Shown here: positions 1 to 64,000 of the stretch, piece by piece
Layout: every line of letters begins with the position of its first letter
Position numbering within the stretch: the first letter of the stretch is position 1
Source: Terriglobales bacterium
GTDB lineage: Bacteria; Acidobacteriota; Terriglobia; Terriglobales; Acidobacteriaceae
Direction: 5' to 3'
DNA length: 64,000 nt
Assembly: GCA_035764005.1 (NCBI GenBank)
Contig: DASTZZ010000019.1
Coordinates: 124,001-188,000 of the forward strand
Program-made: the position numbers and the translations under genes
Notes under the pieces: generated by a model
Seen by the model: only the letters and a program-made list of their open reading frames with translations
Told to the model about the DNA's origin: nothing
Databases searched by the model: none

Positions 1-2
1 GA

Positions 3-911
3 GAAATTCAAATCATCGCCGGCGGCACCGACCTGCTTCCCTCCATGAAGCAGCGGCTCTTCACGCCAAAGTATCTGCTCGACATCAGCCGCATCGAAGA
101 TCTGCATGGTATTCGTTCCATTCCGGGACACGGCACCGAGATTGGCGCGCTGGTCACGCTCACTGCTCTTGAAGATTCTGAGTTCATCCGCCGCAGCTAT
201 CCCGTGCTGCACGAAGCCGTGGCAACGATCGCATCTCCAATCTTGCGCAACATGGGCACGATCGGCGGCAACATATGTCTCGACACGCGCTGCCTCTGGT
301 ACAACCAGTCGCTGACGTGGAGAAAATCGTGCGGCTTCTGCATTAAGAAAGATGGCGATCTGTGCCACGTGGCGCCCGGTGGAAAGATATGTTGGGCGGT
401 GTTTTCTGCAGACTCGCCGGCCGCGCTGCTTTGCCTCGACGCTGAATTGGAGATCGCCAATTCTTCCGGCTTCCGACGGGTTCCACTCGGTGACTTCTAT
501 ACGAACATTGGAGACGCGCGTATGAAATTAGCTCCCAACGAGATGCTTACGCGCGTCTTTCTGCCCGACCGAATGGCAGGCTATCGCGGGGCATATCACA
601 AGCTGCGCCTGCGCGGCTCTATCGACTATCCTCTGGCCGGAGTTGCCGTGTCACTCAAAACCACTTCACGGGGCTTTGTCGATGACGCGCGTGTGGCCAT
701 TACGGCCGTAAATCCGTCTCCCATTTTGGTACATGAAGCTCGACACGCGCTCGTCGGGAAGCCATTCTCCGAGCATGCCGCGGCAGTTGCAGGCGAGCTT
801 GCCGCTCGCGTTGCCAAACCTCTTACCACCTCAATCCTCACACCTGAATACCGCAAAGAGATGATTCGCGTGTATGCGAAGCGGGCGGTCATGAAGGCGA
901 GCAGGGCGTAG
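3..911 (+). CDS. FAD-binding subunit of a molybdenum hydroxylase, 4-hydroxybenzoyl-CoA reductase type (5' partial)
   Basis: The frame is open to the window edge. The first visible residues include IIAGGTDLLPSMKQR, the FAD-binding loop of the medium subunit of the xanthine dehydrogenase family, so the start lies upstream. A second FAD motif, NMGTIGGN, follows. These subunits relay electrons through FAD to or from the 2Fe-2S and Mo-cofactor subunits. Four Cys at visible residues 97, 113, 121 and 130 (C-x15-C-x7-C-x8-C) have the spacing I recall for the extra 4Fe-4S loop of 4-hydroxybenzoyl-CoA reductase HcrB (C122, C138, C146, C155, a constant offset of 25); ordinary family members lack this loop. 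The partner subunits should lie beyond the left edge. The substrate (4-hydroxybenzoyl-CoA or another aromatic CoA ester) is inferred. mobA at 7158 serves Mo-cofactor maturation but is not co-transcribed. Confidence 0.88.
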   Translation, partial: EIQIIAGGTDLLPSMKQRLFTPKYLLDISRIEDLHGIRSIPGHGTEIGALVTLTALEDSEFIRRSYPVLHEAVATIASPILRNMGTIGGNICLDTRCLWYNQSLTWRKSCGFCIKKDGDLCHVAPGGKICWAVFSADSPAALLCLDAELEIANSSGFRRVPLGDFYTNIGDARMKLAPNEMLTRVFLPDRMAGYRGAYHKLRLRGSIDYPLAGVAVSLKTTSRGFVDDARVAITAVNPSPILVHEARHALVGKPFSEHAAAVAGELAARVAKPLTTSILTPEYRKEMIRVYAKRAVMKASRA

Positions 912-915
912 CAGG

Positions 916-1050
916 ACAGAACCGGCGCCGGTAGGCGCTGGGGCAGCCGCGCTTCGCGGCTGCGTTTCTCCATACCGATTGCAGCATCGCTGCGCTCGGA
1001 GTTCGCCATTCGGCGACCTCCGACCCAGCGGCTACCGCCGCCGGTTCTGT
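916..1050. repeat. Palindromic intergenic repeat (family B) with 27-bp inverted ends
   Basis: The left arm at 916-942 (starting ACAGAACCGGCG) and the right arm at 1024-1050 (ending CGCCGGTTCTGT) are inverted copies matching at 25 of 27 positions. The space between holds a strong hairpin (943-963). The element fills the gap between two convergent genes and abuts the czcA-like stop codon. A compact relative sits at 22940-22964, also between convergent genes and next to a reverse-strand stop. No ORF is inside. It may work as a bidirectional terminator or be a REP/MITE-like element. Confidence 0.7.
943..963 (+). terminator. Terminator-like hairpin after the FAD-subunit gene
   Basis: GCAGCCGCG and CGCGGCTGC pair perfectly (9 bp) around a CTT loop. 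On the plus strand it is followed by gTTTCT, a weak T-tract. It lies 32 bases after the stop of the FAD-subunit gene, inside the family B repeat, so it is a plausible Rho-independent terminator. Confidence 0.5.
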
Positions 1051-4000
1051 TACACCTGCAGCACATCGCCTTCGCGCGCGACCAGCATGTAGAGGACTGG
1101 ATTTAGGAAAAAGCCGAGCAGCAGCCGCGAAATGAGTCCCGTGACAATCACGATCGCGAACGGCTTTTGCGTATCGGAGCCAATGCCGGTCGATAGCGCT
1201 GCGGGCAGCAGACCGAGGCAGGCGACGAGCGCCGTCATCATGATCGGACGCAGCCGGAGCAGTGAAGCCTCGCGCGTGGCTGTCTTGATGTCCATGCCCT
1301 CAATTCGGAGTTTGTTAATGTACGACACGAGAATCACGCCAGTCTGCACTGAGACTCCAACCAGCGCGAGCAACCCAAGTCCAGACGAAACGCTGAATGG
1401 CGTGTCGGTCAGCTTGAGCGCAATCAATGCTCCCACAGGAACAGTGAAAGCTACGCCTAACGCAATCGCGATCGGGTACTTGAAGTTCCCATAAAGGGCA
1501 AACAGGATAAAGAAGATCAGGAGCACGGCAAGAGGCCCGACAATGGCCAATTGATTACGCGCAGCAACGTACTGGCTGTATTCGCCGCCCCACTGAATTT
1601 CGTAGCCGACCTGCGGCGGTATCTCTTTGGCCACGCGACGCTGCGCATCGTGGATGGCGCGCGCCAGATCGCGCCCCTCGATGCTGAATTGCACGCCGAT
1701 GTAGCGCGAATTGTTTTCGCGGTAAATCATCGAAGCGCCGGTGCTCTCTTTGATGTTTGCCAGCTCCGTCAACGGAATCTGCTGGCCGTCAGGGGTACCG
1801 ACGAGCAAATTGCCGATCTGCTGCGCGCTGCTGCGGAACTGCGGCTGCATGCGCACGACCAGATCAAACAGCTTCTCGCCTTGTACGACCTGCGTGACTG
1901 CCTGACCTCCCACGGCTGATTGAATTACGGCTTCTACGTCGGCGACGTTGATTCCATATCGGGCAATTTTCTCGCGATCAACATCGATGAGCAGACTCGG
2001 CTGCCCGAGTTCGCGGACTACGGTAAGTTCGGTGAAACCCGGAGTGTCTTCAAGAATCTTTTTGATTCGCAGCGCTTTGTCTTGCAGCACATTCAGATCG
2101 GGTCCGTAAATCTTTACTGCCAGCGCGCTCTTCAGGCCGGTCAGCGCTTCGTCCACTGCATCTTCCGCCGGCTGCGTGTAGTTGAAGATGATGCCGGGAA
2201 ACGTAACCAGTTGCCGATTGATGGCCTCGGTCAACTCGGCTTTGTCGTGGATCTTTCCCTTCCAGGTCTTATCGTTGTAAGGCTTGAGGCCGACGTAGAA
2301 CTCACAGTTGTAGAACCCCGTAGGGTCGGTGCCGTCGTCGGGTCGTCCCAATTCGGAACCCACAACAGTTACCTGCGGATAGGACATGAGGATGCGTCGA
2401 ATCTGCGGAGCGATCTTGCTCGCTTCCTCAAATGAAATGGTGTACGGCATGGTGGCGCGCACCCAGAGCGCGCCTTCGTCGAGGTGCGGCATGAACTCGC
2501 CGCCGATGAATGGAACCAGGATCAGCGTGAGTCCGAAGATGATCACGCATGCCACGACCGTTGCCTTGGGACGGTCGAGGCACCAATCGAGCTGGCGCGA
2601 GTAGATGGTTTTGACGCGCTCGTAATATTTATTCGTCTTCTCCCGCAATCCATGTTTGAACCAGATCGAAGCTAGCGCCGGGACGAGGGTGAGAGTGAGA
2701 ATCAACGCGCCGATCAGGCCGAATGACATCGTGTCGGCCATGGGATGGAACAGCTTCCCTGCCGGACCGCTCAGCGCATAAATCGGCAGGAAGCCGGAGA
2801 TGATGACCGCGACCGAATAGAAGATGGGACGGTCGACATCTCGCGCCGCGCTCATGATGACTTCTGTGACTGTGTAGTCCTGGCCGGCACGCTCGGTGAG
2901 TTCGCGATAGATGTTTTCCATCATCACTACGGTGCCGTCGATCAGGATGCCGAAGTCGATGGCGCCGATGGAAAGCAGGTTCGCGGGAATGTTCTCTGCG
3001 TGCAGCAGAATGAAGGCAAACAGGAGGCTCAGCGGAATCGTGAGCGCCACGATGATCGCGGCGCGGAGATTCACCAGAAAGAAGATGAGGACAATCAGCA
3101 CCAGAATCATGCCGCGAATGAGATTGTCCTCAACTGTGTTCGTGGTGAGAGCAACGAGATCGCTGCGGTCGTAGAAGGGGCGAATCTTTACATCTTTCGG
3201 GAGAACGAGACTGTTCAGCTTCTCGGTCTGCTGCTCGACGCCTTTCAGCACCTCCTGCGCCTGCTCGCCGCGGCGCATGAGGATCACGCCTTCAACCGCG
3301 TCATCGTTATTTTGGAAACCGAACTCGCCGAGCCGCGGCGCGTGGCCGATGGTGACCTCGCCTACGTCCTTCACGCGCACGGGAACGCCTTTGTTGCTGC
3401 CGACGATTACGTTGCCGATGTCAGTCTGATCGCGCAGCAGACCCAGGCCGCGGACGTAGTAAAACTGTCCGCCCTGTGAGTAAAAACCTCCGCCGGCATT
3501 CGAGTTGTTGGCCGCAAGCGCATTCGTGACCTGCGGAACCGTGAGGTGGTATCCGTAGAGCCGCGATGGATCGAGCAGCACCTGATACTGCATGGTCGCG
3601 CCGCCGAAACCTGAGTCGTCGGCGACTCCAGGCACCGCCTTGTAGGCACGCTCGATGACCCAATCTTCGATGACCTTCAGCTCCTGCGGACTGCGATCGG
3701 GACTCTCGAGCACGTAGCGATACACCAATCCGCTGGGACTGAAGAGTGGCGCCATGCTCGGCGTTACACCGGACGGTAAAGTCGCGTCGCCCAGGCGCTC
3801 GAATACGACCTGCCGCGCCCAGTAGTCGTCCGCGCTGTCCTCAAACGTGAGGCGCACGTCGGAGAGGCCGTAGAGCGAGATCGATCGCATCACGACCATA
3901 TTGGGAATGCCGTTGAGCGCGAGCTCGAGCTGCAGCGTGATCTGTCGCTCCATCTCCTCCGCAGCGTGACCTGGCCATTGCGTGACGATCTCGACCATTG

Positions 4001-4133
4001 GCGGCGAGAGGTCGGGATACGCGTCCACCGGCATGCGCTGGAAGGCGACCGTGCCCGCGATCACCAGCAACACAGTGAGCATGAACACCAGAAAGCGATT
4101 GCGGACGGCGAATTGGACGACGCGATGAATCAT
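1050..4133 (-). CDS. CusA/CzcA-type heavy-metal RND efflux pump
   Basis: Inner-membrane proton-driven RND transporter of 1027 aa, the usual family length. The N-terminus (MIHRVVQFAVRNRFLVF) is the first membrane helix. Periplasmic porter segments follow, then a block of membrane helices near residues 340-500 and another near 870-1010. The helix-4 motif DFGILIDGTVVMMEN matches the HME-RND signature, whose acidic residues take part in proton relay; this separates metal pumps from AcrB-type drug pumps. It is third after the outer-membrane factor and adaptor, and the gap to the adaptor gene is 46 bases. Whether the metal is Cu/Ag or Co/Zn/Cd cannot be decided by eye. No metal-responsive regulator is adjacent. 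Confidence 0.93.
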   Translation of the reverse strand: MIHRVVQFAVRNRFLVFMLTVLLVIAGTVAFQRMPVDAYPDLSPPMVEIVTQWPGHAAEEMERQITLQLELALNGIPNMVVMRSISLYGLSDVRLTFEDSADDYWARQVVFERLGDATLPSGVTPSMAPLFSPSGLVYRYVLESPDRSPQELKVIEDWVIERAYKAVPGVADDSGFGGATMQYQVLLDPSRLYGYHLTVPQVTNALAANNSNAGGGFYSQGGQFYYVRGLGLLRDQTDIGNVIVGSNKGVPVRVKDVGEVTIGHAPRLGEFGFQNNDDAVEGVILMRRGEQAQEVLKGVEQQTEKLNSLVLPKDVKIRPFYDRSDLVALTTNTVEDNLIRGMILVLIVLIFFLVNLRAAIIVALTIPLSLLFAFILLHAENIPANLLSIGAIDFGILIDGTVVMMENIYRELTERAGQDYTVTEVIMSAARDVDRPIFYSVAVIISGFLPIYALSGPAGKLFHPMADTMSFGLIGALILTLTLVPALASIWFKHGLREKTNKYYERVKTIYSRQLDWCLDRPKATVVACVIIFGLTLILVPFIGGEFMPHLDEGALWVRATMPYTISFEEASKIAPQIRRILMSYPQVTVVGSELGRPDDGTDPTGFYNCEFYVGLKPYNDKTWKGKIHDKAELTEAINRQLVTFPGIIFNYTQPAEDAVDEALTGLKSALAVKIYGPDLNVLQDKALRIKKILEDTPGFTELTVVRELGQPSLLIDVDREKIARYGINVADVEAVIQSAVGGQAVTQVVQGEKLFDLVVRMQPQFRSSAQQIGNLLVGTPDGQQIPLTELANIKESTGASMIYRENNSRYIGVQFSIEGRDLARAIHDAQRRVAKEIPPQVGYEIQWGGEYSQYVAARNQLAIVGPLAVLLIFFILFALYGNFKYPIAIALGVAFTVPVGALIALKLTDTPFSVSSGLGLLALVGVSVQTGVILVSYINKLRIEGMDIKTATREASLLRLRPIMMTALVACLGLLPAALSTGIGSDTQKPFAIVIVTGLISRLLLGFFLNPVLYMLVAREGDVLQV

Positions 4134-4179
4134 CTATGAATCTGCGGAATGCGGGCTGCGCACCAACGGCAATTCGTCT

Positions 4180-5334
4180 TCATTGTTGTAATGTGTTTGC
4201 GAACTGCAGGAACAACGCTCCCTGCGCCACTACTTTGTCTCCGGGCTGCAGGCCTTGTTTCACTTGGGTCATGCCGGCGGTGCTCTGTCCGACGTTGATC
4301 TGCCTCTGCGCAAATTGGTTCTGTCCCTGGCTTACATAAACAAACGGCTCGTTTTCGCTGTTGCGCAGAACCGCTGCATCGGGCACCGCGATGGCATTGG
4401 CAATCGTTCCTGCCTGCACGATCGCGTTCACGTACATGTCCTTCTTCAGCTTCTCGCCGGGATTTTCAGTGACGATGCGTGCCTGAAGGGTGTGCGAATT
4501 GGGATCGAGCGCAGCGGCGAGATATGAGATTTTTCCGGAGAACTTCTGCGGATAAGAATCGGTTTCGATGGTGACTCGATCGCCAACGTGAACGTATGCG
4601 AGATCGCTCTGATAGACATTTACGATCACCCACACGGTGCTCATGTCGGAGATGGTGAAGCACTGCGTCTGTCCCGCCTGCAGCAGTTGGCCGGGAGCGA
4701 CGGTCTGATCGACCACTTCGCCCGCGATCGGCGCGAGCACCGGCAACTCGGGAGCGGCAGTGGTCTTTGCAATTGTGCGCGGATCTTTCACGCCTAGAAT
4801 GTGCAGGCTCTGCTCGGCGGTTTGCAGATCGGCGTCGGCTTGCGTTCGGGCCGATTCCGCATCGAGCAGATCTTTTTCTGCAATCGCATGATGCTGGTAA
4901 AGGTCCTGCGCACGCGCGTAGTTCTTGTCCGCCACTGCAGCGGTCGTCGCGGCTTTCAAGTAAGTCGCTCGAAGTTGCGAAAAATCGGGACTGCTGACAT
5001 AGAGCATCGGCTGCCCGCGCGTAACGTGCACTCCGGGAGCTACAGCAATGCGAGCCACCGGGCCACCAATCGCAGAAATTACCGGAGTGGTTTTGAAAGC
5101 GTTGTACGCAACTGCTCCGGGTAAACGCAGAACGCGATGCAGCTGCACTGGCTCGACGTTATAAAGCTGCACATGGCCCATTTGATCGGCGGCAACCGTG
5201 AACAGACTTGCCTGCGATGAAGACTTCGCCGCATTGTCATTGACCTTCGCCTGCTCGCGCGAACATGCGGCAGTGAATGCGAGAATGCTGGCTGTCAGCA
5301 CTACAGCTATGTTGGTTTTGAATTGATTTCTCAC
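4180..5334 (-). CDS. Periplasmic adaptor (membrane-fusion) lipoprotein of the RND efflux system
   Basis: 384 aa. The N-terminus has a lipoprotein signal with lipobox FTAAC, so the mature protein is probably lipid-anchored from Cys24. A lipoyl/barrel-sandwich half motif (GPVARIAVAPGVHVTRGQPM), a helical hairpin (about residues 120-180) and the returning half (APIAGEVVDQTVAPGQLL) give the adaptor layout, followed by beta-barrel and membrane-proximal domains. It bridges the RND pump and the outer-membrane factor. Its start overlaps the stop of the upstream outer-membrane-factor gene by 4 bases (ATGA), which implies translational coupling. Confidence 0.9.
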   Translation of the reverse strand: MRNQFKTNIAVVLTASILAFTAACSREQAKVNDNAAKSSSQASLFTVAADQMGHVQLYNVEPVQLHRVLRLPGAVAYNAFKTTPVISAIGGPVARIAVAPGVHVTRGQPMLYVSSPDFSQLRATYLKAATTAAVADKNYARAQDLYQHHAIAEKDLLDAESARTQADADLQTAEQSLHILGVKDPRTIAKTTAAPELPVLAPIAGEVVDQTVAPGQLLQAGQTQCFTISDMSTVWVIVNVYQSDLAYVHVGDRVTIETDSYPQKFSGKISYLAAALDPNSHTLQARIVTENPGEKLKKDMYVNAIVQAGTIANAIAVPDAAVLRNSENEPFVYVSQGQNQFAQRQINVGQSTAGMTQVKQGLQPGDKVVAQGALFLQFANTLQQ

Positions 5335-6641
5335 GGTAAGCTCCTCGTGCCCACGGCCTGGCGGAGCTGTTCAAGAGAGACCATGTAGGCGGCCAGCGAC
5401 TGACGATATGCGAGTTGGGCGGCGCGATAACTGCGCTCGGCGTCAAGAAAATCCAGCAGACTAGCGGCGCCTCGCTGATATGCGTAGGCGCTGATATCGC
5501 GCGAGTCCTGCGACTGCTTCAAATATCCCTTTTGATAAAGTTCGATAATTCTGCCGTTCGTCTGCAGCGACTCGTACGCATTGCGGACATCTGTGAGCAC
5601 AGTCTCCTCGGCTTCACGCGCGGTTTCGTCGGACTGCGTGATTGCGTAGCGCGTCCTTGCGATCTCGCCTTGATTGCGGTCGAAGATTGGAATCTCCATG
5701 GTGAACAGCAGATCGCCGGTATTGAGTCCCGCGACGTGCGAATACTGAAATCCAGTGTTGAAATCCCGCTTGCTGTTGGCTTGCGCGAGCTGATACTGAC
5801 TGCGAGCCGCAGTCACTCCCTGCTGCGCAGCGCGAAGGTCCGGACGATTGGCAAGAGCTTTGGCCTGCAAATCAGGAAGCCCTAAAGCAACGGGTTGATA
5901 TTGAAGATCTCCGATGACCTGATAGTCCGGCGTGACCGAGTCGTAGCCGACGAGCTGTCGCAGCGCAGCGAGCGCCTGCACCTGGCTGAGTTCGGCTTGC
6001 GATTGGTCATTTTGGAACTGCAGAAGCTGGAGCTGGATCTTGAGAAAATCGCCTTCACTGATTTGTCCTGCTTTGTATTGCAACTGCCCGATATTGACGG
6101 TCTGCTGGAAACTTTCGAGGTCCTGGGTGGCGAGTTCGACATTCGCCTTGGCTAGCAGCGCGTTTACAAACTGCTGGCTTACGTTGAAGACGATTGTCCG
6201 CTCGGCGTCGGCTACTTGCGACTGCGTTACGGATGTTTGATCGCGCGCGGCGGAGATCCTGCGCTGGCGCTTGCGGCCGCGCTCGAAGGTATAGCCGACT
6301 CCGAGGTCAAATTCCGAAATCGTATTGAAGTTGTCAGCGGTAGCAGCCGTAAATGGAATGAAGAGGCTGTTAAAGGTAAAGACCGGGTTGGGACGAATCG
6401 AAGCGGTTAGCTCCTGAGCTTGGCTCTGCTGAATCTGCGTCCTCGTCGCGCGCAGAGCGTGATTGTGAGCGAGCGCCATCTGAATGGCCTGATCGAGGGT
6501 GATCCGCGACTCGGGCTGGCCCAATGCTTCGCCCAGTGCAAGCGCCACAAAGACGGCAAGCAAGGCGCTGCGCTTCAGCGACTTGGTCCGAATTGTTCGA
6601 TAAATGGAATTTGATAAATAAAAACAGCAAGCGCGAGACAT
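5331..6641 (-). CDS. TolC/CzcC-family outer-membrane efflux protein
   Basis: 436 aa, with two OEP repeats of long alpha-helices (ITLDQAIQMALAHNHALRAT near residue 47; LPDLQAKALANRPDLRAAQQ near residue 252). This is the usual pattern of trimeric outer-membrane channels. A hydrophobic segment ending LALGEALGQ suggests a signal peptide. The assigned start gives a rather long N-terminus and an internal Met may be the true start. It comes before the adaptor and pump genes in one operon and forms the outer-membrane exit duct. The gap to the upstream small gene is 42 bases. Confidence 0.9.
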   Translation of the reverse strand: MSRACCFYLSNSIYRTIRTKSLKRSALLAVFVALALGEALGQPESRITLDQAIQMALAHNHALRATRTQIQQSQAQELTASIRPNPVFTFNSLFIPFTAATADNFNTISEFDLGVGYTFERGRKRQRRISAARDQTSVTQSQVADAERTIVFNVSQQFVNALLAKANVELATQDLESFQQTVNIGQLQYKAGQISEGDFLKIQLQLLQFQNDQSQAELSQVQALAALRQLVGYDSVTPDYQVIGDLQYQPVALGLPDLQAKALANRPDLRAAQQGVTAARSQYQLAQANSKRDFNTGFQYSHVAGLNTGDLLFTMEIPIFDRNQGEIARTRYAITQSDETAREAEETVLTDVRNAYESLQTNGRIIELYQKGYLKQSQDSRDISAYAYQRGAASLLDFLDAERSYRAAQLAYRQSLAAYMVSLEQLRQAVGTRSLP

Positions 6642-6683
6642 GCCTGCGCACCTCCTCGTCCGCTAGAACAACTGAAATTGGGA

Positions 6684-7037
6684 CTAGAGGAGCGGAGGGG
6701 GACGACTGTAAAGGGCGAGCTCTCGATCAGTCGAGGCAGCTATGAGTTCTTCGTGATCGATCGGTTCTGCGATCACGAGAGGTGGGGCCCACGTGGAGAG
6801 GGCAATCGCGTGCGTTGCCGATTGCAGGGTAATGCAAATAAGACAGACGCCGGTTTCTCCAGAGGCGCGTTCAGCCGAACCGCGTCCGTGCTGCCAGGAA
6901 TGGAAGACTACGTCTCCGCACGAGTGCGCAGCTTCCGCAACGCCGGTAAAGAACAGCATCGCTACGCACACGCCCAAGATCATTCTGCGGGGCAGACTTA
7001 ACCGCTCGAAAGTCGTGGCAGTGCGTAAAGAAAGCAT
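6684..7037 (-). CDS. Small secreted Cys/His protein (DUF2946-like) heading the RND operon
   Basis: 117 aa. A basic N-terminus plus a hydrophobic helix ending GVAEAA looks like a signal peptide. The mature part has HSCGDVVFH, then CLICITLQSATHA, and ends in a Pro-rich tail (YSRPPPLL). The spaced Cys/His residues and tail resemble DUF2946-type proteins that often accompany metal-resistance operons; I base this on pattern, not alignment. It lies 42 bases upstream of the outer-membrane factor on the same strand, so it is probably the first operon gene. A periplasmic metal-binding role is inferred. The start may also be the internal Met19 (MILGVCVAML), which gives a tighter signal peptide. Confidence 0.65.
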   Translation of the reverse strand: MLSLRTATTFERLSLPRRMILGVCVAMLFFTGVAEAAHSCGDVVFHSWQHGRGSAERASGETGVCLICITLQSATHAIALSTWAPPLVIAEPIDHEELIAASTDRELALYSRPPPLL

Positions 7038-7157
7038 GAGCGAAGAAATGCTGAGCCGAGTTTATGGTACAGGAAAACCTCTTTTTGTGAAGATAACGGG
7101 GCGACTTGACTAGTGTTCGCGCAGGTTCCATCCGCCGCATTGCGTTACCTTGGATGA

Positions 7158-7844
7158 ATGATCTCGCAGCCGATTACCGGTTTTGTCCTCGCGGGCGGCC
7201 GAAGCCGGCGAATGGGCAAGGACAAAGGCGGAATCGAATGGGGCGGCGGAACTCTCTTGAGGCATGCTGTGAAGCGCATGCGCGATGCTTTTCCAGAGGT
7301 CATTATTCTCGGACCCTCATCATCGGATTCCTTCCGTAGTCTCAGGGACAAATTCGCGAACTGCGGGCCATTGGCAGGAATTCATTCCGGCCTCCACCAT
7401 TCCAAAACGGACTGGAATTTTTTTTTGGCGGTTGATATGCCGCTGGTTCCCACTGCGCTCTTACAGTTCATCGCCTCGAAATGCGGTCCCAGCTACTTGG
7501 CCGTGGTTCCGGAGGCGCCGGTTCCGGGCCTGGATGTGCCCGATTTGGAATCGAGATCAGCTTCGAATGGAACGAGCCGCCGATTGCAGCCGGTTTGCGC
7601 TGCATACCATCGGGCATTGTTGCCTGTATTGGAACGAGCGCTATCAAATCGGGAACTGTCGATTCAACGCTTGTTAGAACAGGCAGCTCAGGGCATGATG
7701 GGTACGCAAGCTACTGCAATAAGAGTGATTGAGCAGCACGAACTTACTTCTGCAGGTTTCAGCTCTGAGATGCTGATGAACGTCAACACGCCTGCGGACC
7801 TGGAGCGCGCGAAGGGCTTAGCTGAACGTTTTCATGTCAACTGA
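7158..7844 (+). CDS. mobA: Molybdenum cofactor guanylyltransferase MobA
   Basis: 228 aa, nucleotidyltransferase fold. The N-terminal LAGGRSRRMGKDKG loop is the GTP-binding signature of MobA/MocA-type enzymes, which attach GMP (or CMP) to molybdopterin. FFLAVDMPLVP contains the metal-binding Asp, and the C-terminus has the family's NVNTPADLERA motif. Whether GTP or CTP is used is not settled by eye; the length and motifs fit MobA best. It overlaps the next gene (an ABC ATPase) by 11 bases, suggesting co-transcription, although no functional link is known. The molybdenum hydroxylase subunit at the left edge could be a client. Confidence 0.9.
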   Translation: MISQPITGFVLAGGRSRRMGKDKGGIEWGGGTLLRHAVKRMRDAFPEVIILGPSSSDSFRSLRDKFANCGPLAGIHSGLHHSKTDWNFFLAVDMPLVPTALLQFIASKCGPSYLAVVPEAPVPGLDVPDLESRSASNGTSRRLQPVCAAYHRALLPVLERALSNRELSIQRLLEQAAQGMMGTQATAIRVIEQHELTSAGFSSEMLMNVNTPADLERAKGLAERFHVN

Positions 7845-8637
7845 CGGAATTCATCTCGTCGAGACGCCGAGCGCACCTCCGGTCGAGGTGCGTCCTTATA
7901 TTGAGTTCAAGGACGTCTGCAAGGCTTTTGGCTCGAACGTAATCCTCGAGCGTGTGAGCTTCGATGTACCACCCGGGCAGACGATGTGCATTCTCGGGCG
8001 CAGCGGCGTCGGAAAGTCAGTGTCGCTCCAGCTCATTATGGGATTCCTCAAGGCCGACTGCGGCGAGGTGATTGTCGCGGGCGAGGACATCACCCAGATG
8101 GACGAGCCGAACCTTGAGCGCATTCGCAAGAAGGTCACCATGGTGTTCCAAAACGGGGCTCTCTTCGATTCACTCAGCGTTGGAGAGAACGTCGCCTTTC
8201 CTTTGCGGGAGCGCCGCGACTTGAATGAAGAACAGATCTTCCAGGTCGTCGATGGATTGCTCGAAATGGTGGGCGTGAAAGCTATGCGCGATCTTCTTCC
8301 ATCAGATCTCTCGACTGGCATGAAGCGCTCCGTCGCGATTGCGCGGGCATTGGCGGCTCAGCCGGAGTGCATTCTTTACGACGAGCCGACCACAATGGTC
8401 GATCCGCTGATGGCACAGTTGCTCGGCGACCTCATCAAGAAACTCAAATTTCAGCTCAAGCTGACGAGCATTGTTGTCACCCACGACATGCGCCTCGCGC
8501 ACAAACTAGCCGACCGCGTCCTGTTTCTACATGAAGGCACTGCGCTCTATTTCGGGACAATGAAGGGCATGGCCGAGAGCGACAATCCCGTCTTGCGTCA
8601 GTTTCTCGAATTGGACGAACTGGATCCTCCAGCTTAG
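7834..8637 (+). CDS. ABC transporter ATP-binding protein, MlaF/Ttg2A-like (orphan)
   Basis: 267 aa. Walker A is GRSGVGKS, the Q-loop MVFQNGALFDSLSV, Walker B CILYDEPTT and the switch His VVTHDM. The Q-loop region and the C-terminal LRQFLELD resemble MlaF-type ATPases, which energise phospholipid trafficking with an MlaE permease and MlaD substrate-binding protein. The signature motif is LSTGMKRS in place of LSGGM. No permease or MlaD-like gene is next to it, so its partners are elsewhere. The start codon lies inside the end of mobA (11-base overlap). Confidence 0.88.
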   Translation: MSTDGIHLVETPSAPPVEVRPYIEFKDVCKAFGSNVILERVSFDVPPGQTMCILGRSGVGKSVSLQLIMGFLKADCGEVIVAGEDITQMDEPNLERIRKKVTMVFQNGALFDSLSVGENVAFPLRERRDLNEEQIFQVVDGLLEMVGVKAMRDLLPSDLSTGMKRSVAIARALAAQPECILYDEPTTMVDPLMAQLLGDLIKKLKFQLKLTSIVVTHDMRLAHKLADRVLFLHEGTALYFGTMKGMAESDNPVLRQFLELDELDPPA

Positions 8638-8698
8638 GCGCACTTGTAATTTCGCCGCGCATCCTGTAAGTTCCTGTCCTTCGTTTCGGCCACTCGTC

Positions 8699-10909
8699 AT
8701 GAACTCGCAGGCTCTGGTGAAGTGCGAAGAGCAGTCGTCCAGACTCGCGCAGGTCCCTCCCGCGGGACTGTTCGCGCGCATACCGCAACAATCGCCTCTT
8801 CAACGCTCACTTTGGCTGCTGCAGAAGTACAGATGGACCATTGCGGCTTGCGTTCTTGGAGTGCTTCTAGTCACGGTGCTCATTGCTGCGCTGCAGCCTC
8901 GCACGTATCGCGCGACGGCAAACCTCGTCATTTACCGCGATAGTGAAGGCGGAGTCTCTCTGAGCAAGAATCTGGGACTAGGGTCCGGCGATCTGGATGA
9001 CTACTCTGTGAGTCTTGACACTCAGTTGCACATTCTGCAGAGCCGCACGCTTGCGTTGTCCGTCGTACGCAAGCTCGGGCTGAACAAGAATACGAGCTTC
9101 ATGCGTCAAGCAAAGCTTGAACCGGGTGGGCAGCCTTCTCGATCTTCCGAATCGGGCGAGACCGAAGCCGAAAGCGCGGCGGTGGACGTTCTGTTGCTCC
9201 ATCTGGCTGCTAATAGCGTGAAACAGACGCGCATAGTGGAGGTCAGCTACACCGGACCCGATCCCCAACTGAACGCGCAAATCGTAAACACGCTTGTCGA
9301 CGGCTTCATCGATGACAGCATTCGTTCGCGCTACGAAGCGTCCACCCGCTCAGCGCGGTTTTTATCCAGCCAATTGACGGATTTGCGCACCAAAGTAGAG
9401 CAATCACAGCAAAGGCTTGTTGAATACGAGCGCGAGCACAACATCGTAGGAACCGACGACAAGCAGAACGTTATCACGGCCAAACTCGAAGACCTGAACA
9501 GGCAACTCACGGCCGCTGAGGCGGAGCGGATGGAAAAAGAATCGCTGTACCAGACGGTCGCGTCGGGCGATCTGGACCAGCTTCCCGAAGTGAAATCAAC
9601 GGAGAATCTGCAAGCCTTGCGCCTGCGGGAAGCCGATCTCAAGAACGAATACGCGCAGGCGACCACGACCTATGGCCCGAACTATCCGAAAGTTGTCGAG
9701 CTGAATAATCGAATGAAGAGCGTGGATGCCAGCATTCAAGCTGAGCTTAAACGCGTTCAGGCGCGCGCGAAGGGTGAGTACCTGGCTGCAGCGCGTGCTG
9801 AGCAAAAGCTGAAGACGGCCTTCGAGCAGCAGAAGCAGGAAGCCAATCGCCTGAACGAAAGTGCAATTCAATACGGATTACTCAAGCGCGACTTTGATTC
9901 CAATCGCCAACTCTATGACACGCTCCAGGAGCGCATGAAAGAGGCGGGAGTCGCGGCTGGTCTTCGTTCGACCAACATCCGTGTAATTGATGCTGCGGAA
10001 ATGCCGCGTAGGCCAGTGTCTCCAAATTTCGCGAAGACTTCTGCTATTGGATTGTTTCTAGGCTTCGTTCTGAGTGCGGTCGTAATTGCATTTCGGGAAG
10101 GAAGGCATCGGACACTGGACGATCCGGCCGACGTTGAAGCATTCACTGCGATGCCATCGCTCGCACTCATACCCGAATATCGCCCTGAATCATTCCAGAT
10201 CGTACAAGCAGATTCCGAGAATAGGAACAACGTGATTTCGCTGGGCAAGCCGAATTCGGCAGCAGCAGAAGCGTATCGGACTCTAGGAACTTCGATTCTG
10301 TTCTCACCGCCGGAACTGAAGACGCTGGTAGTAACGAGTTGTCTACCCGGCGAAGGCAAAACCAGCGTCGCAGCCAATTGTGCTGTGATCATCGCGCAAC
10401 AAGGCAAACGCGTGCTCCTGGTGGATGCTGACCTGCGTAAGCCGACTCTCCACACCTGCTTTGGAATATCCAATGCTCGCGGGCTAACGAGTGTCCTTCG
10501 CGGTACACACGCGGCCGATGACGTCGCGTTCTCGCATCCGCAACTGCCGCAGCTTGCCATCCTGACCGCCGGCCCAGACGAAGCGATGCCGGCCGAAATG
10601 CTAGGGTCCTCCGCCATGCATCAGCTGATGCGCGCGTGGCGCGAGCAATACGATTACGTGATCATCGACACCGCACCGATACTCGCCGTCACCGATGCTC
10701 TGCGAATCGCACCCAAAGCGGATTCTGTGCTGCTCGTGATGCGTTCTGGCCAGACAACGCGCGAAGCTCTCGCCCGCGCATGCACATCGCTCAATCAGCA
10801 CGCAGTGCCGGTTTTGGGAATCGTGGTAAACGCGGTGAACTTTCGTTCGTCAGGACCGTACTATGCGTACCACGCACAGCTTGAGAAGACTTACTATCGG
10901 CAAACTTGA
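8699..10909 (+). CDS. Wzc-like polysaccharide co-polymerase with C-terminal tyrosine autokinase (BY-kinase)
   Basis: 736 aa. A cytoplasmic N-terminus leads to a first membrane helix (about residues 52-72), a Wzz-like periplasmic region with long coiled coils (about 220-440), then a second helix (about 450-470) after the family's Pro-rich NxxxAxxPxxPxxP-like segment (DAAEMPRRPVSPN). The C-terminal kinase has Walker A SCLPGEGKTS, Walker A' VLLVDADLRKP and Walker B YVIIDTAPIL. The tail carries a Tyr cluster (YYAYH and YYRQT), the autophosphorylation sites of BY-kinases. Such proteins control chain length and export of capsule or exopolysaccharide. No Wza/Wzx/Wzy genes are in the window. Confidence 0.92.
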   Translation: MNSQALVKCEEQSSRLAQVPPAGLFARIPQQSPLQRSLWLLQKYRWTIAACVLGVLLVTVLIAALQPRTYRATANLVIYRDSEGGVSLSKNLGLGSGDLDDYSVSLDTQLHILQSRTLALSVVRKLGLNKNTSFMRQAKLEPGGQPSRSSESGETEAESAAVDVLLLHLAANSVKQTRIVEVSYTGPDPQLNAQIVNTLVDGFIDDSIRSRYEASTRSARFLSSQLTDLRTKVEQSQQRLVEYEREHNIVGTDDKQNVITAKLEDLNRQLTAAEAERMEKESLYQTVASGDLDQLPEVKSTENLQALRLREADLKNEYAQATTTYGPNYPKVVELNNRMKSVDASIQAELKRVQARAKGEYLAAARAEQKLKTAFEQQKQEANRLNESAIQYGLLKRDFDSNRQLYDTLQERMKEAGVAAGLRSTNIRVIDAAEMPRRPVSPNFAKTSAIGLFLGFVLSAVVIAFREGRHRTLDDPADVEAFTAMPSLALIPEYRPESFQIVQADSENRNNVISLGKPNSAAAEAYRTLGTSILFSPPELKTLVVTSCLPGEGKTSVAANCAVIIAQQGKRVLLVDADLRKPTLHTCFGISNARGLTSVLRGTHAADDVAFSHPQLPQLAILTAGPDEAMPAEMLGSSAMHQLMRAWREQYDYVIIDTAPILAVTDALRIAPKADSVLLVMRSGQTTREALARACTSLNQHAVPVLGIVVNAVNFRSSGPYYAYHAQLEKTYYRQT

Positions 10910-10951
10910 TTGAATATTAAATAGAGAATGGCGAACGTGAGAGTAGAGAGA

Positions 10952-11128
10952 TTAGGCTGCCCTATCACGGCGTTCGATAGCGAACTTGCAGATCTTCTGG
11001 CGCTCGGCACGCTCCATCGCAGCAAAGGCTTTGCTTGCAGCTTGGTCGGCGTTGGCCGCAACTCGGCAGAGCGCAATTATAACGACCAGTAAAACTGCCC
11101 AAATCGCAGCTCCGAGAAGCCACCACAT
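10952..11128 (-). CDS. Small single-pass membrane protein, 58 aa, unknown
   Basis: This short reverse-strand frame starts MWWLLGAAIWAVLLVVIIAL, a clean N-terminal membrane helix. A charged amphipathic cytoplasm-type tail follows, rich in Ala, Lys, Arg and Glu and ending ERRDRAA. The composition is protein-like and unlike the competing frames. No clear Shine-Dalgarno sequence precedes the ATG, so expression is uncertain. It sits convergent to the BY-kinase gene and divergent from the methyltransferase. I do not recognise a family. Confidence 0.5.
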   Translation of the reverse strand: MWWLLGAAIWAVLLVVIIALCRVAANADQAASKAFAAMERAERQKICKFAIERRDRAA

Positions 11129-11187
11129 AGCTAATCAGATTCGAGAGCGTTACACCAAGGTTGCACAGCCTGTATGTTGCTGATTCT

Positions 11188-11976
11188 ATGACAGCTCGCC
11201 CTTCTTCCGAACCGGTGCAGGTCGGCCAACACCCGCCAACAGATTTATTCTTCGAAAAACAGGCGCCCCGATGGCCCAATCGCTATCTCAGCCGCACATA
11301 TCTGCAACGCAGAAATCTCGTCCTCAGCACAGTCGTGGAGGAACTTTCGACACGAAGAGTGGATCGGTCGGCGGAATATAGAGCCTTGGACTTTGGATGC
11401 GGGGCGGGGGTCTTCGTTGGAGCTCTTTCCGCTCTGGGAATCAGAGTGACTGGAGTGGATCGCTCGCGAGCGATGATCGAGGCTGCGCAATCGCGGCTGG
11501 GATCATCCTGCACCGCAGAACTTGAACTGATCCGCGACGACCCCGGTAACGATGCGGCATATCGCCGGCATTCATACGATCTTGTGCTCTGCCTGTCCGT
11601 GCTGGAGTTTGTAGCCGATCACGCAGAAATCATCGCCCACTTGGCCGCATTGCTTGCCCCAGGCGGATTGCTGATCCTGACGGTTCCGAATCGGAACAGC
11701 TATCTTCGTCGACTGGAGCGATTTGCATTTGATCATCCCTCCGTCCATCGCTGGATTCCGGGGCTAAATCATTTAGCTCTGCCGGATTGCTATCTCCGGT
11801 ATCAGCGGCAGCAATTCACGGCAGAAGAACTTGTGCATTCAACGAAGGGTCTCGGGCTCGAGGTGGAGCAGCATCGATTTCATGTCGCTCCAAGCCTATG
11901 TGCACCGATCGAGAGATTCGAGAAAGTCGGAATGATGATTCTGCTGAGCTTTCGGAAACGCATCCGCACCGGCTAA
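11188..11976 (+). CDS. Class I SAM-dependent methyltransferase
   Basis: 262 aa from the ATG at 11188 (MTARPSS); a TTG at 11161 could add nine residues, and neither has a strong ribosome site. Motif I is ALDFGCGAGVFVG, with the ribose-binding acidic residue in VTGVDRS and motif IV at YDLVLCLSVLEFV. The LAPGGLLILTVPN segment after it is typical of the Methyltransf_11/UbiE-like fold. The C-terminal part resembles methyltransferases acting on sugars or lipid-linked intermediates, but the substrate cannot be named. It follows the BY-kinase gene by about 280 bases, so a role in surface polysaccharide modification is possible. Confidence 0.82.
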   Translation: MTARPSSEPVQVGQHPPTDLFFEKQAPRWPNRYLSRTYLQRRNLVLSTVVEELSTRRVDRSAEYRALDFGCGAGVFVGALSALGIRVTGVDRSRAMIEAAQSRLGSSCTAELELIRDDPGNDAAYRRHSYDLVLCLSVLEFVADHAEIIAHLAALLAPGGLLILTVPNRNSYLRRLERFAFDHPSVHRWIPGLNHLALPDCYLRYQRQQFTAEELVHSTKGLGLEVEQHRFHVAPSLCAPIERFEKVGMMILLSFRKRIRTG

Positions 11977-12058
11977 ATTTCGCCCGCTTGTCCCGCTTGG
12001 GTTACGCTTCGCGGAGGCTTGCGTCAAAGTGTAAGCTGAGTTTCAAGGACGAACACGA

Positions 12059-13315
12059 TTGCCGACTGAGCTGGATGCCGTAGGGCCGACCGTAACCGCC
12101 AAACCGCCGATTCTCTCGCGGGTTTTTAAGGCATTCTCGTACCGAGACTTCCGCCTGATGTGGTTTGGAGCGTGCATCTCCAGCATCGGCACCTGGATGC
12201 AGATCGTCGCCCAGAGCTGGCTCATCTATCGCCTTAGCCACTCGGCATTTCTGCTGGCGCTGGACCAATTCCTCGCCGGTATTCCCATCTTTCTTTTTTC
12301 ACTGCTCGGCGGAGTCGTCGCCGATCGCGTCGAGAGAAGAAGGATTCTGCTGGGCTCGCAATACGTGCAACTCGCCTGCGCGGCATTGCTAACCGTTCTT
12401 GTTGCCACAAATACGGTTCAGATCTGGCATATCCTCTGCCTATCGTTTCTAGCGGGATTCGCTCAGGCATTCGGAGGTCCGGCGTATCAGGCACTCATTC
12501 CCACTTTGGTCAGCCGGGAGGACATGCCGAATGCCATCGCGTTGAACTCGATTCAGTTCAACATGGCAGTGACGATCGGCCCTGCGCTCGCGGGACAGGC
12601 ACTGGCGCGCATTGGAGAAACCTGGTGCTTCGGACTGAATGCGGCGTCATTCGTCGCACCCATCATTGCGCTATTGCTCATCACGAATCGCTTTTTCCCG
12701 AAGCCGTCGAAGGAATCGGTGCTCACCAGTCTCAAGCTCGGTATCAAGTTTGTGCGCGAGCAGGAAGCCATGACGGCGCTGATCGTGCTCGCGTTCTGCA
12801 TGACTGCGCTCAGCATGCCGCTGCGCACTTACATTCCTGTCTTCGTAAATGACATCTTCCACTCCGGCCCACGAATTTACGGGAACTTGCTTTCCCTAAT
12901 CGGCGTCGGCTCAATTTGCGGATCGCTCGCAATTGCGGCGCTCGGCAACGCTTCCGGCAAAGGACGCCGCGCGCTTGTGATGATGCTCTTCCTTGGCGCT
13001 GCGATCTCCGGTTTTGCGATATCGCGGAACCTGGCTTTTAGCGGCCCCTTACTGGTTCTGTTCGGATTCGCGTTGATGGCCGTCTTCGCCAGCGTTAGCT
13101 CGCTGGTGCAACTCATCACGACAGACGAGATGCGTGGGCGCGTGATGAGCGTTTACAACTGCGCATTCCGCGGTGGGATGCCACTGGGAAATTTAATTTC
13201 GGGTTGGCTGGTACCGGCATTCACAGCGCCCATCGTGCTCACCGCAAATGGGATCCTGCTGATCGGCGTATCTCTTTACTTCCTTCTGATACACCGGAAA
13301 ATCGCGAGCGTGTAG
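12059..13315 (+). CDS. MFS exporter, EntS-like (MFS_3 family)
   Basis: 418 aa, about 12 membrane helices. The first-helix text FRLMWFGACISSIGTWMQ and the loop LLGGVVADRVERRRILLGS match the MFS_3 family, which includes the enterobactin exporter EntS and many drug exporters. The TTG start at 12059 is chosen because AAGGAC lies 9-10 bases upstream and the next in-frame Met lies well inside the conserved first-helix region. The substrate is unknown, and no siderophore genes are nearby. A compact hairpin directly follows the stop. Confidence 0.88.
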   Translation: MPTELDAVGPTVTAKPPILSRVFKAFSYRDFRLMWFGACISSIGTWMQIVAQSWLIYRLSHSAFLLALDQFLAGIPIFLFSLLGGVVADRVERRRILLGSQYVQLACAALLTVLVATNTVQIWHILCLSFLAGFAQAFGGPAYQALIPTLVSREDMPNAIALNSIQFNMAVTIGPALAGQALARIGETWCFGLNAASFVAPIIALLLITNRFFPKPSKESVLTSLKLGIKFVREQEAMTALIVLAFCMTALSMPLRTYIPVFVNDIFHSGPRIYGNLLSLIGVGSICGSLAIAALGNASGKGRRALVMMLFLGAAISGFAISRNLAFSGPLLVLFGFALMAVFASVSSLVQLITTDEMRGRVMSVYNCAFRGGMPLGNLISGWLVPAFTAPIVLTANGILLIGVSLYFLLIHRKIASV

Positions 13316-13332
13316 ATAGGAGTCGCTCCTAT
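13316..13332 (+). terminator. Hairpin immediately after the MFS gene
   Basis: ATAGGAG and CTCCTAT pair perfectly around a TCG loop, starting one base after the stop codon. There is no T-tract, so it may only protect the 3' end or act as a weak terminator. Confidence 0.4.
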
Positions 13333-13370
13333 AGTAAGAGCCTTGCGAGCGGCTTAATTGAAAACGAAGA

Positions 13371-13556
13371 CTATTCCAAACTTGGCCGCCAGTTAGCTGC
13401 GGCCAGCAACTCATCCACCTTCTCCGCCAAACCTGCGATGAATCCTGCCAAGCTGTCGGGATCGGGCTGGTACTCAAGTTCTTCAATCGGGAATCGGAGC
13501 GACTCTTTATCTTCGTACATTTTGGGGGAGGTCTCCTCGGCCAGAGTCAAAAACAT
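13371..13556 (-). CDS. Small acidic protein downstream of nrdJ, unknown
   Basis: 61 aa from the ATG at 13556 (MFLTLAEETSPKMYEDKE). A longer reading would run through the palindromic repeat at 13558-13632 and is unlikely. The protein is acidic, with a predicted C-terminal helix (DSLAGFIAGLAEKVDELLAAA). It lies 79 bases downstream of nrdJ on the same strand, separated only by the repeat, so it may share the transcript. I do not recognise the family. The protein-like composition and intact frame support it as a gene. Confidence 0.55.
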   Translation of the reverse strand: MFLTLAEETSPKMYEDKESLRFPIEELEYQPDPDSLAGFIAGLAEKVDELLAAANWRPSLE

Positions 13557-13557
13557 T

Positions 13558-13632
13558 TCGTGATTTCGCGATTGCGTGATTTTGTGATTTGAGAATCGCC
13601 AAATCATCACCCGATCACGCAATCACCCGATT
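13558..13632. repeat. Palindromic repeat (family C), copy downstream of nrdJ
   Basis: GTGATTTG-type and GCGATTGCGTGAT-type words on the left half are mirrored by CAAATCA and ATCACGCAATCAC on the right, giving a long imperfect hairpin. The same vocabulary forms the element at 16702-16771 on the other side of nrdJ. It separates nrdJ from the 61-aa gene. Confidence 0.65.
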
Positions 13633-13635
13633 TGT

Positions 13636-16600
13636 TTAACTGCATCCACTTGTGCTGCCGCAGCTCATGCAGCGGTAGCAACTTCCGTTACGCGTCATGA
13701 TCGAGCCGCAGACGTGGCACGAGGGTGCATCGCCGAGATCGACGAACTCGCGCAGAGCGTCGGCGGCATGGTGTTTAGTCGTCGTTGTTTGCTGGGTATC
13801 GGCAGTTAGCTGAGGCGTTGGACTCGATGCCTCGGCTGTGAGTTCTGGAACTGTCGCTGACACGCCGTTTCGCTTCAGCATGCCTTCGAACAAATCTCCC
13901 TGCTCCGGCTCGACGAAGCGATAGTGCAGCCAGCGGAAGATGTAGTCGGTGATCGACTTGGCAAAACCGATTTTGCCGTTGCCGCTCCAGCCGCTGGGCT
14001 CGAAACGGGTGTGGGCAAATTTCTCGCAGAGCACTTTCAAAGGAACGCCGTGCTGGAGCGCGAGAGAAACTGAAGTGGCGAAAGCATCCATCAGCCCGGA
14101 GACTGTCGAGCCTTCCTTTGCCATCTTGATGAAGATCTCGCCCGGCTGTCCGTTCGGATACAGGCCTACAGTGATGTAACCTTCGTGCCCTGCGATCGAG
14201 AACTTGTGCGTGAGCGATGCCCGCTCTTCGGGCAAACGGTGGCGAACAGCCTTTGGCGGAGCATTCTGGTCCTGAACCTCGGCTACCTGCTGGCTACTTG
14301 CCGGTAGCTGAGATCCAGCGGCTTGGCCGGAAGCAGGAAGCTGGGAGCCGGTAGCTGACTTCGCTTTGTCGCCGTCAGAGACATTCAGCGGCTGCGATCC
14401 CTTCGATCCATCGCGATAAATCGCAACGGCTTTCAGTCCTTCGCGCCACGCTTCGATGTAGGCTTCGGCGATGTCTTCAATCGTCGCGTCGTTCGGTAGA
14501 TTCACCGTTTTGGAAATCGCGCCGGAGATGAATGGCTGCGTGGCAGCCATCATCTTGATATGTCCCATGTAGTGAATGGCGCGCGTTCCCTTTGCTGGTT
14601 TGAAACTGCAATCGAAAATCGGCAGGTGTTCTTCTTTAAGCCCGGGAGCGCCTTCGATGGTGCCGGTCGCGTCGATGTAGCTGACGATCCCGCTTGCCTG
14701 CTCGCTCGAATAGCCGAGCTTGAAGAGGGCCGAGGGAACGGTGTTGTTGACGATCTTAATCATGCCGCCACCGACTAGCTTCTTGTACTTCACGAGTGCC
14801 AAATCGGGCTCGATGCCGGTGGTGTCGCAATCCATCATGAAGCCGATGGTGCCGGTGGGAGCGAGCACGGTTACCTGCGAGTTGCGATATCCGTAAGTCT
14901 CGCCGTGCGCTAGGGCCGCGTCCCAAACATCTTTGCTTGCCTCGATGAGCTTCGGCAATTGCTTGTCTGCAGCGCCTGCCTTCAGCGACGTTCCGATGTT
15001 GTTCACCGAAGCCCGATGCATGCGGATCACATCCAGGAACGGCTCGCGATTGATGTAGAAGCCCGGGCATGCGGCGCCGGTGATCTCGGCAGTCTGGGTG
15101 AGCGGAGTCGCAGGAGCGAGCTGCGGGCACAGCTCTGCGATCTTTGACGACTGGTAATAGGCTTCACCGCACATGATCGCCGTCAGGCACGCGGCGTAGT
15201 CGCGTCCGGCATCGGAGTCGTACGGCAGACCGGCGGCCATCAGCAGGGCACCGAGGTTCGCATAACCGAGTCCCAAAGGACGATAGTCGTGCGAATTGCG
15301 CGCGATCGCCTCGGTGGGATAGCCGGAGTTGTCCACCAGGATCTCCTGCGCGGTGATCAGCACGTCGCACGCGAACTTATACGCTTCAATGTCGAAGGTG
15401 TTGTTGGTATAGAACTTCAGCAGGTTGATGCTGGCCAGATTGCACGCCGAGTCATCGAGGAACATGTACTCCGAGCACGGATTCGAGGCGTTGATGCGCG
15501 CCGTGTTCTTTGACGTGTGCCATTTATTGATCGTGGTGTCGTACTGCATGCCGGGATCGCCGCAGTAGTACGTAGCCTCCGCAATCTTGTGCAGCAGCTC
15601 TTTTGCCTTCTTGGACGCAAACGGCTTCTTGTCTTTCACCGAGCGCGTGAAAAAGTTCTCGTCGTTAATGGCCGCATTCATGAACTCGTCGGTCACACGC
15701 ACCGAGTTGTTCGCGTTCTGGAAGAAGATCGACGAGTACGCAGGCGAGTCAGGCGTGCTGCCGTCGTAGCCTTCACGGATCAGCGCCCAGGCCTTGGCTT
15801 CTTCTTCCATCTTGCAGGTGATGAACTCTTCAATATCGGGATGATCGACGTTGAGGATCACCATCTTGGCCGCGCGACGCGTCTTGCCGCCGGACTTGAT
15901 CACGCCGGCAAACGCATCGAAGCCGCGCATGAAGCTCAGCGGACCTGAGGCTGTGCCGCCACCAGAAAGCTGCTCCGTCGATGAGCGCAGCGGAGAAAGA
16001 TTTGTGCCGGTACCCGATCCCCACTTGAAAAGCATGCCTTCGGTCTTGGCCAGTGTGAGAATCGAATCGAGCGAGTCCCTGACCGAGTTAATGAAGCAGG
16101 CGGAGCACTGCGGATTGCGGTATCCGGTTACGCCGTGCTGGATGTTTCCTGTTTCGGGATTCCAATGCCAGTTCTGCGCATCGGAGTTCGGCTCCAGGCG
16201 GTCGCATCCGACGTTGAACCAAACCGGCGAGTTAAATGCGGCACGCTGGTCGAGCAGGATGTACACGAGCTCGTCATGAAAGCTCTCGGCATCGTTCTTT
16301 GTAGCGAAATAGCCGCCCTTAGTTCCCCAATCGCGAATCGTCTCGGCCACGCGGCTTACCAGAGCACGCACCCCGCTCTCGCGCTCGGCCGTACCGAGCG
16401 TTCCATGCAGGTACTTGCTGGCAACGATATTCGTCGCCGTCATCGACCAGTCTTTCGGCACTTCGACGTTCTTCTGCTCGAAGATCGTCTTGCCCTGAGC
16501 GTCCGTGATTGCGGCGGTGCGCAGCTCCCACTGGAATTGGTCGTAGGGCGAGGTGCCCGGCTTGGTGAAATAACGACGGAACTGGAGGCCCGGCGCCTTC

Positions 16601-16683
16601 TTCGTGTTAGGGGTGGAGACTGCGGGCGTGGTCTTGGTGGCTGTGCTGTCCGCCACCTGCGTCCTGTTGCTCACTTCCGCCAT
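13636..16683 (-). CDS. nrdJ: Adenosylcobalamin-dependent (class II) ribonucleotide reductase
   Basis: 1015 aa. It reduces ribonucleotides to deoxyribonucleotides with a B12-derived radical and needs no oxygen. Active-site text includes NPQCSACFINSV, NPCSEYMFLDDSACNLASIN (with the radical/redox Cys and catalytic Glu) and APTGTIGFMMDCDTTGIEPD. The C-terminus has a Cys-rich zinc-ribbon-like tail (CHVCG...CMSCGSTSGCS) with the redox-shuttle cysteines. A low-complexity linker with GSQLPASGQAAGSQLPAS sits between the catalytic part and the C-terminal domain. The ATG at 16683 has AGGAG 8 bases upstream. An NrdR box lies about 255 bases upstream. Two related palindromic repeats flank the gene. Confidence 0.96.
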   Translation of the reverse strand: MAEVSNRTQVADSTATKTTPAVSTPNTKKAPGLQFRRYFTKPGTSPYDQFQWELRTAAITDAQGKTIFEQKNVEVPKDWSMTATNIVASKYLHGTLGTAERESGVRALVSRVAETIRDWGTKGGYFATKNDAESFHDELVYILLDQRAAFNSPVWFNVGCDRLEPNSDAQNWHWNPETGNIQHGVTGYRNPQCSACFINSVRDSLDSILTLAKTEGMLFKWGSGTGTNLSPLRSSTEQLSGGGTASGPLSFMRGFDAFAGVIKSGGKTRRAAKMVILNVDHPDIEEFITCKMEEEAKAWALIREGYDGSTPDSPAYSSIFFQNANNSVRVTDEFMNAAINDENFFTRSVKDKKPFASKKAKELLHKIAEATYYCGDPGMQYDTTINKWHTSKNTARINASNPCSEYMFLDDSACNLASINLLKFYTNNTFDIEAYKFACDVLITAQEILVDNSGYPTEAIARNSHDYRPLGLGYANLGALLMAAGLPYDSDAGRDYAACLTAIMCGEAYYQSSKIAELCPQLAPATPLTQTAEITGAACPGFYINREPFLDVIRMHRASVNNIGTSLKAGAADKQLPKLIEASKDVWDAALAHGETYGYRNSQVTVLAPTGTIGFMMDCDTTGIEPDLALVKYKKLVGGGMIKIVNNTVPSALFKLGYSSEQASGIVSYIDATGTIEGAPGLKEEHLPIFDCSFKPAKGTRAIHYMGHIKMMAATQPFISGAISKTVNLPNDATIEDIAEAYIEAWREGLKAVAIYRDGSKGSQPLNVSDGDKAKSATGSQLPASGQAAGSQLPASSQQVAEVQDQNAPPKAVRHRLPEERASLTHKFSIAGHEGYITVGLYPNGQPGEIFIKMAKEGSTVSGLMDAFATSVSLALQHGVPLKVLCEKFAHTRFEPSGWSGNGKIGFAKSITDYIFRWLHYRFVEPEQGDLFEGMLKRNGVSATVPELTAEASSPTPQLTADTQQTTTTKHHAADALREFVDLGDAPSCHVCGSIMTRNGSCYRCMSCGSTSGCS
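14284..14359 (-). repeat. Repeat-derived in-frame linker within nrdJ
   Basis: On the reverse strand, words such as CAGCTACCGGC, CAGCTTCCTGC and AGTAGCCAGCAGGTAGCC recur and translate to two GSQLPAS units. The text looks like intergenic repeat vocabulary that has become an in-frame linker. The reading frame is intact on both sides. Confidence 0.45.
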
Positions 16684-16701
16684 GGGGAGACTCCTGGGAA
16701 A

Positions 16702-16771
16702 ATTTCGCGATTTCGCGATTGGGCGAGTTCGTGATTTGCAAATCGCGAAATCACGACATCACGCAATCACC
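16702..16771. repeat. Palindromic repeat (family C), copy upstream of nrdJ
   Basis: TTCGCGATTTCGCGATT and GTGATTTG on the left are answered by CAAATCGCGAAATCAC and ATCACGCAATCACC on the right, with the centre at GATTTGCAAATC. It lies between the nrdJ leader hairpins and the ribosome site, so it would be in the 5' untranslated RNA. Confidence 0.65.
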
Positions 16772-16781
16772 AAATAATCGA

Positions 16782-16912
16782 GGGTGTCACCGCTGGCACC
16801 CGGTTCAGGGTTCTTGTCTATGAATGCTCACCTCTTGCATTCAGGCTCTGGAGGAGGACTGCTTACCGGGTCGAAAAGGCCTTTCGAACCGGTAGGAGTC
16901 GTAAGTTACTCC
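16782..16912 (-). promoter_or_regulatory. Structured 5' leader of nrdJ with four hairpins (unclassified)
   Basis: Four successive inverted repeats lie between the NrdR box and the nrdJ start. These are GGAGT/ACTCC at 16895-16912, a near-perfect 29-base palindrome ACCGGGTCGAAAAGG/CCTTTCGAACCGGT at 16865-16893, TGAATGC/GCATTCA (7 bp, 9-base loop) at 16821-16843, and GGGTG/CACCC at 16782-16801. I see no B12-box (GCCACTG-like), so it is not evidently a cobalamin riboswitch. A structured regulatory leader is inferred only from the density of stems. Confidence 0.35.
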
Positions 16913-16938
16913 CGCATATGGGGCCTGTCAATAGGCAA

Positions 16939-16954
16939 ACACTATATATTGTAT
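16939..16954. promoter_or_regulatory. NrdR box upstream of nrdJ
   Basis: ACACTATATATTGTAT closely fits the palindromic NrdR consensus acaCwAtATaTwGtgt. NrdR is the nucleotide-sensing repressor of ribonucleotide reductase genes, and its boxes lie in their promoters. Boxes usually come in pairs about three helical turns apart; only a very degenerate second candidate around 16910-16925 (TCCCGCATATGGGGCC) is visible. Confidence 0.75.
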
Positions 16955-17197
16955 CAGCAACGTAGCATAGTCAGGCCTCCTCTAAGCCTTTCGCTATCAA
17001 CAAACAAGAGCTGCAGAGGTCGATTTTTAAGGCATTTTTACTGTTAATAACCTGTGGATTTCCGGGAGCGCCTGGACGATTCTCTTTCTTGCGAAGCGGC
17101 AACTACGAACCTAGGCGTTAGCTGGTTGAGAATCAATGACGGTTATCAGGGCAAAGCTGTGGAGGCTTGTGGAGACTTCGGAAAACTCCCCAAAGTG

Positions 17198-17281
17198 AAT
17201 ACGAAGGGCACGAAGGAAACACCAAGTTCATGAAGAACTTCTCCGTGACCTCCGGTTTTGCCTTCGTGACCTTCGTGTTCG
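17198..17281. repeat. Inverted repeat of CGAAGG/CCTTCG words (family D)
   Basis: ATACGAAGGGCACGAAGG on the left is mirrored by CCTTCGTGACCTTCGTGTTC on the right, with an internal GTTCATGAAGAAC palindrome. No ORF is present. It lies upstream of the beta-propeller gene. Confidence 0.6.
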
Positions 17282-17306
17282 CTCCTGGTTTCGTTACACT
17301 TTGAAT

Positions 17307-19679
17307 ATGGCCCGCAGTTTTCTGAGGGTATTTGCCCTCGTTCTACTTTCCTCGGCACTATTCGCCGAGGGCACCCAGATCTGGGTGCAGACCAAATTTG
17401 ACGAATTTGAAAAAGGCACCGCCAACGGAGTGGCAATCTCAAGCGACGGTACACTGGAGCTTGCTCCTTCTCTTAAGGCGATCTACACATCGCCCTCCAC
17501 TTACATCTGGCAGGTCGTAACCGACGCGCAAGGAAATGCTTACGTCGGTGCCGGTTCTCCCGCCCGTGTCTATCGCGTTGCTCCTGACGGCAAAGCGACA
17601 ACCATCTTCGAGGCGAAAGAATTACAGATTCAGGCGATGGCTATCGACAGCGATGGCACGATCTACGCCGCTACGTCGCCGGACGGTCGCGTTTACAAGC
17701 TCGAACCCAATCTCCCTGCGACCGGCAAGAAGAAAGAGAAGAGCAAAGAGGCGGAAGCTACCGCCGAATCAAGTCCCAGCGAGCAGACCTACCGCTCCTC
17801 TGTCTTTTTCGATCCCAAAACGAAATACATTTGGGATATCGAACTCGATCCCGCCGGGCCTCTCTACGTCGCCACCGGCGACAACGGCGAGATCTACAAG
17901 GTCGAGAAGAACGGCCAGGGCTCTGTTTTCTTCAAGAGTGACGAGGCCCACATTCGTTCGCTCACGCTGCTGAAGCCTGCTCCACAAGCTGAGGACAACA
18001 AGCGGAAGAAGAACGCCATTCCCACTTTGAGCACCGTGATTGCCGGCTCGGACGGCAGCGGACTCGTCTATCGCATCACGCCGGCGGGCGAGGCATTCGT
18101 TCTGTACAGCGCTCCCAAAAAGGAAATCACTGCCCTCACCACCGACTCACAAGGAAACATCTATGCCGCTGGCGTCGGAGAAAAACACGCGGGAACGCCG
18201 CCGCCGGTGACTGCTTCGGGTCCGATCACTGCGATTCCCACTGCCTCCGGCGCTGCTCCGCCTCCTGCACCTCCGACACCGAGCACGATCAGCGGTGGCT
18301 CGGAGATCTACATGATTTCTCCGGATGGCTCGCCCAGCAAAATCTGGAGTTCGAAAGAAGATCTCGTCTATTCGCTCGTCTTTGGTCCCGAGGGACAGTT
18401 GCTTGCCGGAACGGGGAACCGCGGCCACATCTATTCCATCAACCCCGCTTCGAAAGCCGGCGTCTACCGCGATCTCGTGAAGCTGAGCGCGAATCAGATT
18501 ACCTCGATGGCCCGCGGGACGAACGGCGCGATCTATGCCGTGACTGCCAATTTGGGCAAGCTCTTCGTCCTCGGACCAGGCCGTCAGCAGGAAGGGACTT
18601 ATGAGAGCGACATCTTCGATGCCCACACCTTCTCACAATGGGGACGCGCACAGGTCCGCGGCACGGGAGATTTTGACTTCTTCGTGCGCAGCGGGAATGT
18701 CGATAATCCCGATCGCAACTGGAGTCCCTGGGCCAAGGTCGATCTGAAGACAAACCAACGCGTGCCGGTTCCCTCGGCGCGGTTTGTGCAGTGGAAGATT
18801 GCGCTGCGTCCGACGAACGGCGGCTCGCAAGTCGAGAGTGTCGCACTCAACTATCTGCCGAAAAATATTGCTCCGGTGATCGACGACATTACCGTGCAGG
18901 TGGGTGCGAGGATCACCTCACCTCCAAATCAGAAATTATCGAGCGACGCCATCTCAATTCCTCTGGGTGGACAAGCATCTTCAACTCCAGCGCGCTTCGA
19001 CGTGGCTCCCTCCGCGGTCAAAGATCGTGACTATATCGCGGTGCGCTGGTCGGCGCATGACGACAACGATGACGATCTCGTTTATTCGATCTACTACAAG
19101 GGTGACAACGAGTACGATTGGAAGTTGTTGAAGGACGGCATCACCGACAAGTTCTACTCCTGGGATTCGAGTCTGTTGCCCGATGGCGGTTACACCGTGC
19201 GCATCGTCGCCTCCGACGCTCCTTCGCATTCGCCGGATGAGGCGCTCACTGATGAACAGATCAGCTCTCGCTTCGAAGTGGATAGCACTCCGCCACAGGT
19301 GCAAGCACTGCAGGCGAAGGTGGAGGCCGGGACCATGCACGTGAGTTTCCGCGCTGTGGACAGTTTCTCGGCGATCAAGCGCGCGGAGTACTCGATCGAT
19401 GCTGGCGACTGGCACTACATCGAGCCTGTCGGACAGATCTCCGATTCGCCGACCGAGGAATACGATTTCAACGCGGCACTACCGCAGGGCGAAGCCGTTC
19501 TGGCTCAAGACACCAACAAAAAGGGCGGCAAACGCTCTCGCACCCGAGATGGGGGAAGCGAATCCGGACTTCCGCAAACTGATCAGGCGCAGGTCGTAGT
19601 GCCGGGTGAGCATGTTGTGGTGGTGAGAGTGTGGGATCGCTTCGACAACATGTCAGCGGCTAAAACCGTCACCAAATAA
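17307..19679 (+). CDS. Secreted beta-propeller protein with C-terminal Ig/FnIII-like domain
   Basis: 790 aa from the ATG at 17307 (a TTG two codons earlier is possible). A signal peptide ends near SALFAEG. Repeats of about 40-60 residues with SDGTIYAAT, PLYVATGDNGEIYKV, GQLLAGTGNRGHIYSI and similar blades indicate a seven-bladed propeller of the NHL/WD kind over about residues 40-420. A beta-rich region follows, with VRWSAHDDNDDDLVYSIYYK near residue 580, which resembles a fibronectin-III or Y_Y_Y-like domain. There is a Pro-rich insert (about 300-330) within the propeller. No catalytic motif is visible; a periplasmic or surface binding role is inferred. Confidence 0.72.
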   Translation: MARSFLRVFALVLLSSALFAEGTQIWVQTKFDEFEKGTANGVAISSDGTLELAPSLKAIYTSPSTYIWQVVTDAQGNAYVGAGSPARVYRVAPDGKATTIFEAKELQIQAMAIDSDGTIYAATSPDGRVYKLEPNLPATGKKKEKSKEAEATAESSPSEQTYRSSVFFDPKTKYIWDIELDPAGPLYVATGDNGEIYKVEKNGQGSVFFKSDEAHIRSLTLLKPAPQAEDNKRKKNAIPTLSTVIAGSDGSGLVYRITPAGEAFVLYSAPKKEITALTTDSQGNIYAAGVGEKHAGTPPPVTASGPITAIPTASGAAPPPAPPTPSTISGGSEIYMISPDGSPSKIWSSKEDLVYSLVFGPEGQLLAGTGNRGHIYSINPASKAGVYRDLVKLSANQITSMARGTNGAIYAVTANLGKLFVLGPGRQQEGTYESDIFDAHTFSQWGRAQVRGTGDFDFFVRSGNVDNPDRNWSPWAKVDLKTNQRVPVPSARFVQWKIALRPTNGGSQVESVALNYLPKNIAPVIDDITVQVGARITSPPNQKLSSDAISIPLGGQASSTPARFDVAPSAVKDRDYIAVRWSAHDDNDDDLVYSIYYKGDNEYDWKLLKDGITDKFYSWDSSLLPDGGYTVRIVASDAPSHSPDEALTDEQISSRFEVDSTPPQVQALQAKVEAGTMHVSFRAVDSFSAIKRAEYSIDAGDWHYIEPVGQISDSPTEEYDFNAALPQGEAVLAQDTNKKGGKRSRTRDGGSESGLPQTDQAQVVVPGEHVVVVRVWDRFDNMSAAKTVTK

Positions 19680-19684
19680 CAGAA

Positions 19685-19757
19685 GTCAGTACCGCCTGCG
19701 TAGCGGGTGGGTCAGTCACGATACCCATCTGCTACCGCAGACGGTACCGACACTGAC
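19685..19757. repeat. Palindromic repeat (family A), copy 1
   Basis: The left arm (GTCAGTACCGCC...GGGTGGGT) and right arm (ACCCATCTGCTACCGC...CACTGAC) are imperfect inverted copies. The same words form the element at 43507-43634. It sits between the propeller gene and the aminopeptidase gene. Confidence 0.65.
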
Positions 19758-19783
19758 ATTTTCGGTAAGATGATTCGTTTCCC

Positions 19784-22378
19784 ATGAAGCGAATCCTAGT
19801 CACGGTCTTACTCGCAACTTCTTCCCTCTTCGCGCAGCGTCTTCCAAAGACTGTCATCCCGAGCCACTACAAGCTGTCGCTTGATCCCAACATTGAACAA
19901 CGAAAGTTCTCGGGTGAAGAAACGATCGACGTTCGCCTGAACTTGGCGGCGAAAGAGATCGTGCTCAATTCGCTCGATCTCGACATCTCCGAAGCCGAGG
20001 TCAACTCCGGAGGCAAATCGCAAAAGGCTGAGGTCGTGTATGACAAGGCGGACGAGATGGTGAAGCTGCAGCTGCCGGCAGACATACCTGCCGGCGGCGC
20101 GCAAATCCATCTGAAGTTCTCAGGCAAGCTGACCGAAGGTTTGCGTGGCCTCTATTTGAGCAAGAGTTCGCGTCGGTTGTATGCGGTCACGCAGTTCGAA
20201 GGCACATATGCCCGCATGATGTTCCCGTGCTTTGATGAACCGTCGTACAAAGCCACATTCGATCTCACTGTTATGGCGGATAAAGGCGACACGGCAATTT
20301 CGAACGGCAGGATCATCAAAGATGAGCCGATCGAAGGCGACCGTCATCAGATCATCTTCTCGACTTCGCCAAAGATGTCTACCTATCTGGTCGCGCTGGC
20401 CATCGGGGATTGGCAATGCCTGTCGCGCACGGTCGAGGGTATTTCAATTCGCGTGTGTGCAGTCCCTGAGAAGAGGCAGTACGGTGCATTTGCGCTGGAC
20501 GTTGCCGCTCACTCCCTTCAGTTCTACAACCACTGGTATGGCATCAAGTACCCATTTGGGAAACTGGATATGGTTGCCATTCCCGATTACGAATGGGGAG
20601 GAATGGAGAACACGGCGTCGATCTTCTATCGCGATACGGCTCTGTTGCTGAATGAGAACAGTGCCTCGGTTTTTCGCAAACGTGGGCAGGCATCAACCAT
20701 TGCCCATGAGATTGCACATCAGTGGTTCGGCGATCTCGTAACCGCCGCCTGGTGGGACGACATCTGGCTCAACGAGGGATTTGCGACGTGGATGTCCACG
20801 AAGCCAATCGAAGCATGGCATCCAGAGTGGCATCTCGACGAAGATGCTGCCGCACAGGCACAGCGGATCATCGGCGTCGATTCGCTCGCCACCTCGCGAG
20901 CCATTCACGGTAATCCGAGTACTCCTTCAGAAATCAAGGAGATGTTCGACGGCATTACTTATGAAAAAGGCGGCGCCGTGTTGCGGATGCTCGAGTCGTA
21001 CCTCGGTCCTGAAGTCTTCCGCAAAGGCGTAAATGCATATTTAGCGGCGCACGCGAATGGCAACGCGACCTCTGCCGATTTCTGGGATGCGGAAGCGAAA
21101 GCATCCGGCAAGCCAGTGGACAAAATGATGCCGACGTTCGTCATGCAGCCCGGCGTGCCTATGCTGACCTTGAGTTCTTCATGTGAGGGCAACAGGGAAA
21201 CGCTGCAGATGAAGCAGCAACGCTTTCTGATTTCTTCGGATTCGGCTAATTCAGAGAATTCACAGACTTGGCACATTCCGGTTTGCACCAAATCGAGCGG
21301 AAACAACGGGGGCACATGTGCTCTGATCACGTCTCGCGACCAAACAGCCTCAGCTCCGGCTTGTTCCGATTGGGTATTCGGCAACCGCGACGCGAAGGGC
21401 TATTACCGCGTCGAATACACGCCATCGAATCTGGAAAAGATAGGCTCGGTGGCCGAACAGCAGCTCAACGTTCCAGAGCGCATTGCCTTGGTGGAGGACA
21501 CATGGGCGATGACGCGCGCGGGGAAAACCTCTCTTTCCGATTTTCTCCAGGTCTCGCATCAACTGCGCTCCGAGGAGAACCTGCACGTGATCGACGCACT
21601 CTCGAGTCACCTGGACTATGTCGCAAACTCCCTGATCACCTCGGACGATCGAGCAAAGTTCGATCAGTTTGTACGTGACCAGTTCGGCGCGGCTGCGCGG
21701 CGAGTCGGTTGGGAGCCTGCCAGGACTGACACCGACGAGCAGAAGGCATTGCGAGCCAGCCTGCTGGAAATTCTCGGAGATGCGGACGATCCAAACGCGA
21801 TAACTGCCGCGCGAAAACTTGTAACTCAATACATGAGTGATCCTGCTTCTGTGGATGGCACTGTGATTGGGAATGCGTTCACAGTCGCAGCGCACACTGG
21901 CGATGCGGCTCTTTATGATCGCTTCACAACAGCGTTCAACCAGAGCAAATCAACCGACCAGTACTACCATTACCTCTTCGCGCTTGCGGATTTCCAACAA
22001 CCTGAACTTTTGAATCGAACCATCTCGCTGGTCGATCAAGGCAAGGTTCGCGAACAGGACTATCCACGTTTCTTCAGTGCCTTGCTGGCGAATCCTGCTT
22101 CTCGGGACGCTGCCTGGAAGTATCTGAAGGAGCACTGGAACGATTTGGCTCCAAAGGTGACTTCGTTCGGTGGCGCCGGCGCGATTTCCGCTTTGGGAAA
22201 TGCCTGCTCCAGCGAGATGCATGACGACATCGAGCACTTCTTCGCGGATCATTCGGCACCGGGAGCTCAACGCGCCGTAAAGCAGAGCCTGGAACGCATC
22301 AACGACTGCATCGGTTTCAAGCATCAGCAGGAGGCCAGCATGACTCAATGGCTCAACTCGCACCAGGAGGGACAATGA
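19784..22378 (+). CDS. M1-family zinc aminopeptidase, secreted
   Basis: 864 aa. A signal peptide (LLATSSLFAQ) precedes the N-terminal beta-saddle domain. The exopeptidase motif WGGMENTA (about residue 270) and the zinc motif HEIAHQWFGDLV...NEGFATW (about 308-330) are intact, giving the two His and one Glu ligands plus the catalytic Glu. The C-terminal helical (ERAP1-like) domain starts around residue 540. It removes N-terminal amino acids from peptides, probably in the periplasm. Its stop overlaps the next start by 4 bases (ATGA). Confidence 0.95.
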   Translation: MKRILVTVLLATSSLFAQRLPKTVIPSHYKLSLDPNIEQRKFSGEETIDVRLNLAAKEIVLNSLDLDISEAEVNSGGKSQKAEVVYDKADEMVKLQLPADIPAGGAQIHLKFSGKLTEGLRGLYLSKSSRRLYAVTQFEGTYARMMFPCFDEPSYKATFDLTVMADKGDTAISNGRIIKDEPIEGDRHQIIFSTSPKMSTYLVALAIGDWQCLSRTVEGISIRVCAVPEKRQYGAFALDVAAHSLQFYNHWYGIKYPFGKLDMVAIPDYEWGGMENTASIFYRDTALLLNENSASVFRKRGQASTIAHEIAHQWFGDLVTAAWWDDIWLNEGFATWMSTKPIEAWHPEWHLDEDAAAQAQRIIGVDSLATSRAIHGNPSTPSEIKEMFDGITYEKGGAVLRMLESYLGPEVFRKGVNAYLAAHANGNATSADFWDAEAKASGKPVDKMMPTFVMQPGVPMLTLSSSCEGNRETLQMKQQRFLISSDSANSENSQTWHIPVCTKSSGNNGGTCALITSRDQTASAPACSDWVFGNRDAKGYYRVEYTPSNLEKIGSVAEQQLNVPERIALVEDTWAMTRAGKTSLSDFLQVSHQLRSEENLHVIDALSSHLDYVANSLITSDDRAKFDQFVRDQFGAAARRVGWEPARTDTDEQKALRASLLEILGDADDPNAITAARKLVTQYMSDPASVDGTVIGNAFTVAAHTGDAALYDRFTTAFNQSKSTDQYYHYLFALADFQQPELLNRTISLVDQGKVREQDYPRFFSALLANPASRDAAWKYLKEHWNDLAPKVTSFGGAGAISALGNACSSEMHDDIEHFFADHSAPGAQRAVKQSLERINDCIGFKHQQEASMTQWLNSHQEGQ

Positions 22379-22932
22379 GCACGGACGATCCAGGCGCAGC
22401 ATTTCTGGCCGAGGCCCTGCGCACGTTTCGCGGATACAAGTCGCGAACCGAAGCCGCGTTCGCGCAGCTTCGTTCGGAGGACTGGTTTCGCCTGATCGAT
22501 CCCGAAGCGAACTCGATTGCGATCATCGTGAAGCACATGGCCGGCAACATGCGCTCGCGATGGACTGACTTCCTCACCAGCGACGGCGAGAAGCCTGACC
22601 GCGACCGTGATAACGAATTCGTTCTCGATTCCTCCTCCACGCCTGAGCAGGTGAAGGAGTGGTGGAACAAGGGATGGCAGCTCGTGTTTTCTGCGGTTGA
22701 GCCACTCACGGCAGACGACCTCAAGAGGACCATCACGATTCGCGGCCAGGAGCACTCGGTAATGGAAGCAATCAGCCGCCAGTTGACGCACTACGCCGAG
22801 CACGTGGGGCAGATCATCCTGCTGGCAAAGCATTTCCGCGGAGCCGAATGGAAATCGCTCAGCATCCCCAAAGGACAATCGAAGATGGCGGGCGTCAAGG
22901 CGGAGATGACGAATCGCGCAAGACGCGGGTAG
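22375..22932 (+). CDS. DinB-fold protein, DUF1572 type
   Basis: 185 aa. Chosen start ATG at 22375 overlaps the aminopeptidase stop (ATGA) and has AGGAGG at 6-7 bases, better than an upstream in-frame start inside the previous gene. The four-helix DinB fold is indicated by IIVKHMAGNMRSRW (His on helix 2) and RQLTHYAEHVGQIILL (two His on the last helix); the three His usually bind one metal. Enzymatic role unknown; some relatives are thiol transferases. Co-translated with the aminopeptidase. Confidence 0.85.
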   Translation: MSTDDPGAAFLAEALRTFRGYKSRTEAAFAQLRSEDWFRLIDPEANSIAIIVKHMAGNMRSRWTDFLTSDGEKPDRDRDNEFVLDSSSTPEQVKEWWNKGWQLVFSAVEPLTADDLKRTITIRGQEHSVMEAISRQLTHYAEHVGQIILLAKHFRGAEWKSLSIPKGQSKMAGVKAEMTNRARRG

Positions 22933-22939
22933 GCGAACG

Positions 22940-22964
22940 GAACCGACGGCGGTAGCCGGTTCTG
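22940..22964. repeat. Compact family B repeat between convergent genes
   Basis: GAACCG and CGGTTC pair around a loop reading ACGGCGGTAGC, the same words as the right arm of the element at 916-1050. It ends just before the reverse-strand stop of the YihY-family gene, as the other copy does at the RND pump gene. Confidence 0.55.
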
Positions 22965-22965
22965 T

Positions 22966-23874
22966 TTAACTCGCGCGGCGAACCTGTGGCTTTTCTTCTT
23001 TTCCGGGTTCGACCGCCTCTTTGACCGGCGGCAGCTTTCCTACAGCCTTTGCCAATTCGGCATTCACCTCGGCCCCGATCAAGATTGCTGCACTACTCAC
23101 GTAAAACCACAAGAGCAATCCAACAACCGCGCCGAGAGCGCCATAGCTCTTGCTCAACTGTGCAAAGTGCTGGAGATAAAAACCCAGCCCGTACGACGCG
23201 AAAACCCAAAGCACAACTGCAATGATCGATCCGGGAACTGTACGAATGAATCTGCGCTGTTCCACATTGGGAGCAAGATAATAAATAATCTCGACCGCTA
23301 AGATCGCGCAGATTGCGGCGAGCACCCAGCGGAAGTAGAACCACGCCTTGGTGAAGAAGGGGCTGAGGTTCAATTTGGCGGCGAGCATGCCTCCCCAATG
23401 CGGTCCGAAGAACATCGCGAACAGAAGAATCGTAACCAGCGCACCGACAGCCACCGTCAGCAGCACAGCTAACGGACGCGTCTTCCAGAAGGGCCGCCCC
23501 TCCTGCACGTCATACGCGACGTTGAGCGCTTCAATCATCGCGCTGAATCCGCCGGATGCGGACCAGATTGTCCCGATGATTCCGAACGACAGAAAACCTG
23601 TGCGGTTGGTTGCAATCAGGTCAGTGACGACCTTCTGGATGGTCTGCATGGAATCGCGCGGCAGCATGTGCGCCAGCCCGCCGAGGATGTAGTTGAAGAG
23701 TCCCTGAATGGGAACGTAAACCAGCAGGCTGGCGAGGAAGATCAGGAACGGGATCAGCGACATGAAAAAGTAGTAGGCCAGGCTGCCCGCGAAGGCGAGC
23801 AGATGGTGCTGATCGACGTCCTTGAAAGCCTTGATCAGGGCGCGCCAAACCCGTCGTAGATACGTGAATTTCAT
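22966..23874 (-). CDS. YihY/BrkB-family inner-membrane protein
   Basis: 302 aa with about six membrane helices. Family text includes LLAFAGSLAYYFFMSLIPFL near residue 25, GFLSFGIIGTIWSASGGFSA and KSYGALGAVVGLLLWFYVSS, with NAELAK near the C-terminus. The family was once misnamed ribonuclease BN; its function is unknown, though envelope transport is suspected. The protein ends in a charged cytoplasmic tail (KEEKPQVRRAS). It is divergent from the RNase A-like toxin gene. Confidence 0.9.
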   Translation of the reverse strand: MKFTYLRRVWRALIKAFKDVDQHHLLAFAGSLAYYFFMSLIPFLIFLASLLVYVPIQGLFNYILGGLAHMLPRDSMQTIQKVVTDLIATNRTGFLSFGIIGTIWSASGGFSAMIEALNVAYDVQEGRPFWKTRPLAVLLTVAVGALVTILLFAMFFGPHWGGMLAAKLNLSPFFTKAWFYFRWVLAAICAILAVEIIYYLAPNVEQRRFIRTVPGSIIAVVLWVFASYGLGFYLQHFAQLSKSYGALGAVVGLLLWFYVSSAAILIGAEVNAELAKAVGKLPPVKEAVEPGKEEKPQVRRAS

Positions 23875-23947
23875 CAGGTTCTTAGATGAGAGTTCCCGGA
23901 AGTGAGGATGTTCCCGCGCGACAGCAAACGCTCAGTAGAATGTTCGG

Positions 23948-24472
23948 GTGAAGCGAAAACGGCTGGGATGTCTGATCGTTGTCATTCTGCTCATCATTCT
24001 TGCGTACTATCTATTTTTTCATCGCAGCTCCAAGCCGGCGGAGGCTCCCCCGAAACCTGTAGAGCATGTCGCTCTTGAACCCACTGCCCGTTACGACCTC
24101 GCACGGGACGAGGCTCAGGGCGGTCACACTCTCGAGCGCCATATCGGGAAAACTGACGCAGAGCTGCGACAGCGCCTCGATAGTGAATCGATCTCTACCG
24201 ATTCCACCTACACCGATCGCAACACCGCCGAGATGGCGGTCGATGCTGCGATTCGCGAAAATCATGACAGGATCGATCGCTGGCTGCATCGTCCCGGCGG
24301 GCACTCCAACCTGGTGCTCGACTACGACAGCACGCAGCCCATCGGTCGCAGCATGCGCCGCGACGACGCGCACTCCTTTCCCTGCTCGCACGCCGTGGTG
24401 ATCCTGAAATGGGTGAACTCGAATCGGTATTACGTGCTGACAAGCTATCCGGAATGCTGGAGACCGAAATGA
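23948..24472 (+). CDS. Membrane-anchored RNase A-like toxin domain protein
   Basis: 174 aa, GTG start. Basic N-terminus (MKRKR) plus one hydrophobic helix (residues 8-24) and a Pro-rich spacer (28-38), so the rest should lie outside the cytoplasm. Residues 58-170 match the bacterial RNase A-like toxin family (the CdiA-CT type): GGHTLERHIGKTDAELRQRL, TYTDRNTAEMAVDAAI, and YYVLTSYPE at the end. As I recall, the CdiA-CT of Yersinia uses H175, R186, T276 and Y278; here H65, R76, T165 and Y167 keep nearly identical spacing (11, then 89 against 90, then 2). It is therefore probably an active tRNA- or RNA-cleaving toxin. It lacks the long CdiA filament. Its stop overlaps the next start (ATGA). Confidence 0.75.
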   Translation: MKRKRLGCLIVVILLIILAYYLFFHRSSKPAEAPPKPVEHVALEPTARYDLARDEAQGGHTLERHIGKTDAELRQRLDSESISTDSTYTDRNTAEMAVDAAIRENHDRIDRWLHRPGGHSNLVLDYDSTQPIGRSMRRDDAHSFPCSHAVVILKWVNSNRYYVLTSYPECWRPK

Positions 24473-24762
24473 TCTCCGGTACCGATCCACGCGAGTACGC
24501 GGCGCTGACGCGCTTCTTGCGCGGATACCTCCATCAGGACGCGGCGGTCGAGTACGGCTCTGCGCGGGCAGCAGCTCAGCAGTTCCGCAAAGATGCCGAC
24601 GAGCGCGAGACGGCAATCGTCCACTCCGAGCTTGAGCGCTTGCTTACAGAAACGAGCGCCCTCTCAGTTGCAGACCTGAATCGCGCGCTTCAGCAGCTTG
24701 GCAGCGCTTGGCAGTTTCGTTCGCGAAAAGAGGTTGAGCAGATTCTCAGCGGGCTGAAGTAA
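24469..24762 (+). CDS. CdiI-type immunity protein for the RNase A-like toxin
   Basis: 97 aa from the ATG at 24469. That start overlaps the toxin stop as ATGA and has GGAG 7 bases upstream; an in-frame start at 24409 would bury 63 bases inside the toxin gene. The protein has no signal peptide. YAALTRFLRGYLHQD near the start and the helical remainder (HSELERLLTETSALSVADLNRAL split over residues 51-75) resemble the CdiI_2-type contact-dependent inhibition immunity family, which share a short Yxx(L/F)xxFLxxYxxQD motif and similar length. Position right after a toxin domain supports immunity function. Recognition is by motif and context only. Confidence 0.7.
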   Translation: MISGTDPREYAALTRFLRGYLHQDAAVEYGSARAAAQQFRKDADERETAIVHSELERLLTETSALSVADLNRALQQLGSAWQFRSRKEVEQILSGLK

Positions 24763-24799
24763 CGCAAGAATTCTGCATCATCGTTTATCATGCCGTTCC

Positions 24800-25585
24800 A
24801 TGAAAAACCTGCTCGCAGTGGTTGCACTCGTTCTCTGCACTTTTTCAGGCGGACTCGCGCAGCTTGCGCCTTCGCAGCCAACCTCCAATCAGCCGCCGCA
24901 GGCGGTTGATCCCGAACTCGAAAAGCTCGTTCCTCAGCTTCAGCGCGCGCACCAGGCGTTAAATGACTGGGCGAATCTCGGCCGCTATCGCGACGCGAAC
25001 GCAAAGACCCCGCCTCCGGCTCCGGGTGAGAATCGCGTCGTCTTCATGGGCGATTCGATCACGGATGGGTGGGGCAAGGGCCAGGCTCAGTTCTTTCCCG
25101 GCAAGCCGTACATCAATCGCGGCATCAGCGGACAAACCACGCCACAGATGCTCGTCCGCTTTCGTCCCGATGTAATTCATCTGCAGCCAAAGGTCGTGGT
25201 GACGCTTGCGGGCACAAACGACATCTCTGCAAATACCGGAGTTGAGACATTGCAGAACGTCGAAGACAATCTCTCCTCGATGTCGGATTTGGCAAAAGCC
25301 AATGGCATTCGCGTTGTGATTGCCTCGGTCATGCCGATCTGCGATTCGCTGCGCCAGCAGAGTGTTCGACGACCGCCGCAGCAGATCGTCGAGTTGAATG
25401 ACTGGATCAAGAGCTACACCGCCAAGAACGGATTCATTTACCTCGACTACTACTCGGCGATGGTCGATGGCTCAGGAATGCTGAAGCAGGATTTAACTTT
25501 CGACTGCCTGCATCCGAACGACGCCGGATATGCGGTGATGGCTCCGCTGGCCGAACGGGCAATTCAAGAGGCGTTGCGCAAGTAA
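24800..25585 (+). CDS. Secreted SGNH/GDSL-family hydrolase
   Basis: 261 aa with a signal peptide ending near SGGLAQ. All four SGNH blocks are present: VVFMGDSITDGWG (nucleophile Ser), NRGISGQTT (Gly), VTLAGTNDIS (Asn) and FDCLHPNDAGY (catalytic Asp and His). The layout fits platelet-activating-factor acetylhydrolase-like esterases that deacylate carbohydrates or lipids. The substrate is unknown. It lies 37 bases after the immunity gene on the same strand and could be in the same transcript by chance. Confidence 0.9.
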   Translation: MKNLLAVVALVLCTFSGGLAQLAPSQPTSNQPPQAVDPELEKLVPQLQRAHQALNDWANLGRYRDANAKTPPPAPGENRVVFMGDSITDGWGKGQAQFFPGKPYINRGISGQTTPQMLVRFRPDVIHLQPKVVVTLAGTNDISANTGVETLQNVEDNLSSMSDLAKANGIRVVIASVMPICDSLRQQSVRRPPQQIVELNDWIKSYTAKNGFIYLDYYSAMVDGSGMLKQDLTFDCLHPNDAGYAVMAPLAERAIQEALRK

Positions 25586-25796
25586 TCTCAAATCGGGATC
25601 TTCGCAGCTATCTCTGAATCTCCCATGTATTTGCCGCATCGTGCATGGGAGAGACGCAGCCTGGCGGCGGCAGTTCTGCTAACACGAGTGTGCCGTCTCG
25701 AAGAAATTGCAACCACTATCCGGGCTTTGCGAGCTATGCGCTATGATGATTCGCTCGATTTCATCAAACTTGTTCTTTTTCGGGAATGACAAACGA

Positions 25797-26957
25797 ATGA
25801 CTCTCACCCGCGGGGCGCTCTCAACTCTCCTCCTGCTGCTTTCTGGCTCGCTTCACCTTGCTGCCCAAACGTCTTCGCCTGCTCCGGATCGCTGGTCAGA
25901 GCAAAAAGCCAATGCCTGGTATCAGCAGCAACCGTGGCTGGTTGGCAGCGACTACATTCCAGCCGACGCGATCAACGAACTGGAGATGTGGCAGGCGGAA
26001 ACTTTCGATCCACAGCAGATCGACAAAGAGCTGGGATGGGCAGAGTCGATGGGTATGAACACCATGCGCGTCTTCCTGCACGATCTGGTGTGGAAGCAGG
26101 ATGCGAAAGGTTTCACCCAGCGCATCAACACGTTCCTCAATATCGCTGACAAGCACCACATCCGGCCAATGTTCGTTCTGTTCGACTCAGTGTGGGATCC
26201 ATTTCCCAAACTGGGTCCGCAGCATCCACCCATTCCGGGCATTCACAACTCCGGATGGGTGCAAAGTCCGGGAGCCGACGCGTTGACCGATTCATCGCAG
26301 TATCCGCGGCTCGAGGCTTACGTTCGGGGGGTTGTTGGGGCATTCGCGAATGATCGGCGCGTGCTCGCCTGGGACTTATGGAATGAGCCAAACAACACCA
26401 ACGGCGAGCCTTATTCCGACATGGAACCAAAGAACAAGCAGGACCTGGTGTTGGCTCTCCTGCCGCAGGTCTACACATGGGCACGAGCGGCGGGCGCAAC
26501 TCAGCCGCTTACCAGTGGCCTTTGGGACGGAGACTGGTCGGCTCCGGAAACACTCACGCCCATGCAGCGCGTGCAGCTCGACCTTTCTGATGTGATCACC
26601 TTCCACAATTACGGCTGGCCCGAGAGCTTCGAGAAGCACGTGCGCTGGCTTGAGCGCTACCATCGTCCGATCATCTGCACCGAGTACATGGCGCGCTCGG
26701 TTGGCAGCACCTTCGACACCATTCTGCCCATCGCGAAAGCTCATCACGTGGGCGCGATCAACTGGGGATTCGTCGCCGGCAAGACGCAGACGTTTTATCC
26801 GTGGGAATCGTGGCAGCATCCGTACATCATGAAACCACCGCCGGTCTGGTTCCATGACATCTTCAATGCATCGGGAGAACCGTACCGTGAAGCAGAGGTG
26901 CAATTCATCCGGCGCATGACGGGAAAAGCCGCTGGCAAGGATGCAGGCGGAAACTGA
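25797..26957 (+). CDS. Secreted glycoside hydrolase, GH5-like (TIM barrel)
   Basis: 386 aa from ATG 25797, which gives a compact signal peptide (LLLLLSGSLHLAAQ); a longer frame upstream (from 25707) would hide it. TIM-barrel landmarks are MGMNTMRVFLHDLVW, the acid/base region VLAWDLWNEPNN (Asn-Glu) near residue 205, and IICTEYMARSVGS (probable nucleophile Glu) near 297. This resembles clan GH-A enzymes annotated as cellulase or 1,4-beta-xylanase-like. The substrate cannot be assigned. No carbohydrate-binding module is visible. It stands alone with about 210 bases upstream and no clear promoter. Confidence 0.85.
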   Translation: MTLTRGALSTLLLLLSGSLHLAAQTSSPAPDRWSEQKANAWYQQQPWLVGSDYIPADAINELEMWQAETFDPQQIDKELGWAESMGMNTMRVFLHDLVWKQDAKGFTQRINTFLNIADKHHIRPMFVLFDSVWDPFPKLGPQHPPIPGIHNSGWVQSPGADALTDSSQYPRLEAYVRGVVGAFANDRRVLAWDLWNEPNNTNGEPYSDMEPKNKQDLVLALLPQVYTWARAAGATQPLTSGLWDGDWSAPETLTPMQRVQLDLSDVITFHNYGWPESFEKHVRWLERYHRPIICTEYMARSVGSTFDTILPIAKAHHVGAINWGFVAGKTQTFYPWESWQHPYIMKPPPVWFHDIFNASGEPYREAEVQFIRRMTGKAAGKDAGGN

Positions 26958-27088
26958 ACCCGGCATGCGCGAGCTACTTTGGGGGGACTCGAGAGTGAAT
27001 TCGGAGGTCCCCAAACTCCTCAGTCATCTGGGAGACGAGTTGTGCGTTGCAAACTTAGAGGTTGGTTCTTTCATCTCAAGAATCAACA

Positions 27089-27538
27089 ATGGACAACGCA
27101 AGCGCAATCAAACTCCTGCAAGAACTCGTCGATACCTGCCGCGATGGACAGAACGGATATCGTGACGCCGCCGACCATGTAACCGACTCGCATCTTCGCG
27201 AGTTCTTCAACGAGCAGAGTCTCGCGCGGGCCGGCTTCGCAGGAGAACTCGAACAGGAGATTATTCGGTTAGGAAAAGCCGATCCTGACACTTCAGGCAG
27301 CGCCGCTGCTGCAATTCGCCGTGCATGGATCGATTTCAAATCGGAACTCGGAGGCGGCGACGCCACGATCCTGGCCAGCGTAGAATCCGGCGAGGATAGC
27401 GCCAAAGCATCGTTCGAGACAGCTTTGCAGGAGCCAAATCTGCGCGAAGATCTCGCGACGCTAATTCGACGGCAACTTACCAGCATCATGGCCGCACACG
27501 ATCACGTTCGCAGTCTGCGGGACGCCAAAGCTGCCTGA
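27089..27538 (+). CDS. PA2169/DUF2383-family four-helix protein
   Basis: 149 aa from ATG 27089 (MDNASAIKLLQELVDTC). The sequence ELVDTCRDGQNGYRDAADHV, followed by FFNEQSLARAGFAGELEQEI, is typical of the PA2169 family, a ferritin-like four-helix fold with unknown function often linked to stress. The fold carries Glu and His residues at helix positions (HDHVRSLRD at the C-terminus), but I cannot confirm a metal site. Single gene. Confidence 0.82.
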   Translation: MDNASAIKLLQELVDTCRDGQNGYRDAADHVTDSHLREFFNEQSLARAGFAGELEQEIIRLGKADPDTSGSAAAAIRRAWIDFKSELGGGDATILASVESGEDSAKASFETALQEPNLREDLATLIRRQLTSIMAAHDHVRSLRDAKAA

Positions 27539-27778
27539 CATTCGCGCGGGCTCCGCACTGCCGCCTACCGGTACGCCGAGACCGCACTTTCGGACAGGGT
27601 GCCTTGCACAATTTCTATCCCATCAATTCGCGGAAGTCTCTTAAAATGTGAGGCTTGCCTTCTAATTACCACGCCACAGTCTCTCAGTTACTTTGGCTCC
27701 ACAGGGCAGGTTACCCGGGTACATTGACCCTTCGTCACATTCGACATACGCTTGCTCTCGCAGTCAAGGGAGAGTCGT

Positions 27779-28111
27779 ATGGCAAAAGTAATTCGTATAG
27801 CTGCCGTCGCCGTTGTGCTGTGCTCTATGGCGCTGGCCGAGGGCGCGGAGCGCCAGGTTGTGCGCGAACAGCTTCCGGAGTATCCGGTGATGCTGAAGAA
27901 GATAGGTATCGGTGGGACGGTGCGCATTAGCGCGCTCGTAGCAGCCGACGGTTCGGTGAAAGGCACAAAGATCGACGGCGGTAATCCGATGCTAGCGGAA
28001 CTCGCCAGCAATGCTGTGAAAAAGTGGAAGTATGCCGCTGCTTCTGAGCAAAGTAGCGAATCAATTGAGTTCAATTTTGACGCGAAGCTCGCAACTGTTC
28101 GCGTCAAGTAA
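27779..28111 (+). CDS. TonB C-terminal-domain protein, secreted
   Basis: 110 aa from ATG 27779, with GGGAGA 6 bases upstream. Signal peptide MAKVIRIAAVAVVLCSMALAEG... cleaved near Ala-Glu. The remainder (LPEYPVMLKKIGIGGTVRISALVAADGSVKGT, split) is a TonB-C fold: P-x-YP...GxVxxxxxVxxDGxV. It lacks the N-terminal membrane anchor and Pro-rich spacer of true TonB, so it is probably not an energy transducer itself. Such stand-alone TonB-C domains are common in Acidobacteriota; function unknown. Confidence 0.82.
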   Translation: MAKVIRIAAVAVVLCSMALAEGAERQVVREQLPEYPVMLKKIGIGGTVRISALVAADGSVKGTKIDGGNPMLAELASNAVKKWKYAAASEQSSESIEFNFDAKLATVRVK

Positions 28112-28186
28112 TCGAGAATCAAGCCGCCTGGAGATTTAAATCCCGTCGACGCCTTAGATGGTTACAGCTCAGAAGCTCAGCAGCTT

Positions 28187-28807
28187 TTACGCTGCTGGCT
28201 TCTTCGTCTTCTCTCCTTTGCCGCTCACGCTCAGAGGTTTGGTTCCAGGATCCTGGCCTTCAGTCTCGCCGGTATGCGGATCGATCACGTACAGCAGATC
28301 GCTTAGATCGCTGGCGTGCTCTTCTTCGTCTTTAAGCAGGCGTTCCAGGAGGATTCGGGTCGTAGAGTCGTTATCACCGAAGTAACGAATCATGTCACTG
28401 TAGACCTCGATGACGATGCGCTCGGCAATCAGGTCTTCCTTAATCATCTCGGCAAGATCGTTCCCTTCCACGTACTGCGACGCTGACCGCTCCAGCAGCG
28501 ACTTAGGATTGAAGTCGGGCTTGCCGCCGAGTTGCTGAATGCGATCGGCGATGGCGTCGGCGTGCTCGCGTTCAGCGTCGGCGTGCTCTTTGAATTCATT
28601 GCGCACCGACATCCCGTGCACTCCCGTCGCCATGAAGTAATGGTGCATGTAGCGCAGCACGCAGACGATCTCCGTCGCCAACGCTTCGTTCAGGATTTCA
28701 ACCGTCCTCTTTACGTCACCTTTGTAAGCCTGCGTGACGGCTCCATCCTCAATCTTCTGCATCGCTCGTTTTCTGACTGCCTCAAGGTCTTCAGTAAATG
28801 CCGGCAT
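28187..28807 (-). CDS. Ferritin-like (bacterioferritin-related) protein
   Basis: 206 aa. The four-helix ferritin core is at about residues 35-170, with metal-ligand motifs NEALATEIVCVLRYMHHY (Glu), EHADAEREHADAIADRI (Glu, His), LIAERIVIEVYSDMI (Glu) and LLKDEEEHASDL (Glu, His). These are the di-iron ligands of bacterioferritin/Dps-like proteins. It probably stores or oxidises iron. A Lys/Pro-rich tail (GKGEKTKKPAA) extends past the core. The haem-binding Met of true bacterioferritin could not be located with certainty. Confidence 0.85.
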   Translation of the reverse strand: MPAFTEDLEAVRKRAMQKIEDGAVTQAYKGDVKRTVEILNEALATEIVCVLRYMHHYFMATGVHGMSVRNEFKEHADAEREHADAIADRIQQLGGKPDFNPKSLLERSASQYVEGNDLAEMIKEDLIAERIVIEVYSDMIRYFGDNDSTTRILLERLLKDEEEHASDLSDLLYVIDPHTGETEGQDPGTKPLSVSGKGEKTKKPAA

Positions 28808-28955
28808 GATGGCTCCTCGTCCTGAGTTCAGGAATCAAACTCGATGAGAAGCAGCTCACCGGAGAGGAGATGCCCAATCCGCTGAAGATAGCTGTGGATT
28901 ACGCTTTGCATGCGCAAGTTACAATGCAGAGTTTGCCGCGAGGAAACAGGATCCC

Positions 28956-29765
28956 ATGTCCCCCACCACGGAAAGTGTACAGAAGACTTTAATCAACTAC
29001 AGCACAGATGCCGGCGTTGCAGTACTTGAACTGAGCGATCCTCCTGCCAACACGTACACGTACGAAATGAACCGGCAGCTCGACGACGCGATCCTGCGTG
29101 CCCGCATGGACAAAGATGTATATGTGATCGTGCTCACCGGCGCGGGCAACAAATTCTTCTCTGCCGGCGCGAACATCAACATGCTCACCAGCGTGGATCC
29201 GACTTACAAGTATTACTTCTGCCTCCATGCTAATGAGACGCTGCTTCGTCTTGAGAACACGCCCAAACTGGTAATTGCAGCCATCAACGGCCACTGCGTA
29301 GGAGGCGGGCTCGAAATCGCGCTCGCTGCCGACATTCGCATCGCTCGGAAAGATGCAGGCAAGATCGGCCTTCCCGAGGTGAATCTAGGCGTCCTTCCCG
29401 GAACGGGAGGCACTCAGCGTTTGTCACGTGTTGTCGGAAAATCAAAAGCCATCGAGCTCATGGCTCTAGGCAAGACTTTCAGCTTTTCTGAAGCCAAAGA
29501 CCTGGGCATCGTGAACGACGTTTTCGACCCTGACAACTTCATGCCGGCGGTGCTCGAATACGCGCGCCAGTTCTGCCCACCAAACAAAGCGGCGCTCGCC
29601 GTCGGCCGTATCAAACGTGCGGTTCAGAGCGGCTGGGAGATCCCCATCGAGTCCGGTCTCGCGCTCGAACGGGAGAACCAACAGCTTCTCTTCGAGAGCG
29701 ACGACGCGAAGGAGGGCCTGAGCGCCTATATCGAGAAGCGTCCGGCGGTCTTCACCGCGAAATGA
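28956..29765 (+). CDS. Enoyl-CoA hydratase/isomerase (crotonase) family protein
   Basis: 269 aa. Oxyanion-hole motifs FFSAGANINML and INGHCVGGGLEIALAADI, then GKIGLPEVNLGVLPGTGGTQ. The two catalytic Glu positions of enoyl-CoA hydratase (in GGGLE and in LPEV) are both kept. The enzyme handles 2-enoyl-CoA or related esters in fatty or aromatic acid degradation. Its stop overlaps the next gene's start by 4 bases (ATGA), so the CoA-transferase subunit is co-translated with it. The Shine-Dalgarno is GAGGA about 12 bases from the ATG. Confidence 0.92.
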   Translation: MSPTTESVQKTLINYSTDAGVAVLELSDPPANTYTYEMNRQLDDAILRARMDKDVYVIVLTGAGNKFFSAGANINMLTSVDPTYKYYFCLHANETLLRLENTPKLVIAAINGHCVGGGLEIALAADIRIARKDAGKIGLPEVNLGVLPGTGGTQRLSRVVGKSKAIELMALGKTFSFSEAKDLGIVNDVFDPDNFMPAVLEYARQFCPPNKAALAVGRIKRAVQSGWEIPIESGLALERENQQLLFESDDAKEGLSAYIEKRPAVFTAK

Positions 29766-30514
29766 AATACACCCTCGGCGAACTGATGGTCGCCGCTGCT
29801 GCGCGCGAGATTCGCGATGGCGAAGTTGTCTTCGTCGGCATGCGCCTGCCGCTCATCGCGTTCGTCGTTGCCAAGCGCACGCACGCTCCGAACTGCATCG
29901 GTTTATTCGAAAACGGCGTCATCCGCAGTACGCCCGCGCCAGAGCTCATCTATACCATGGCTGATCCACCGAATCTGCTGGGCGCGACGCAGTGTCTCGA
30001 CATGATGGGAGTAATGAGTCTGCTCCAATCAGGACGAGTCAATTTAGGCTTTCTCGGCGCGGCCGAAGTAGACCGTTTCGGAAACCTGAACTCCACACAA
30101 GTACAGGGCCCAAAGGGCCCAATTCGTCTTCCCGGATCGGGAGGAGCCTGCGACATCGCTTCGCTCGCACAACGCTTCGTCGCCATGATCGACCACACGC
30201 CTCAGCGCCTGCCCGAGCGCGTGTCGTACATCACAAGCCCCGGCAACGGCGATGGACCAGGCTACCGAAAGCGTCGCGGTCTGCCTCGCGGCGGACCGGC
30301 AGCCATCATCACCACCAAGGCCGTTTTGCGCTTTGGAGAGGACGCGGAAGCTTACCTGCATTCCCATCATCCCGAGGTGACCGTCGAAGAGGTGATCGCC
30401 TCGACAGGCTGGAAGCTCCGAGTACATGACAACGTAAGCGAAACTCCGCCGCCCTCGCCCGAGGAATTGCGCGCAATTCGCGACTACGACAAAAAGGGCT
30501 TCTGGACCTCTTAA
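29762..30514 (+). CDS. CoA-transferase beta subunit, glutaconate CoA-transferase (GctB) type
   Basis: 250 aa. Family I CoA-transferase small-subunit text: GEVVFVGMRLPLIAFVVAKRTHAPN, GLFENGVIRS (with the candidate active-site Glu), and LGFLGAAEVDRFGNLNST. The partner alpha subunit (GctA-like) would normally be directly upstream; here a crotonase takes that place and no alpha subunit is in the window. It probably activates a dicarboxylic or aromatic acid as CoA ester, with the partner encoded elsewhere. An ATGA overlap couples it to the crotonase. Confidence 0.85.
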   Translation: MKYTLGELMVAAAAREIRDGEVVFVGMRLPLIAFVVAKRTHAPNCIGLFENGVIRSTPAPELIYTMADPPNLLGATQCLDMMGVMSLLQSGRVNLGFLGAAEVDRFGNLNSTQVQGPKGPIRLPGSGGACDIASLAQRFVAMIDHTPQRLPERVSYITSPGNGDGPGYRKRRGLPRGGPAAIITTKAVLRFGEDAEAYLHSHHPEVTVEEVIASTGWKLRVHDNVSETPPPSPEELRAIRDYDKKGFWTS

Positions 30515-30613
30515 GCTGAACAGCATCGTTTCGGACGAGTGGTCACCGCATATGAGTGAGCCTCCCACATCGGCACTCTCGCGCATCTCACAAGCGACGG
30601 GGACTCCAGGCGA

Positions 30614-31361
30614 ATGCCCAGACGGCAAGCAAGCACTTTAACGAACGCGCAGATTGCTGAGCTGCTCGCGCGCGAAGCAGTAAGGGCGAAGATGCCGGCA
30701 CAGAAAGCATTGCGTCGTGCGTCCCGCCCCAGCGTTGTTCTGGCCGGAAGAAGCTGCCGAGCTGCATCGCACGGGACGGTCTCTCACCGAACTCACTGCA
30801 GTTGGACCTTTTCTACAGCGGCTCATCGCAGCGTGGCTCGACAATCCGCCTGAAGTTCCAGAGCCGCCCGATGTTCGCCAAGGATTTCTCACGTTGACCG
30901 ACGCCCGCGCCACGCTGGCTGCTAATCGTGCGTGGCTGCGGGGAGTCAAAGGCGACTTGCAGATGCACAGCACCTGGAGTGATCGCGAAGGCACGATTGC
31001 AGAAATGGCCACGGCAGCAGTGGAGCGTGGCTATGAGTACATGGCCATCACGGACCACTCCAAAGGATTCAAAATTGCCGGCGGCATCGACGAGCAGCAA
31101 CTGCTCCGACAAGCTGATGAGATTGCCAAGGTCAACGCTCAGCTTCGCAAAAGTGGGCACAGGCTGACAGAGCTGCGTTCCATAGAGCTGAACCTCAATC
31201 CGCGGGGCGAAGGCGACATGGAGTCCTCCTGTTTTCCCGGACTGGATCTCGTTCTCGGCTGCTTCCATTCCTCCTTGCGCACGAAAGAAGACCAGACCAC
31301 ATCTCATTCCTCCGCCATGCCTCGGCTCTCAAGTCTACCGCTTCGAGGCTGTGGAGTTTAG
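30614..31361 (+). pseudogene. Frameshifted, truncated PHP-domain phosphoesterase (PolX-like C-terminal domain)
   Basis: The ATG at 30614 opens MPRRQASTLTNAQIAELLAREA and runs to about ALRRASRP near 30735. The continuation ALFWPEEAAELHRTG is in the next frame (open from 30717), so a small indel breaks the gene. The second frame contains the PHP motifs GDLQMHSTWSD and YEYMAITDHSKG with metal-binding His and Asp residues. It ends early in DLVLGCFHSSLRTKEDQ, followed by unrelated residues and a stop at 31361, whereas the family continues with further His motifs. A frame ending YRFEAVEFRDSRLSDFRI lies just after the break, perhaps the tail of another gene joined by a deletion. The product is probably inactive. 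Confidence 0.7.
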
Positions 31362-31441
31362 AGATTCGCGGCTCAGCGATTTCCGCATTTGACGACACTC
31401 CTGCAGCGAACTAACATGCTGCGCGCAATTTGGAGGTGTGT

Positions 31442-32269
31442 ATGTCTATGGAGGGAAAGACCGCTCTGATTACGGGAAGCTCGCGCGGGATCGGCCGCGG
31501 CATTGCCCTGAAGTTAGCCGAACGAGGCGCACGCGTCGCCGTGCATTACTACCGCAATCGGGATGCTGCCGAAGCAACGCTGGACCAAATCGGAAAACTC
31601 GGCTCTTCGGGAATTCTGGTCCAGGCCGACGTGTCCAAGCCGGAAGAAATCAGCCGCATGTTTCAGCAGGTTCGCGCCGAATTCAAGTCGCTGGATATTT
31701 TCGTCGCCAATGCCCGCCCCGAGGCTCCGACTTTCTACCAGGCTCCAATGGAGATCACCCTCGACAAGTGGGACACCGCAGTCGACTCCCAAGCCAAGGC
31801 ATTTCTCATCGCCGTGCGCGAAGCGGCTCCCATTATGTCGAGCGGCGGACGCATCGTCGCCATTTCCTTCGCGCCCGGCGGACGCTTTGGCAGCTGGCAG
31901 CCCTGGGTAGCGATGGGCGCGGCGAAGGCGGCGATGGAAGTCCTGGTGCGCTATTTCGCCGTAGCTCTGGCGAGTCGAGGCATTACAGTAAATACCATCA
32001 GCCCCGGCTGGATCGAAGACAGCGTTCTGAACAGCTTGCCTGAAGCGTTCCAAAATGGGCTGCGCGATTGGCAGGAGCGTGGATGGACTCCCATGGGCCG
32101 TCTCGGGACTCCGGCCGACATCGGCAATGCCGTTGCCCTGATCTGCTCCAAAGAAGCAGGCTGGATCACAGGTCAACTCATTGACGTGGATGGCGGCGCC
32201 TCGCTCGTCGACGCCCACCTCCCACTGGAGTTTCAAGGCATCGCCAGGCAGGCAAAGGCCGCAGCCTGA
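31442..32269 (+). CDS. Short-chain dehydrogenase/reductase, FabL/FabI-like, lacking the catalytic Tyr
   Basis: 275 aa from ATG 31442, which has GGAGG about 6 bases upstream. The Rossmann motif TGSSRGIGRGIA (NADPH) and the later SPGWIEDSV are typical of enoyl-ACP reductase-like SDRs. In the active site the Lys is K162 (GAAKAAME). The Tyr expected four residues earlier (SDR YxxxK) is M158, and the one seven residues earlier (FabI/FabL Y-x6-K) is W155. The residue normally donating the proton is therefore missing in both alignments. It may have altered chemistry or be a non-catalytic binder. It stands alone, downstream of the PHP pseudogene. Confidence 0.85.
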   Translation: MSMEGKTALITGSSRGIGRGIALKLAERGARVAVHYYRNRDAAEATLDQIGKLGSSGILVQADVSKPEEISRMFQQVRAEFKSLDIFVANARPEAPTFYQAPMEITLDKWDTAVDSQAKAFLIAVREAAPIMSSGGRIVAISFAPGGRFGSWQPWVAMGAAKAAMEVLVRYFAVALASRGITVNTISPGWIEDSVLNSLPEAFQNGLRDWQERGWTPMGRLGTPADIGNAVALICSKEAGWITGQLIDVDGGASLVDAHLPLEFQGIARQAKAAA

Positions 32270-32330
32270 CATCGCGACCAGTGCCGCGAGTTTGATGATG
32301 ATCGCTCAGTGCTACCCTAGGGCCGTGTAC

Positions 32331-33107
32331 ATGCGACTCTTTCTGCTGCTCGGGATCGTGTTCCTCGCAGCTGCGGCAGCGCAACCGCAAGAAGATCAGA
32401 GCATCTGGCGAACGTGGCAGGACGAGAAGAAGCTGATTGTGGTTACCACGTCGGATTGGAACGCGGTGGAGGGAACACTCATCCGCTACGAACGCCGCGG
32501 TCGCGAGTGGATCAAGGTGAGCGAACCGATTCCCGTTGTGGTCGGACGCGCGGGCATGGCCTGGGATCCGGGGCTCACCAGGGAGAGTCCGGATCGCTAT
32601 CCCGGCCCAGTCAAGCACGAAGGCGACGGACGCTCACCTTCCGGCGTCTTTGCGCTAAAGAGCGGAACCTTCGGATTCGCCAGTGAACTCGCCGGATCGC
32701 GCATGTACACGCCGCTCACGCCCACGATCGAGTGCGTCGATGATCCCACTTCGCGCTATTACGGCAGGATCGTCGACCGCGAGAAAGTGGATCAGGTGGA
32801 CTGGAAGAGCTCTGAGAAGATGAGCTCGATTCCGGAGTATCGGTGGGGAGTAGTTGTGAATTACAACACCGACAATCCGGTACACGGAGACGGTTCCTGC
32901 ATCTTCCTCCACCAATGGAGCCGACCAGGGAACGGAACCGCCGGATGCACCGCCATGTCTCCGCACGACATCGAAAATTTGGTGCACTGGGTCAGCGGTG
33001 AGGAGCCTGTAGCGCTGGTGCAGCTCCCTCGACCCGAATACGAACGTCTCCAAGTCCACTGGCAGCTTCCCGCGGCTAACACAAGATCTCCAGGCAAATC
33101 CCACTAA
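32331..33107 (+). CDS. L,D-transpeptidase (YkuD)-like secreted protein
   Basis: 258 aa from ATG 32331, with signal peptide MRLFLLLGIVFLAAAAAQ. GDGRSPSGVFAL and the catalytic-type motif HQWSRPGNGTAGCTAMS (His, Gly, Cys) match the YkuD fold, in which the Cys acylates peptidoglycan stem peptides. There is an N-terminal beta-rich segment (residues 30-100) of unknown role. The Cys and His needed for catalysis are present. It likely acts on peptidoglycan or a related periplasmic polymer. Confidence 0.85.
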   Translation: MRLFLLLGIVFLAAAAAQPQEDQSIWRTWQDEKKLIVVTTSDWNAVEGTLIRYERRGREWIKVSEPIPVVVGRAGMAWDPGLTRESPDRYPGPVKHEGDGRSPSGVFALKSGTFGFASELAGSRMYTPLTPTIECVDDPTSRYYGRIVDREKVDQVDWKSSEKMSSIPEYRWGVVVNYNTDNPVHGDGSCIFLHQWSRPGNGTAGCTAMSPHDIENLVHWVSGEEPVALVQLPRPEYERLQVHWQLPAANTRSPGKSH

Positions 33108-33205
33108 GTTCCGTTATTGCGCGTGCTTCCCCGGGTAACTCTGACTTTCGTAATGTGGCGACAAATCTATAGGTTGCTACACTCCCGAATTCAGGGACAA
33201 CTTAC

Positions 33206-34324
33206 GTGCGCATTCTCGCCGATACCGACCTGCTCGTGTTTACCTATACCCTCGGTAGAATCTTGTTTGTCTCTCCATTTCAACTCATGCTCAGCAGAGG
33301 TCGGCGGGCCATTCCAAAATCTTTACAAATGGAAGAGGTCTCTCCAGAATCGCTCAGTGAAAACCAGACAGAATACCTTCAGGCGTATGACGGCAAGTTC
33401 GCGGAACTGAATTACCAGCCCACTGCCACTTACCGCGCGAGTAACTTCGGTCAAAATCTAATTCGAAGCTACGTCAATCCGCTCGAGCCGGTACGAGCGA
33501 TCGTGATGATCGTGGAAGTTACCGTGAACGTCAATCGAGTTGCGAGCAGTGCGCACAGCTGCACCATGGAGTTCATTACCCGGTTTACTGACGATACCGT
33601 GTTGGTGACGCGTAACATGCAACGCAAGTCGTTGTTCGACGATCCTCCATTTCGCATTACGCAGGAGTGCCCGCAGACCACCCGTCCGAGTGAGCTTCGG
33701 CGCAAGCATCTCTCGAAGCTGCAAAAGTTAGGACGAACACCCATTTCTGCATCTTGCGATTTCGCCAGCATAGCGAAGGAGGTTCAGCAAGGACACGAGC
33801 GATTCTCGGCGTTTCAGTTGGAGCGAGGTGCGTATCGTGTGAATCCTGTTACGGATCGTTACGAGACCACTGCGAAGGTTCACTGGAGAGGTATTCGCAA
33901 CCACTTCAATCCTGTTCTCCATGTGCAGCGCTTTCCGCGTTGGCGTTTCGCGACTGCAGCACTTATCGGAATCGCACTGCCGGTGCTTGCGTTGCTCCGG
34001 GTGGCTCCGCTCGCGGCCAACCACGCGCAGGGCTTGGGATTGCCCGGATCGCTGGCTTCCGGGTTGACGATGCTATCGGCTTACGCTTTGGCGGGCGCGG
34101 TGATCGGATACGGCGTGCGTACCAGCAACTTTCTTTGGAGCTTTATCTTTACTTATCTCGCGGTCGGCGCAATCGCAGGATTCCACATATCACCAATGCC
34201 TTACAGCACTCTAGCCGGATCGATTGCTCACGTTGTAGCACGATGGGCGAAGCGCAGACGCTTGATCCTCAATCAAGCAAAGCCTTCTGTGCCACTACCG
34301 GCGCCCAAACCAGTGCCTTTTTGA
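33206..34324 (+). CDS. Unknown membrane protein, C-terminal multi-helix region
   Basis: 372 aa, GTG start. No family recognised. Residues 1-240 are soluble-looking, mixed alpha/beta, with several short hydrophobic stretches but no signal peptide. Residues about 243-335 have three or four hydrophobic helices (FATAALIGIALPVLALLRV, LTMLSAYALAGAVIGYG, FTYLAVGAIAGFHISP), then a basic, Pro-rich tail (VARWAKRRR...PLPAPKPVPF). The start codon is uncertain. Stands alone between the transpeptidase-like gene and a 470-base gap. Confidence 0.55.
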   Translation: MRILADTDLLVFTYTLGRILFVSPFQLMLSRGRRAIPKSLQMEEVSPESLSENQTEYLQAYDGKFAELNYQPTATYRASNFGQNLIRSYVNPLEPVRAIVMIVEVTVNVNRVASSAHSCTMEFITRFTDDTVLVTRNMQRKSLFDDPPFRITQECPQTTRPSELRRKHLSKLQKLGRTPISASCDFASIAKEVQQGHERFSAFQLERGAYRVNPVTDRYETTAKVHWRGIRNHFNPVLHVQRFPRWRFATAALIGIALPVLALLRVAPLAANHAQGLGLPGSLASGLTMLSAYALAGAVIGYGVRTSNFLWSFIFTYLAVGAIAGFHISPMPYSTLAGSIAHVVARWAKRRRLILNQAKPSVPLPAPKPVPF

Positions 34325-34797
34325 AATAGCGGCCTCGAAAGTCTTTTCCGCAATTGGGATCTGCGTGGGTGAAGGTGCGAACGAACCACGCGCCCTCGCT
34401 GATCACAGCGTACGGCGTGCAATGACGTGCCGGTAACGTTCGCGGTGGAGTTCTCGGCGGATGCCGGCGTTGCGCCTACTGGGGTGTGGGTAGCGAATGG
34501 GTTTCCAGATGGATGACCCCTGCAGCTCCTGCACTGAACATAAGATAGCGAGAAAAAAGTCGCAGGAAATCTGGGTAGCGGCTCAATGTCACCTCAAGCA
34601 CCCTGACCTGATTCGTATCTCTCGGCAGAAGGCCACCGCCCAGGGGTGCCGATCCCTGGGATAAGTCTCCATCTGTACCTCTTAATTTTCCAAACCCCCA
34701 GCGCGATCAAACGTCTTACTATGACCGGCCGTTCCTGTTGGGGAAGATTTGCTCGCCCAAGGAAATCTCAGCACGCGCAATGCAGGGAGGAATTCTG
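34325..34797 (+). other. Intergenic gap; possible gene remnant
   Basis: No complete gene seen. One plus-strand stretch at about 34403-34519 reads DVPVTFAVEFSADAGVAP and stops after NGFPDG. It looks like the C-terminal end of a decayed protein but has no start or upstream continuation. The last part should hold the promoter of the ADOP gene at 34798, but I see no convincing -35/-10 pair. Confidence 0.3.
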
Positions 34798-37227
34798 ATG
34801 GAAGGTCTTATGCAGGATGTCCGTTATGCCATTCGGATGCTGCTCCGCACTCCTGGCCCTACGGCGATTGCTGTGCTCACGCTTGCTTTGGGAATTGGGG
34901 CGACCACCGGAATCTTCAGCCTCGTCGATGCAGTGCTTCTTCGTCCGTTGCCGTATCCCCAGCCTGGCCAGCTGGTGCGTGTGTTCACGGTCTTGCCAAC
35001 CCAGCCCCACTTTCCCATCGCCGTTGCCGACTTCTACGACTTCCGTGAGCGCGCGTCGGTTTTTTCCAGCTCCGCTTTGTACGCCGAGCGCGACCTCGAT
35101 CTCACGCTGAGCGATCGGCCTGAGCATCTTTCGGGAATGGCGGTCACGCATGAATATTTCCGCGTGCTCGGGTATAACCCAATGCTGGGGCGCGACTTTG
35201 AGGAAAAAGAGGAATACAAGAACAACAACCACGTGGTCATCTTGAGCGACCGCTTCTGGCGAACGCACTTCCAGGCCGATCCGAATATCGTTGGAAAAAC
35301 CCTGCAGCTTTCCGGACAACCGTTTACCGTCATCGGCGTCATGCCTGCCGGCGTGCTGCACGTGGGCGGAGATTTTCACTCTCCGGCGCATGGCGACAGC
35401 GTGGATCTCTGGTGGCCGCTTGCGCTGCAACCGCACACGCCCGAGGGGTGTGATCGCGGCTGCCACTACTTGAATATGGTGGCGCGTCTCAAATCGGGAA
35501 TTTCGGTTGCTGCGGCGAGCGCCGCGATGAACGCGGCCGCCGAGCAGCTTCGCCGCGAGCTCCCCGAGTACGATGCCCATACCCTTATCGTTCCACTAAA
35601 AGAAGAGATCGTCGGCCGCGCGCGACTGATGCTGATCATCCTTATGGGAACAGTCGCGTTCCTCCTGTTCATCGCGTGCGTGAACGTAGCCAATCTCGCA
35701 CTCACCCGGGCTACAGCTCGCTACCGCGAGATTGCGATTCGCTCCGTCCTCGGCGCTGCCGCCTGGCGCATCATTCGCCAGCTGCTAACGGAAAGTTTTC
35801 TGCTCGCGTTTCTCGGATGTGCATTTGGACTGATCCTGGCCGAAGGCGGCGTCCGCGCACTGGTAGCTCTCAGCCCGAAGAAAATTCCAAGATTGCAGCT
35901 AGTCCACATCGACACCCAGGTACTGCTGTTTGCCGTGATCATCACCGCTGTAACGGCATTACTGTTCGGCCTGGCGCCCGCTCTTGCCTTGGCCAGAACC
36001 AACCCCAATGCGTCGCTTAAAGACGGGGATCGCACTTCGAGCTCCGGGGGAACTCGCGCTCATCTTCGTTATGCTCTGGTGACCTCGGAAGTAGCTCTCG
36101 CGCTGATACTGCTTACCGGCGCTGGACTGTTGCTGCGCACGTTTGTGAACCTTGAGCATGTGGACGCCGGATTTAATCCTGCCGGCGCCATCACTTTTCA
36201 CATCGATCTTCCTGGGAAGCGCTACCCCGATCAAGCCGACCGCATTCGCTTCTACCAAAACTTGGCCGACCGCCTGCAAACTCTTCCTGGCGTTCAATCG
36301 GTTGGCATCGGCTCCGATATTCCATGGACCGGCTACGACGAAAACAGTTCGTTCGAGATGGCGGGCGTTCCGTCTGATCCGAATCGTTCGCCGGAAGCGA
36401 GATACCATTTCGCCTCGCCCGATTACTTCCGGGCCTTGGAAATTCCGCTGCTGGCCGGACGATTCTTTCAACTCACCGATGCTCCGAAAGCTCCGCCGGT
36501 AGTGATCGTCAACCATGCCCTCGCGCAGAAATTTTTTCCCGGACAGGATGCGGTTGGAAAACGCCTTGATATCTGGGGATCCAAAAACGTCAGCATTGTG
36601 GGAGTTATCGGGGACGTTAAAGACACACCCGACGCATCATCAACCAAGCCGGCCTTCTACTGGCCGGATTGGCAGTTTAACGATGGCGATGAACGGATCG
36701 TGACCCTGCGCGCCACTGGCGATCTGGACTCACTGGCCGCGGAGCTGCCGAAGCAAGTTCTCGCGCTCGACAAGGATCTCCCTATCACCAACATAAAGGC
36801 GCTGGAAGAGGTCGGCGCACATGCAATCTCGAGCGCAAAGTTCAGCCTGATGGTGGTGGGGACCTTTGCGGGTCTGGCGCTTGTACTCGCGGCCATCGGC
36901 ATATTCGGCGTCGTTTCCTATTCGGTAACCCAGCGCACGCATGAGATTGGCATTCGCATGGCTCTCGGCGCCAGCCAGCAAAATGTGCTCGGCATGATCC
37001 TGAAGGAGGGAGCGATCCTGGGTGCCTTTGGAGTGGGCGCAGGCGTGATCGCGGCTTTCGCGCTGACCCGCGTGATGCGCGGCCTTCTTTATCACGTTAG
37101 CGCTTCCGATCCGTGGACGTTCCTGGCGGTTGCGCTCGCCTTGGTGACGATCACGCTCATTGCCTGCTATATACCGGCGCGACGTGCTCTTCACGTCGAG
37201 CCCCTCGTGGCTCTGCGGTACGAGTAA
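34798..37227 (+). CDS. ADOP-type MacB/FtsX permease (acidobacterial duplicated orphan permease)
   Basis: 809 aa from the ATG at 34798, preceded by GGAGG 8 bases upstream. N-terminal helix IAVLTLALGIGATTGIFSL, a periplasmic MacB_PCD-like domain (about 50-260), FtsX helices with ATARYREIAIRSVLGAAAWR, then a second PCD/FtsX copy ending in TQRTHEIGIRMALGASQQN and IPARRALHVEPLVALRYE. The duplicated MacB-PCD/FtsX architecture with no ATPase in the neighbourhood matches the ADOP family. Function unknown; the ATPase must be shared from elsewhere or the permease acts without one. A second member is at 38139, with a DinB gene between. Confidence 0.93.
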   Translation: MEGLMQDVRYAIRMLLRTPGPTAIAVLTLALGIGATTGIFSLVDAVLLRPLPYPQPGQLVRVFTVLPTQPHFPIAVADFYDFRERASVFSSSALYAERDLDLTLSDRPEHLSGMAVTHEYFRVLGYNPMLGRDFEEKEEYKNNNHVVILSDRFWRTHFQADPNIVGKTLQLSGQPFTVIGVMPAGVLHVGGDFHSPAHGDSVDLWWPLALQPHTPEGCDRGCHYLNMVARLKSGISVAAASAAMNAAAEQLRRELPEYDAHTLIVPLKEEIVGRARLMLIILMGTVAFLLFIACVNVANLALTRATARYREIAIRSVLGAAAWRIIRQLLTESFLLAFLGCAFGLILAEGGVRALVALSPKKIPRLQLVHIDTQVLLFAVIITAVTALLFGLAPALALARTNPNASLKDGDRTSSSGGTRAHLRYALVTSEVALALILLTGAGLLLRTFVNLEHVDAGFNPAGAITFHIDLPGKRYPDQADRIRFYQNLADRLQTLPGVQSVGIGSDIPWTGYDENSSFEMAGVPSDPNRSPEARYHFASPDYFRALEIPLLAGRFFQLTDAPKAPPVVIVNHALAQKFFPGQDAVGKRLDIWGSKNVSIVGVIGDVKDTPDASSTKPAFYWPDWQFNDGDERIVTLRATGDLDSLAAELPKQVLALDKDLPITNIKALEEVGAHAISSAKFSLMVVGTFAGLALVLAAIGIFGVVSYSVTQRTHEIGIRMALGASQQNVLGMILKEGAILGAFGVGAGVIAAFALTRVMRGLLYHVSASDPWTFLAVALALVTITLIACYIPARRALHVEPLVALRYE

Positions 37228-37338
37228 GACGCCTCGCTCAAATATTCACGAGCGCCCGCGGAACTATGACACTCGTTGTCATATATGGAGTTTTATCGTC
37301 TCTCTCCATATCGGGGAACTTCCCCGCGGGAGGGATTT

Positions 37339-37878
37339 ATGAACGTCACGGAACACTCTCCGGACATCTTCGCATCGGCAGTGGGTATTAACGACTTGTT
37401 GCTACAAGAGCTCGATGAAGAGGTCAAGAAGACACGCAGGACCTTGGAACGAGTTCCGGCGGACAAGAAAGAGTTTGCGCCGCATGCCAAATCGACTCCC
37501 TTGGGAAGTCTGGCGCCGCATGTCGCCCAGCTTGGCGAGTTCGGTGTTACCGTGTTGACCACGCCAGGACTCGATTTCGGGGCCGGAAGTTGGGTTCCGG
37601 TACAGTTCGAATCAGGAAAGCAACTGGCGCAGATCTTCGATGAAGGTGCGGACAAAGTGCGCCGCGCGCTGCGGTCCGTGCCCGATCAGGCGTGGACTGA
37701 ATCGTGGCAGCTCAGCTTTCAGGGTCAACCAATCTTTCAGGGGTCTCGCTTCCTTGCCTATCGTGCGATGTTTTTGAACCACCTGATTCATCATCGCGCG
37801 CAGCTCGGGGTCTATCTCCGCCTGACGGGAAACGCAGTTCCGGCTACTTATGGACCTTCGGCGGATGAAGCATTGTGA
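37339..37878 (+). CDS. DinB-family protein
   Basis: 179 aa from the ATG at 37339, with GGGAGGG 5-6 bases upstream, which decides this over the longer frame from 37276. The fold text is LLLQELDEEVKKTRRTLERV, SLAPHVAQLGEFG (first His) and MFLNHLIHHRAQLGVYLR (last-helix His pair). This is the DUF1569/DinB family, a metal-binding four-helix fold. Lies between the two ADOP permease genes. Confidence 0.85.
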   Translation: MNVTEHSPDIFASAVGINDLLLQELDEEVKKTRRTLERVPADKKEFAPHAKSTPLGSLAPHVAQLGEFGVTVLTTPGLDFGAGSWVPVQFESGKQLAQIFDEGADKVRRALRSVPDQAWTESWQLSFQGQPIFQGSRFLAYRAMFLNHLIHHRAQLGVYLRLTGNAVPATYGPSADEAL

Positions 37879-38138
37879 GTGCGGACACGCGCGACGAGAT
37901 ATTTAATACCCAAGATGTGCCGGATCGACGCACCTCAAAACCCAACATCTTGGGATCGAAAAATGAAGAACGCGGATTTACTCGGCTTAACTCTTTTGAA
38001 TGACGGATTTTACGAAAAAAGGGAGGGGGAGGGGGCTACTAGCTTGGGTCAGGCGCTGCGGGCCGCGCTCCGCACGGACAGAAATTCTCCATAACCGACT
38101 TGCGTCACGCACGTCAAAACTTCATCCGAGGAGGACGA

Positions 38139-40712
38139 ATGCTGGCGGATTTGCGCGACGCACTACGGCAGTTGCGGAAGGCTCCTGGGTTTACCACGAC
38201 GGCTCTGATCACACTCGCGCTGGGAATTGGCGCGACGACGGCGATCTTTACGCTGGTGCACCAGGTGATGTTGAAGTCGCTGCCGGTCACCAATCCCAGT
38301 GAGTTGTGGAAGATCGGGGACAAAGATCGCTGCTGCAACTGGGGCGGCTATACCCAAGGCGACGAGGGCGACTTTGCCTTGTTCTCGTATGAGGCGTACC
38401 AGCATTTCCGCGCCCACACGCCGGAGTTCGTCGATCTAGCAGCACTGCAGGCTGGTAACGCGCCGCTCGGTGTCCGCAGAGTGGGAGCGCAGGGGCCGGT
38501 GGACACGCGCAATGGCCAGTTTGTCTCGGGCAATTTCTTCCGCACGTTGGGCATACAGCCGTGGATTGGCCGTATGTTCACCGACGAGGACGACAAAGAA
38601 GGCGCTCCGCCCGTCGCGGTGATGAGCTACCGCATATGGCACGACAAGTACGGATCTGATGCTTCGGTCATCGGCGCCGGTTACCAAATAAACGGGCATC
38701 CGTTCACGGTTATTGGCGTAGCTCCGCCGGGATTTTTTGGGGCGAAGCTGGCCGGATGGGGCATGCCGGACATCTGGCTCCCGTTGACGACCGAGATCTT
38801 GCTCGACGGAGACGATGGGCAGAAGCCTCGGCTGAAAACGCCGCAAGCGAACTTCCTGGACTTGCTCGGAAGAGTGCGTCCGGGCGTGAATCCCAAATCG
38901 CTCGAGTCCGAGCTCAGGGTGGAATTCCATAACTGGCTCGGCAGCCACGTTCCCGATATGGAACCAGGCGAGAAGGCCCTCTGGGAGCAGCAGACGCTGC
39001 ATCTGGTGCCCGGCGGCGCTGGAGTAACCGATCTACGGGATCAGTATCAGGACGGACTGAAGCTGCTTCTGATTGCTGCGGGATGTGTGCTGCTTGTCGC
39101 GTGCGGGAATTTGGCGAACCTGATGCTGGCGCGTGGATTGAAGGACCGCGCGCAAACCTCGATTCGGGTTGCCCTGGGCGCGTCGCGAACGCGAGTTATC
39201 CGCAAGTCGTTGGTCGAATGCGTAATGCTTGCGGCGGTCGGCGGAGCGCTGGGAATCGGGGTAGCGTATGCAGGAACAAAGTTGATGCTGCACCTGGCGT
39301 TTGCGAACGGCGGCCGCGAAAACTTCGTGCCCATCAGCGCGAGTCCATCCCTGCCTGTCCTGCTGTTCACGCTGGGCGTTGCCGTCCTCACCGGAATCAT
39401 CTTCGGAATTGCTCCGGCATGGGTGACTTCGCATGCTGATCCAGTTGAGGCACTTCGCGGGGCACAGCGTTCGGTTGGCGGCAGCGGCTCGTGGGCGCAG
39501 AAGTCGCTCGTCATCGCGCAAGGAGCGCTCTCGGTGGTGCTGCTTTCTGCCGCGGCGCTGCTGGGCCAGAGTCTGCGCAACCTGGAGCACCAGAATTTTG
39601 GATTCGAGACGCAAGGCCGGTATATCGCATGGATCGATCCCGGTCTGGGAAATTACAAAGGCGAGCAGATGGAGCCGCTGTATCGGCAAATCAACGATCG
39701 CTTGCGCTCTGTTCCCGGTGTGCGGATGGTGACCGAGGTGCTCTATGCGCCAATGTCGGGCGATAGCTGGAATAACGGCGTACGCATAGAGGGCCGTCCT
39801 GAGCCGCCGCCCAAAGAAGATACCGGCTCGGGATTTGCGCGAGTGATGCCGGATTTCTTCGATACTGTGGGAGCCAAAATTGTCTTGGGGCGTCCGATCA
39901 CGGAAGAGGATACTGCGTCGACTCGGAACGTAGCCGTGATCAACGAGTCTTTTGCTAAGAAATTTTTCAAAGGCCAGAACCCAATCGGACAGCATTTCGG
40001 GCCAGGCAAGATCAAGTATTCGGCAATGTACGAAATCGTTGGTGTCGTGAAGGACATACGCTGGATGACCTGGGGCATGAAAGAACCGGTACGGCCAATG
40101 TACCTGGTTGCGGAGGCCCAATTTGGGAAATGGGACGATCCTGCCTACGAGAGTGGCGAACTCGGGTCACACTTCTTGAACAACATCGTGATTTGGGCGC
40201 CGGGAGATCCGCCGGGCATGGAAGACCGCGTGCGCAAGGCGCTGGCGAGCATAGATCCCAATTTGGTTCTGTATGGCGTCGATCCTTATCAGCAGGTTGT
40301 GAATGGCCAGTTCCAGCAGGAGAAAATGATCGCGACTCTGACCTCGCTCTTCGGTGTGCTGGGTCTGATTCTCGCTTCGGTCGGACTGTACGGTGTGTTG
40401 GCGTACATGGTGGAACAGCGCACCAGCGAGATTGGCCTTCGCATGGCTTTGGGTGCGGATCGCGCGAAGGTCACAACAATGGTGCTCCGCGGCGCATTCA
40501 TGCAGATCGGTATCGGGCTGGCGATTGGCATCCCTGCGGCGATTGGAGCTGGAAGATTGATGACGGCTCAGTTGTACGGTGTTAAGCCTTGGGATCCAAT
40601 CATGCTTGCCCTGGCAATAGTCGTACTCGGCCTGGCCGCACTTCTGGCATCGGCGATACCGGCGCGGCGAGCGGCAGGGGTTGAGCCGATGGTGGCACTG
40701 CGGAACGCTTGA
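38139..40712 (+). CDS. ADOP-type MacB/FtsX permease, second copy
   Basis: 857 aa from the ATG at 38139, with GAGGAGG 5 bases upstream. The layout follows the permease at 34798: MLADLRDALRQLRKAPGF start, a first hydrophobic helix (ALITLALGIGATTAIFTLV), MacB_PCD, FtsX helices (MLARGLKDRAQTSIRVALGA), then the second copy with VEQRTSEIGLRMALGADRA and the closing IPARRAAGVEPMVALRNA. The two proteins clearly differ, so the pair is an old duplication, not a recent copy. No ATPase or PadR regulator next to it. Confidence 0.93.
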   Translation: MLADLRDALRQLRKAPGFTTTALITLALGIGATTAIFTLVHQVMLKSLPVTNPSELWKIGDKDRCCNWGGYTQGDEGDFALFSYEAYQHFRAHTPEFVDLAALQAGNAPLGVRRVGAQGPVDTRNGQFVSGNFFRTLGIQPWIGRMFTDEDDKEGAPPVAVMSYRIWHDKYGSDASVIGAGYQINGHPFTVIGVAPPGFFGAKLAGWGMPDIWLPLTTEILLDGDDGQKPRLKTPQANFLDLLGRVRPGVNPKSLESELRVEFHNWLGSHVPDMEPGEKALWEQQTLHLVPGGAGVTDLRDQYQDGLKLLLIAAGCVLLVACGNLANLMLARGLKDRAQTSIRVALGASRTRVIRKSLVECVMLAAVGGALGIGVAYAGTKLMLHLAFANGGRENFVPISASPSLPVLLFTLGVAVLTGIIFGIAPAWVTSHADPVEALRGAQRSVGGSGSWAQKSLVIAQGALSVVLLSAAALLGQSLRNLEHQNFGFETQGRYIAWIDPGLGNYKGEQMEPLYRQINDRLRSVPGVRMVTEVLYAPMSGDSWNNGVRIEGRPEPPPKEDTGSGFARVMPDFFDTVGAKIVLGRPITEEDTASTRNVAVINESFAKKFFKGQNPIGQHFGPGKIKYSAMYEIVGVVKDIRWMTWGMKEPVRPMYLVAEAQFGKWDDPAYESGELGSHFLNNIVIWAPGDPPGMEDRVRKALASIDPNLVLYGVDPYQQVVNGQFQQEKMIATLTSLFGVLGLILASVGLYGVLAYMVEQRTSEIGLRMALGADRAKVTTMVLRGAFMQIGIGLAIGIPAAIGAGRLMTAQLYGVKPWDPIMLALAIVVLGLAALLASAIPARRAAGVEPMVALRNA

Positions 40713-40751
40713 TCGCGCGTTCGGGCGGTATACCGGTGTTAGACTCTGCAC

Positions 40752-41009
40752 ATGAAGCCGCGAAAATGGCCGGAAGGCTTTCTGTTCATTAAAACGGAGC
40801 TCGAATTGGGTTCTACATTCGCCAAAGCGGCTCTGGGTTCAAAAACGCGCGTGCGAATCATACGCAATACCGCCAACGCGCGGGCAGCTTACGACTCCGC
40901 CAGCAAACATGTGGGTCAGTTGTCACTTAGCAGTGAAAACTCGGGAATTCTGGGAGGCTTGTTCATCCGGCTCCGGCTGCAGCTTCTGCGTCTGGGTGAG
41001 TCGGTATAG
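40752..41009 (+). CDS. Small conserved-looking protein, unknown
   Basis: 85 aa, ATG start (MKPRKWPEGFLFIKTELELG). Intact frame with helical, amphipathic composition (NTANARAAYDSASKHVGQL, GGLFIRLRLQLLRLGESV), so it is probably a real gene. I do not recognise a family. It lies 39 bases after the ADOP permease on the same strand. No signal peptide or membrane helix. Confidence 0.55.
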   Translation: MKPRKWPEGFLFIKTELELGSTFAKAALGSKTRVRIIRNTANARAAYDSASKHVGQLSLSSENSGILGGLFIRLRLQLLRLGESV

Positions 41010-41183
41010 TAACGACCTGCTTCCTTCTCTAGGTTCGCATTGCTATCACGTTCTGATCGGTTGCGCACAGAGAGTTATCTCCTCTGAATTCAGCTGTCAC
41101 CTAGACTACAACTCTGGATTTCAGCTCTGCAGGCGCATCTTTACATGGGTGATTTCTGAGGCACGAGTGCGCTCCAATTTAGA

Positions 41184-41933
41184 GTGCACGAAGAGTCCAA
41201 TCATCGTGACAACCTTATCCTCGCGGCCTTGCCGGCGGAGGAGCGTCAACGTCTGCAGCCGTTTCTCGAAACGGTTCAGCTCGACGTCAAAGCCAACCTC
41301 ATTGAGCCTGGCGAACCGATTCGGAACGTGTACTTTCCCATCGACATGGTTACTTCCACTCTGCAGGAACTTCGCGACGGTTCCAGCGTGGAGGTTGGGC
41401 TGATGGGCGTGGAAGGCGTCGTAGGAATTCAATTCTGGCTGCAACAGGAAACCACGACTACGCGCACTATCGTGCAGGTCGCGGGAACCGCTTGGCAGAT
41501 GAGCTCGCATATGTTCAAACGAGAAGTCATGGACAAGCCTTCGCCGCTGAATAAGCTGGTCGCCTCGTATGTCCATGCGTTTCTTTCGATGACCGGGCAG
41601 ACGGCGGCATGCAATCGCATGCACGAGGTGAGCACGCGGCTGGCGCGCTGGTTGAGTCTCGTGTATGACCGTGTTCAGCGCGACGAGTTCGCGATGAGAC
41701 AGGAGTTTCTGGCCGCGATGCTCGGCGTACACAGGCCGGCGGTGACGATTGCCGCAAAAACTCTGCAGAACGCTGGACTAATCAGCTACCGGCGTGGATA
41801 CATCACCATCAGTGATCCCGTCGCGCTGCGAGAAAGTGCCTGCGAGTGTTACGCGATTATTGAGGCGCAATTTGACCAGATGTTCGGTCGGGAGTGGCGT
41901 GAAAGCACGCAGACGAGCGGAGTGACGGCGTAG
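41184..41933 (+). CDS. Crp/Fnr-family transcription regulator
   Basis: 249 aa, GTG start. An N-terminal cyclic-nucleotide-binding-like beta-roll (residues 20-140) is followed by a C-terminal HTH_Crp domain (EFLAAMLGVHRPAVTIAAKTL near residue 174). It lacks the Fnr N-terminal Cys cluster, and the Crp phosphate-binding segment is not well kept, so the ligand is unknown. No obvious target operator was found nearby. Single gene. Confidence 0.85.
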   Translation: MHEESNHRDNLILAALPAEERQRLQPFLETVQLDVKANLIEPGEPIRNVYFPIDMVTSTLQELRDGSSVEVGLMGVEGVVGIQFWLQQETTTTRTIVQVAGTAWQMSSHMFKREVMDKPSPLNKLVASYVHAFLSMTGQTAACNRMHEVSTRLARWLSLVYDRVQRDEFAMRQEFLAAMLGVHRPAVTIAAKTLQNAGLISYRRGYITISDPVALRESACECYAIIEAQFDQMFGREWRESTQTSGVTA

Positions 41934-42494
41934 CATGGCCGAATGCTCCTGCAATTCGTGTGATGCACGACGCAGGCTCTTCACTTTCTCCTTCACTTTC
42001 TGAATGCGGCCCTTGATATCGATCACTCGTCGCCTCGGCTGCGGAACAGCTTCAGGTTGCTCCGTGCAAAATTCGTGCTCGCGCCACATTCGAGACAGGT
42101 AACGGATGCGCCAGCGCGTCGGAAGGGAACAGATCGGCGAACGGAACACCGTTGCTAACGCAATCGGAAAGGCGGTGTTGATATCCGCATCTTGGACACT
42201 CAAAGCCGCAGTAGTCGAGATTCTGGCTGGTTAAAGATGGCCGAAGTTCGTTCCTGAAAGGCTGGTGATGGGCGCGATGCATGGATTTACATCAACACTA
42301 ATGGCCCAACAGCACTCAAGTCGGTACGCTGCCGTACCTTGGGAAAAAACGAATACTGAAAAGCCTTTGGGCGCGAATCTTGCCGGAAAACGCCTATGAC
42401 CTGCAACCTTGGGTGCTCAGCTCCGGACAGATTCATGGCGAGACCTGCGACAGGGCGCGTGGGCTGAAGAAGCAAGCTCTGTGAAATCGAGGTT
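41934..42494 (-). other. Gap without an intact gene; possible decayed zinc-ribbon gene
   Basis: A reverse-strand frame at 42052-42282 has a zinc-ribbon-like FECPRCGYQHRLSDCVSNG. Another frame, at about 41950-42203, carries a charged, coiled-coil-like stretch (IDIKGRIQKVKEKVKSLR) and overlaps it. This suggests one frameshifted small gene, but I cannot prove it. The rest (42290-42490) shows nothing I recognise. Confidence 0.3.
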
Positions 42495-43424
42495 CTAAGC
42501 CACTCGCGAGTCGCGATCTTTGATGGGCCTGGGCTCGTATTCCACAACATCCCGCAACTGATCCCTTGCGTAAGCTCTCAACACCGCAGGAATGTCATCG
42601 CTAGGCATGCGCAGATACACCATGGCGAGCAACTCCAGATAATCAATGATTGCGCCGGACAGCATGGTCCCGGTAATGCGCACTGAGGCATCATGCGAGT
42701 GCGTTGCCCTCTCACCGATTCCCCGTATGTATTCCAAAATTCCCGGGAGCGCAGTCTCGTTTTCTCCACCATGGAAGTAATAGCTGACGGGGAATTGCGA
42801 CATGCTGTTGCGTAATGTCGTTACTTCTTCGGTGATCGCCAGCAACAACGCAGAAAGTTCGGAACACGGAAAATCGAACACAGATACTGCAGCCCGCTCC
42901 TCCGCCGCGTGCAGTAGTGTCGAACGATGCGCCAGCGAGCGCCGCTGCTCCAAAACGGGATAGACAGAGAGAAGCCAGGAGACGGCTGCCGTAAGCAGTC
43001 CGAATCCGATCACCGCTTGAGCACCCATGAGCAGGCGCATGAGCTTGGAGTTCGAGTTGTAGTCTCCAGCAATTGTGATCAGCGCTCCGAGAGAGACATT
43101 GAACGCATCGAAAAATGTTTTTGGCCGGGAGGGATCCATTCCAGGAACCGCTGCGAAAACATCCAGATTCGCCCAATAGATCAGCGCGAATCCGAAAATG
43201 ATGAGCAGAGCCCACGTGGAAACGATTGCCAGAAAAATGATTGGTCCACCAAGCGTGATCATGTCCCCGCGACGTTTCGCAACCGCGCGAACTCCCCTCC
43301 AGATCCATCGCGATAAGCGGTCGCTCAGCGCTCCACGTCCCGCGGGATGAAACAGCGTGTGGAAAACGTCATGGCACGACGTTCCGATCAGAAGTATGCC
43401 GGCGATAATTCCGAGAATGTGCAT
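42495..43424 (-). CDS. Channel-like membrane protein (annotated-type two-pore potassium channel family), unusual pore
   Basis: 309 aa. A first helix (MHILGIIAGILLIGTS) is followed by SCHDVFHTLFHPAGRG, then helices around residues 58-85 and 135-155 flanking FFDAFNVSLGALITIAGDYN. The last segment sits where the selectivity filter of two-helix ion channels (TVGYG-like) belongs but reads TIAGDYN, so selectivity for K+ is doubtful. A long soluble C-terminal domain (about 165-309) follows. Homologues are usually named potassium channel family; I would leave the function open. Confidence 0.6.
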   Translation of the reverse strand: MHILGIIAGILLIGTSCHDVFHTLFHPAGRGALSDRLSRWIWRGVRAVAKRRGDMITLGGPIIFLAIVSTWALLIIFGFALIYWANLDVFAAVPGMDPSRPKTFFDAFNVSLGALITIAGDYNSNSKLMRLLMGAQAVIGFGLLTAAVSWLLSVYPVLEQRRSLAHRSTLLHAAEERAAVSVFDFPCSELSALLLAITEEVTTLRNSMSQFPVSYYFHGGENETALPGILEYIRGIGERATHSHDASVRITGTMLSGAIIDYLELLAMVYLRMPSDDIPAVLRAYARDQLRDVVEYEPRPIKDRDSRVA

Positions 43425-43506
43425 CTCTCTTCTGCAAAGTGAACTTGGCGCACGAATTGAGATGTTGAATCAGTGAAAGCTGTTCGCCGCCCTGCGCCTC
43501 GAAAAA

Positions 43507-43634
43507 GTCAGTACCGTCCGCGGTAGCGGATGGGTTCATCCGAGTCCTATAGCATTTTTCTCGGAGAATTTCACAGTTGCGGTATCGGGTCCACCGAGAA
43601 AAGCACCCATTCGCTACCCGCGAACGGTACTGAC
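43507..43634. repeat. Palindromic repeat (family A), copy 2
   Basis: The left arm starts GTCAGTACCGTCCGCGGTAG and ends GGATGGGT; the right arm is ACCCATTCGCTACCCGCG...GGTACTGAC. Inside, TTTTCTCGG and CCGAGAAAA form a second nested inverted pair. Same family as 19685-19757. It lies between the channel-like gene and purN. Confidence 0.7.
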
Positions 43635-43653
43635 TAATCTCAGAACGGCTGGC

Positions 43654-44256
43654 TTATTTCTTCACGTATCTACGTCCACGAATCTCATATTCGCCACTCA
43701 GTACCATGCAGATGGCTTGGCTGTAAGCGATGTGCTCTTGCTCGAGAATCCGTGCGGAGAGTGAGTGTTCGTCGTCATCAGGAAGGACGGGAACGGAACG
43801 CTGCAGAATGATGACGCCATGATCGAGGTTCTCGTCTACAAAATGAACCGTACAACCGCTCACCTGGACTCCATATTCCAGCGCCTGTCTTTGCGCATCC
43901 AGGCCCGGAAATGCGGGAAGAAGAGAGGGGTGGATGTTTAAAACCCGATTCGGGAACGCCTCCAGAAAAGTCGGCGAGACGAGCCGCATGTAACCCGCCA
44001 GGCAGACGAGATCGACGCTATGCTCGCGCAGACAAGCTACGATAGCGGCGTCGTGCTCTGCGCGTGATAGACCCTTACTCTGAATTACGTGCGCATTCAG
44101 CCCGCGTTTTTCCGCAGATTCGATACCCGCCACATACGGCTTGTTCGAGATCACAACCCCGATTTCCGTATTGGGAATCCTATCCCTCTCGATGCTGTCC
44201 GCAATCGCCAGAAAGTTGGAGCCGCGTCCGGAGAGAAGGATGCCGAGGCGATTCAT
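43654..44256 (-). CDS. purN: Phosphoribosylglycinamide formyltransferase (folate-dependent)
   Basis: 200 aa. Third step of purine synthesis: transfers a formyl group from 10-formyl-THF to GAR. N-terminal LGILLSGRGSNF binds the phosphate. The catalytic Asn and His are in LNIHPSLLPAFPG and the catalytic Asp in FVDENLDHGVI. Length is normal. It follows purM on the same strand, with a 186-base gap holding a MITE-like repeat at 44271-44434. Confidence 0.96.
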   Translation of the reverse strand: MNRLGILLSGRGSNFLAIADSIERDRIPNTEIGVVISNKPYVAGIESAEKRGLNAHVIQSKGLSRAEHDAAIVACLREHSVDLVCLAGYMRLVSPTFLEAFPNRVLNIHPSLLPAFPGLDAQRQALEYGVQVSGCTVHFVDENLDHGVIILQRSVPVLPDDDEHSLSARILEQEHIAYSQAICMVLSGEYEIRGRRYVKK

Positions 44257-44270
44257 GGGAGAAACAAAAA

Positions 44271-44434
44271 GGCGTTTCGGGTTTCAAGTTTCGAGTTTCG
44301 GCTAAGCCAGTCCGCAACATTCTGTGTGGAGACAGCCACAATTTGCTTTTGGAGTTTGTGCATTCAGAATCTATCAGGACGATGCTGCGCGCAACTGGCT
44401 TTGCCGAAACGTGAAATTCGAAACCCGAAACGCC
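44271..44434. mobile_element. MITE-like element between purM and purN
   Basis: The left end reads GGCGTTTCGGGTTTC... and the right end ...GAAACCCGAAACGCC. The terminal 32 bases are inverted copies (28 of 32 match) and the match continues with CGGCnAAGCCAGT, for about 45 bases per arm. The 164-base element carries no ORF. It separates two genes that are usually adjacent. No clear target duplication could be picked out. Confidence 0.65.
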
Positions 44435-44442
44435 TCTCCTGC

Positions 44443-45498
44443 TTAGGAGTAGACGACCTTGCGATCGCCTTTCACGATGCGACCAATCGTGTATCCCTTC
44501 TCATTGACGCGATCGAGGATCGTCTGCACGCGCTTGAACTTCTTCGCGGGTACTATCAGGATCATGCCGATTCCCATATTGAAAGTTCGGAGCATTTCAT
44601 CCTGATCGACATTTCCCAACTTCTGCAGATGAGTAAACACCGGCAGCACCGGCCATGAGCCGAGTTGGATATTGGCAGCCGTTCCCTTTGGCAGAACGCG
44701 TGGCAGGTTTTCGGTGATGCCGCCGCCGGTGATGTGCGCCATGGCATTCACTGCCTCGGCTTCGACCAGACGGCGGACAACCGGCCAGTAACTCTTGTGC
44801 GTCCGCATCAATTCGGTGCCGGCTTTATTCTTAATTTCGCTTACGAAGGTCTCAGGAGTGTAGCGAGCGACCTCGAAGAAAAGCTTGCGAGCGAGCGAAT
44901 ATCCATTGGTATGCAGGCCGGTCGACGGCAGACCCATAATGACGTCGCCAATCTCAACGCGCTCACCGGTAATGATGCGATCGCGGTCGACAACGCCCAC
45001 AATGAATCCTGCAATGTCGTATTCGCCATCGGCGTAGAAGCCGGGCATCTCAGCCGTCTCGCCACCGATCAGCGCGCAGCCGTTTTGCCGGCACGCATCC
45101 GCGAGGCCGGAAACAACTTTCTCCGTTACTTCAGGATCGAGCTTTCCGCTGGCGAAGTAGTCGAGGAAGAACAGCGGTGTCGCGCCCTGCACGGCAATGT
45201 CGTTTACGCAGTGATTCACGAGATCGGCGCCGACCGTCTGATGCAGATTCATCGCGAAAGCAATCTTCAGCTTCGTGCCGACGCCATCCGCGCTCGACAC
45301 CAAAACGGGATCGCGATGTTTTGTGCCGAGAGCGAATAGTCCACCAAAGCTGCCGATATCGCTGAGAACGCTGCGCGTGAAGGTCTTCTGGGCGAGGTAC
45401 TTGATGCGCTGTTTGGCACGATCAGCTCGGCTGATGTCTACGCCGGCGTCGGAATAGGTTACGCGGCGGCTCTTTTTCTGGGCGGAAGATTGGGCCAA
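44443..45498 (-). CDS. purM: Phosphoribosylformylglycinamidine cyclo-ligase (AIR synthetase)
   Basis: 351 aa. Fifth step of purine synthesis: ATP-dependent ring closure of FGAM to AIR. SDAGVDISRADRAKQRIKYL at the start, LVSSADGVGTKLKIA (ATP loop), NDIAVQGATPLFFLDYF and MAHITGGGITENLPRVLP are all typical. Length is normal. It lies 43 bases downstream of lepB on the same strand and precedes purN. Confidence 0.96.
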   Translation of the reverse strand: MAQSSAQKKSRRVTYSDAGVDISRADRAKQRIKYLAQKTFTRSVLSDIGSFGGLFALGTKHRDPVLVSSADGVGTKLKIAFAMNLHQTVGADLVNHCVNDIAVQGATPLFFLDYFASGKLDPEVTEKVVSGLADACRQNGCALIGGETAEMPGFYADGEYDIAGFIVGVVDRDRIITGERVEIGDVIMGLPSTGLHTNGYSLARKLFFEVARYTPETFVSEIKNKAGTELMRTHKSYWPVVRRLVEAEAVNAMAHITGGGITENLPRVLPKGTAANIQLGSWPVLPVFTHLQKLGNVDQDEMLRTFNMGIGMILIVPAKKFKRVQTILDRVNEKGYTIGRIVKGDRKVVYS

Positions 45499-45541
45499 GC
45501 AGTCTGGTCCTTCAGGTGGAATGGCAGGAAGGAAAAGTGTA

Positions 45542-46228
45542 TCACCTGAAGCAGAGCAGCAATCCGGTACGCCGCCACCGTATCTGCGTCACATGGCCAA
45601 CGGCCGAGGCGTAGAGGCGGACTTGGTGCAGAAAACTTGGGTCAAGCCATGCGGAACTCGGCGCGTCATAGGACCAGAAAACCACGATGGGTTCTCCGAC
45701 CACATTCGCGACCGGCACCGGGCCCCAATAACGGCTGTCCTCGGAATTGTCGCGATTGTCGCCGAGTACGAAGAGGGAGTCCAGCGGCACGCGACGCGGC
45801 GGGATGTTCTCCTGCCAAGACCATCGCCGCGAGGCGCGTACGCGGGCGTAGTCCTCGGGCATGCGCACGCCGTTTACATACAAAATTCCATGCTGGATCT
45901 CGACCGTGTCTCCGGCGGTTGCGATCACGCGCTTCAAATAGACCTCGCTCGGTTCTACCGGGCTGCGGAACGCCACGATCTCGCCGGGCTTAGGAGTACG
46001 CCACTGTGGAATGCGATAGCTCGTGAACGGAATCCGCGGACCATAGAGCAGTTTGAGCAACACAAGATGATCGCCAACCAGCACCGTGCCTTCCATTGAA
46101 GGCGTCGGAACCATGCCAACCTCCAACACGAACCCGAACAGAACGCACAATGCAAGGCAGCCGAAAATGCCGACGCGCAGCGATCTTCTTCTAAGTACCT
46201 GTTCCGACAATCGAGAGAGCGCGCGCAC
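45542..46228 (-). CDS. lepB: Signal peptidase I
   Basis: 228 aa. One N-terminal membrane helix (GIFGCLALCVLFGFVL), then PTPSMEGTVLVGDHLVL with the catalytic Ser, and VYLKRVIATAGDTVEI with the catalytic Lys. The later GDNRDNSEDSRYWG motif is the family's box E. It cleaves signal peptides of exported proteins. It heads the purM-purN string. Confidence 0.95.
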   Translation of the reverse strand: MRALSRLSEQVLRRRSLRVGIFGCLALCVLFGFVLEVGMVPTPSMEGTVLVGDHLVLLKLLYGPRIPFTSYRIPQWRTPKPGEIVAFRSPVEPSEVYLKRVIATAGDTVEIQHGILYVNGVRMPEDYARVRASRRWSWQENIPPRRVPLDSLFVLGDNRDNSEDSRYWGPVPVANVVGEPIVVFWSYDAPSSAWLDPSFLHQVRLYASAVGHVTQIRWRRTGLLLCFR

Positions 46229-46401
46229 AAACCTGGCCTGCAGTGGAGTAGCTCAATTCTGAGCTGCTGATCAGGCCAGAAAACATCAGCAATTAACCTT
46301 ATCCGAGCAGGTTTGCGGATGACGAAAGGGAAGGTCCCACCGCTCAGGCCGCGGATTTCGTGTATCTTGAACTTCGGACCAGCGATCACTGTCCGAATTG
46401 A

Positions 46402-46854
46402 ATGCGCTCCGACGATCTGCACAGTCTGAAAGACGACATGACCGCCTTCATCGAAGGGCACGGAATGAAGCGTTTTCCCGGGTACATCGGAGAAGAGCTG
46501 CCGACAGTCGTGTGGAAGGACAACGAGAATGTGGATGCCTGGAAAGATTTTGTCGAACTAGCTAAGGCCGCAGGAGCGACATTCCTCACCATGGATGACA
46601 TGGTGCTCTCAAAAGAAGATCTCGATTTCGTGATCGAACGGCTGAAAGACGGCGTGTACAGCGATGACCTCGACGATGCCCGATGGCTGCGAACCTACAT
46701 CGGCAAGACTGGGTTCCTGCAGCTGGGCTTTTCCCACCAGGGCACGCTCTTCGTCCACGAGGTTTCCACCGAGTGGTACGACCGCTACCAGCGTGTGCTC
46801 GATACCGCCGAGGCGCTAGGCGGACTCGTCATCGATGAAGATGATGACGAGTAG
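46402..46854 (+). CDS. Conserved-looking acidic protein, unknown
   Basis: 150 aa. No recognised domain. The sequence is acidic, with WKDFVELAKAAGATFLTMDDMVL and a C-terminal run of acidic residues (VIDEDDDE). YDRYQRVLDTAEALGG near the end suggests alpha/beta. ATG at 46402 lacks a clear ribosome site; M13 at 46438 is an alternative. It is convergent with uxaC (7 bases apart) and divergent from lepB. Confidence 0.6.
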   Translation: MRSDDLHSLKDDMTAFIEGHGMKRFPGYIGEELPTVVWKDNENVDAWKDFVELAKAAGATFLTMDDMVLSKEDLDFVIERLKDGVYSDDLDDARWLRTYIGKTGFLQLGFSHQGTLFVHEVSTEWYDRYQRVLDTAEALGGLVIDEDDDE

Positions 46855-46861
46855 ACCAACC

Positions 46862-48301
46862 TTATCGCGCTGATCCGATAGGTTCTTTAATCGAATCCGG
46901 AATTGGCAGCTCGAGCAACCTTCTCGCGTTCTCAAAACATATATTGCGAATCATCGAACCGATGAGCTCTTCATCATCGGGTAATTCCTCTGCTTCGATT
47001 TCGTTTCCGATCAGATTGCAGAGAACGCGGCGGAAGTACTCGTGCCGTGGGTGCGACATGAACGAACGCGAGTCGGTCACCATGCCCACAAAGCGGGAGA
47101 GCAGACCGCAATTTGAGAGCGCGTTCATCTGCCACTCCATGCCTTCTTTTTGATCGAGGAACCACCAGCCGCTGCCGAACTGCACTTTGCCGGGAATGCT
47201 GCCATCCTGGAAGCTGCCGATGATCGTGGCGAAGACGTAATTGTCAGCGGGATTCACGTTGTAAACGATGATCTTAGGGAGTTGATTGTCCTGATCGAGG
47301 CGATCGAGATAGCGCGCCAGCGACTCGGCTTGTGGCCAGTCTCCTATAGCATCGAAACCGGTATCGCGGCCCAACGTCTTGTTTGCACGTGTGTTCCCAT
47401 TCCGGTACGAGCCTAGATGAAGCTGCTTCGTCCACCCTTTGTCCGCGTCCAAATGCCCGAAGAAGAGCATAAGGAACGCTCCGAACTTTCCGGCCTCATC
47501 CGCACTGGCTCTCTTCCCACTCCGGGTTTTCTCGAAGATGGCCGACGCCTCAGCTTCTGAGCAGAATTCGGTGTAGCAATAAGCCAGTCCGTGGTCCGAT
47601 AAGCGGCAGCCATGATCGTGAAAATCCTGGTGGCGCTTTCGTATGGCATCGAGAAAGTCGCTGAATTTCGCGATGTGCGTGTTCGCGGCAGTGCCCAGTT
47701 CTTCAATCCATTGGTTGAATCCTTCGGGATCGTCGACTCGCAGCGCGCGATCCGGACGGAATGTTGGGAATACAGCTGTTGCCGACCCGCTGCGTTGGAT
47801 CCGCTCGTGATATTCGAGCGTCTGAGCCGGGTCATCCGTGGTACACACAGCAACTACGCGGAACTTCTCCAGAATTCCTTGCGTGCTGAATTCATGTTTC
47901 GCGAGCTGTTCGTTGGCTCGCTTCCAGATGTCCTCAGCCGTGTTTTCGTCGAGCAGGGAGTCGATATTGAAATAGCGCTTTAGCTCAAGATGCGTCCAGT
48001 GATACAGCGGATTGCGCAGCGTATGCGGTACTGTCCGCGCCCACGCCAAAAACTTCTCGTACGGCTTGGCATTGCCGGTACAGTATCGTTCTGGAACGCC
48101 GTTGGCGCGCATCGCGCGCCATTTATAGTGATCGCCTTCGAGCCAGATTTCCGTCAGATCGCGAAAGCGACGATTCTCAGCAATGTCCTTTGCAGAAAGA
48201 TGGCAATGGTAGTCCAGGATCGGTTCGTCAGCGGCATACTCCTGATACAGATTTCGTGCTGTCTTGCTGCGCAGAAGAAAGTTCTCGGTAATGAATCCCA
48301 T
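46862..48301 (-). CDS. uxaC: Uronate isomerase (glucuronate/galacturonate)
   Basis: 479 aa. First step of hexuronate use: isomerises glucuronate to fructuronate or galacturonate to tagaturonate. Family text near the start: PILDYHCHLSAKDIAEN (metal-binding His pair), FRDLTEIWLEGDHYKWRAMRANG, and later YHERIQ and SRSFMSHPRHEYFRR. Length is normal. It stands alone, with no uxaB/uxaA near; the Oar-like receptor upstream on the same strand could import oligosaccharides, but this is only a guess from position. Confidence 0.95.
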   Translation of the reverse strand: MGFITENFLLRSKTARNLYQEYAADEPILDYHCHLSAKDIAENRRFRDLTEIWLEGDHYKWRAMRANGVPERYCTGNAKPYEKFLAWARTVPHTLRNPLYHWTHLELKRYFNIDSLLDENTAEDIWKRANEQLAKHEFSTQGILEKFRVVAVCTTDDPAQTLEYHERIQRSGSATAVFPTFRPDRALRVDDPEGFNQWIEELGTAANTHIAKFSDFLDAIRKRHQDFHDHGCRLSDHGLAYCYTEFCSEAEASAIFEKTRSGKRASADEAGKFGAFLMLFFGHLDADKGWTKQLHLGSYRNGNTRANKTLGRDTGFDAIGDWPQAESLARYLDRLDQDNQLPKIIVYNVNPADNYVFATIIGSFQDGSIPGKVQFGSGWWFLDQKEGMEWQMNALSNCGLLSRFVGMVTDSRSFMSHPRHEYFRRVLCNLIGNEIEAEELPDDEELIGSMIRNICFENARRLLELPIPDSIKEPIGSAR

Positions 48302-48418
48302 TTTGGTCTCACTTGTATAACATCTAGCCGATGTCTCAGCTAAGGGCTGATTATCAATTTTCTCCAGGGTGTGTCAGCAACTGTGTTGCATTGCGAAACG
48401 TTGAAATTTTCCGTTTAA

Positions 48419-48440
48419 GTGCCGCGCTTTTCTGCGGTAC
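48419..48440. repeat. GTGCCGC hairpin, related to the 56942-57163 array
   Basis: GTGCCGC and GCGGTAC pair with one mismatch around GCTTTTCT. It is the same stem word as the outer hairpins at 56942 and 57143. It lies in the gap between the receptor gene and uxaC. Confidence 0.45.
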
Positions 48441-48540
48441 TCGTGTGTCAAAACGAACTCTTCGAGTGCCGCAATGACATCCAACTGCAGTCAGGGCGTA
48501 ACGGTCCTATTTATCCCACCGCAGTCGCACACCATCTTAT

Positions 48541-48571
48541 TGGGCGCAGCATGAAGCTGCGCCCACTTTTT
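48541..48571 (+). terminator. Strong hairpin downstream of the Oar-like receptor
   Basis: TGGGCGCAGC and GCTGCGCCCA pair (10 bp) around a short loop, followed on the plus strand by cTTTTT. The gene it follows (the receptor at 48595-51891) is on the minus strand, where the T-tract would be upstream of the hairpin. It may still stabilise that transcript's 3' end or stop plus-strand transcripts. Confidence 0.45.
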
Positions 48572-48594
48572 AATACGAGCTAACGAACGAATAG

Positions 48595-51500
48595 TTAGAA
48601 GATCACTTTCAACGCGAGCTGTCCGATGCGCGGATCACCCGCGCCGGTGATCTGGCCGAAGCTGCTCGAATTGAAACTCGCGATCCCGGTGCTGGCGGAT
48701 GGATCGTTCAAGTTCACACGATTGAAGACGTTGAAGTACTCGGCGCGGAACTGCAGTTTCCATCGCTCCGTCATGGTGAAGTTCTTCATCAGTCCCATGT
48801 CCCAGGTCCAATACTTCGGCCCGCGCAGCGCGCCTTTACCCGTATTGCCGAAGGTGCCGAAAGCCGGCTGCTGAAAAGCCCCGGGATTGATCCAGGTTAC
48901 GCAGTGTGGCGACGTGCCGCAGTTGTTGCCGCCGTAAGGATTTCCTCCCAGAAAGACGGCGCGGTCAGTGCCGTTCCCGACACCAGACCGGTCGCTTCCG
49001 GAACTGAGACCAGATGTAATTGTCAGCGGGCGCCCGGTCTGGAATTGTGTCGAACCGCTGAGCATCCACCCGCCCAGTACCTCTCGCAGGGCTGTACTCC
49101 AATCCGACATTTGCGGAAGCTGCAGCACATACGATCCGACAATGCGATGCGTGCGGTCGAACTCCGAAGGTCCTCGATCGAAGACGTGTCGATTCGGATC
49201 ATTCCACGGTAATGGCGAAACGCCGCCGGTATCCGCGCCGATCTCGCTCACGTTAGCACCAACTGGCAGGTCGTCGATACTCTTCGACCAGGTATAGCCG
49301 CCGATGAGCGTGATGTTCTTTGCGCGCTTCTCCAGACTTGCCTGCAACGAGTTGTAGGAAGAATTGATGTCATTCCAACCTTGAAACACATTGTTGTAGA
49401 CGACATTCTTGGGATTGATGGCCTCGAAAGGAAGATTCAATCGACGCGATGCGTCGCAGAATGTCTTGGTTCCACACGCTGCCGGTGGAGTAGCCGTTGG
49501 GAACGCGGGATTCAGTTGTACTGATTCCTTGATATGGCTGCCGTGCGAGCCCACATACGCAAGTTGGGCCAGAAACCCGGCGGGAAACTCATGCTGTAGC
49601 CCCAGATTCCATTCGTTGATGAGAGGCGTTTTGAGTTTCGCGCGATTGTCGAAGCCGATGATTTGCAACGGCAATGGAAAGACGTAGCTGGAGGGTACCG
49701 GGAGCGCCTGCGGGAAGGGATTGCTGATCGCATTGCACCCGGCGGTCTTCTGGCAGTATGGATCGCTGAATGGACCGGGTGGTGGCGTCAGCGGCCCGAT
49801 TTGCGGACTGAAAGGCGTGAGGTCAACCACACGGTTGTTTGCCAGTCCTGTCATGCGAGTGTCATAGAACATGCCAAAGCCTCCGCGCAGGCTGGTCTTG
49901 CTGTCGCCGAAAACGTCATAGGCGAAGCCAAGGCGTGGCGCGAAGTTGATCATGTTCGACTGGACTCCGCGCTCCGGCACGCCCGCGTCGCCGACGAAGA
50001 ACAATCCCGGCGGCGCATTGGGATAGATCTGCGAGGTCGGCCCACCGGGAATCGCGTCGGCGATGTTGAATACCTCCGTCCGGTGCTTGATCTCGTCCCA
50101 GGCTTGGAACGGCTCCCAGCGTAAACCCGCAGTCAGTGTCAGCTTGCGGCTCGCGTGGAAGTCGTCCTGCAGATACAGTCCGGGAAAATTGTTGCGGATG
50201 TTCTTGAATTCACCGGCGCCTTGCTGAAAGGTGTTCAGCGTTCCTTTAAGAAAATTGTTGAGATTCGAAAAAGTAAACGTTCCGTATCCGAAAAACCCGG
50301 GATTAGTGATGTCTACCTTGCTGGTCTCGATGACCCCGCCAAACTTGAGCGTGTGCCGTCCGACAACCCAGCTCACATCATCGCTCCAGGTATAGTTGTT
50401 GCGCTTGAAGACGGCGTGCAAGTTGTCGCCGATGCTGAAGCCGCTCAATCCCGAAACACTAATCGTCTGAATGCCTTTACCGAAATTGGGCTGGAAGATA
50501 TTGACACCAAAATCAGATACATCCGGCACGTTGGCTGCCGGCCCACGATCCGAGGTCTCACGCGCGTAGCTAAAACGAAAATCGTTCAGCAAGCGCGCCG
50601 AGAAAACGTGGCTTTCGTGAAGCAGATAATTCTGATTCACGATGGCGTTGGTTCCGTCTGTGTAATCCAGGATGTTGGCCGGATCGAAGACGGGGTCTTT
50701 GTGGTACCGGTTGTAATCATAGCGGAAGGTCAAGCGATCATTGTTCGTAATCGAATGGTCAACTCGACCGAGGATTTCGTTGTAATTCTCGTGGTCCGGC
50801 TGCGCGTAGGTTACTCGCGGCTGACCGGTCGAATCAAAGCTGCCGGGATCGCCCAGTGGGACGAGCTTCAGTAAATTGACTATTGCTGGGTCGGTGGCAT
50901 TCCCACGTTGCACAGCACTGAATACACTCTTGGTCGTCGGGTTTCCCAGATTGCGGATCTGCGTGCCCTGATACCCCACAAAGAAAAACGTTTTGTCATG
51001 GATGATCGGGCCGCCAATGGTGCCACCGAACTGATTGCGCTTTAGCTGATCGCGACCATGGTCATAAGCACTGAAATTCGAACCCCAGTTCCTCGCATTA
51101 AAAAGAGCGTTCCGCAAGAACTCGAATGCATCACCGTGAATTTGGTTGGTCCCTGACTTGGTCACCACGTTCACCACGCCGCCGGCGTTCTGGCCGTATT
51201 CGGCGCCGTAGTTGCTCGTCTGCACACTGAACTCCTGCAGCGCGTCCGGAAATGGGAATGGCTGGTTCACGTTGCTGTACTCGTCGACGAAATTGCCGCC
51301 GTCAAGCTGATAACTGGTCTGGTTTTGTCGTGAACCGTTGATCGAGTACGTCACCGCGCCGGGAAAGGTCTTCTGTCCTCCTTGGTCCGCGCCGCCATTG
51401 TTCGGATCGTTGACTGTGCCCGGGACCAACAGCGTAAGTTGCGCAGCATTGCGCCCTTCCAGCGGTAGGTCGAGAACGCGCTGGCCTTCCAGCACTTGCT

Positions 51501-51891
51501 TCATGGTCGGAGTCGTGGTGTCCACCTGCAGCTGCGTGCCGGTAACCTCCACCGTCTCCGTAGGGGAGCCTATTTGCAGCTGCGAATTTACGGTAAGAGT
51601 CTGATTGGCCAGCAAAGTGACGTTCTGCTTCGAAGTACGGAACCCGGACGCTTCAGCCGATACTGAGTACTGTGCCGGTTTCAGAGAGGGGATCACGTAA
51701 TAACCCTGCGAGTCTGCGACGGCGGTCCGACTCAGTGCAGTTCCGGCTTCGACCGCCGTGACCTTAGCTCCGGGAAGCACCGCTCCCGAAGAGTCAGATA
51801 CGGTTCCAACAATACTGCCGAGTCCTTGGGCAAACGAAATTGCGCTGAGCAGTAAGACAACAAAACAAACGGCTATCAGATGCTTCTTCAT
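48595..51891 (-). CDS. Oar-like TonB-dependent outer-membrane receptor
   Basis: 1098 aa. Signal peptide (LLLSAISFAQ), then a carboxypeptidase-regulatory-like beta domain (GSIVGTVSDSSGAVLPGAKV, residues 25-110), a plug domain with NVVTKSGTNQIHG near residue 245, and the outer-membrane barrel ending IGQLALKVIF (C-terminal Phe). This is the typical large receptor of Acidobacteriota, importing oligosaccharides or other large solutes. No SusD-like partner is adjacent. A promoter-like pair lies upstream (52020-52049). Confidence 0.9.
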   Translation of the reverse strand: MKKHLIAVCFVVLLLSAISFAQGLGSIVGTVSDSSGAVLPGAKVTAVEAGTALSRTAVADSQGYYVIPSLKPAQYSVSAEASGFRTSKQNVTLLANQTLTVNSQLQIGSPTETVEVTGTQLQVDTTTPTMKQVLEGQRVLDLPLEGRNAAQLTLLVPGTVNDPNNGGADQGGQKTFPGAVTYSINGSRQNQTSYQLDGGNFVDEYSNVNQPFPFPDALQEFSVQTSNYGAEYGQNAGGVVNVVTKSGTNQIHGDAFEFLRNALFNARNWGSNFSAYDHGRDQLKRNQFGGTIGGPIIHDKTFFFVGYQGTQIRNLGNPTTKSVFSAVQRGNATDPAIVNLLKLVPLGDPGSFDSTGQPRVTYAQPDHENYNEILGRVDHSITNNDRLTFRYDYNRYHKDPVFDPANILDYTDGTNAIVNQNYLLHESHVFSARLLNDFRFSYARETSDRGPAANVPDVSDFGVNIFQPNFGKGIQTISVSGLSGFSIGDNLHAVFKRNNYTWSDDVSWVVGRHTLKFGGVIETSKVDITNPGFFGYGTFTFSNLNNFLKGTLNTFQQGAGEFKNIRNNFPGLYLQDDFHASRKLTLTAGLRWEPFQAWDEIKHRTEVFNIADAIPGGPTSQIYPNAPPGLFFVGDAGVPERGVQSNMINFAPRLGFAYDVFGDSKTSLRGGFGMFYDTRMTGLANNRVVDLTPFSPQIGPLTPPPGPFSDPYCQKTAGCNAISNPFPQALPVPSSYVFPLPLQIIGFDNRAKLKTPLINEWNLGLQHEFPAGFLAQLAYVGSHGSHIKESVQLNPAFPTATPPAACGTKTFCDASRRLNLPFEAINPKNVVYNNVFQGWNDINSSYNSLQASLEKRAKNITLIGGYTWSKSIDDLPVGANVSEIGADTGGVSPLPWNDPNRHVFDRGPSEFDRTHRIVGSYVLQLPQMSDWSTALREVLGGWMLSGSTQFQTGRPLTITSGLSSGSDRSGVGNGTDRAVFLGGNPYGGNNCGTSPHCVTWINPGAFQQPAFGTFGNTGKGALRGPKYWTWDMGLMKNFTMTERWKLQFRAEYFNVFNRVNLNDPSASTGIASFNSSSFGQITGAGDPRIGQLALKVIF

Positions 51892-52019
51892 CGTTTCTCT
51901 CCTGGGATAGAGGGAAGAACAAAAGCGGCGCCGCGAGTTGTTAGAGCAAAACTATTGCTTGGAAATTCGGACGCAGCTTGACCGCTTTTGCCGCACGCGC
52001 TTCCCTCAAGGTGAGCGGC

Positions 52020-52049
52020 ATCATGTTGGGCGACGATTGGCTTTGTCAA
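52020..52049 (-). promoter_or_regulatory. Promoter candidate of the Oar-like receptor gene
   Basis: On the reverse strand TTGACA (52044-52049) is followed 18 bases later by CATGAT (52020-52025), a four-of-six match to the -10 consensus. It lies about 130 bases upstream of the start codon. Confidence 0.45.
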
Positions 52050-52159
52050 GACCAGATACTTAAAACGGTATGTTTAGCAAAACTGAACCGTTCCATCGCT
52101 TCCACAGGTTGAAACTCAGCGAGTGTCAACGATGGGAGTCGATTTCATTGGGTTCCACT

Positions 52160-53044
52160 TTACTGGAGAGCTCGCCGAACAAATTCAGCAATCGTCAGGG
52201 TAAGCGGACGCGGATAAGGACCATTCACCATCGCGAGCGCCTGATTACGTACAAGCTTCTGGCCGGAGATGCGCATGGTGTGGAAGAAACGGGATTGTCC
52301 CTTGAGAGAGAACTCCGGAAGAATGGAGTAGCCGAAGCCCGATTCAACCAGGCGTTTGATGGCCTCCGTATCCGCCGCTTCCATGATCACATTCGGCTCA
52401 ATGCCGGCATGAGCGAAGAAGCCATCGATGATTGTGCGCATGTTGCTTTGTTTCGGATAGAGCAGCCATGGCACGCGCGCCAGTTCTGAAGCGCGAATCG
52501 AGCCGATTTGTCCGCCGCGGACGCGGCTCGCCGATGGACGCACCACCAGCAATTCTTCGTCGAACAGCGGGATAGTGGTGACACTGGGTTCGGATAGCGG
52601 AAGCGAGATCAGTCCCAAATCGAAACGACGGTCCAGCAGCCCGGCGACGATCTCTTCGGTATTGGCAACGGTTACGTGCAGTTCCGTGCGTGGATACTGC
52701 TTGCGCAACATCCGAAGCGGCCGGCCCAGACGGTATACGAGCGTGGTCACGCCTGTCGCAAAGTGAAATGGACGTGTGTCTTCCTGGGGCTGACCGTGAA
52801 AATCCGTCTCGATCCGCCGAATCTGGTCGACCACCGATCGCGCCTGCTCGGCCAGCCGATGGGCCATCGATGTAGGCAGGAGCTTCCGGCCGGAGCGCAC
52901 GAAGAGTTCAGTCTTTAAGTGCTCCGCCAGGTTCTGAAGCTGGAGACTCACTGCGGCAGGTGACAAATGAACACGTTCGGCTCCGCGCGTGACGCTGCCA
53001 GTCTCGAGCACCGACAGAAATACCTCAAGCTGATGGACGTCCAC
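52160..53044 (-). CDS. LysR-family transcription regulator
   Basis: 294 aa. N-terminal winged HTH MDVHQLEVFLSVLETGSVTRGAERVHLSPAAVSLQLQNL (split, residues 1-39), then the LysR substrate-binding domain of two periplasmic-binding-like lobes. It lies upstream of the receptor gene on the same strand and downstream of the aldo/keto reductase gene, so the target is not obvious from orientation. Effector unknown. Confidence 0.92.
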   Translation of the reverse strand: MDVHQLEVFLSVLETGSVTRGAERVHLSPAAVSLQLQNLAEHLKTELFVRSGRKLLPTSMAHRLAEQARSVVDQIRRIETDFHGQPQEDTRPFHFATGVTTLVYRLGRPLRMLRKQYPRTELHVTVANTEEIVAGLLDRRFDLGLISLPLSEPSVTTIPLFDEELLVVRPSASRVRGGQIGSIRASELARVPWLLYPKQSNMRTIIDGFFAHAGIEPNVIMEAADTEAIKRLVESGFGYSILPEFSLKGQSRFFHTMRISGQKLVRNQALAMVNGPYPRPLTLTIAEFVRRALQ

Positions 53045-53243
53045 ATGGCTCCTGAGCTGCTGAAGTGAGGACGCTCGATACTTTAGTTCGGCTAAAGATT
53101 CTTTTCAATAGAACCAGTTTGACAGGACAGATGCCAAGGACCAGCATGAAGGTACGCACGCAGGCTAGCTGCTGGTCCTGGAGCACCACAGACTCTGGAT
53201 TCAGCAGCTTTTTTGTTTCCGGCAGACGTAGCTAAATTCTGAG

Positions 53244-54233
53244 TCACACTTCTCTGCTGAGCGCCGGTTCAGCCGCCTCGGCGCTGGCTGCGTTCAGCAG
53301 ATCGATCTCGCCTGAGCTCAGTTTGAGCTTGGTCGCCTCGATCAGGTCGGTGAGTTGATCAAGTTTCGTCGCGCTGGCAATCGGCGCCGTGATGCTGGGA
53401 CGTGCCATGAGCCAGGCGAGCGCGACGCGCGCCGGCGTTGAGTTGCGCTCGTTCGAGATGCGATCGAGAGCATCGAGAATGCGGAAGCCGCGTTCGTTCA
53501 GGTATTTTTCCACGCGTGAGCCTCGTGCCTTCCCGGCGGCATCAGCTTTCGAGCGATATTTCCCCGTGAGAAATCCACTTGCCAGTGAAAAATACGGAAT
53601 CACTCCGAGTCCCTCGCGCATACAAACATCTTCGAGTGTGGATTCGTAGTCATTCCGTTCATAAAGGTTGTAGTGCGGCTGCAGAGTCTCGTAACGAGGC
53701 AGCTTATGCGACTTGCTCACACGAAGCGCTTCTTGCAGGCGTTGTGCGGAGTAATTGGAAGCGCCGATCGCACGCACCTTGCCCGCTTTGATGAGCTGCG
53801 CGAATGCCTCGAGTGTTTCCTCCAGCGGCGTCTTTGGATCATCCTGGTGCGCCTGATACAAATCGATGTAATCAGTCTGCAAGCGTCGAAGTGAATCTTC
53901 GGCAGCCTCCAGGATGTACTTCTTTGATAAGCCGGTTTTCCCCGGTCCCATTCCCCATTCGTGGCCGCACTTGGTTGCGAGAATCACTTTCTCGCGATTG
54001 CGCCGCTCTTTCATCCATTTGCCGATGATGGTCTCCGATTCCCCGCCTTTATTGCCGGGAACCCACTTCGGATAAATGTCGGCAGTGTCAATGAAGTTGA
54101 AATCCACGGCAAAGAAGCCATCCAGAATCCTGAACGATCCTGCTTCATCGAGCGTCCATCCGAAGACGTTGGCTCCAAGGCAGAGCGGCCTCACCTGAAT
54201 TCCAGAATTGCCCAGCTTGCGTAGCTCAGCCAT
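53244..54233 (-). CDS. Aldo/keto reductase
   Basis: 329 aa from the ATG at 54233, with GGAGGAG 4 bases upstream; a longer frame to 54344 has no such site. The AKR barrel shows NFIDTADIYPKW (Asp, Tyr), VILATKCGHEWG (Lys) and DYIDLYQAHQDDP (His), the catalytic tetrad. The NADPH-binding C-terminus has IASATKLDQLTDLIEA. Reduces aldehydes or ketones, substrate unknown. Confidence 0.92.
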   Translation of the reverse strand: MAELRKLGNSGIQVRPLCLGANVFGWTLDEAGSFRILDGFFAVDFNFIDTADIYPKWVPGNKGGESETIIGKWMKERRNREKVILATKCGHEWGMGPGKTGLSKKYILEAAEDSLRRLQTDYIDLYQAHQDDPKTPLEETLEAFAQLIKAGKVRAIGASNYSAQRLQEALRVSKSHKLPRYETLQPHYNLYERNDYESTLEDVCMREGLGVIPYFSLASGFLTGKYRSKADAAGKARGSRVEKYLNERGFRILDALDRISNERNSTPARVALAWLMARPSITAPIASATKLDQLTDLIEATKLKLSSGEIDLLNAASAEAAEPALSREV

Positions 54234-54353
54234 CCAACTCCTCCGTGAAGTTGGTTTGATGTCGGTTGCAAGACTCACGATCCACAATGGGACTAGCGCG
54301 CATAATGTGGATGGTCGCTCTGAAGGCGAGTTCCAACAAAGCATTACCCCGCT

Positions 54354-54989
54354 TTAGAGCAGCGTACATGCCTCTTTAAACTCGAGCCGCGGAGCGCGAG
54401 GAAAGAGCTTCGCGTCATCGCCATAGCCAAGATTGCAAAGGAAATTCGACTTCACGTGACCAGCAGGGAAAAACTCCTGCTCACATCCTTCGCATTCTTT
54501 GCCGCTGCCGAAAAACTCCTCGTCGAGTTTCGCATTATCGAATCCAGACATTGGACCGCAGTCGAGTCCCAACGCCCGTGCAGCAATGATTAAGTAAGCT
54601 CCCTGTAGTGATGAATTTCGCTTCGCAGTGACTTCGACCAATTGCGGATTGGCGGCAAACATGGCGCGCATTCCAGTATTGTGCGGAAAAAGCTTGGCCA
54701 GCTTTTCATAAAAAAGCAGATCGTAAGCGACGATCACGGTAACTGGTGCCGCCATTGTCTTGTCCACATTGCCCGGTGCGAGCGCAGGACCTAACCGCTC
54801 TTTGGCCTGGCGCGAGCGCACAAACACGAACCGCGCCGGATTCGAGTTCGAACTCGTCGGCCCCCATTTCATCAGCTCGTAGAGCTGCCGCAGCGTGTCG
54901 TCGGTGACAGGCTTATCCTGCCACCCGCTATAAGTTCGTGCGCTGCGAAATATCTGATCGAGCGCCGCGTCAGCCAGTACATGTTTCAT
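54354..54989 (-). CDS. Nitroreductase-family protein, RutE/HadB-like
   Basis: 211 aa from ATG 54989. FMN-binding fold: [40 protein letters not shown] (split) near the start and [20 protein letters not shown]. The text closely resembles the RutE type (putative malonic semialdehyde reductase) of the nitroreductase family; other rut genes are not present. The precise substrate is not known. A weak GGGGG ribosome site lies close upstream. Confidence 0.85.
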
Positions 54990-55087
54990 GCATTCCCCCG
55001 CTCTGCTGATTTTAAGCAACCGGACGGACACTACAGCATTTTTGCCGTTACTGTAGACCACTCTCGGAAATGTCGAATTCCTCTTTG

Positions 55088-55258
55088 CATTGTCATCCTT
55101 CGGAGCGCGAGGTCCCAGCGTAGGGAGTCAACGATCCTGGGTTTGCGCTCCGGGGGATCTGCTGTTCCTCGCGTTACCAAGAACAGCAGGTTCCCCGCGG
55201 CGCAAAGCAAAAGCAGGAAGACCGGTTCTCTTTCGCGGCGGCGCGAGGAATGACAATG
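55088..55258. repeat. Repeat element with CATTGTCAT ends (family E)
   Basis: The ends CATTGTCAT and ATGACAATG are inverted. Inside lies CTGCTGTTC mirrored by GAACAGCAG, plus GAGCGCGAGG and CGGCGCGAGG words. It resembles the TGTCATCCTGAG-type intergenic repeats common in these genomes. A second, related element is at 60215-60339. It fills the gap between the nitroreductase and coiled-coil genes. Confidence 0.6.
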
Positions 55259-55435
55259 TCAAAGAAGCAGCGTTTCTGCTGGACTCCATCGGTTCATAGG
55301 TTCTAGAAAAATGCTCTAGTGCCTGCACGGGCTCTTTCTGCAGAATGCTGGATTGCAAAACGGAACGCGGCTGCGCTTCTTGCGGCCCCCTCGGGCCTGC
55401 ATTTTGGCGGGAATTCCTTTTGATCTCGAAAAGCT

Positions 55436-55984
55436 TCAGTCGTAGATCGCGCTGCCGTAGCCAGCTTTGCGCGCGGTGTCCTGAAGGTCTTTTAGCTCAT
55501 CCTGTTGCTCTTGAAGAACGCCTTTGAGGCGGTTCACTTCCTGCTCTTTTCTCTTCTGCGCCTCGTTGTATTCGGGAGCATTGGTGTAGATGTTGCGATT
55601 GTTTTGAACGTAGTTAACCGTCGACTGCAGCTTGGTGATTTCGGCTTGAATTTCGGCAATGGCCTGCTTCTTGTCCTGAATAGCGGCTTTGAGCTCCTCA
55701 GCTGATGGCTGGCCGTTTTTGTCCGCTTGTTCTGCGCTTGCCGAGGGCTTCTGTTTCACGGTCTTCTTCTTTTGCGAGTCGTCGGAGCTGGTGTCAGTTG
55801 AATGATCGGCAGTGCTGAGGTCATCATTCGTAAGCACCTTGTTTGTGGTAGTGGCCTGCTGCTTGTTTTTTTCGCACTGCTGCCGGGCGATGTCACCGAG
55901 GGATTGCGCGCAGACGCTCTGGGCCAGCAAGACTGAAGCTACAGCCGACAACACTGCCAACGAAGACTTGATTTGCACCCTCAT
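55436..55984 (-). CDS. Secreted coiled-coil protein, unknown
   Basis: 182 aa from the ATG at 55984. AAGGA lies 3 bases upstream, and the ATGA there overlaps the PilZ-gene stop. Signal peptide ends near SVCAQS. A Ser/Thr/Lys-rich linker (about 35-80) is followed by a long coiled coil (LKAAIQDKKQAIAEIQAEIT, QEQQDELKDLQDTARKAG). No domain recognised. Because it is co-translated with the PilZ protein, it may form part of a c-di-GMP-regulated envelope function. Confidence 0.6.
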   Translation of the reverse strand: MRVQIKSSLAVLSAVASVLLAQSVCAQSLGDIARQQCEKNKQQATTTNKVLTNDDLSTADHSTDTSSDDSQKKKTVKQKPSASAEQADKNGQPSAEELKAAIQDKKQAIAEIQAEITKLQSTVNYVQNNRNIYTNAPEYNEAQKRKEQEVNRLKGVLQEQQDELKDLQDTARKAGYGSAIYD

Positions 55985-56817
55985 GCTTCCTTGTCCAGGC
56001 TCGCGCTTACCAGGCTTCCTTTTGAACGCACTTGAATATCGAAGAAATCTTCCCATGTCATAGTGAGACTTCGATCGAACCAGGCACGAATCTCATCGAG
56101 AATTTGCGTATCGGTGGCCGAACCTTGTCGATTCCGTCCTTCGGATTGCGTGCTCTGCGAGAGACGCTGTACCGCCTTCTTCACTCGCAGTTCACATTCT
56201 TTTTCGAGAGTCGTGAACATGATTCCCATTCCATGTCCATCGTCGGAAGCGCGGACTTCGCCCTGCGCGGGAATTTTCATTCCATAGAGATGAAGGATCA
56301 ACTGCACGCGTGTGTAGCGCGGGAGGGGAAATTTTGTACTGACATAGCACCCGCCGAGACTGATGTTATCGAGTGCTCCCGAAATGGGAGAGGCACTCTG
56401 ATCGGTCCAGTATTGGACGCCGCGATCGCAATCGAACCGCCGAGCCGAGCGCCGGTCGTCTTTTTCTTCTTTGGTATTCGGTTGCCAGGTATCGATGTAG
56501 GCTCCGCCATCGATCTCGTTTTCGACGGCGGCGAATCTCTTTTCCGGTTCGAGCGTGCGCAAACCGATCTGGCCTTCGCGTGAGGTGCCCGGCGCTCCGA
56601 TCCAAACTATCTCGAAGCGTACGCGGTCCTTCTGATGCTCCAGGGTTAGCTCCTGGCCGACGTTCATGGTGAGGCTTTGGAGGCTGGTGATGCGGGCGCC
56701 CTTCGCACTGAGATCGAGCGTGCAGACAACGTGCCGGAAACTTCTCCCCTGCGCGTCACTACCCGATACGCGCACCGGCACTGCCAGAAAGCTCCGCTTC
56801 TCTCGTCGTCGCGACAT
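55981..56817 (-). CDS. Tandem PilZ-domain protein
   Basis: 278 aa from the ATG at 56817 (MSRRREKRSFLAVPVRV). Two PilZ units: the first has RREKR with LDLSAKGARI, the second DRRSARRFDCDRG with LDNISLGGCYV. The RxxxR and (D/N)xSxxG motifs are those used to bind c-di-GMP, so at least the second unit should bind it. A C-terminal helical region (about 215-278) could contact a partner. The stop overlaps the coiled-coil gene's start. Confidence 0.8.
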   Translation of the reverse strand: MSRRREKRSFLAVPVRVSGSDAQGRSFRHVVCTLDLSAKGARITSLQSLTMNVGQELTLEHQKDRVRFEIVWIGAPGTSREGQIGLRTLEPEKRFAAVENEIDGGAYIDTWQPNTKEEKDDRRSARRFDCDRGVQYWTDQSASPISGALDNISLGGCYVSTKFPLPRYTRVQLILHLYGMKIPAQGEVRASDDGHGMGIMFTTLEKECELRVKKAVQRLSQSTQSEGRNRQGSATDTQILDEIRAWFDRSLTMTWEDFFDIQVRSKGSLVSASLDKEA

Positions 56818-56941
56818 ACGGCGACCTAAGTATGGTACGTGGCACGAAGAATCAGTGAGATTACGGAGGTAATTAGGTGCTTGCCGTAGCAAGGGGAGCG
56901 GAATGAGCCATCTTCCCGAATTAAGAAATTCGCGAATATGA

Positions 56942-57163
56942 GTGCCGCGATTTGTGCGGCACGGATGGGACTAGCCCGGCATGAAATGCCCGGTTATTGC
57001 ATCACAGCTCGAGAGTCCCGCGATTTCGGCTGGACGGCCGGCTTTTCTCCGAGCGATCAGTAGACAGTCCTCCCGCAAAGTACGCGGGACTCATCGATCA
57101 ATTGCCCTTACCCGGCGTTGTCACGCCGGGCTATTCCCAAACGTGCCGCAGAAGATGCGGCAC
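56942..57163. repeat. Nested array of five hairpins upstream of the PilZ gene
   Basis: The outer pair are 7-bp GTGCCGC/GCGGCAC stems with 7-base loops at 56942-56962 and 57143-57163. Inside them GCCCGGC-type stems (56974-56994 and 57111-57130) and GAGTCCCGCG/CGCGGGACTC words (57012 and about 57082) are placed in mirror order. The whole 222-base stretch is therefore a nested palindrome of palindromes. No ORF. It may be a repeat cluster or a structured RNA. Confidence 0.6.
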
Positions 57164-57217
57164 TCTGTTGTTTATTCGCGATAGTGCTGATTCGGGATCA
57201 GCGCATCGAATTCCGCT

Positions 57218-57718
57218 TCACGCTGTAGTTCTGAGGAAATGTATGATGCCGACTACGACTACGACCGGCAGCACGACCACGATTGCGATTCCAACCAGCA
57301 GCACTAAAAAGAATAACCAATCTCTGGTAACCAGTCCGTGTCGAACCCCACCGCGATAGCGCACCAGCAGGTTGTAGTTCATGCGATTCGATTTCCAGAC
57401 GGTATCGAATACGTCGCCAAGAATTGGAATGGCCCCGAGCAGGGTATCAATGGCGATGTTTGCCACCATGCGCGAGAGTGCGATGCGGGGCAGTCCGCGC
57501 TGCCAGGCGGCAAAGACGATCAGAAATGAAAGCAGTCCGGTGATGATGTCACCCAGACCGGGAACGAGTCCGACGATCGGATCAAGGCCGAAGCGAATCT
57601 TCGTGCCCGGGATGTGGAAGATGTCGTCGAGCACGCTCGCGAGGTGATCGAGCTGCTCGTCGGTCAGGCCGCGAGGGACTTTAGGTGGAGACAGGATTTC
57701 AGGTTCGCTTGTGGCCAT
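57218..57718 (-). CDS. DUF4112-family membrane protein
   Basis: 166 aa. LASVLDDIFHIPGTKIRFGLDPIVGLVPGLGDIIT and ANIAIDTLLGAIPILGDVFDTVWKSNRMN (both split) are the DUF4112 hallmarks. Two or three hydrophobic segments, the last (LFFLVLLVGIAIVVVLPVVV) near the C-terminus. Function unknown. Alone on the reverse strand. Confidence 0.85.
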   Translation of the reverse strand: MATSEPEILSPPKVPRGLTDEQLDHLASVLDDIFHIPGTKIRFGLDPIVGLVPGLGDIITGLLSFLIVFAAWQRGLPRIALSRMVANIAIDTLLGAIPILGDVFDTVWKSNRMNYNLLVRYRGGVRHGLVTRDWLFFLVLLVGIAIVVVLPVVVVVGIIHFLRTTA

Positions 57719-58323
57719 GAGTCATTGTATGCAACCGATGTTCTTCTGATGGCGTAAATAGGAGAAAGAACTGGCAGAAGCAGCCTCGACGATCTGCCAA
57801 AGCTCAATTGGGCACAGCAGTGGGGTGTCGCGCTTGGCCCTGCCGACTGGGTCAAAGTAAAGAAAGCGTGTGCGGAAGCGGGCGACGCACGGGGAGGCTG
57901 TCCCAATTTGGAACGAAAGAATCGCTGCAAAATCCCTGATGTTTTTGCGCTCCGTCACGCAAACTGAAGCTAAGTCACTGGAAACGTTTGCCTTGCGTCG
58001 CCCACCTGATGAATCGCTGTTAATTCCCTGCCTGCGAGCAAAATCTTCAAAATCCGGGCAGAATCTGGCGATTTCTTGCCGCAAAAAGAAAAAATGGCTG
58101 TATTAATCGCTGTTCTTTCGGAATCTCCCAGGGCTGGCAGTAGTCATCTGCAGAAGCAAGGACTCTCTGAGAACTCGATTTTTCCCCCATCGTGGCGGGG
58201 TTGCCGTGTTGACACCCCCGCTCCATCCTCCTTATCCTTAAGTTTTGCCCTCCAGGTCGTATTCTGAGCTGTGCGCTCCCGCGTGAGCCGGCACCTGCTA
58301 ACGGAAGGCGAGGGTAGCTGGCG
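57719..58323 (+). other. Intergenic gap with the DUF177-rpmF-plsX promoter
   Basis: No convincing gene in 605 bases; the available frames are short and lack protein-like composition. The right end holds the promoter candidate at 58209-58238. Confidence 0.5.
58209..58238 (+). promoter_or_regulatory. Promoter candidate of the DUF177-rpmF-plsX operon
   Basis: TTGACA at 58209-58214, an 18-base spacer, then TATCCT at 58233-58238. It lies 86 bases before the DUF177 start and is the best sigma-70-like pair in the gap. Confidence 0.55.
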
Positions 58324-58872
58324 ATGTTCATCAGTCTTCAAGAGCTGGAAGTCAAGAAAGTCGAGTTTTCTCAGCAACTTGCGCCGGGGACTATCGATCT
58401 TGGCGCGGAGCTGCGGCAATCCGGAGTTCTGAACACTAAAGGACGCGCGGAGCTGCTGGAAGAGCACCGCGGCGGCAAGAATGTCGTTGAAGATATCCGC
58501 GTATTAGGCGATTTCTCGACCACCATCGAGGTTCGCTGTGCGCGCTGTGTCGATCCGGTTCCGACCAAGGTAGGCGGAGATTTCGATCTGCTCTATCGGC
58601 CGCTAGGGATCGACGCCGGCCACGACGAGCGCTCGATCTCGGAAGCGGAAACTGAGATCGGATACTACTCCGGTGACGGTATTCAGCTAGAAGACGTTCT
58701 GCGCGAGCAGATACTGCTGGCGCTTCCGGTGAAGGTCGTGTGCAGCGAGAGCTGTCGCGGCATCTGCGCCGGATGTGGAAGAAATTTGAATGTCGAGGCC
58801 TGCACTTGCGAAGAGCGCCCGAGCGATCCGCGCTGGGCGGCGCTGGCCGACATCAAAGACAAATTGAAATAA
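58324..58872 (+). CDS. DUF177 (YceD)-family protein
   Basis: 182 aa. The conserved VRCARCVDPVPTKV segment and C-terminal CRGICAGCGRNLNVEACTC with DPRWAALADIK are the DUF177 pattern, with Cys residues for zinc. In many bacteria this gene precedes rpmF and plsX, as here, and it has been linked to 23S rRNA maturation. GAGGGT is about 10 bases upstream of the ATG. Confidence 0.92.
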   Translation: MFISLQELEVKKVEFSQQLAPGTIDLGAELRQSGVLNTKGRAELLEEHRGGKNVVEDIRVLGDFSTTIEVRCARCVDPVPTKVGGDFDLLYRPLGIDAGHDERSISEAETEIGYYSGDGIQLEDVLREQILLALPVKVVCSESCRGICAGCGRNLNVEACTCEERPSDPRWAALADIKDKLK

Positions 58873-58887
58873 CTTAAGGAAAAGATC

Positions 58888-59073
58888 ATGCCGAATCCAA
58901 AACGGCGGCACTCCAAGGCTCGTACCGGACGTCGCCGCGCCCACGATTATCTCAGCGCCAACTCACTCTCCGAGTGTCCGAACTGTCATGAGAAGAAGAT
59001 GCCGCACCGTGCGTGTCCCAAATGTGGACACTACAAGGGTCGCGAGATCTTCGACACGGAAAAGGCTGGCTAA
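58888..59073 (+). CDS. rpmF: 50S ribosomal protein L32
   Basis: 61 aa. Starts MPNPKRRHSKARTGRRRAHD, and CPNCHEKKMPHRACPKCGHYKG carries the two CxxC pairs of the zinc-binding form of L32. It lies 15 bases after the DUF177 gene and 21 before plsX. AAGGA precedes the ATG by about 9 bases. Confidence 0.97.
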   Translation: MPNPKRRHSKARTGRRRAHDYLSANSLSECPNCHEKKMPHRACPKCGHYKGREIFDTEKAG

Positions 59074-59094
59074 GTTACAATCGCCCTTCCGCAG

Positions 59095-60165
59095 ATGCCA
59101 ACTGTAATCGCGGTCGATGCGATGGGCTCCGACCGGGCTCCCAAGCCCGAAGTGGAAGGGGCGATACTTGCCTGTCGTCATCATGATGTGCGCGTCCTGC
59201 TCGTCGGACGCGAGCCACAGATACGCGAAGAGCTCGAGCGGGAGATCGAGCGCCATCCCACTGTCCGCAATCTGCCGATTGAGATGATCCATGCCACTGA
59301 AGTAATCGGCATGGGCGAAAAGGCTGCGACGGCTGTGCGCAGCAAGCGGGATTCCTCCATGCGTGTCGGCCTGCGTCTCGTTCGCGAAGCACGTGCCGCA
59401 GGGTTCGTAACCGCCGGCAACACCGGGGCAGCGATGGCAACTGCGAAGATGGTGCTGGGCACGTTGCCTGGAGTCGATCGTCCCGCACTCGCTGCTGTTT
59501 TCCCTACGTCGGCCGGAAAAGCCGCTATCCTGCTTGACGTTGGCGCAAATGTCGATTGCAAGCCTCAGCACCTCGAGCAGTTCGCCATCATGGGCGAGAT
59601 CTACTCGCGCAGCATCTTCGGAATGAACAAGCCCAGAGTGGGACTGCTCTCGATCGGTGAAGAAGAGGGTAAAGGTAACGAACTGACGCGCGAGGCCTAC
59701 ACACTCTTGCGCCAGCTTCCGCTGAACTTCGCCGGCAACGTCGAAGGCCGCGATCTCTACAACGGCAGCGTCGATGTGATTGTTTGTGACGGTTTCATTG
59801 GGAATGTTGCACTAAAAGTCTCCGAAGGGTTGGTTTCTGCCGTCCGCTTCCTGTTGAAGGAGTCGCTTAAGTCGACGATCAGCTCACAAGTAGGATTCCT
59901 CCTCTCCCGCCGTGCTTTTGACGATTTCAAGAAACGTCTCGACTACGCCGAATACGGCGGCGCTCCCCTTTTGGGAATTAAGGGCATCTGCATCGTCGGC
60001 CACGGATCTTCTAACGCAACAGCAATCAAGAACGCAATCCGCGTTGCCGCGCAATTCGCCGAAACCCGTATCAACGATAAGATTGAAAAAGGCCTAAGCT
60101 CGCATCGTCCAAGACGCGAACCTCCCCCGTCAGACACAATCGAGGCAGGCAGCGCCCCGGTGTAA
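59095..60165 (+). CDS. plsX: Phosphate acyltransferase PlsX
   Basis: 356 aa. [20 protein letters not shown] at the start, [16 protein letters not shown], and [21 protein letters not shown] are the PlsX motifs. The enzyme makes acyl-phosphate from acyl-ACP as the first step of phospholipid synthesis with PlsY. Membrane-associated. The usual fabH does not follow; a repeat element and the AhpD-like gene come next. Confidence 0.95.
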
Positions 60166-60214
60166 TGATTTTTGATGTTGCCTTTGCTCTTGCTCTTACA
60201 AAGCGAACCCCAAC

Positions 60215-60339
60215 CGCAAGGTGCTTCGGCGTTCGCCTCAGCATGACAAAGTTTTTATTTACTTCACGAAATTCTGTTTACATTTACGCCTTGTCATCCT
60301 GAGCCAAGGAGCAAAGCGACGCAGGCGAAGGACCTTGCG
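60215..60339. repeat. Repeat element with inverted CGCAAGGT ends (family E)
   Basis: CGCAAGGTGCTTCGGCGTTC...AGCATGACAAA on the left faces TTGTCATCCTGAGCC...GAAGGACCTTGCG on the right. The TTGTCATCCTGAG word is typical of intergenic repeats of these genomes. No ORF. It lies between plsX and the AhpD-like gene. Confidence 0.65.
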
Positions 60340-60446
60340 TTTGCTTTTCACACGAACTCAGAACTGCTGCAGTTTTTTTTCGAGTCATGCAAACCGCCCC
60401 GCTCATCCACATAAGTGAACTAATACTTTTGTCGGAGTCTCTACAC

Positions 60447-60980
60447 ATGCCCAGAATGGTTGGCCTTGAACGAGGCGAAGCTCCTTGGCATCTGCGCTGG
60501 TTCTACGGGATGATGCGCAAGATGTTCGGCAAAGATCTCACTCCAGCGAAGATTCAGATGCGCGTGCCCGGAATCGTTTGGGGCGGCATTGGAATGGAAA
60601 TGGCGCTGGGTCGCAAGCGCCGCGTCTCCCTGCGCTACGCTCAACTGGCAAAGATCAGGACGGCCGCTCGCATTGGCTGTCCGTTTTGAGTCGACATCAA
60701 TTCTGCCGTAGGCAGAAAAGCTGGACTTACTCCGGAGAAATTAGCTGCTATCCCTGGTAATGATCTCTCCGCGTTTACTGATGTTGAGCGGCTCGTGCTC
60801 GAACTTGCGGACGCAATGGCGTCAACGCCATCGAACGTCTCCGACGATCTCTACGCAAGGTTACGCGCGCAATTTTCAGAAGAACAATTGCTGGAACTCG
60901 GCGCGCAGATCGCCTTTGAGAACTTTCGCGCCAGGCTGAATCGAATCTACAACGCTGAGAGTGACCACCTGTATAGCTGA
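60447..60980 (+). CDS. Carboxymuconolactone decarboxylase/AhpD-like protein with in-frame TGA (candidate selenoprotein)
   Basis: Read through the TGA at 60687-60689, the frame gives 177 aa: MPRMVGLERGEAPWHLRWFY...ARIGCPF, then the TGA, then VDINSAVGRKAGLTPEKL... to a stop at 60978. The CMD/AhpD fold has a CxxC motif at this point (normally GCPxC), and the TGA occupies the second Cys, giving Cys-Pro-Phe-Sec. After the TGA the frame stays open for 96 codons of protein-like sequence with NDLSAFTDVERLVLELADA, a normal continuation of the family. A perfect hairpin follows the TGA (60701-60717). AhpD-like proteins use this motif to reduce peroxides or transfer thiols. The ATG at 60447 has GGAG 9 bases upstream. 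The alternative is a nonsense mutation, which needs one base change from TGC or TGT. Confidence 0.7.
60690..60720 (+). promoter_or_regulatory. SECIS-like hairpin just after the in-frame TGA
   Basis: TTCTGCC (60701-60707) and GGCAGAA (60711-60717) pair perfectly around a GTA loop. The stem starts 11 bases after the TGA and the loop 18 bases after it, inside the 16-37-base range I recall for bacterial SECIS apical loops. The loop starts with G, as the consensus asks. It lies inside the coding frame, as bacterial SECIS elements do. Confidence 0.55.
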
Positions 60981-61013
60981 GAACGCGGTTCGCCAGCATT
61001 TTTGAGAACCGTG

Positions 61014-61481
61014 TTATCCGCGAGGAAGCTGCTCATCCTCCGGCGCGGATTGCGCCTGCATGCGTTCCATGCTCAAACGCACAAGTCTCTTCACAGCGCC
61101 GAGGACCTGCGAGGGCTCCTTCTCGCTTACCATCCAATCGACGCCGGCTGGAATTCCCTCCCGTTTTGACACTCTGCCTTTCAGCAGGAGCAGTACCGGT
61201 GTGTGCGGCGCAACCATCTTTAGCGAGTGAGGCAATGACCAGTCCCCGTCCAGAGCCAGTGAGTCGCGATCAATCAGAGTGACGGCAATAGGATTGTGAA
61301 GACAGAGGGCCACTGCCTGGTCTGCAGTGGATGGAACGACAACCGTATAGCCTCTCTTCCGCAGGACCTGCTCAAGACCTTCATAACGCCCGCCCACGAC
61401 CAAAAGAATGATCGCGTTCTGAGGTTTGAACGCTTTCTTCGTTCCCACTCGCTTGAGCAGCTCCAAAGGAGGCATAAACAC
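61014..61481 (-). CDS. Receiver-like (response regulator-like) domain protein
   Basis: 155 aa. Alternating beta/alpha pattern (NAIILLVVGGRYEGLEQVLRKRGY, HNPIAVTLIDRDSLALDG, HTPVLLLLKGR, PAGVDWMVSEKEP) follows the CheY fold. An Asp stands in the phosphoacceptor place (LIDRD) and a Lys in LLLKG, but the first-strand acidic pair is absent (VVGG), so phosphorylation is doubtful. No output domain. Convergent with the AhpD-like gene. Confidence 0.6.
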   Translation of the reverse strand: MFMPPLELLKRVGTKKAFKPQNAIILLVVGGRYEGLEQVLRKRGYTVVVPSTADQAVALCLHNPIAVTLIDRDSLALDGDWSLPHSLKMVAPHTPVLLLLKGRVSKREGIPAGVDWMVSEKEPSQVLGAVKRLVRLSMERMQAQSAPEDEQLPRG

Positions 61482-61697
61482 ACCAAGGACGTCGATCGAA
61501 GTGGGCGAAGAAAGTATGACACACTCAGTGACTTAGCTGGAAGTACGGGCCAAGCGAGCGATGTACGCGAATGATTCCAAAAGCGCCGCAGATACCCCTA
61601 CACTTGTTTACCTTCCTGCATCTCCTCGCATGATCTAAAGACCGCGCACGCGGTGGGAACGGTCAGGCACGATCACGGTCAGGGATAGCTCGCGCAT

Positions 61698-63998
61698 TCA
61701 TATCCTCAGTTCTACGACCGTTGCGCCGGCTCCGCCTTCGCTTTGCGGTGGTTCGTTTACGGTCGCAACGTGCGGATGTGATTTCAAGAACTGTCGCAGA
61801 GCCTTGCGCAAGATGCCCATTCCGCTGCCGTGCACAACGCGTACCCGCGGCATACCGGCGAGAAACGCGCGATCTACAAACTTCTCCACTTCGCGTGTGG
61901 CATCATCTACGGTTTGCCCAATGACGTTGATTTCGGTTGGCACACTCAGGTCGTTGTCGTCATTCTTGAGAGACACCGAGATTCCGCGCGCACGTGCTGC
62001 GGCGACAGGGGATACAGCGCGCTCCGCGACAGCGGATCTGACCACCGTGGCAATATCCGTCTTGGGAACACGCATCTTCATAATGCCTGCTTCCACTTCA
62101 AACGTGTTCTCGTCGATTTTGCGCTTGACGACAGCCTCTCTTCCCAGCGATTTCAAACGCACAACGTCGCCTTCAGCTACATACTTCACTTCGCCCGGCC
62201 GCGCGTTTGGATCGCCGCGATCTGCTCCGGTGCGATGAGCGACGACTGTCGCGTCGAACTGCTCCTTGAACTCGCGACGAAGCCGCGCGACTCGGCGCTC
62301 CGCATCCTTCGACATCTTCTGCGCAGCAGCGCGATCCTCGACGGTGTTGATTAGCTCTTGGGCCTGGTACTCGAAGTCCCGCAGTAGCTGTTCGAGCTTC
62401 TTCTCCATCTCGCGCACCTGCTGACGCTGCTCCTTCATGCCTTCCAGATCGAGACGGCTCTTTTCGCGCGCGACCTCCTGCTCGCGGCGGCGCAAGTCAC
62501 TGCGTTCTTGTTCGAGCGTTTCGAGCTGCTGATGCAGTTGATCGAGAAAGCGCGCGACGTCTTGTGTTTGCCCGGCGAGTCGCCGGCGCGCAGCCTCTAC
62601 GATCTGCGAGTTCAGTCCAAGTCTCTGCGCGATATTGATGCCGGCCGAGGCCCCGGGCACGCCGACCTTCAGTTCGTACGTTGGTTGCAGCGTTTTTTCA
62701 TCGAAGCCAACCGCCGCGTTCACCACGCCAGGAGTATTGGCCGCATAAACTTTCAGCGAAGTGTGATGCGTAGAGATGATGCTGGTCGCGCCTAGATTAA
62801 GAAAATGCCGGGCGATAGCGACTGCGAGAGCAGCGCCTTCTTCCGGATCGGTGGCGGAGCCGAGTTCGTCCAACAGCACCAGAGAGCGCGATGTAGCTGT
62901 TTTAGAAATGAGGTCAATGTTCCTGACGTGCGCCGAAAAAGTGGAAAGGTTCTGCTCGATCGATTGATAGTCGCCAATATCTGCGAACACCGAATCAAAA
63001 ACTGGAATCGCGGCGGCCTCTGCAGGAACCGGCATTCCCGACTGAGCCATCAGCGCAAGCAAACCAATGGTTTTTAAACCAACGGTTTTTCCGCCGGTAT
63101 TTGGTCCACTAATGATGAGCTGCCGGCTATCCGCGGCGAGTTCAAGCGAAATAGGAACCACACGACCGCCACGCTCGCGAAGGTTGCGTTCCAAAACCGG
63201 ATGCCGTGCATTTGTTACTTGAAAGTGAGTGGCTGCGTTCCAACCCTCTTTGCCGCGTCCACTCTGTCCACCTTGTCCACTCACTCCATGTTGTCCAGCC
63301 AAAACTTGCGGCCGCACACACTGGTAGTCTCGAGCAAAACGCGCCTTGGCAAATTGCAACTCGATTTCAGCCAGAACATCGAGCGCCGTTTCCAATGCAG
63401 GCGCCTGCTCGCCAATGCGAGCCGTCATCTCCAGCAGAATGCGATGAATCTCAGCGTTTTCTTCCTCCAGCAGGCGAACAAGCTCATTGTTCTGCTCGAT
63501 GGTTTCGAGCGGCTCAACGAAAACAGTTTGCCCGCTGGAACTCGCGCCGTGCACAACGCCGTTTACGCGCCGCTTCTGCTCGACCTTTACGGGAATGACG
63601 AAGCGCTCTCCGCGAATGGTGATGAGTTCATCCTGTGTCGCGCCGCCTTCCGCGAGATGGCGCATATAGCTGCGGAGCGAACTCTGAATCTCGCGCTTCT
63701 GCCGCTCAATGTCGCGCCGCAAGCGCGCCAGCTCCGGCGATGCGCGATCATCGAGCGTGCCGTCGGGAAGAATCTTGCCGTGAAAGAAGCGAAGCAGCAG
63801 GGTGAAATCGGCGAGCGCGAGCGAGCCTTCGCGAATCGCCGGCCATCCCCCGTCGAGTGAGGCTGGAGGTTCGAGTGCAATGGCGCGCCATTCGTCTGCG
63901 CGATCGGCGATTGTGAGGACTTCGCGCAGCTCCGGAATTTCGAGTGTTGCTCCGCCGATCTGAGCTTTCTTCAGAAGCTCGCGGCAGGCGGCGAGTCC
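61698..63998 (-). CDS. mutS2: Endonuclease MutS2 (partial, start beyond the right edge)
   Basis: 766 codons visible, open at the right edge; an internal Met could mimic a start at 63722, but the sequence upstream (CRELLKKAQIGGATLEIPEL, RDIERQKREI) is the normal MutS2 N-terminus. Walker A ISGPNTGGKTVGLKTIG, Walker B LVLLDELGSATDPEEGAAL, a coiled-coil region and a C-terminal Smr nuclease domain (NVIGQTVDDATREVEKFV, VRVVHGSGMGILRKALRQFL). MutS2 suppresses recombination and rescues stalled ribosomes rather than doing mismatch repair. A Gly/Ser/Gln-rich insert (QHGVSGQGGQSGRGKEGW) interrupts the region before the ATPase. Confidence 0.95.
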   Translation of the reverse strand, partial: GLAACRELLKKAQIGGATLEIPELREVLTIADRADEWRAIALEPPASLDGGWPAIREGSLALADFTLLLRFFHGKILPDGTLDDRASPELARLRRDIERQKREIQSSLRSYMRHLAEGGATQDELITIRGERFVIPVKVEQKRRVNGVVHGASSSGQTVFVEPLETIEQNNELVRLLEEENAEIHRILLEMTARIGEQAPALETALDVLAEIELQFAKARFARDYQCVRPQVLAGQHGVSGQGGQSGRGKEGWNAATHFQVTNARHPVLERNLRERGGRVVPISLELAADSRQLIISGPNTGGKTVGLKTIGLLALMAQSGMPVPAEAAAIPVFDSVFADIGDYQSIEQNLSTFSAHVRNIDLISKTATSRSLVLLDELGSATDPEEGAALAVAIARHFLNLGATSIISTHHTSLKVYAANTPGVVNAAVGFDEKTLQPTYELKVGVPGASAGINIAQRLGLNSQIVEAARRRLAGQTQDVARFLDQLHQQLETLEQERSDLRRREQEVAREKSRLDLEGMKEQRQQVREMEKKLEQLLRDFEYQAQELINTVEDRAAAQKMSKDAERRVARLRREFKEQFDATVVAHRTGADRGDPNARPGEVKYVAEGDVVRLKSLGREAVVKRKIDENTFEVEAGIMKMRVPKTDIATVVRSAVAERAVSPVAAARARGISVSLKNDDNDLSVPTEINVIGQTVDDATREVEKFVDRAFLAGMPRVRVVHGSGMGILRKALRQFLKSHPHVATVNEPPQSEGGAGATVVELRI
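63258..63298 (-). repeat. GTGGACA-type in-frame repeat inside mutS2
   Basis: On the reverse strand, GGACAAC, GTGGACAAGGTGGACAG and AGTGGAC recur, translating to the Gly/Ser/Gln-rich insert. Its composition is unlike the flanking conserved sequence. The frame is kept. Confidence 0.5.
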
Positions 63999-64000
63999 AT

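What the first reader, a model, noticed from the sequence alone, without database searches (positions are those of the whole stretch)
60447..60980. Candidate selenoprotein: AhpD/CMD-family gene with in-frame TGA at the second Cys of CxxC
The sequence shows one frame with a single TGA where the family carries its second redox Cys (GCPF-TGA-VDIN), followed by 96 open codons of family-like sequence. A perfect 7-bp hairpin with a GTA loop sits 11-27 bases after the TGA. Known biology: bacterial Sec insertion uses a SECIS hairpin right after UGA, and AhpD-like selenoproteins have been described in environmental bacteria. Inference: this is Cys-Pro-Phe-Sec, and automated annotation would split it into two genes or call it a pseudogene.
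Basis: partly seen in the sequence, partly recalled or inferred. Interest (0 to 1): 0.9.

Follow-up and report, generated by a model that had tools for sequence, protein, structure and literature searches.

The report
AhpD-like selenoprotein gene with SECIS hairpin
This soil-type acidobacterial genome carries a gene in which the stop codon TGA is almost certainly read as the rare amino acid selenocysteine in the active site of a small AhpD-like redox protein; this is a convincing new branch of an already known kind of selenoprotein, which standard gene calling would cut in two.

Summary
Window 60447-60980 (+) is one CMD/AhpD-like reading frame with a single in-frame TGA at 60687-60689 (GCPF-TGA-VDIN). 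A 7-bp hairpin with a GTA loop follows at 60701-60717. Seen alone this is weak: 29 TGAs in the window have comparable open flanks, and 3 of them have a comparable hairpin. Comparison is decisive. All 38 distinct genes of the clade have TGA at this codon, and all keep 6-7 of the 7 hairpin positions paired; 26 Cys homologues average 2.7. The stem arginine codon is AGA/AGG in 34 of 34, against 9% elsewhere in the same genes. More distant TGA homologues have compensated stems. The genome has selA, selB, tRNA-Sec(UCA), a selD that itself contains Sec, and a second paralogue with the same TGA and hairpin. In relatives, the gene tracks selA and selB (Fisher p about 1e-10 and 1e-9). The hairpin meets every published bSECIS constraint. 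AhpD-like CxxU selenoproteins (COG2128) are already known, and NCBIfam has a related '(seleno)protein' family whose cut-off this protein misses. It is a new subfamily member, not a new kind. Its substrate is untested.

The parts
60434..60437 (+). Probable Shine-Dalgarno GGAG, 9 nt before the ATG
   Evidence: sequence; inference
60447..60980 (+). AhpD/CMD-like selenoprotein gene, 177 residues, Cys78-Pro-Phe-Sec81
   Evidence: orthologues start and end at the same place
60678..60680 (+). TGT, Cys78, first residue of the CxxU motif
60687..60689 (+). TGA read as selenocysteine 81
   Evidence: TGA in all 38 distinct clade members
60701..60717 (+). Bacterial SECIS-type hairpin: 7-bp stem, loop GTA, 18 nt between the TGA and the loop
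   Evidence: bSECIS model constraints in PMC13188914
60978..60980 (+). TGA, true stop codon; clade members end at about this place

Best explanation
The gene encodes a selenoprotein. SelB, carrying Sec-tRNA(UCA), binds the hairpin just after the UGA and makes the ribosome insert selenocysteine at position 81. The product is a 177-residue all-helical AhpD/CMD-fold protein with a Cys78-x-x-Sec81 redox pair at the start of helix 79-91. The most likely chemistry is that Sec81 acts as the nucleophile towards a peroxide or other oxidised or electrophilic substrate, Cys78 resolves it as a selenenylsulfide, and a cellular thiol or thioredoxin-type reductant regenerates it. Shown here by comparison: TGA conservation, coding on both sides, hairpin constraint and co-occurrence with the Sec machinery. 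Inferred: actual Sec insertion. Guess with family support: peroxidase or thiol-oxidoreductase activity.
For: TGA at the same codon in 38 of 38 distinct clade members at 36-100% protein identity, across two acidobacterial families plus a Myxococcales MAG. The hairpin keeps 6-7 of 7 pairs in all 38, against a mean of 2.7 in 26 Cys homologues; stem Arg is AGA/AGG in 34/34 against 61/671 elsewhere in the same genes; stem Ser is TCT in 36/38 although TCT is 9% of Ser codons in the window. Pair counts: 94.4% paired, 9 cells changed on both sides, 0 of 500 shuffles as high. More distant TGA homologues have compensated stems, GCTGC..GCAGC and GCTAGC..GCTAGC. Substitution pattern is coding both before and after the TGA. 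Own genome has selA, selB, tRNA-Sec and selD, the selD itself with AAGUASKL. selB over cut-off in 33/36 TGA-bearing genomes against 7/34 others; selA 34/36 against 7/34. The SECIS model finds just two strong sites in the 5.1-Mb genome, this gene and its paralogue. Fold model pLDDT 93 matches AhpD-like structures with TM up to 0.87.
Against: No protein-level data. Two TGA-bearing genomes that are otherwise near complete (G118, G276) show no selB over the cut-off, though both have selA and tRNA-Sec; assembly gaps are the likely cause. In the 54% complete G027 no selA or tRNA-Sec and no selB over the cut-off was found. The local hairpin is modest by energy alone. The residues of the AhpD proton relay (Glu at -12, His at +4) are Gln and Asn here, so AhpD-type peroxidase activity is uncertain.
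Confidence: 0.96

Rival explanations
1. A pseudogene or sequencing error: a Cys codon (TGC/TGT) has mutated to TGA and the frame is dying.
For: One-base change from TGC/TGT would produce it; the assembly is fragmented (131 contigs).
Against: Same TGA in 38 distinct genes over deep divergence; coding constraint after the TGA in close orthologues, third-position changes 0.54 against 0.13 at second positions; no other stop or frameshift.
Confidence: 0.01
2. Two separate proteins or a truncated 80-residue product; the second half is translated from its own start.
For: Standard gene callers give only the first part (100-aa ORF 60387-60689).
Against: No ATG, GTG or TTG in frame before 60795, well inside the conserved domain; the break would fall within the redox motif and the helix 79-91.
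Confidence: 0.01
3. UGA is read as Trp or another standard amino acid, by stop-codon reassignment or readthrough.
For: An open frame alone cannot name the residue.
Against: The gene's own stop is TGA; tRNA-Sec, selA and selB are present and correlated with the gene; the Cys homologues carry Cys at exactly this position; a SECIS-type hairpin is conserved.
Confidence: 0.015
4. It is a selenoprotein but does not act on peroxides: for example a thiol-dependent reductive dehalogenase-like enzyme or a thiol-disulfide exchanger.
For: Glu/His relay missing; the profile and the fold both match the Bmp8 debrominase about as well as several peroxidase-related proteins.
Against: Bmp8 is not the best match; no halogen or other pathway genes next to the gene in the window or in relatives, where neighbours differ.
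Confidence: 0.25

Closest known systems
AhpD-like CxxU selenoproteins, COG2128/YciW (TIGR01926; 'AhpD-like 1' in the GOS survey PMC2398784; listed in PMC9312934 and PMC13188914)
   Same: CMD/AhpD fold, CxxU motif with Sec at the second position, bacterial SECIS after the UGA, Cys homologues known
   Different: Window protein scores 27.6 bits against TIGR01926, cut-off 81.8; forms its own clade centred on Terriglobia-type acidobacteria; relay residues Gln/Asn
NCBIfam NF053654 GroundWater_YciW, 'YciW-related (seleno)protein'
   Same: Best family match over the full length (E 2.5e-28, residues 1-176), family described as holding selenoproteins
   Different: 99 bits against a curated cut-off of 310; the paralogue (116), other Sec clade members (95-129) and a Cys homologue (145) also miss it
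PA0269 and Atu0492 AhpD-like proteins (PDB 2o4d/2ijc, 2gmy)
   Same: Closest solved structures by profile (E 5e-24 to 2e-21) and among the closest by fold; same CxxC position
   Different: Cys not Sec; PA0269 has Glu(-12) and His(+4) of the relay (PMC3141380), the window protein does not
Bmp8 debrominase (PDB 6ohi/6ohj)
   Same: Same fold, profile E 6e-16
   Different: Cys enzyme, 21% identity, other pathway

Membership tests
Bacterial selenoprotein | In-frame UGA within a conserved coding frame, aligned with Cys of homologues | tested here: met
Bacterial selenoprotein | bSECIS: loop 3-9 nt, stem 4-16 bp, G in the first two loop positions, 16-37 nt from UGA to loop, MFE at most -7.5 | tested here: met
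   loop GUA, 7 bp, G first, 18 nt, -9.1 kcal/mol; model from PMC13188914
Bacterial selenoprotein | selA, selB, selD and tRNA-Sec in the genome | tested here: met
Bacterial selenoprotein | Sec shown in the protein | not testable with these tools
   needs 75Se labelling or mass spectrometry
CMD/AhpD-like superfamily (PF02627) | Match over the gathering score | tested here: met
   33.6 bits against 23; fold TM up to 0.87
AhpD peroxidase with five-residue proton relay | Glu at -12 and His at +4 around CxxC | tested here: not met
   Gln66 and Asn85 in the window protein; the paralogue on C102 has Glu and His; relay from PMC3141380
NF053654 GroundWater_YciW | Curated cut-off of 310 bits | tested here: not met
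   99 bits; genome search 93 and 110 bits
TIGR01926 peroxidase-related enzyme (AhpD-like COG2128) | Curated cut-off of 81.8 bits | tested here: not met
   27.6 bits

The most novel reading that the evidence does not exclude
An undescribed AhpD-fold selenoprotein subfamily of soil acidobacteria whose window-type branch has lost the AhpD proton relay and uses the low pKa of Sec in its place, for a substrate other than peroxides. The relay-bearing Sec paralogue in the same genome gives a natural comparison. Against the 'Sec replaces the relay' part: the Cys homologues also have Asn at +4.
Probability: 0.15. Interest if true: 0.6.

Novelty: new member of a known kind. Interest (0 to 1): 0.4.

Why it matters
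It adds a coherent, so far unnamed branch of at least 38 distinct Sec genes to the bacterial selenoproteome, mainly in Terriglobia-type acidobacteria, which the two recent selenoproteome reviews I searched do not mention. Gene callers cut such genes at the UGA. The strongly constrained stem (rare AGA arginine and TCT serine codons) is a clear natural example of a SECIS imposing codon choice, and can serve to find more such genes.

Tried and rejected
Whole genome as file: not available. Single-sequence statistics: too weak to decide. The TAL-effector hits in the first PDB sequence search are repeat artefacts, each stretch insignificant. Gene neighbourhood as a clue to function: neighbours (plsX, a response-regulator-like gene, mutS2) are not conserved next to the gene in relatives. 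Plasmid collection: no match. One alignment held a wrong frame for L022 and was replaced. Sec as a substitute for the relay: weakened, because the Cys homologues also have Asn at +4. A structure count with a mistyped string was repeated; a family scan with wrong coordinates was repeated. Papers on acidobacterial selenoproteins: one Acidobacteriota genome with 3 known selenoproteins in PMC12013277 and 4 selenoproteins in 3 families in PMC1794560; neither text as searched names this subfamily, but supplements could not be read.

Full report
Observation. The frame at 60447-60980 (+) has a single internal TGA at 60687-60689, in GCPF-TGA-VDIN, followed by 96 open codons. TTCTGCC-GTA-GGCAGAA lies at 60701-60717. 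The translated protein matches Pfam CMD above its cut-off. By itself the pattern is not remarkable: the window holds 29 TGAs with similar open flanks and three of them have a hairpin of at least 7 bp, and the local fold has z = -1.8.

Machinery. The window's genome (5.1 Mb, 131 contigs, 97.5% complete) has selB, selA, selD and a tRNA-Sec with anticodon TCA. The selD frame has its own in-frame TGA in KAAGUASKLSP, the usual Sec site of SelD by general knowledge, so the genome has an independent selenoprotein.

Homologues. In 298 genomes of the order, 38 of the 40 best matches carry one TGA inside or carry it at the same codon in every case read; the remaining two are fragments (residues 1-55 and 1-80 of the query) that do not reach the codon. 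A scan of GTDB genomes adds further TGA members, including a Myxococcales MAG, and a separate set of Cys homologues (CPFCVDIN), mostly in Proteobacteria. In a 64-row tree the 38 Sec rows and the 26 Cys rows are split by one branch with 100/100 support. No Cys-containing member was found inside the Sec clade.

Hairpin. All 38 Sec genes keep 6-7 of the 7 pairs; the 26 Cys genes average 2.7. Amino-acid conservation does not explain it: recoding the same peptide with the window's codon usage gives about 3.7 pairs for the window sequence (p 0.008); the stem arginine is AGA/AGG in 34 of 34, against 61 of 671 arginines elsewhere in the same genes; stem serine is TCT in 36 of 38, though TCT is 9% of serine codons. 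These counts are not independent events, since the genes are related. Pair counting (36 of the sequences; two with a shifted stem left out) gives 94.4% paired with 9 cells changed on both sides, 0 of 500 shuffles as high, and all slid controls at 58% or less. More distant TGA homologues in the phylum have GCTGC..GCAGC and GCTAGC..GCTAGC, and an actinomycete MAG (L083, CPTU) has GTCGTCTC-GGC-GAGACGAC at a similar distance (sequence). The window hairpin meets all four bSECIS constraints printed in PMC13188914. A covariance model from the alignment finds two strong sites in the whole genome: this gene and a paralogue on C102.

Co-occurrence. Among 36 TGA-bearing genomes, selB exceeds its cut-off in 33 and selA in 34; among 34 others each does so in 7, the same 7 (Fisher 1e-9 and 1e-10). 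The comparison set was picked by list order and is taxonomically uneven. G118 and G276 lack a selB hit over the cut-off but have selA and tRNA-Sec.

Protein. The AlphaFold model (pLDDT 93, pTM 0.89; Cys in place of Sec) is all-helical, with the Cys-Pro-Phe-Sec motif at the start of helix 79-91. Best fold matches are AhpD-like proteins PA0269, 2prr and Atu0492. The AhpD relay (PMC3141380) needs Glu at -12 and His at +4; the window protein has Gln66 and Asn85, while the C102 paralogue has Glu and His. So the two selenoproteins of this genome may differ in chemistry. Peroxide or thiol-redox activity is an inference from the family.

Novelty. AhpD-like CxxU selenoproteins are listed in PMC2398784, PMC9312934 and PMC13188914. 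NCBIfam's NF053654, '(seleno)protein', is the nearest family but the window protein reaches 99 of the 310 bits required. The finding is a new subfamily member of a known kind. Interest is moderate.

Noticed in passing
own genome G000:C102:17053-17508 (+), L089 TGA at 1731: Second AhpD-like selenoprotein gene, 37% identical, CPF-TGA-IDLH with the hairpin TCTGC..GCAGA; keeps the relay Glu and His that the window protein lacks.
   Followed up: yes
own genome G000:C98:13144-14070 (-), L018: selD is itself a selenoprotein gene (KAAGUASKLSP).
   Followed up: partly
L083 (Actinomycetes MAG JAAEMS010000230.1), match 3001-3480: Distant CMD-like gene with CPT-TGA-LDGH and an 8-bp hairpin of unrelated sequence, GTCGTCTC-GGC-GAGACGAC, placed like a SECIS: another likely Sec gene.
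   Followed up: partly
L116, L117, L118, L119 (same phylum, other families): CxFU genes with compensated stems (GCTGC..GCAGC, GCTAGC..GCTAGC), showing the Sec family is wider than the order.
   Followed up: partly
L052 (QHQO01000187.1, titled Verrucomicrobia AV125): Gene 74% identical and nested among acidobacterial Sec genes in the tree: transfer or a mis-binned contig.
   Followed up: no
window 60209-60345: Intergenic inverted-repeat-like stretch before the gene (GTCATCCTGAGCCAAGGAGC...; facing ...CCTCAGCATGACAA), looks like a dispersed repeat element.
   Followed up: no
G110 and G022 (same genus / same family genomes): Have selA, selB and tRNA-Sec but no match to this protein: the gene is dispensable in Sec-decoding relatives.
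   Followed up: partly
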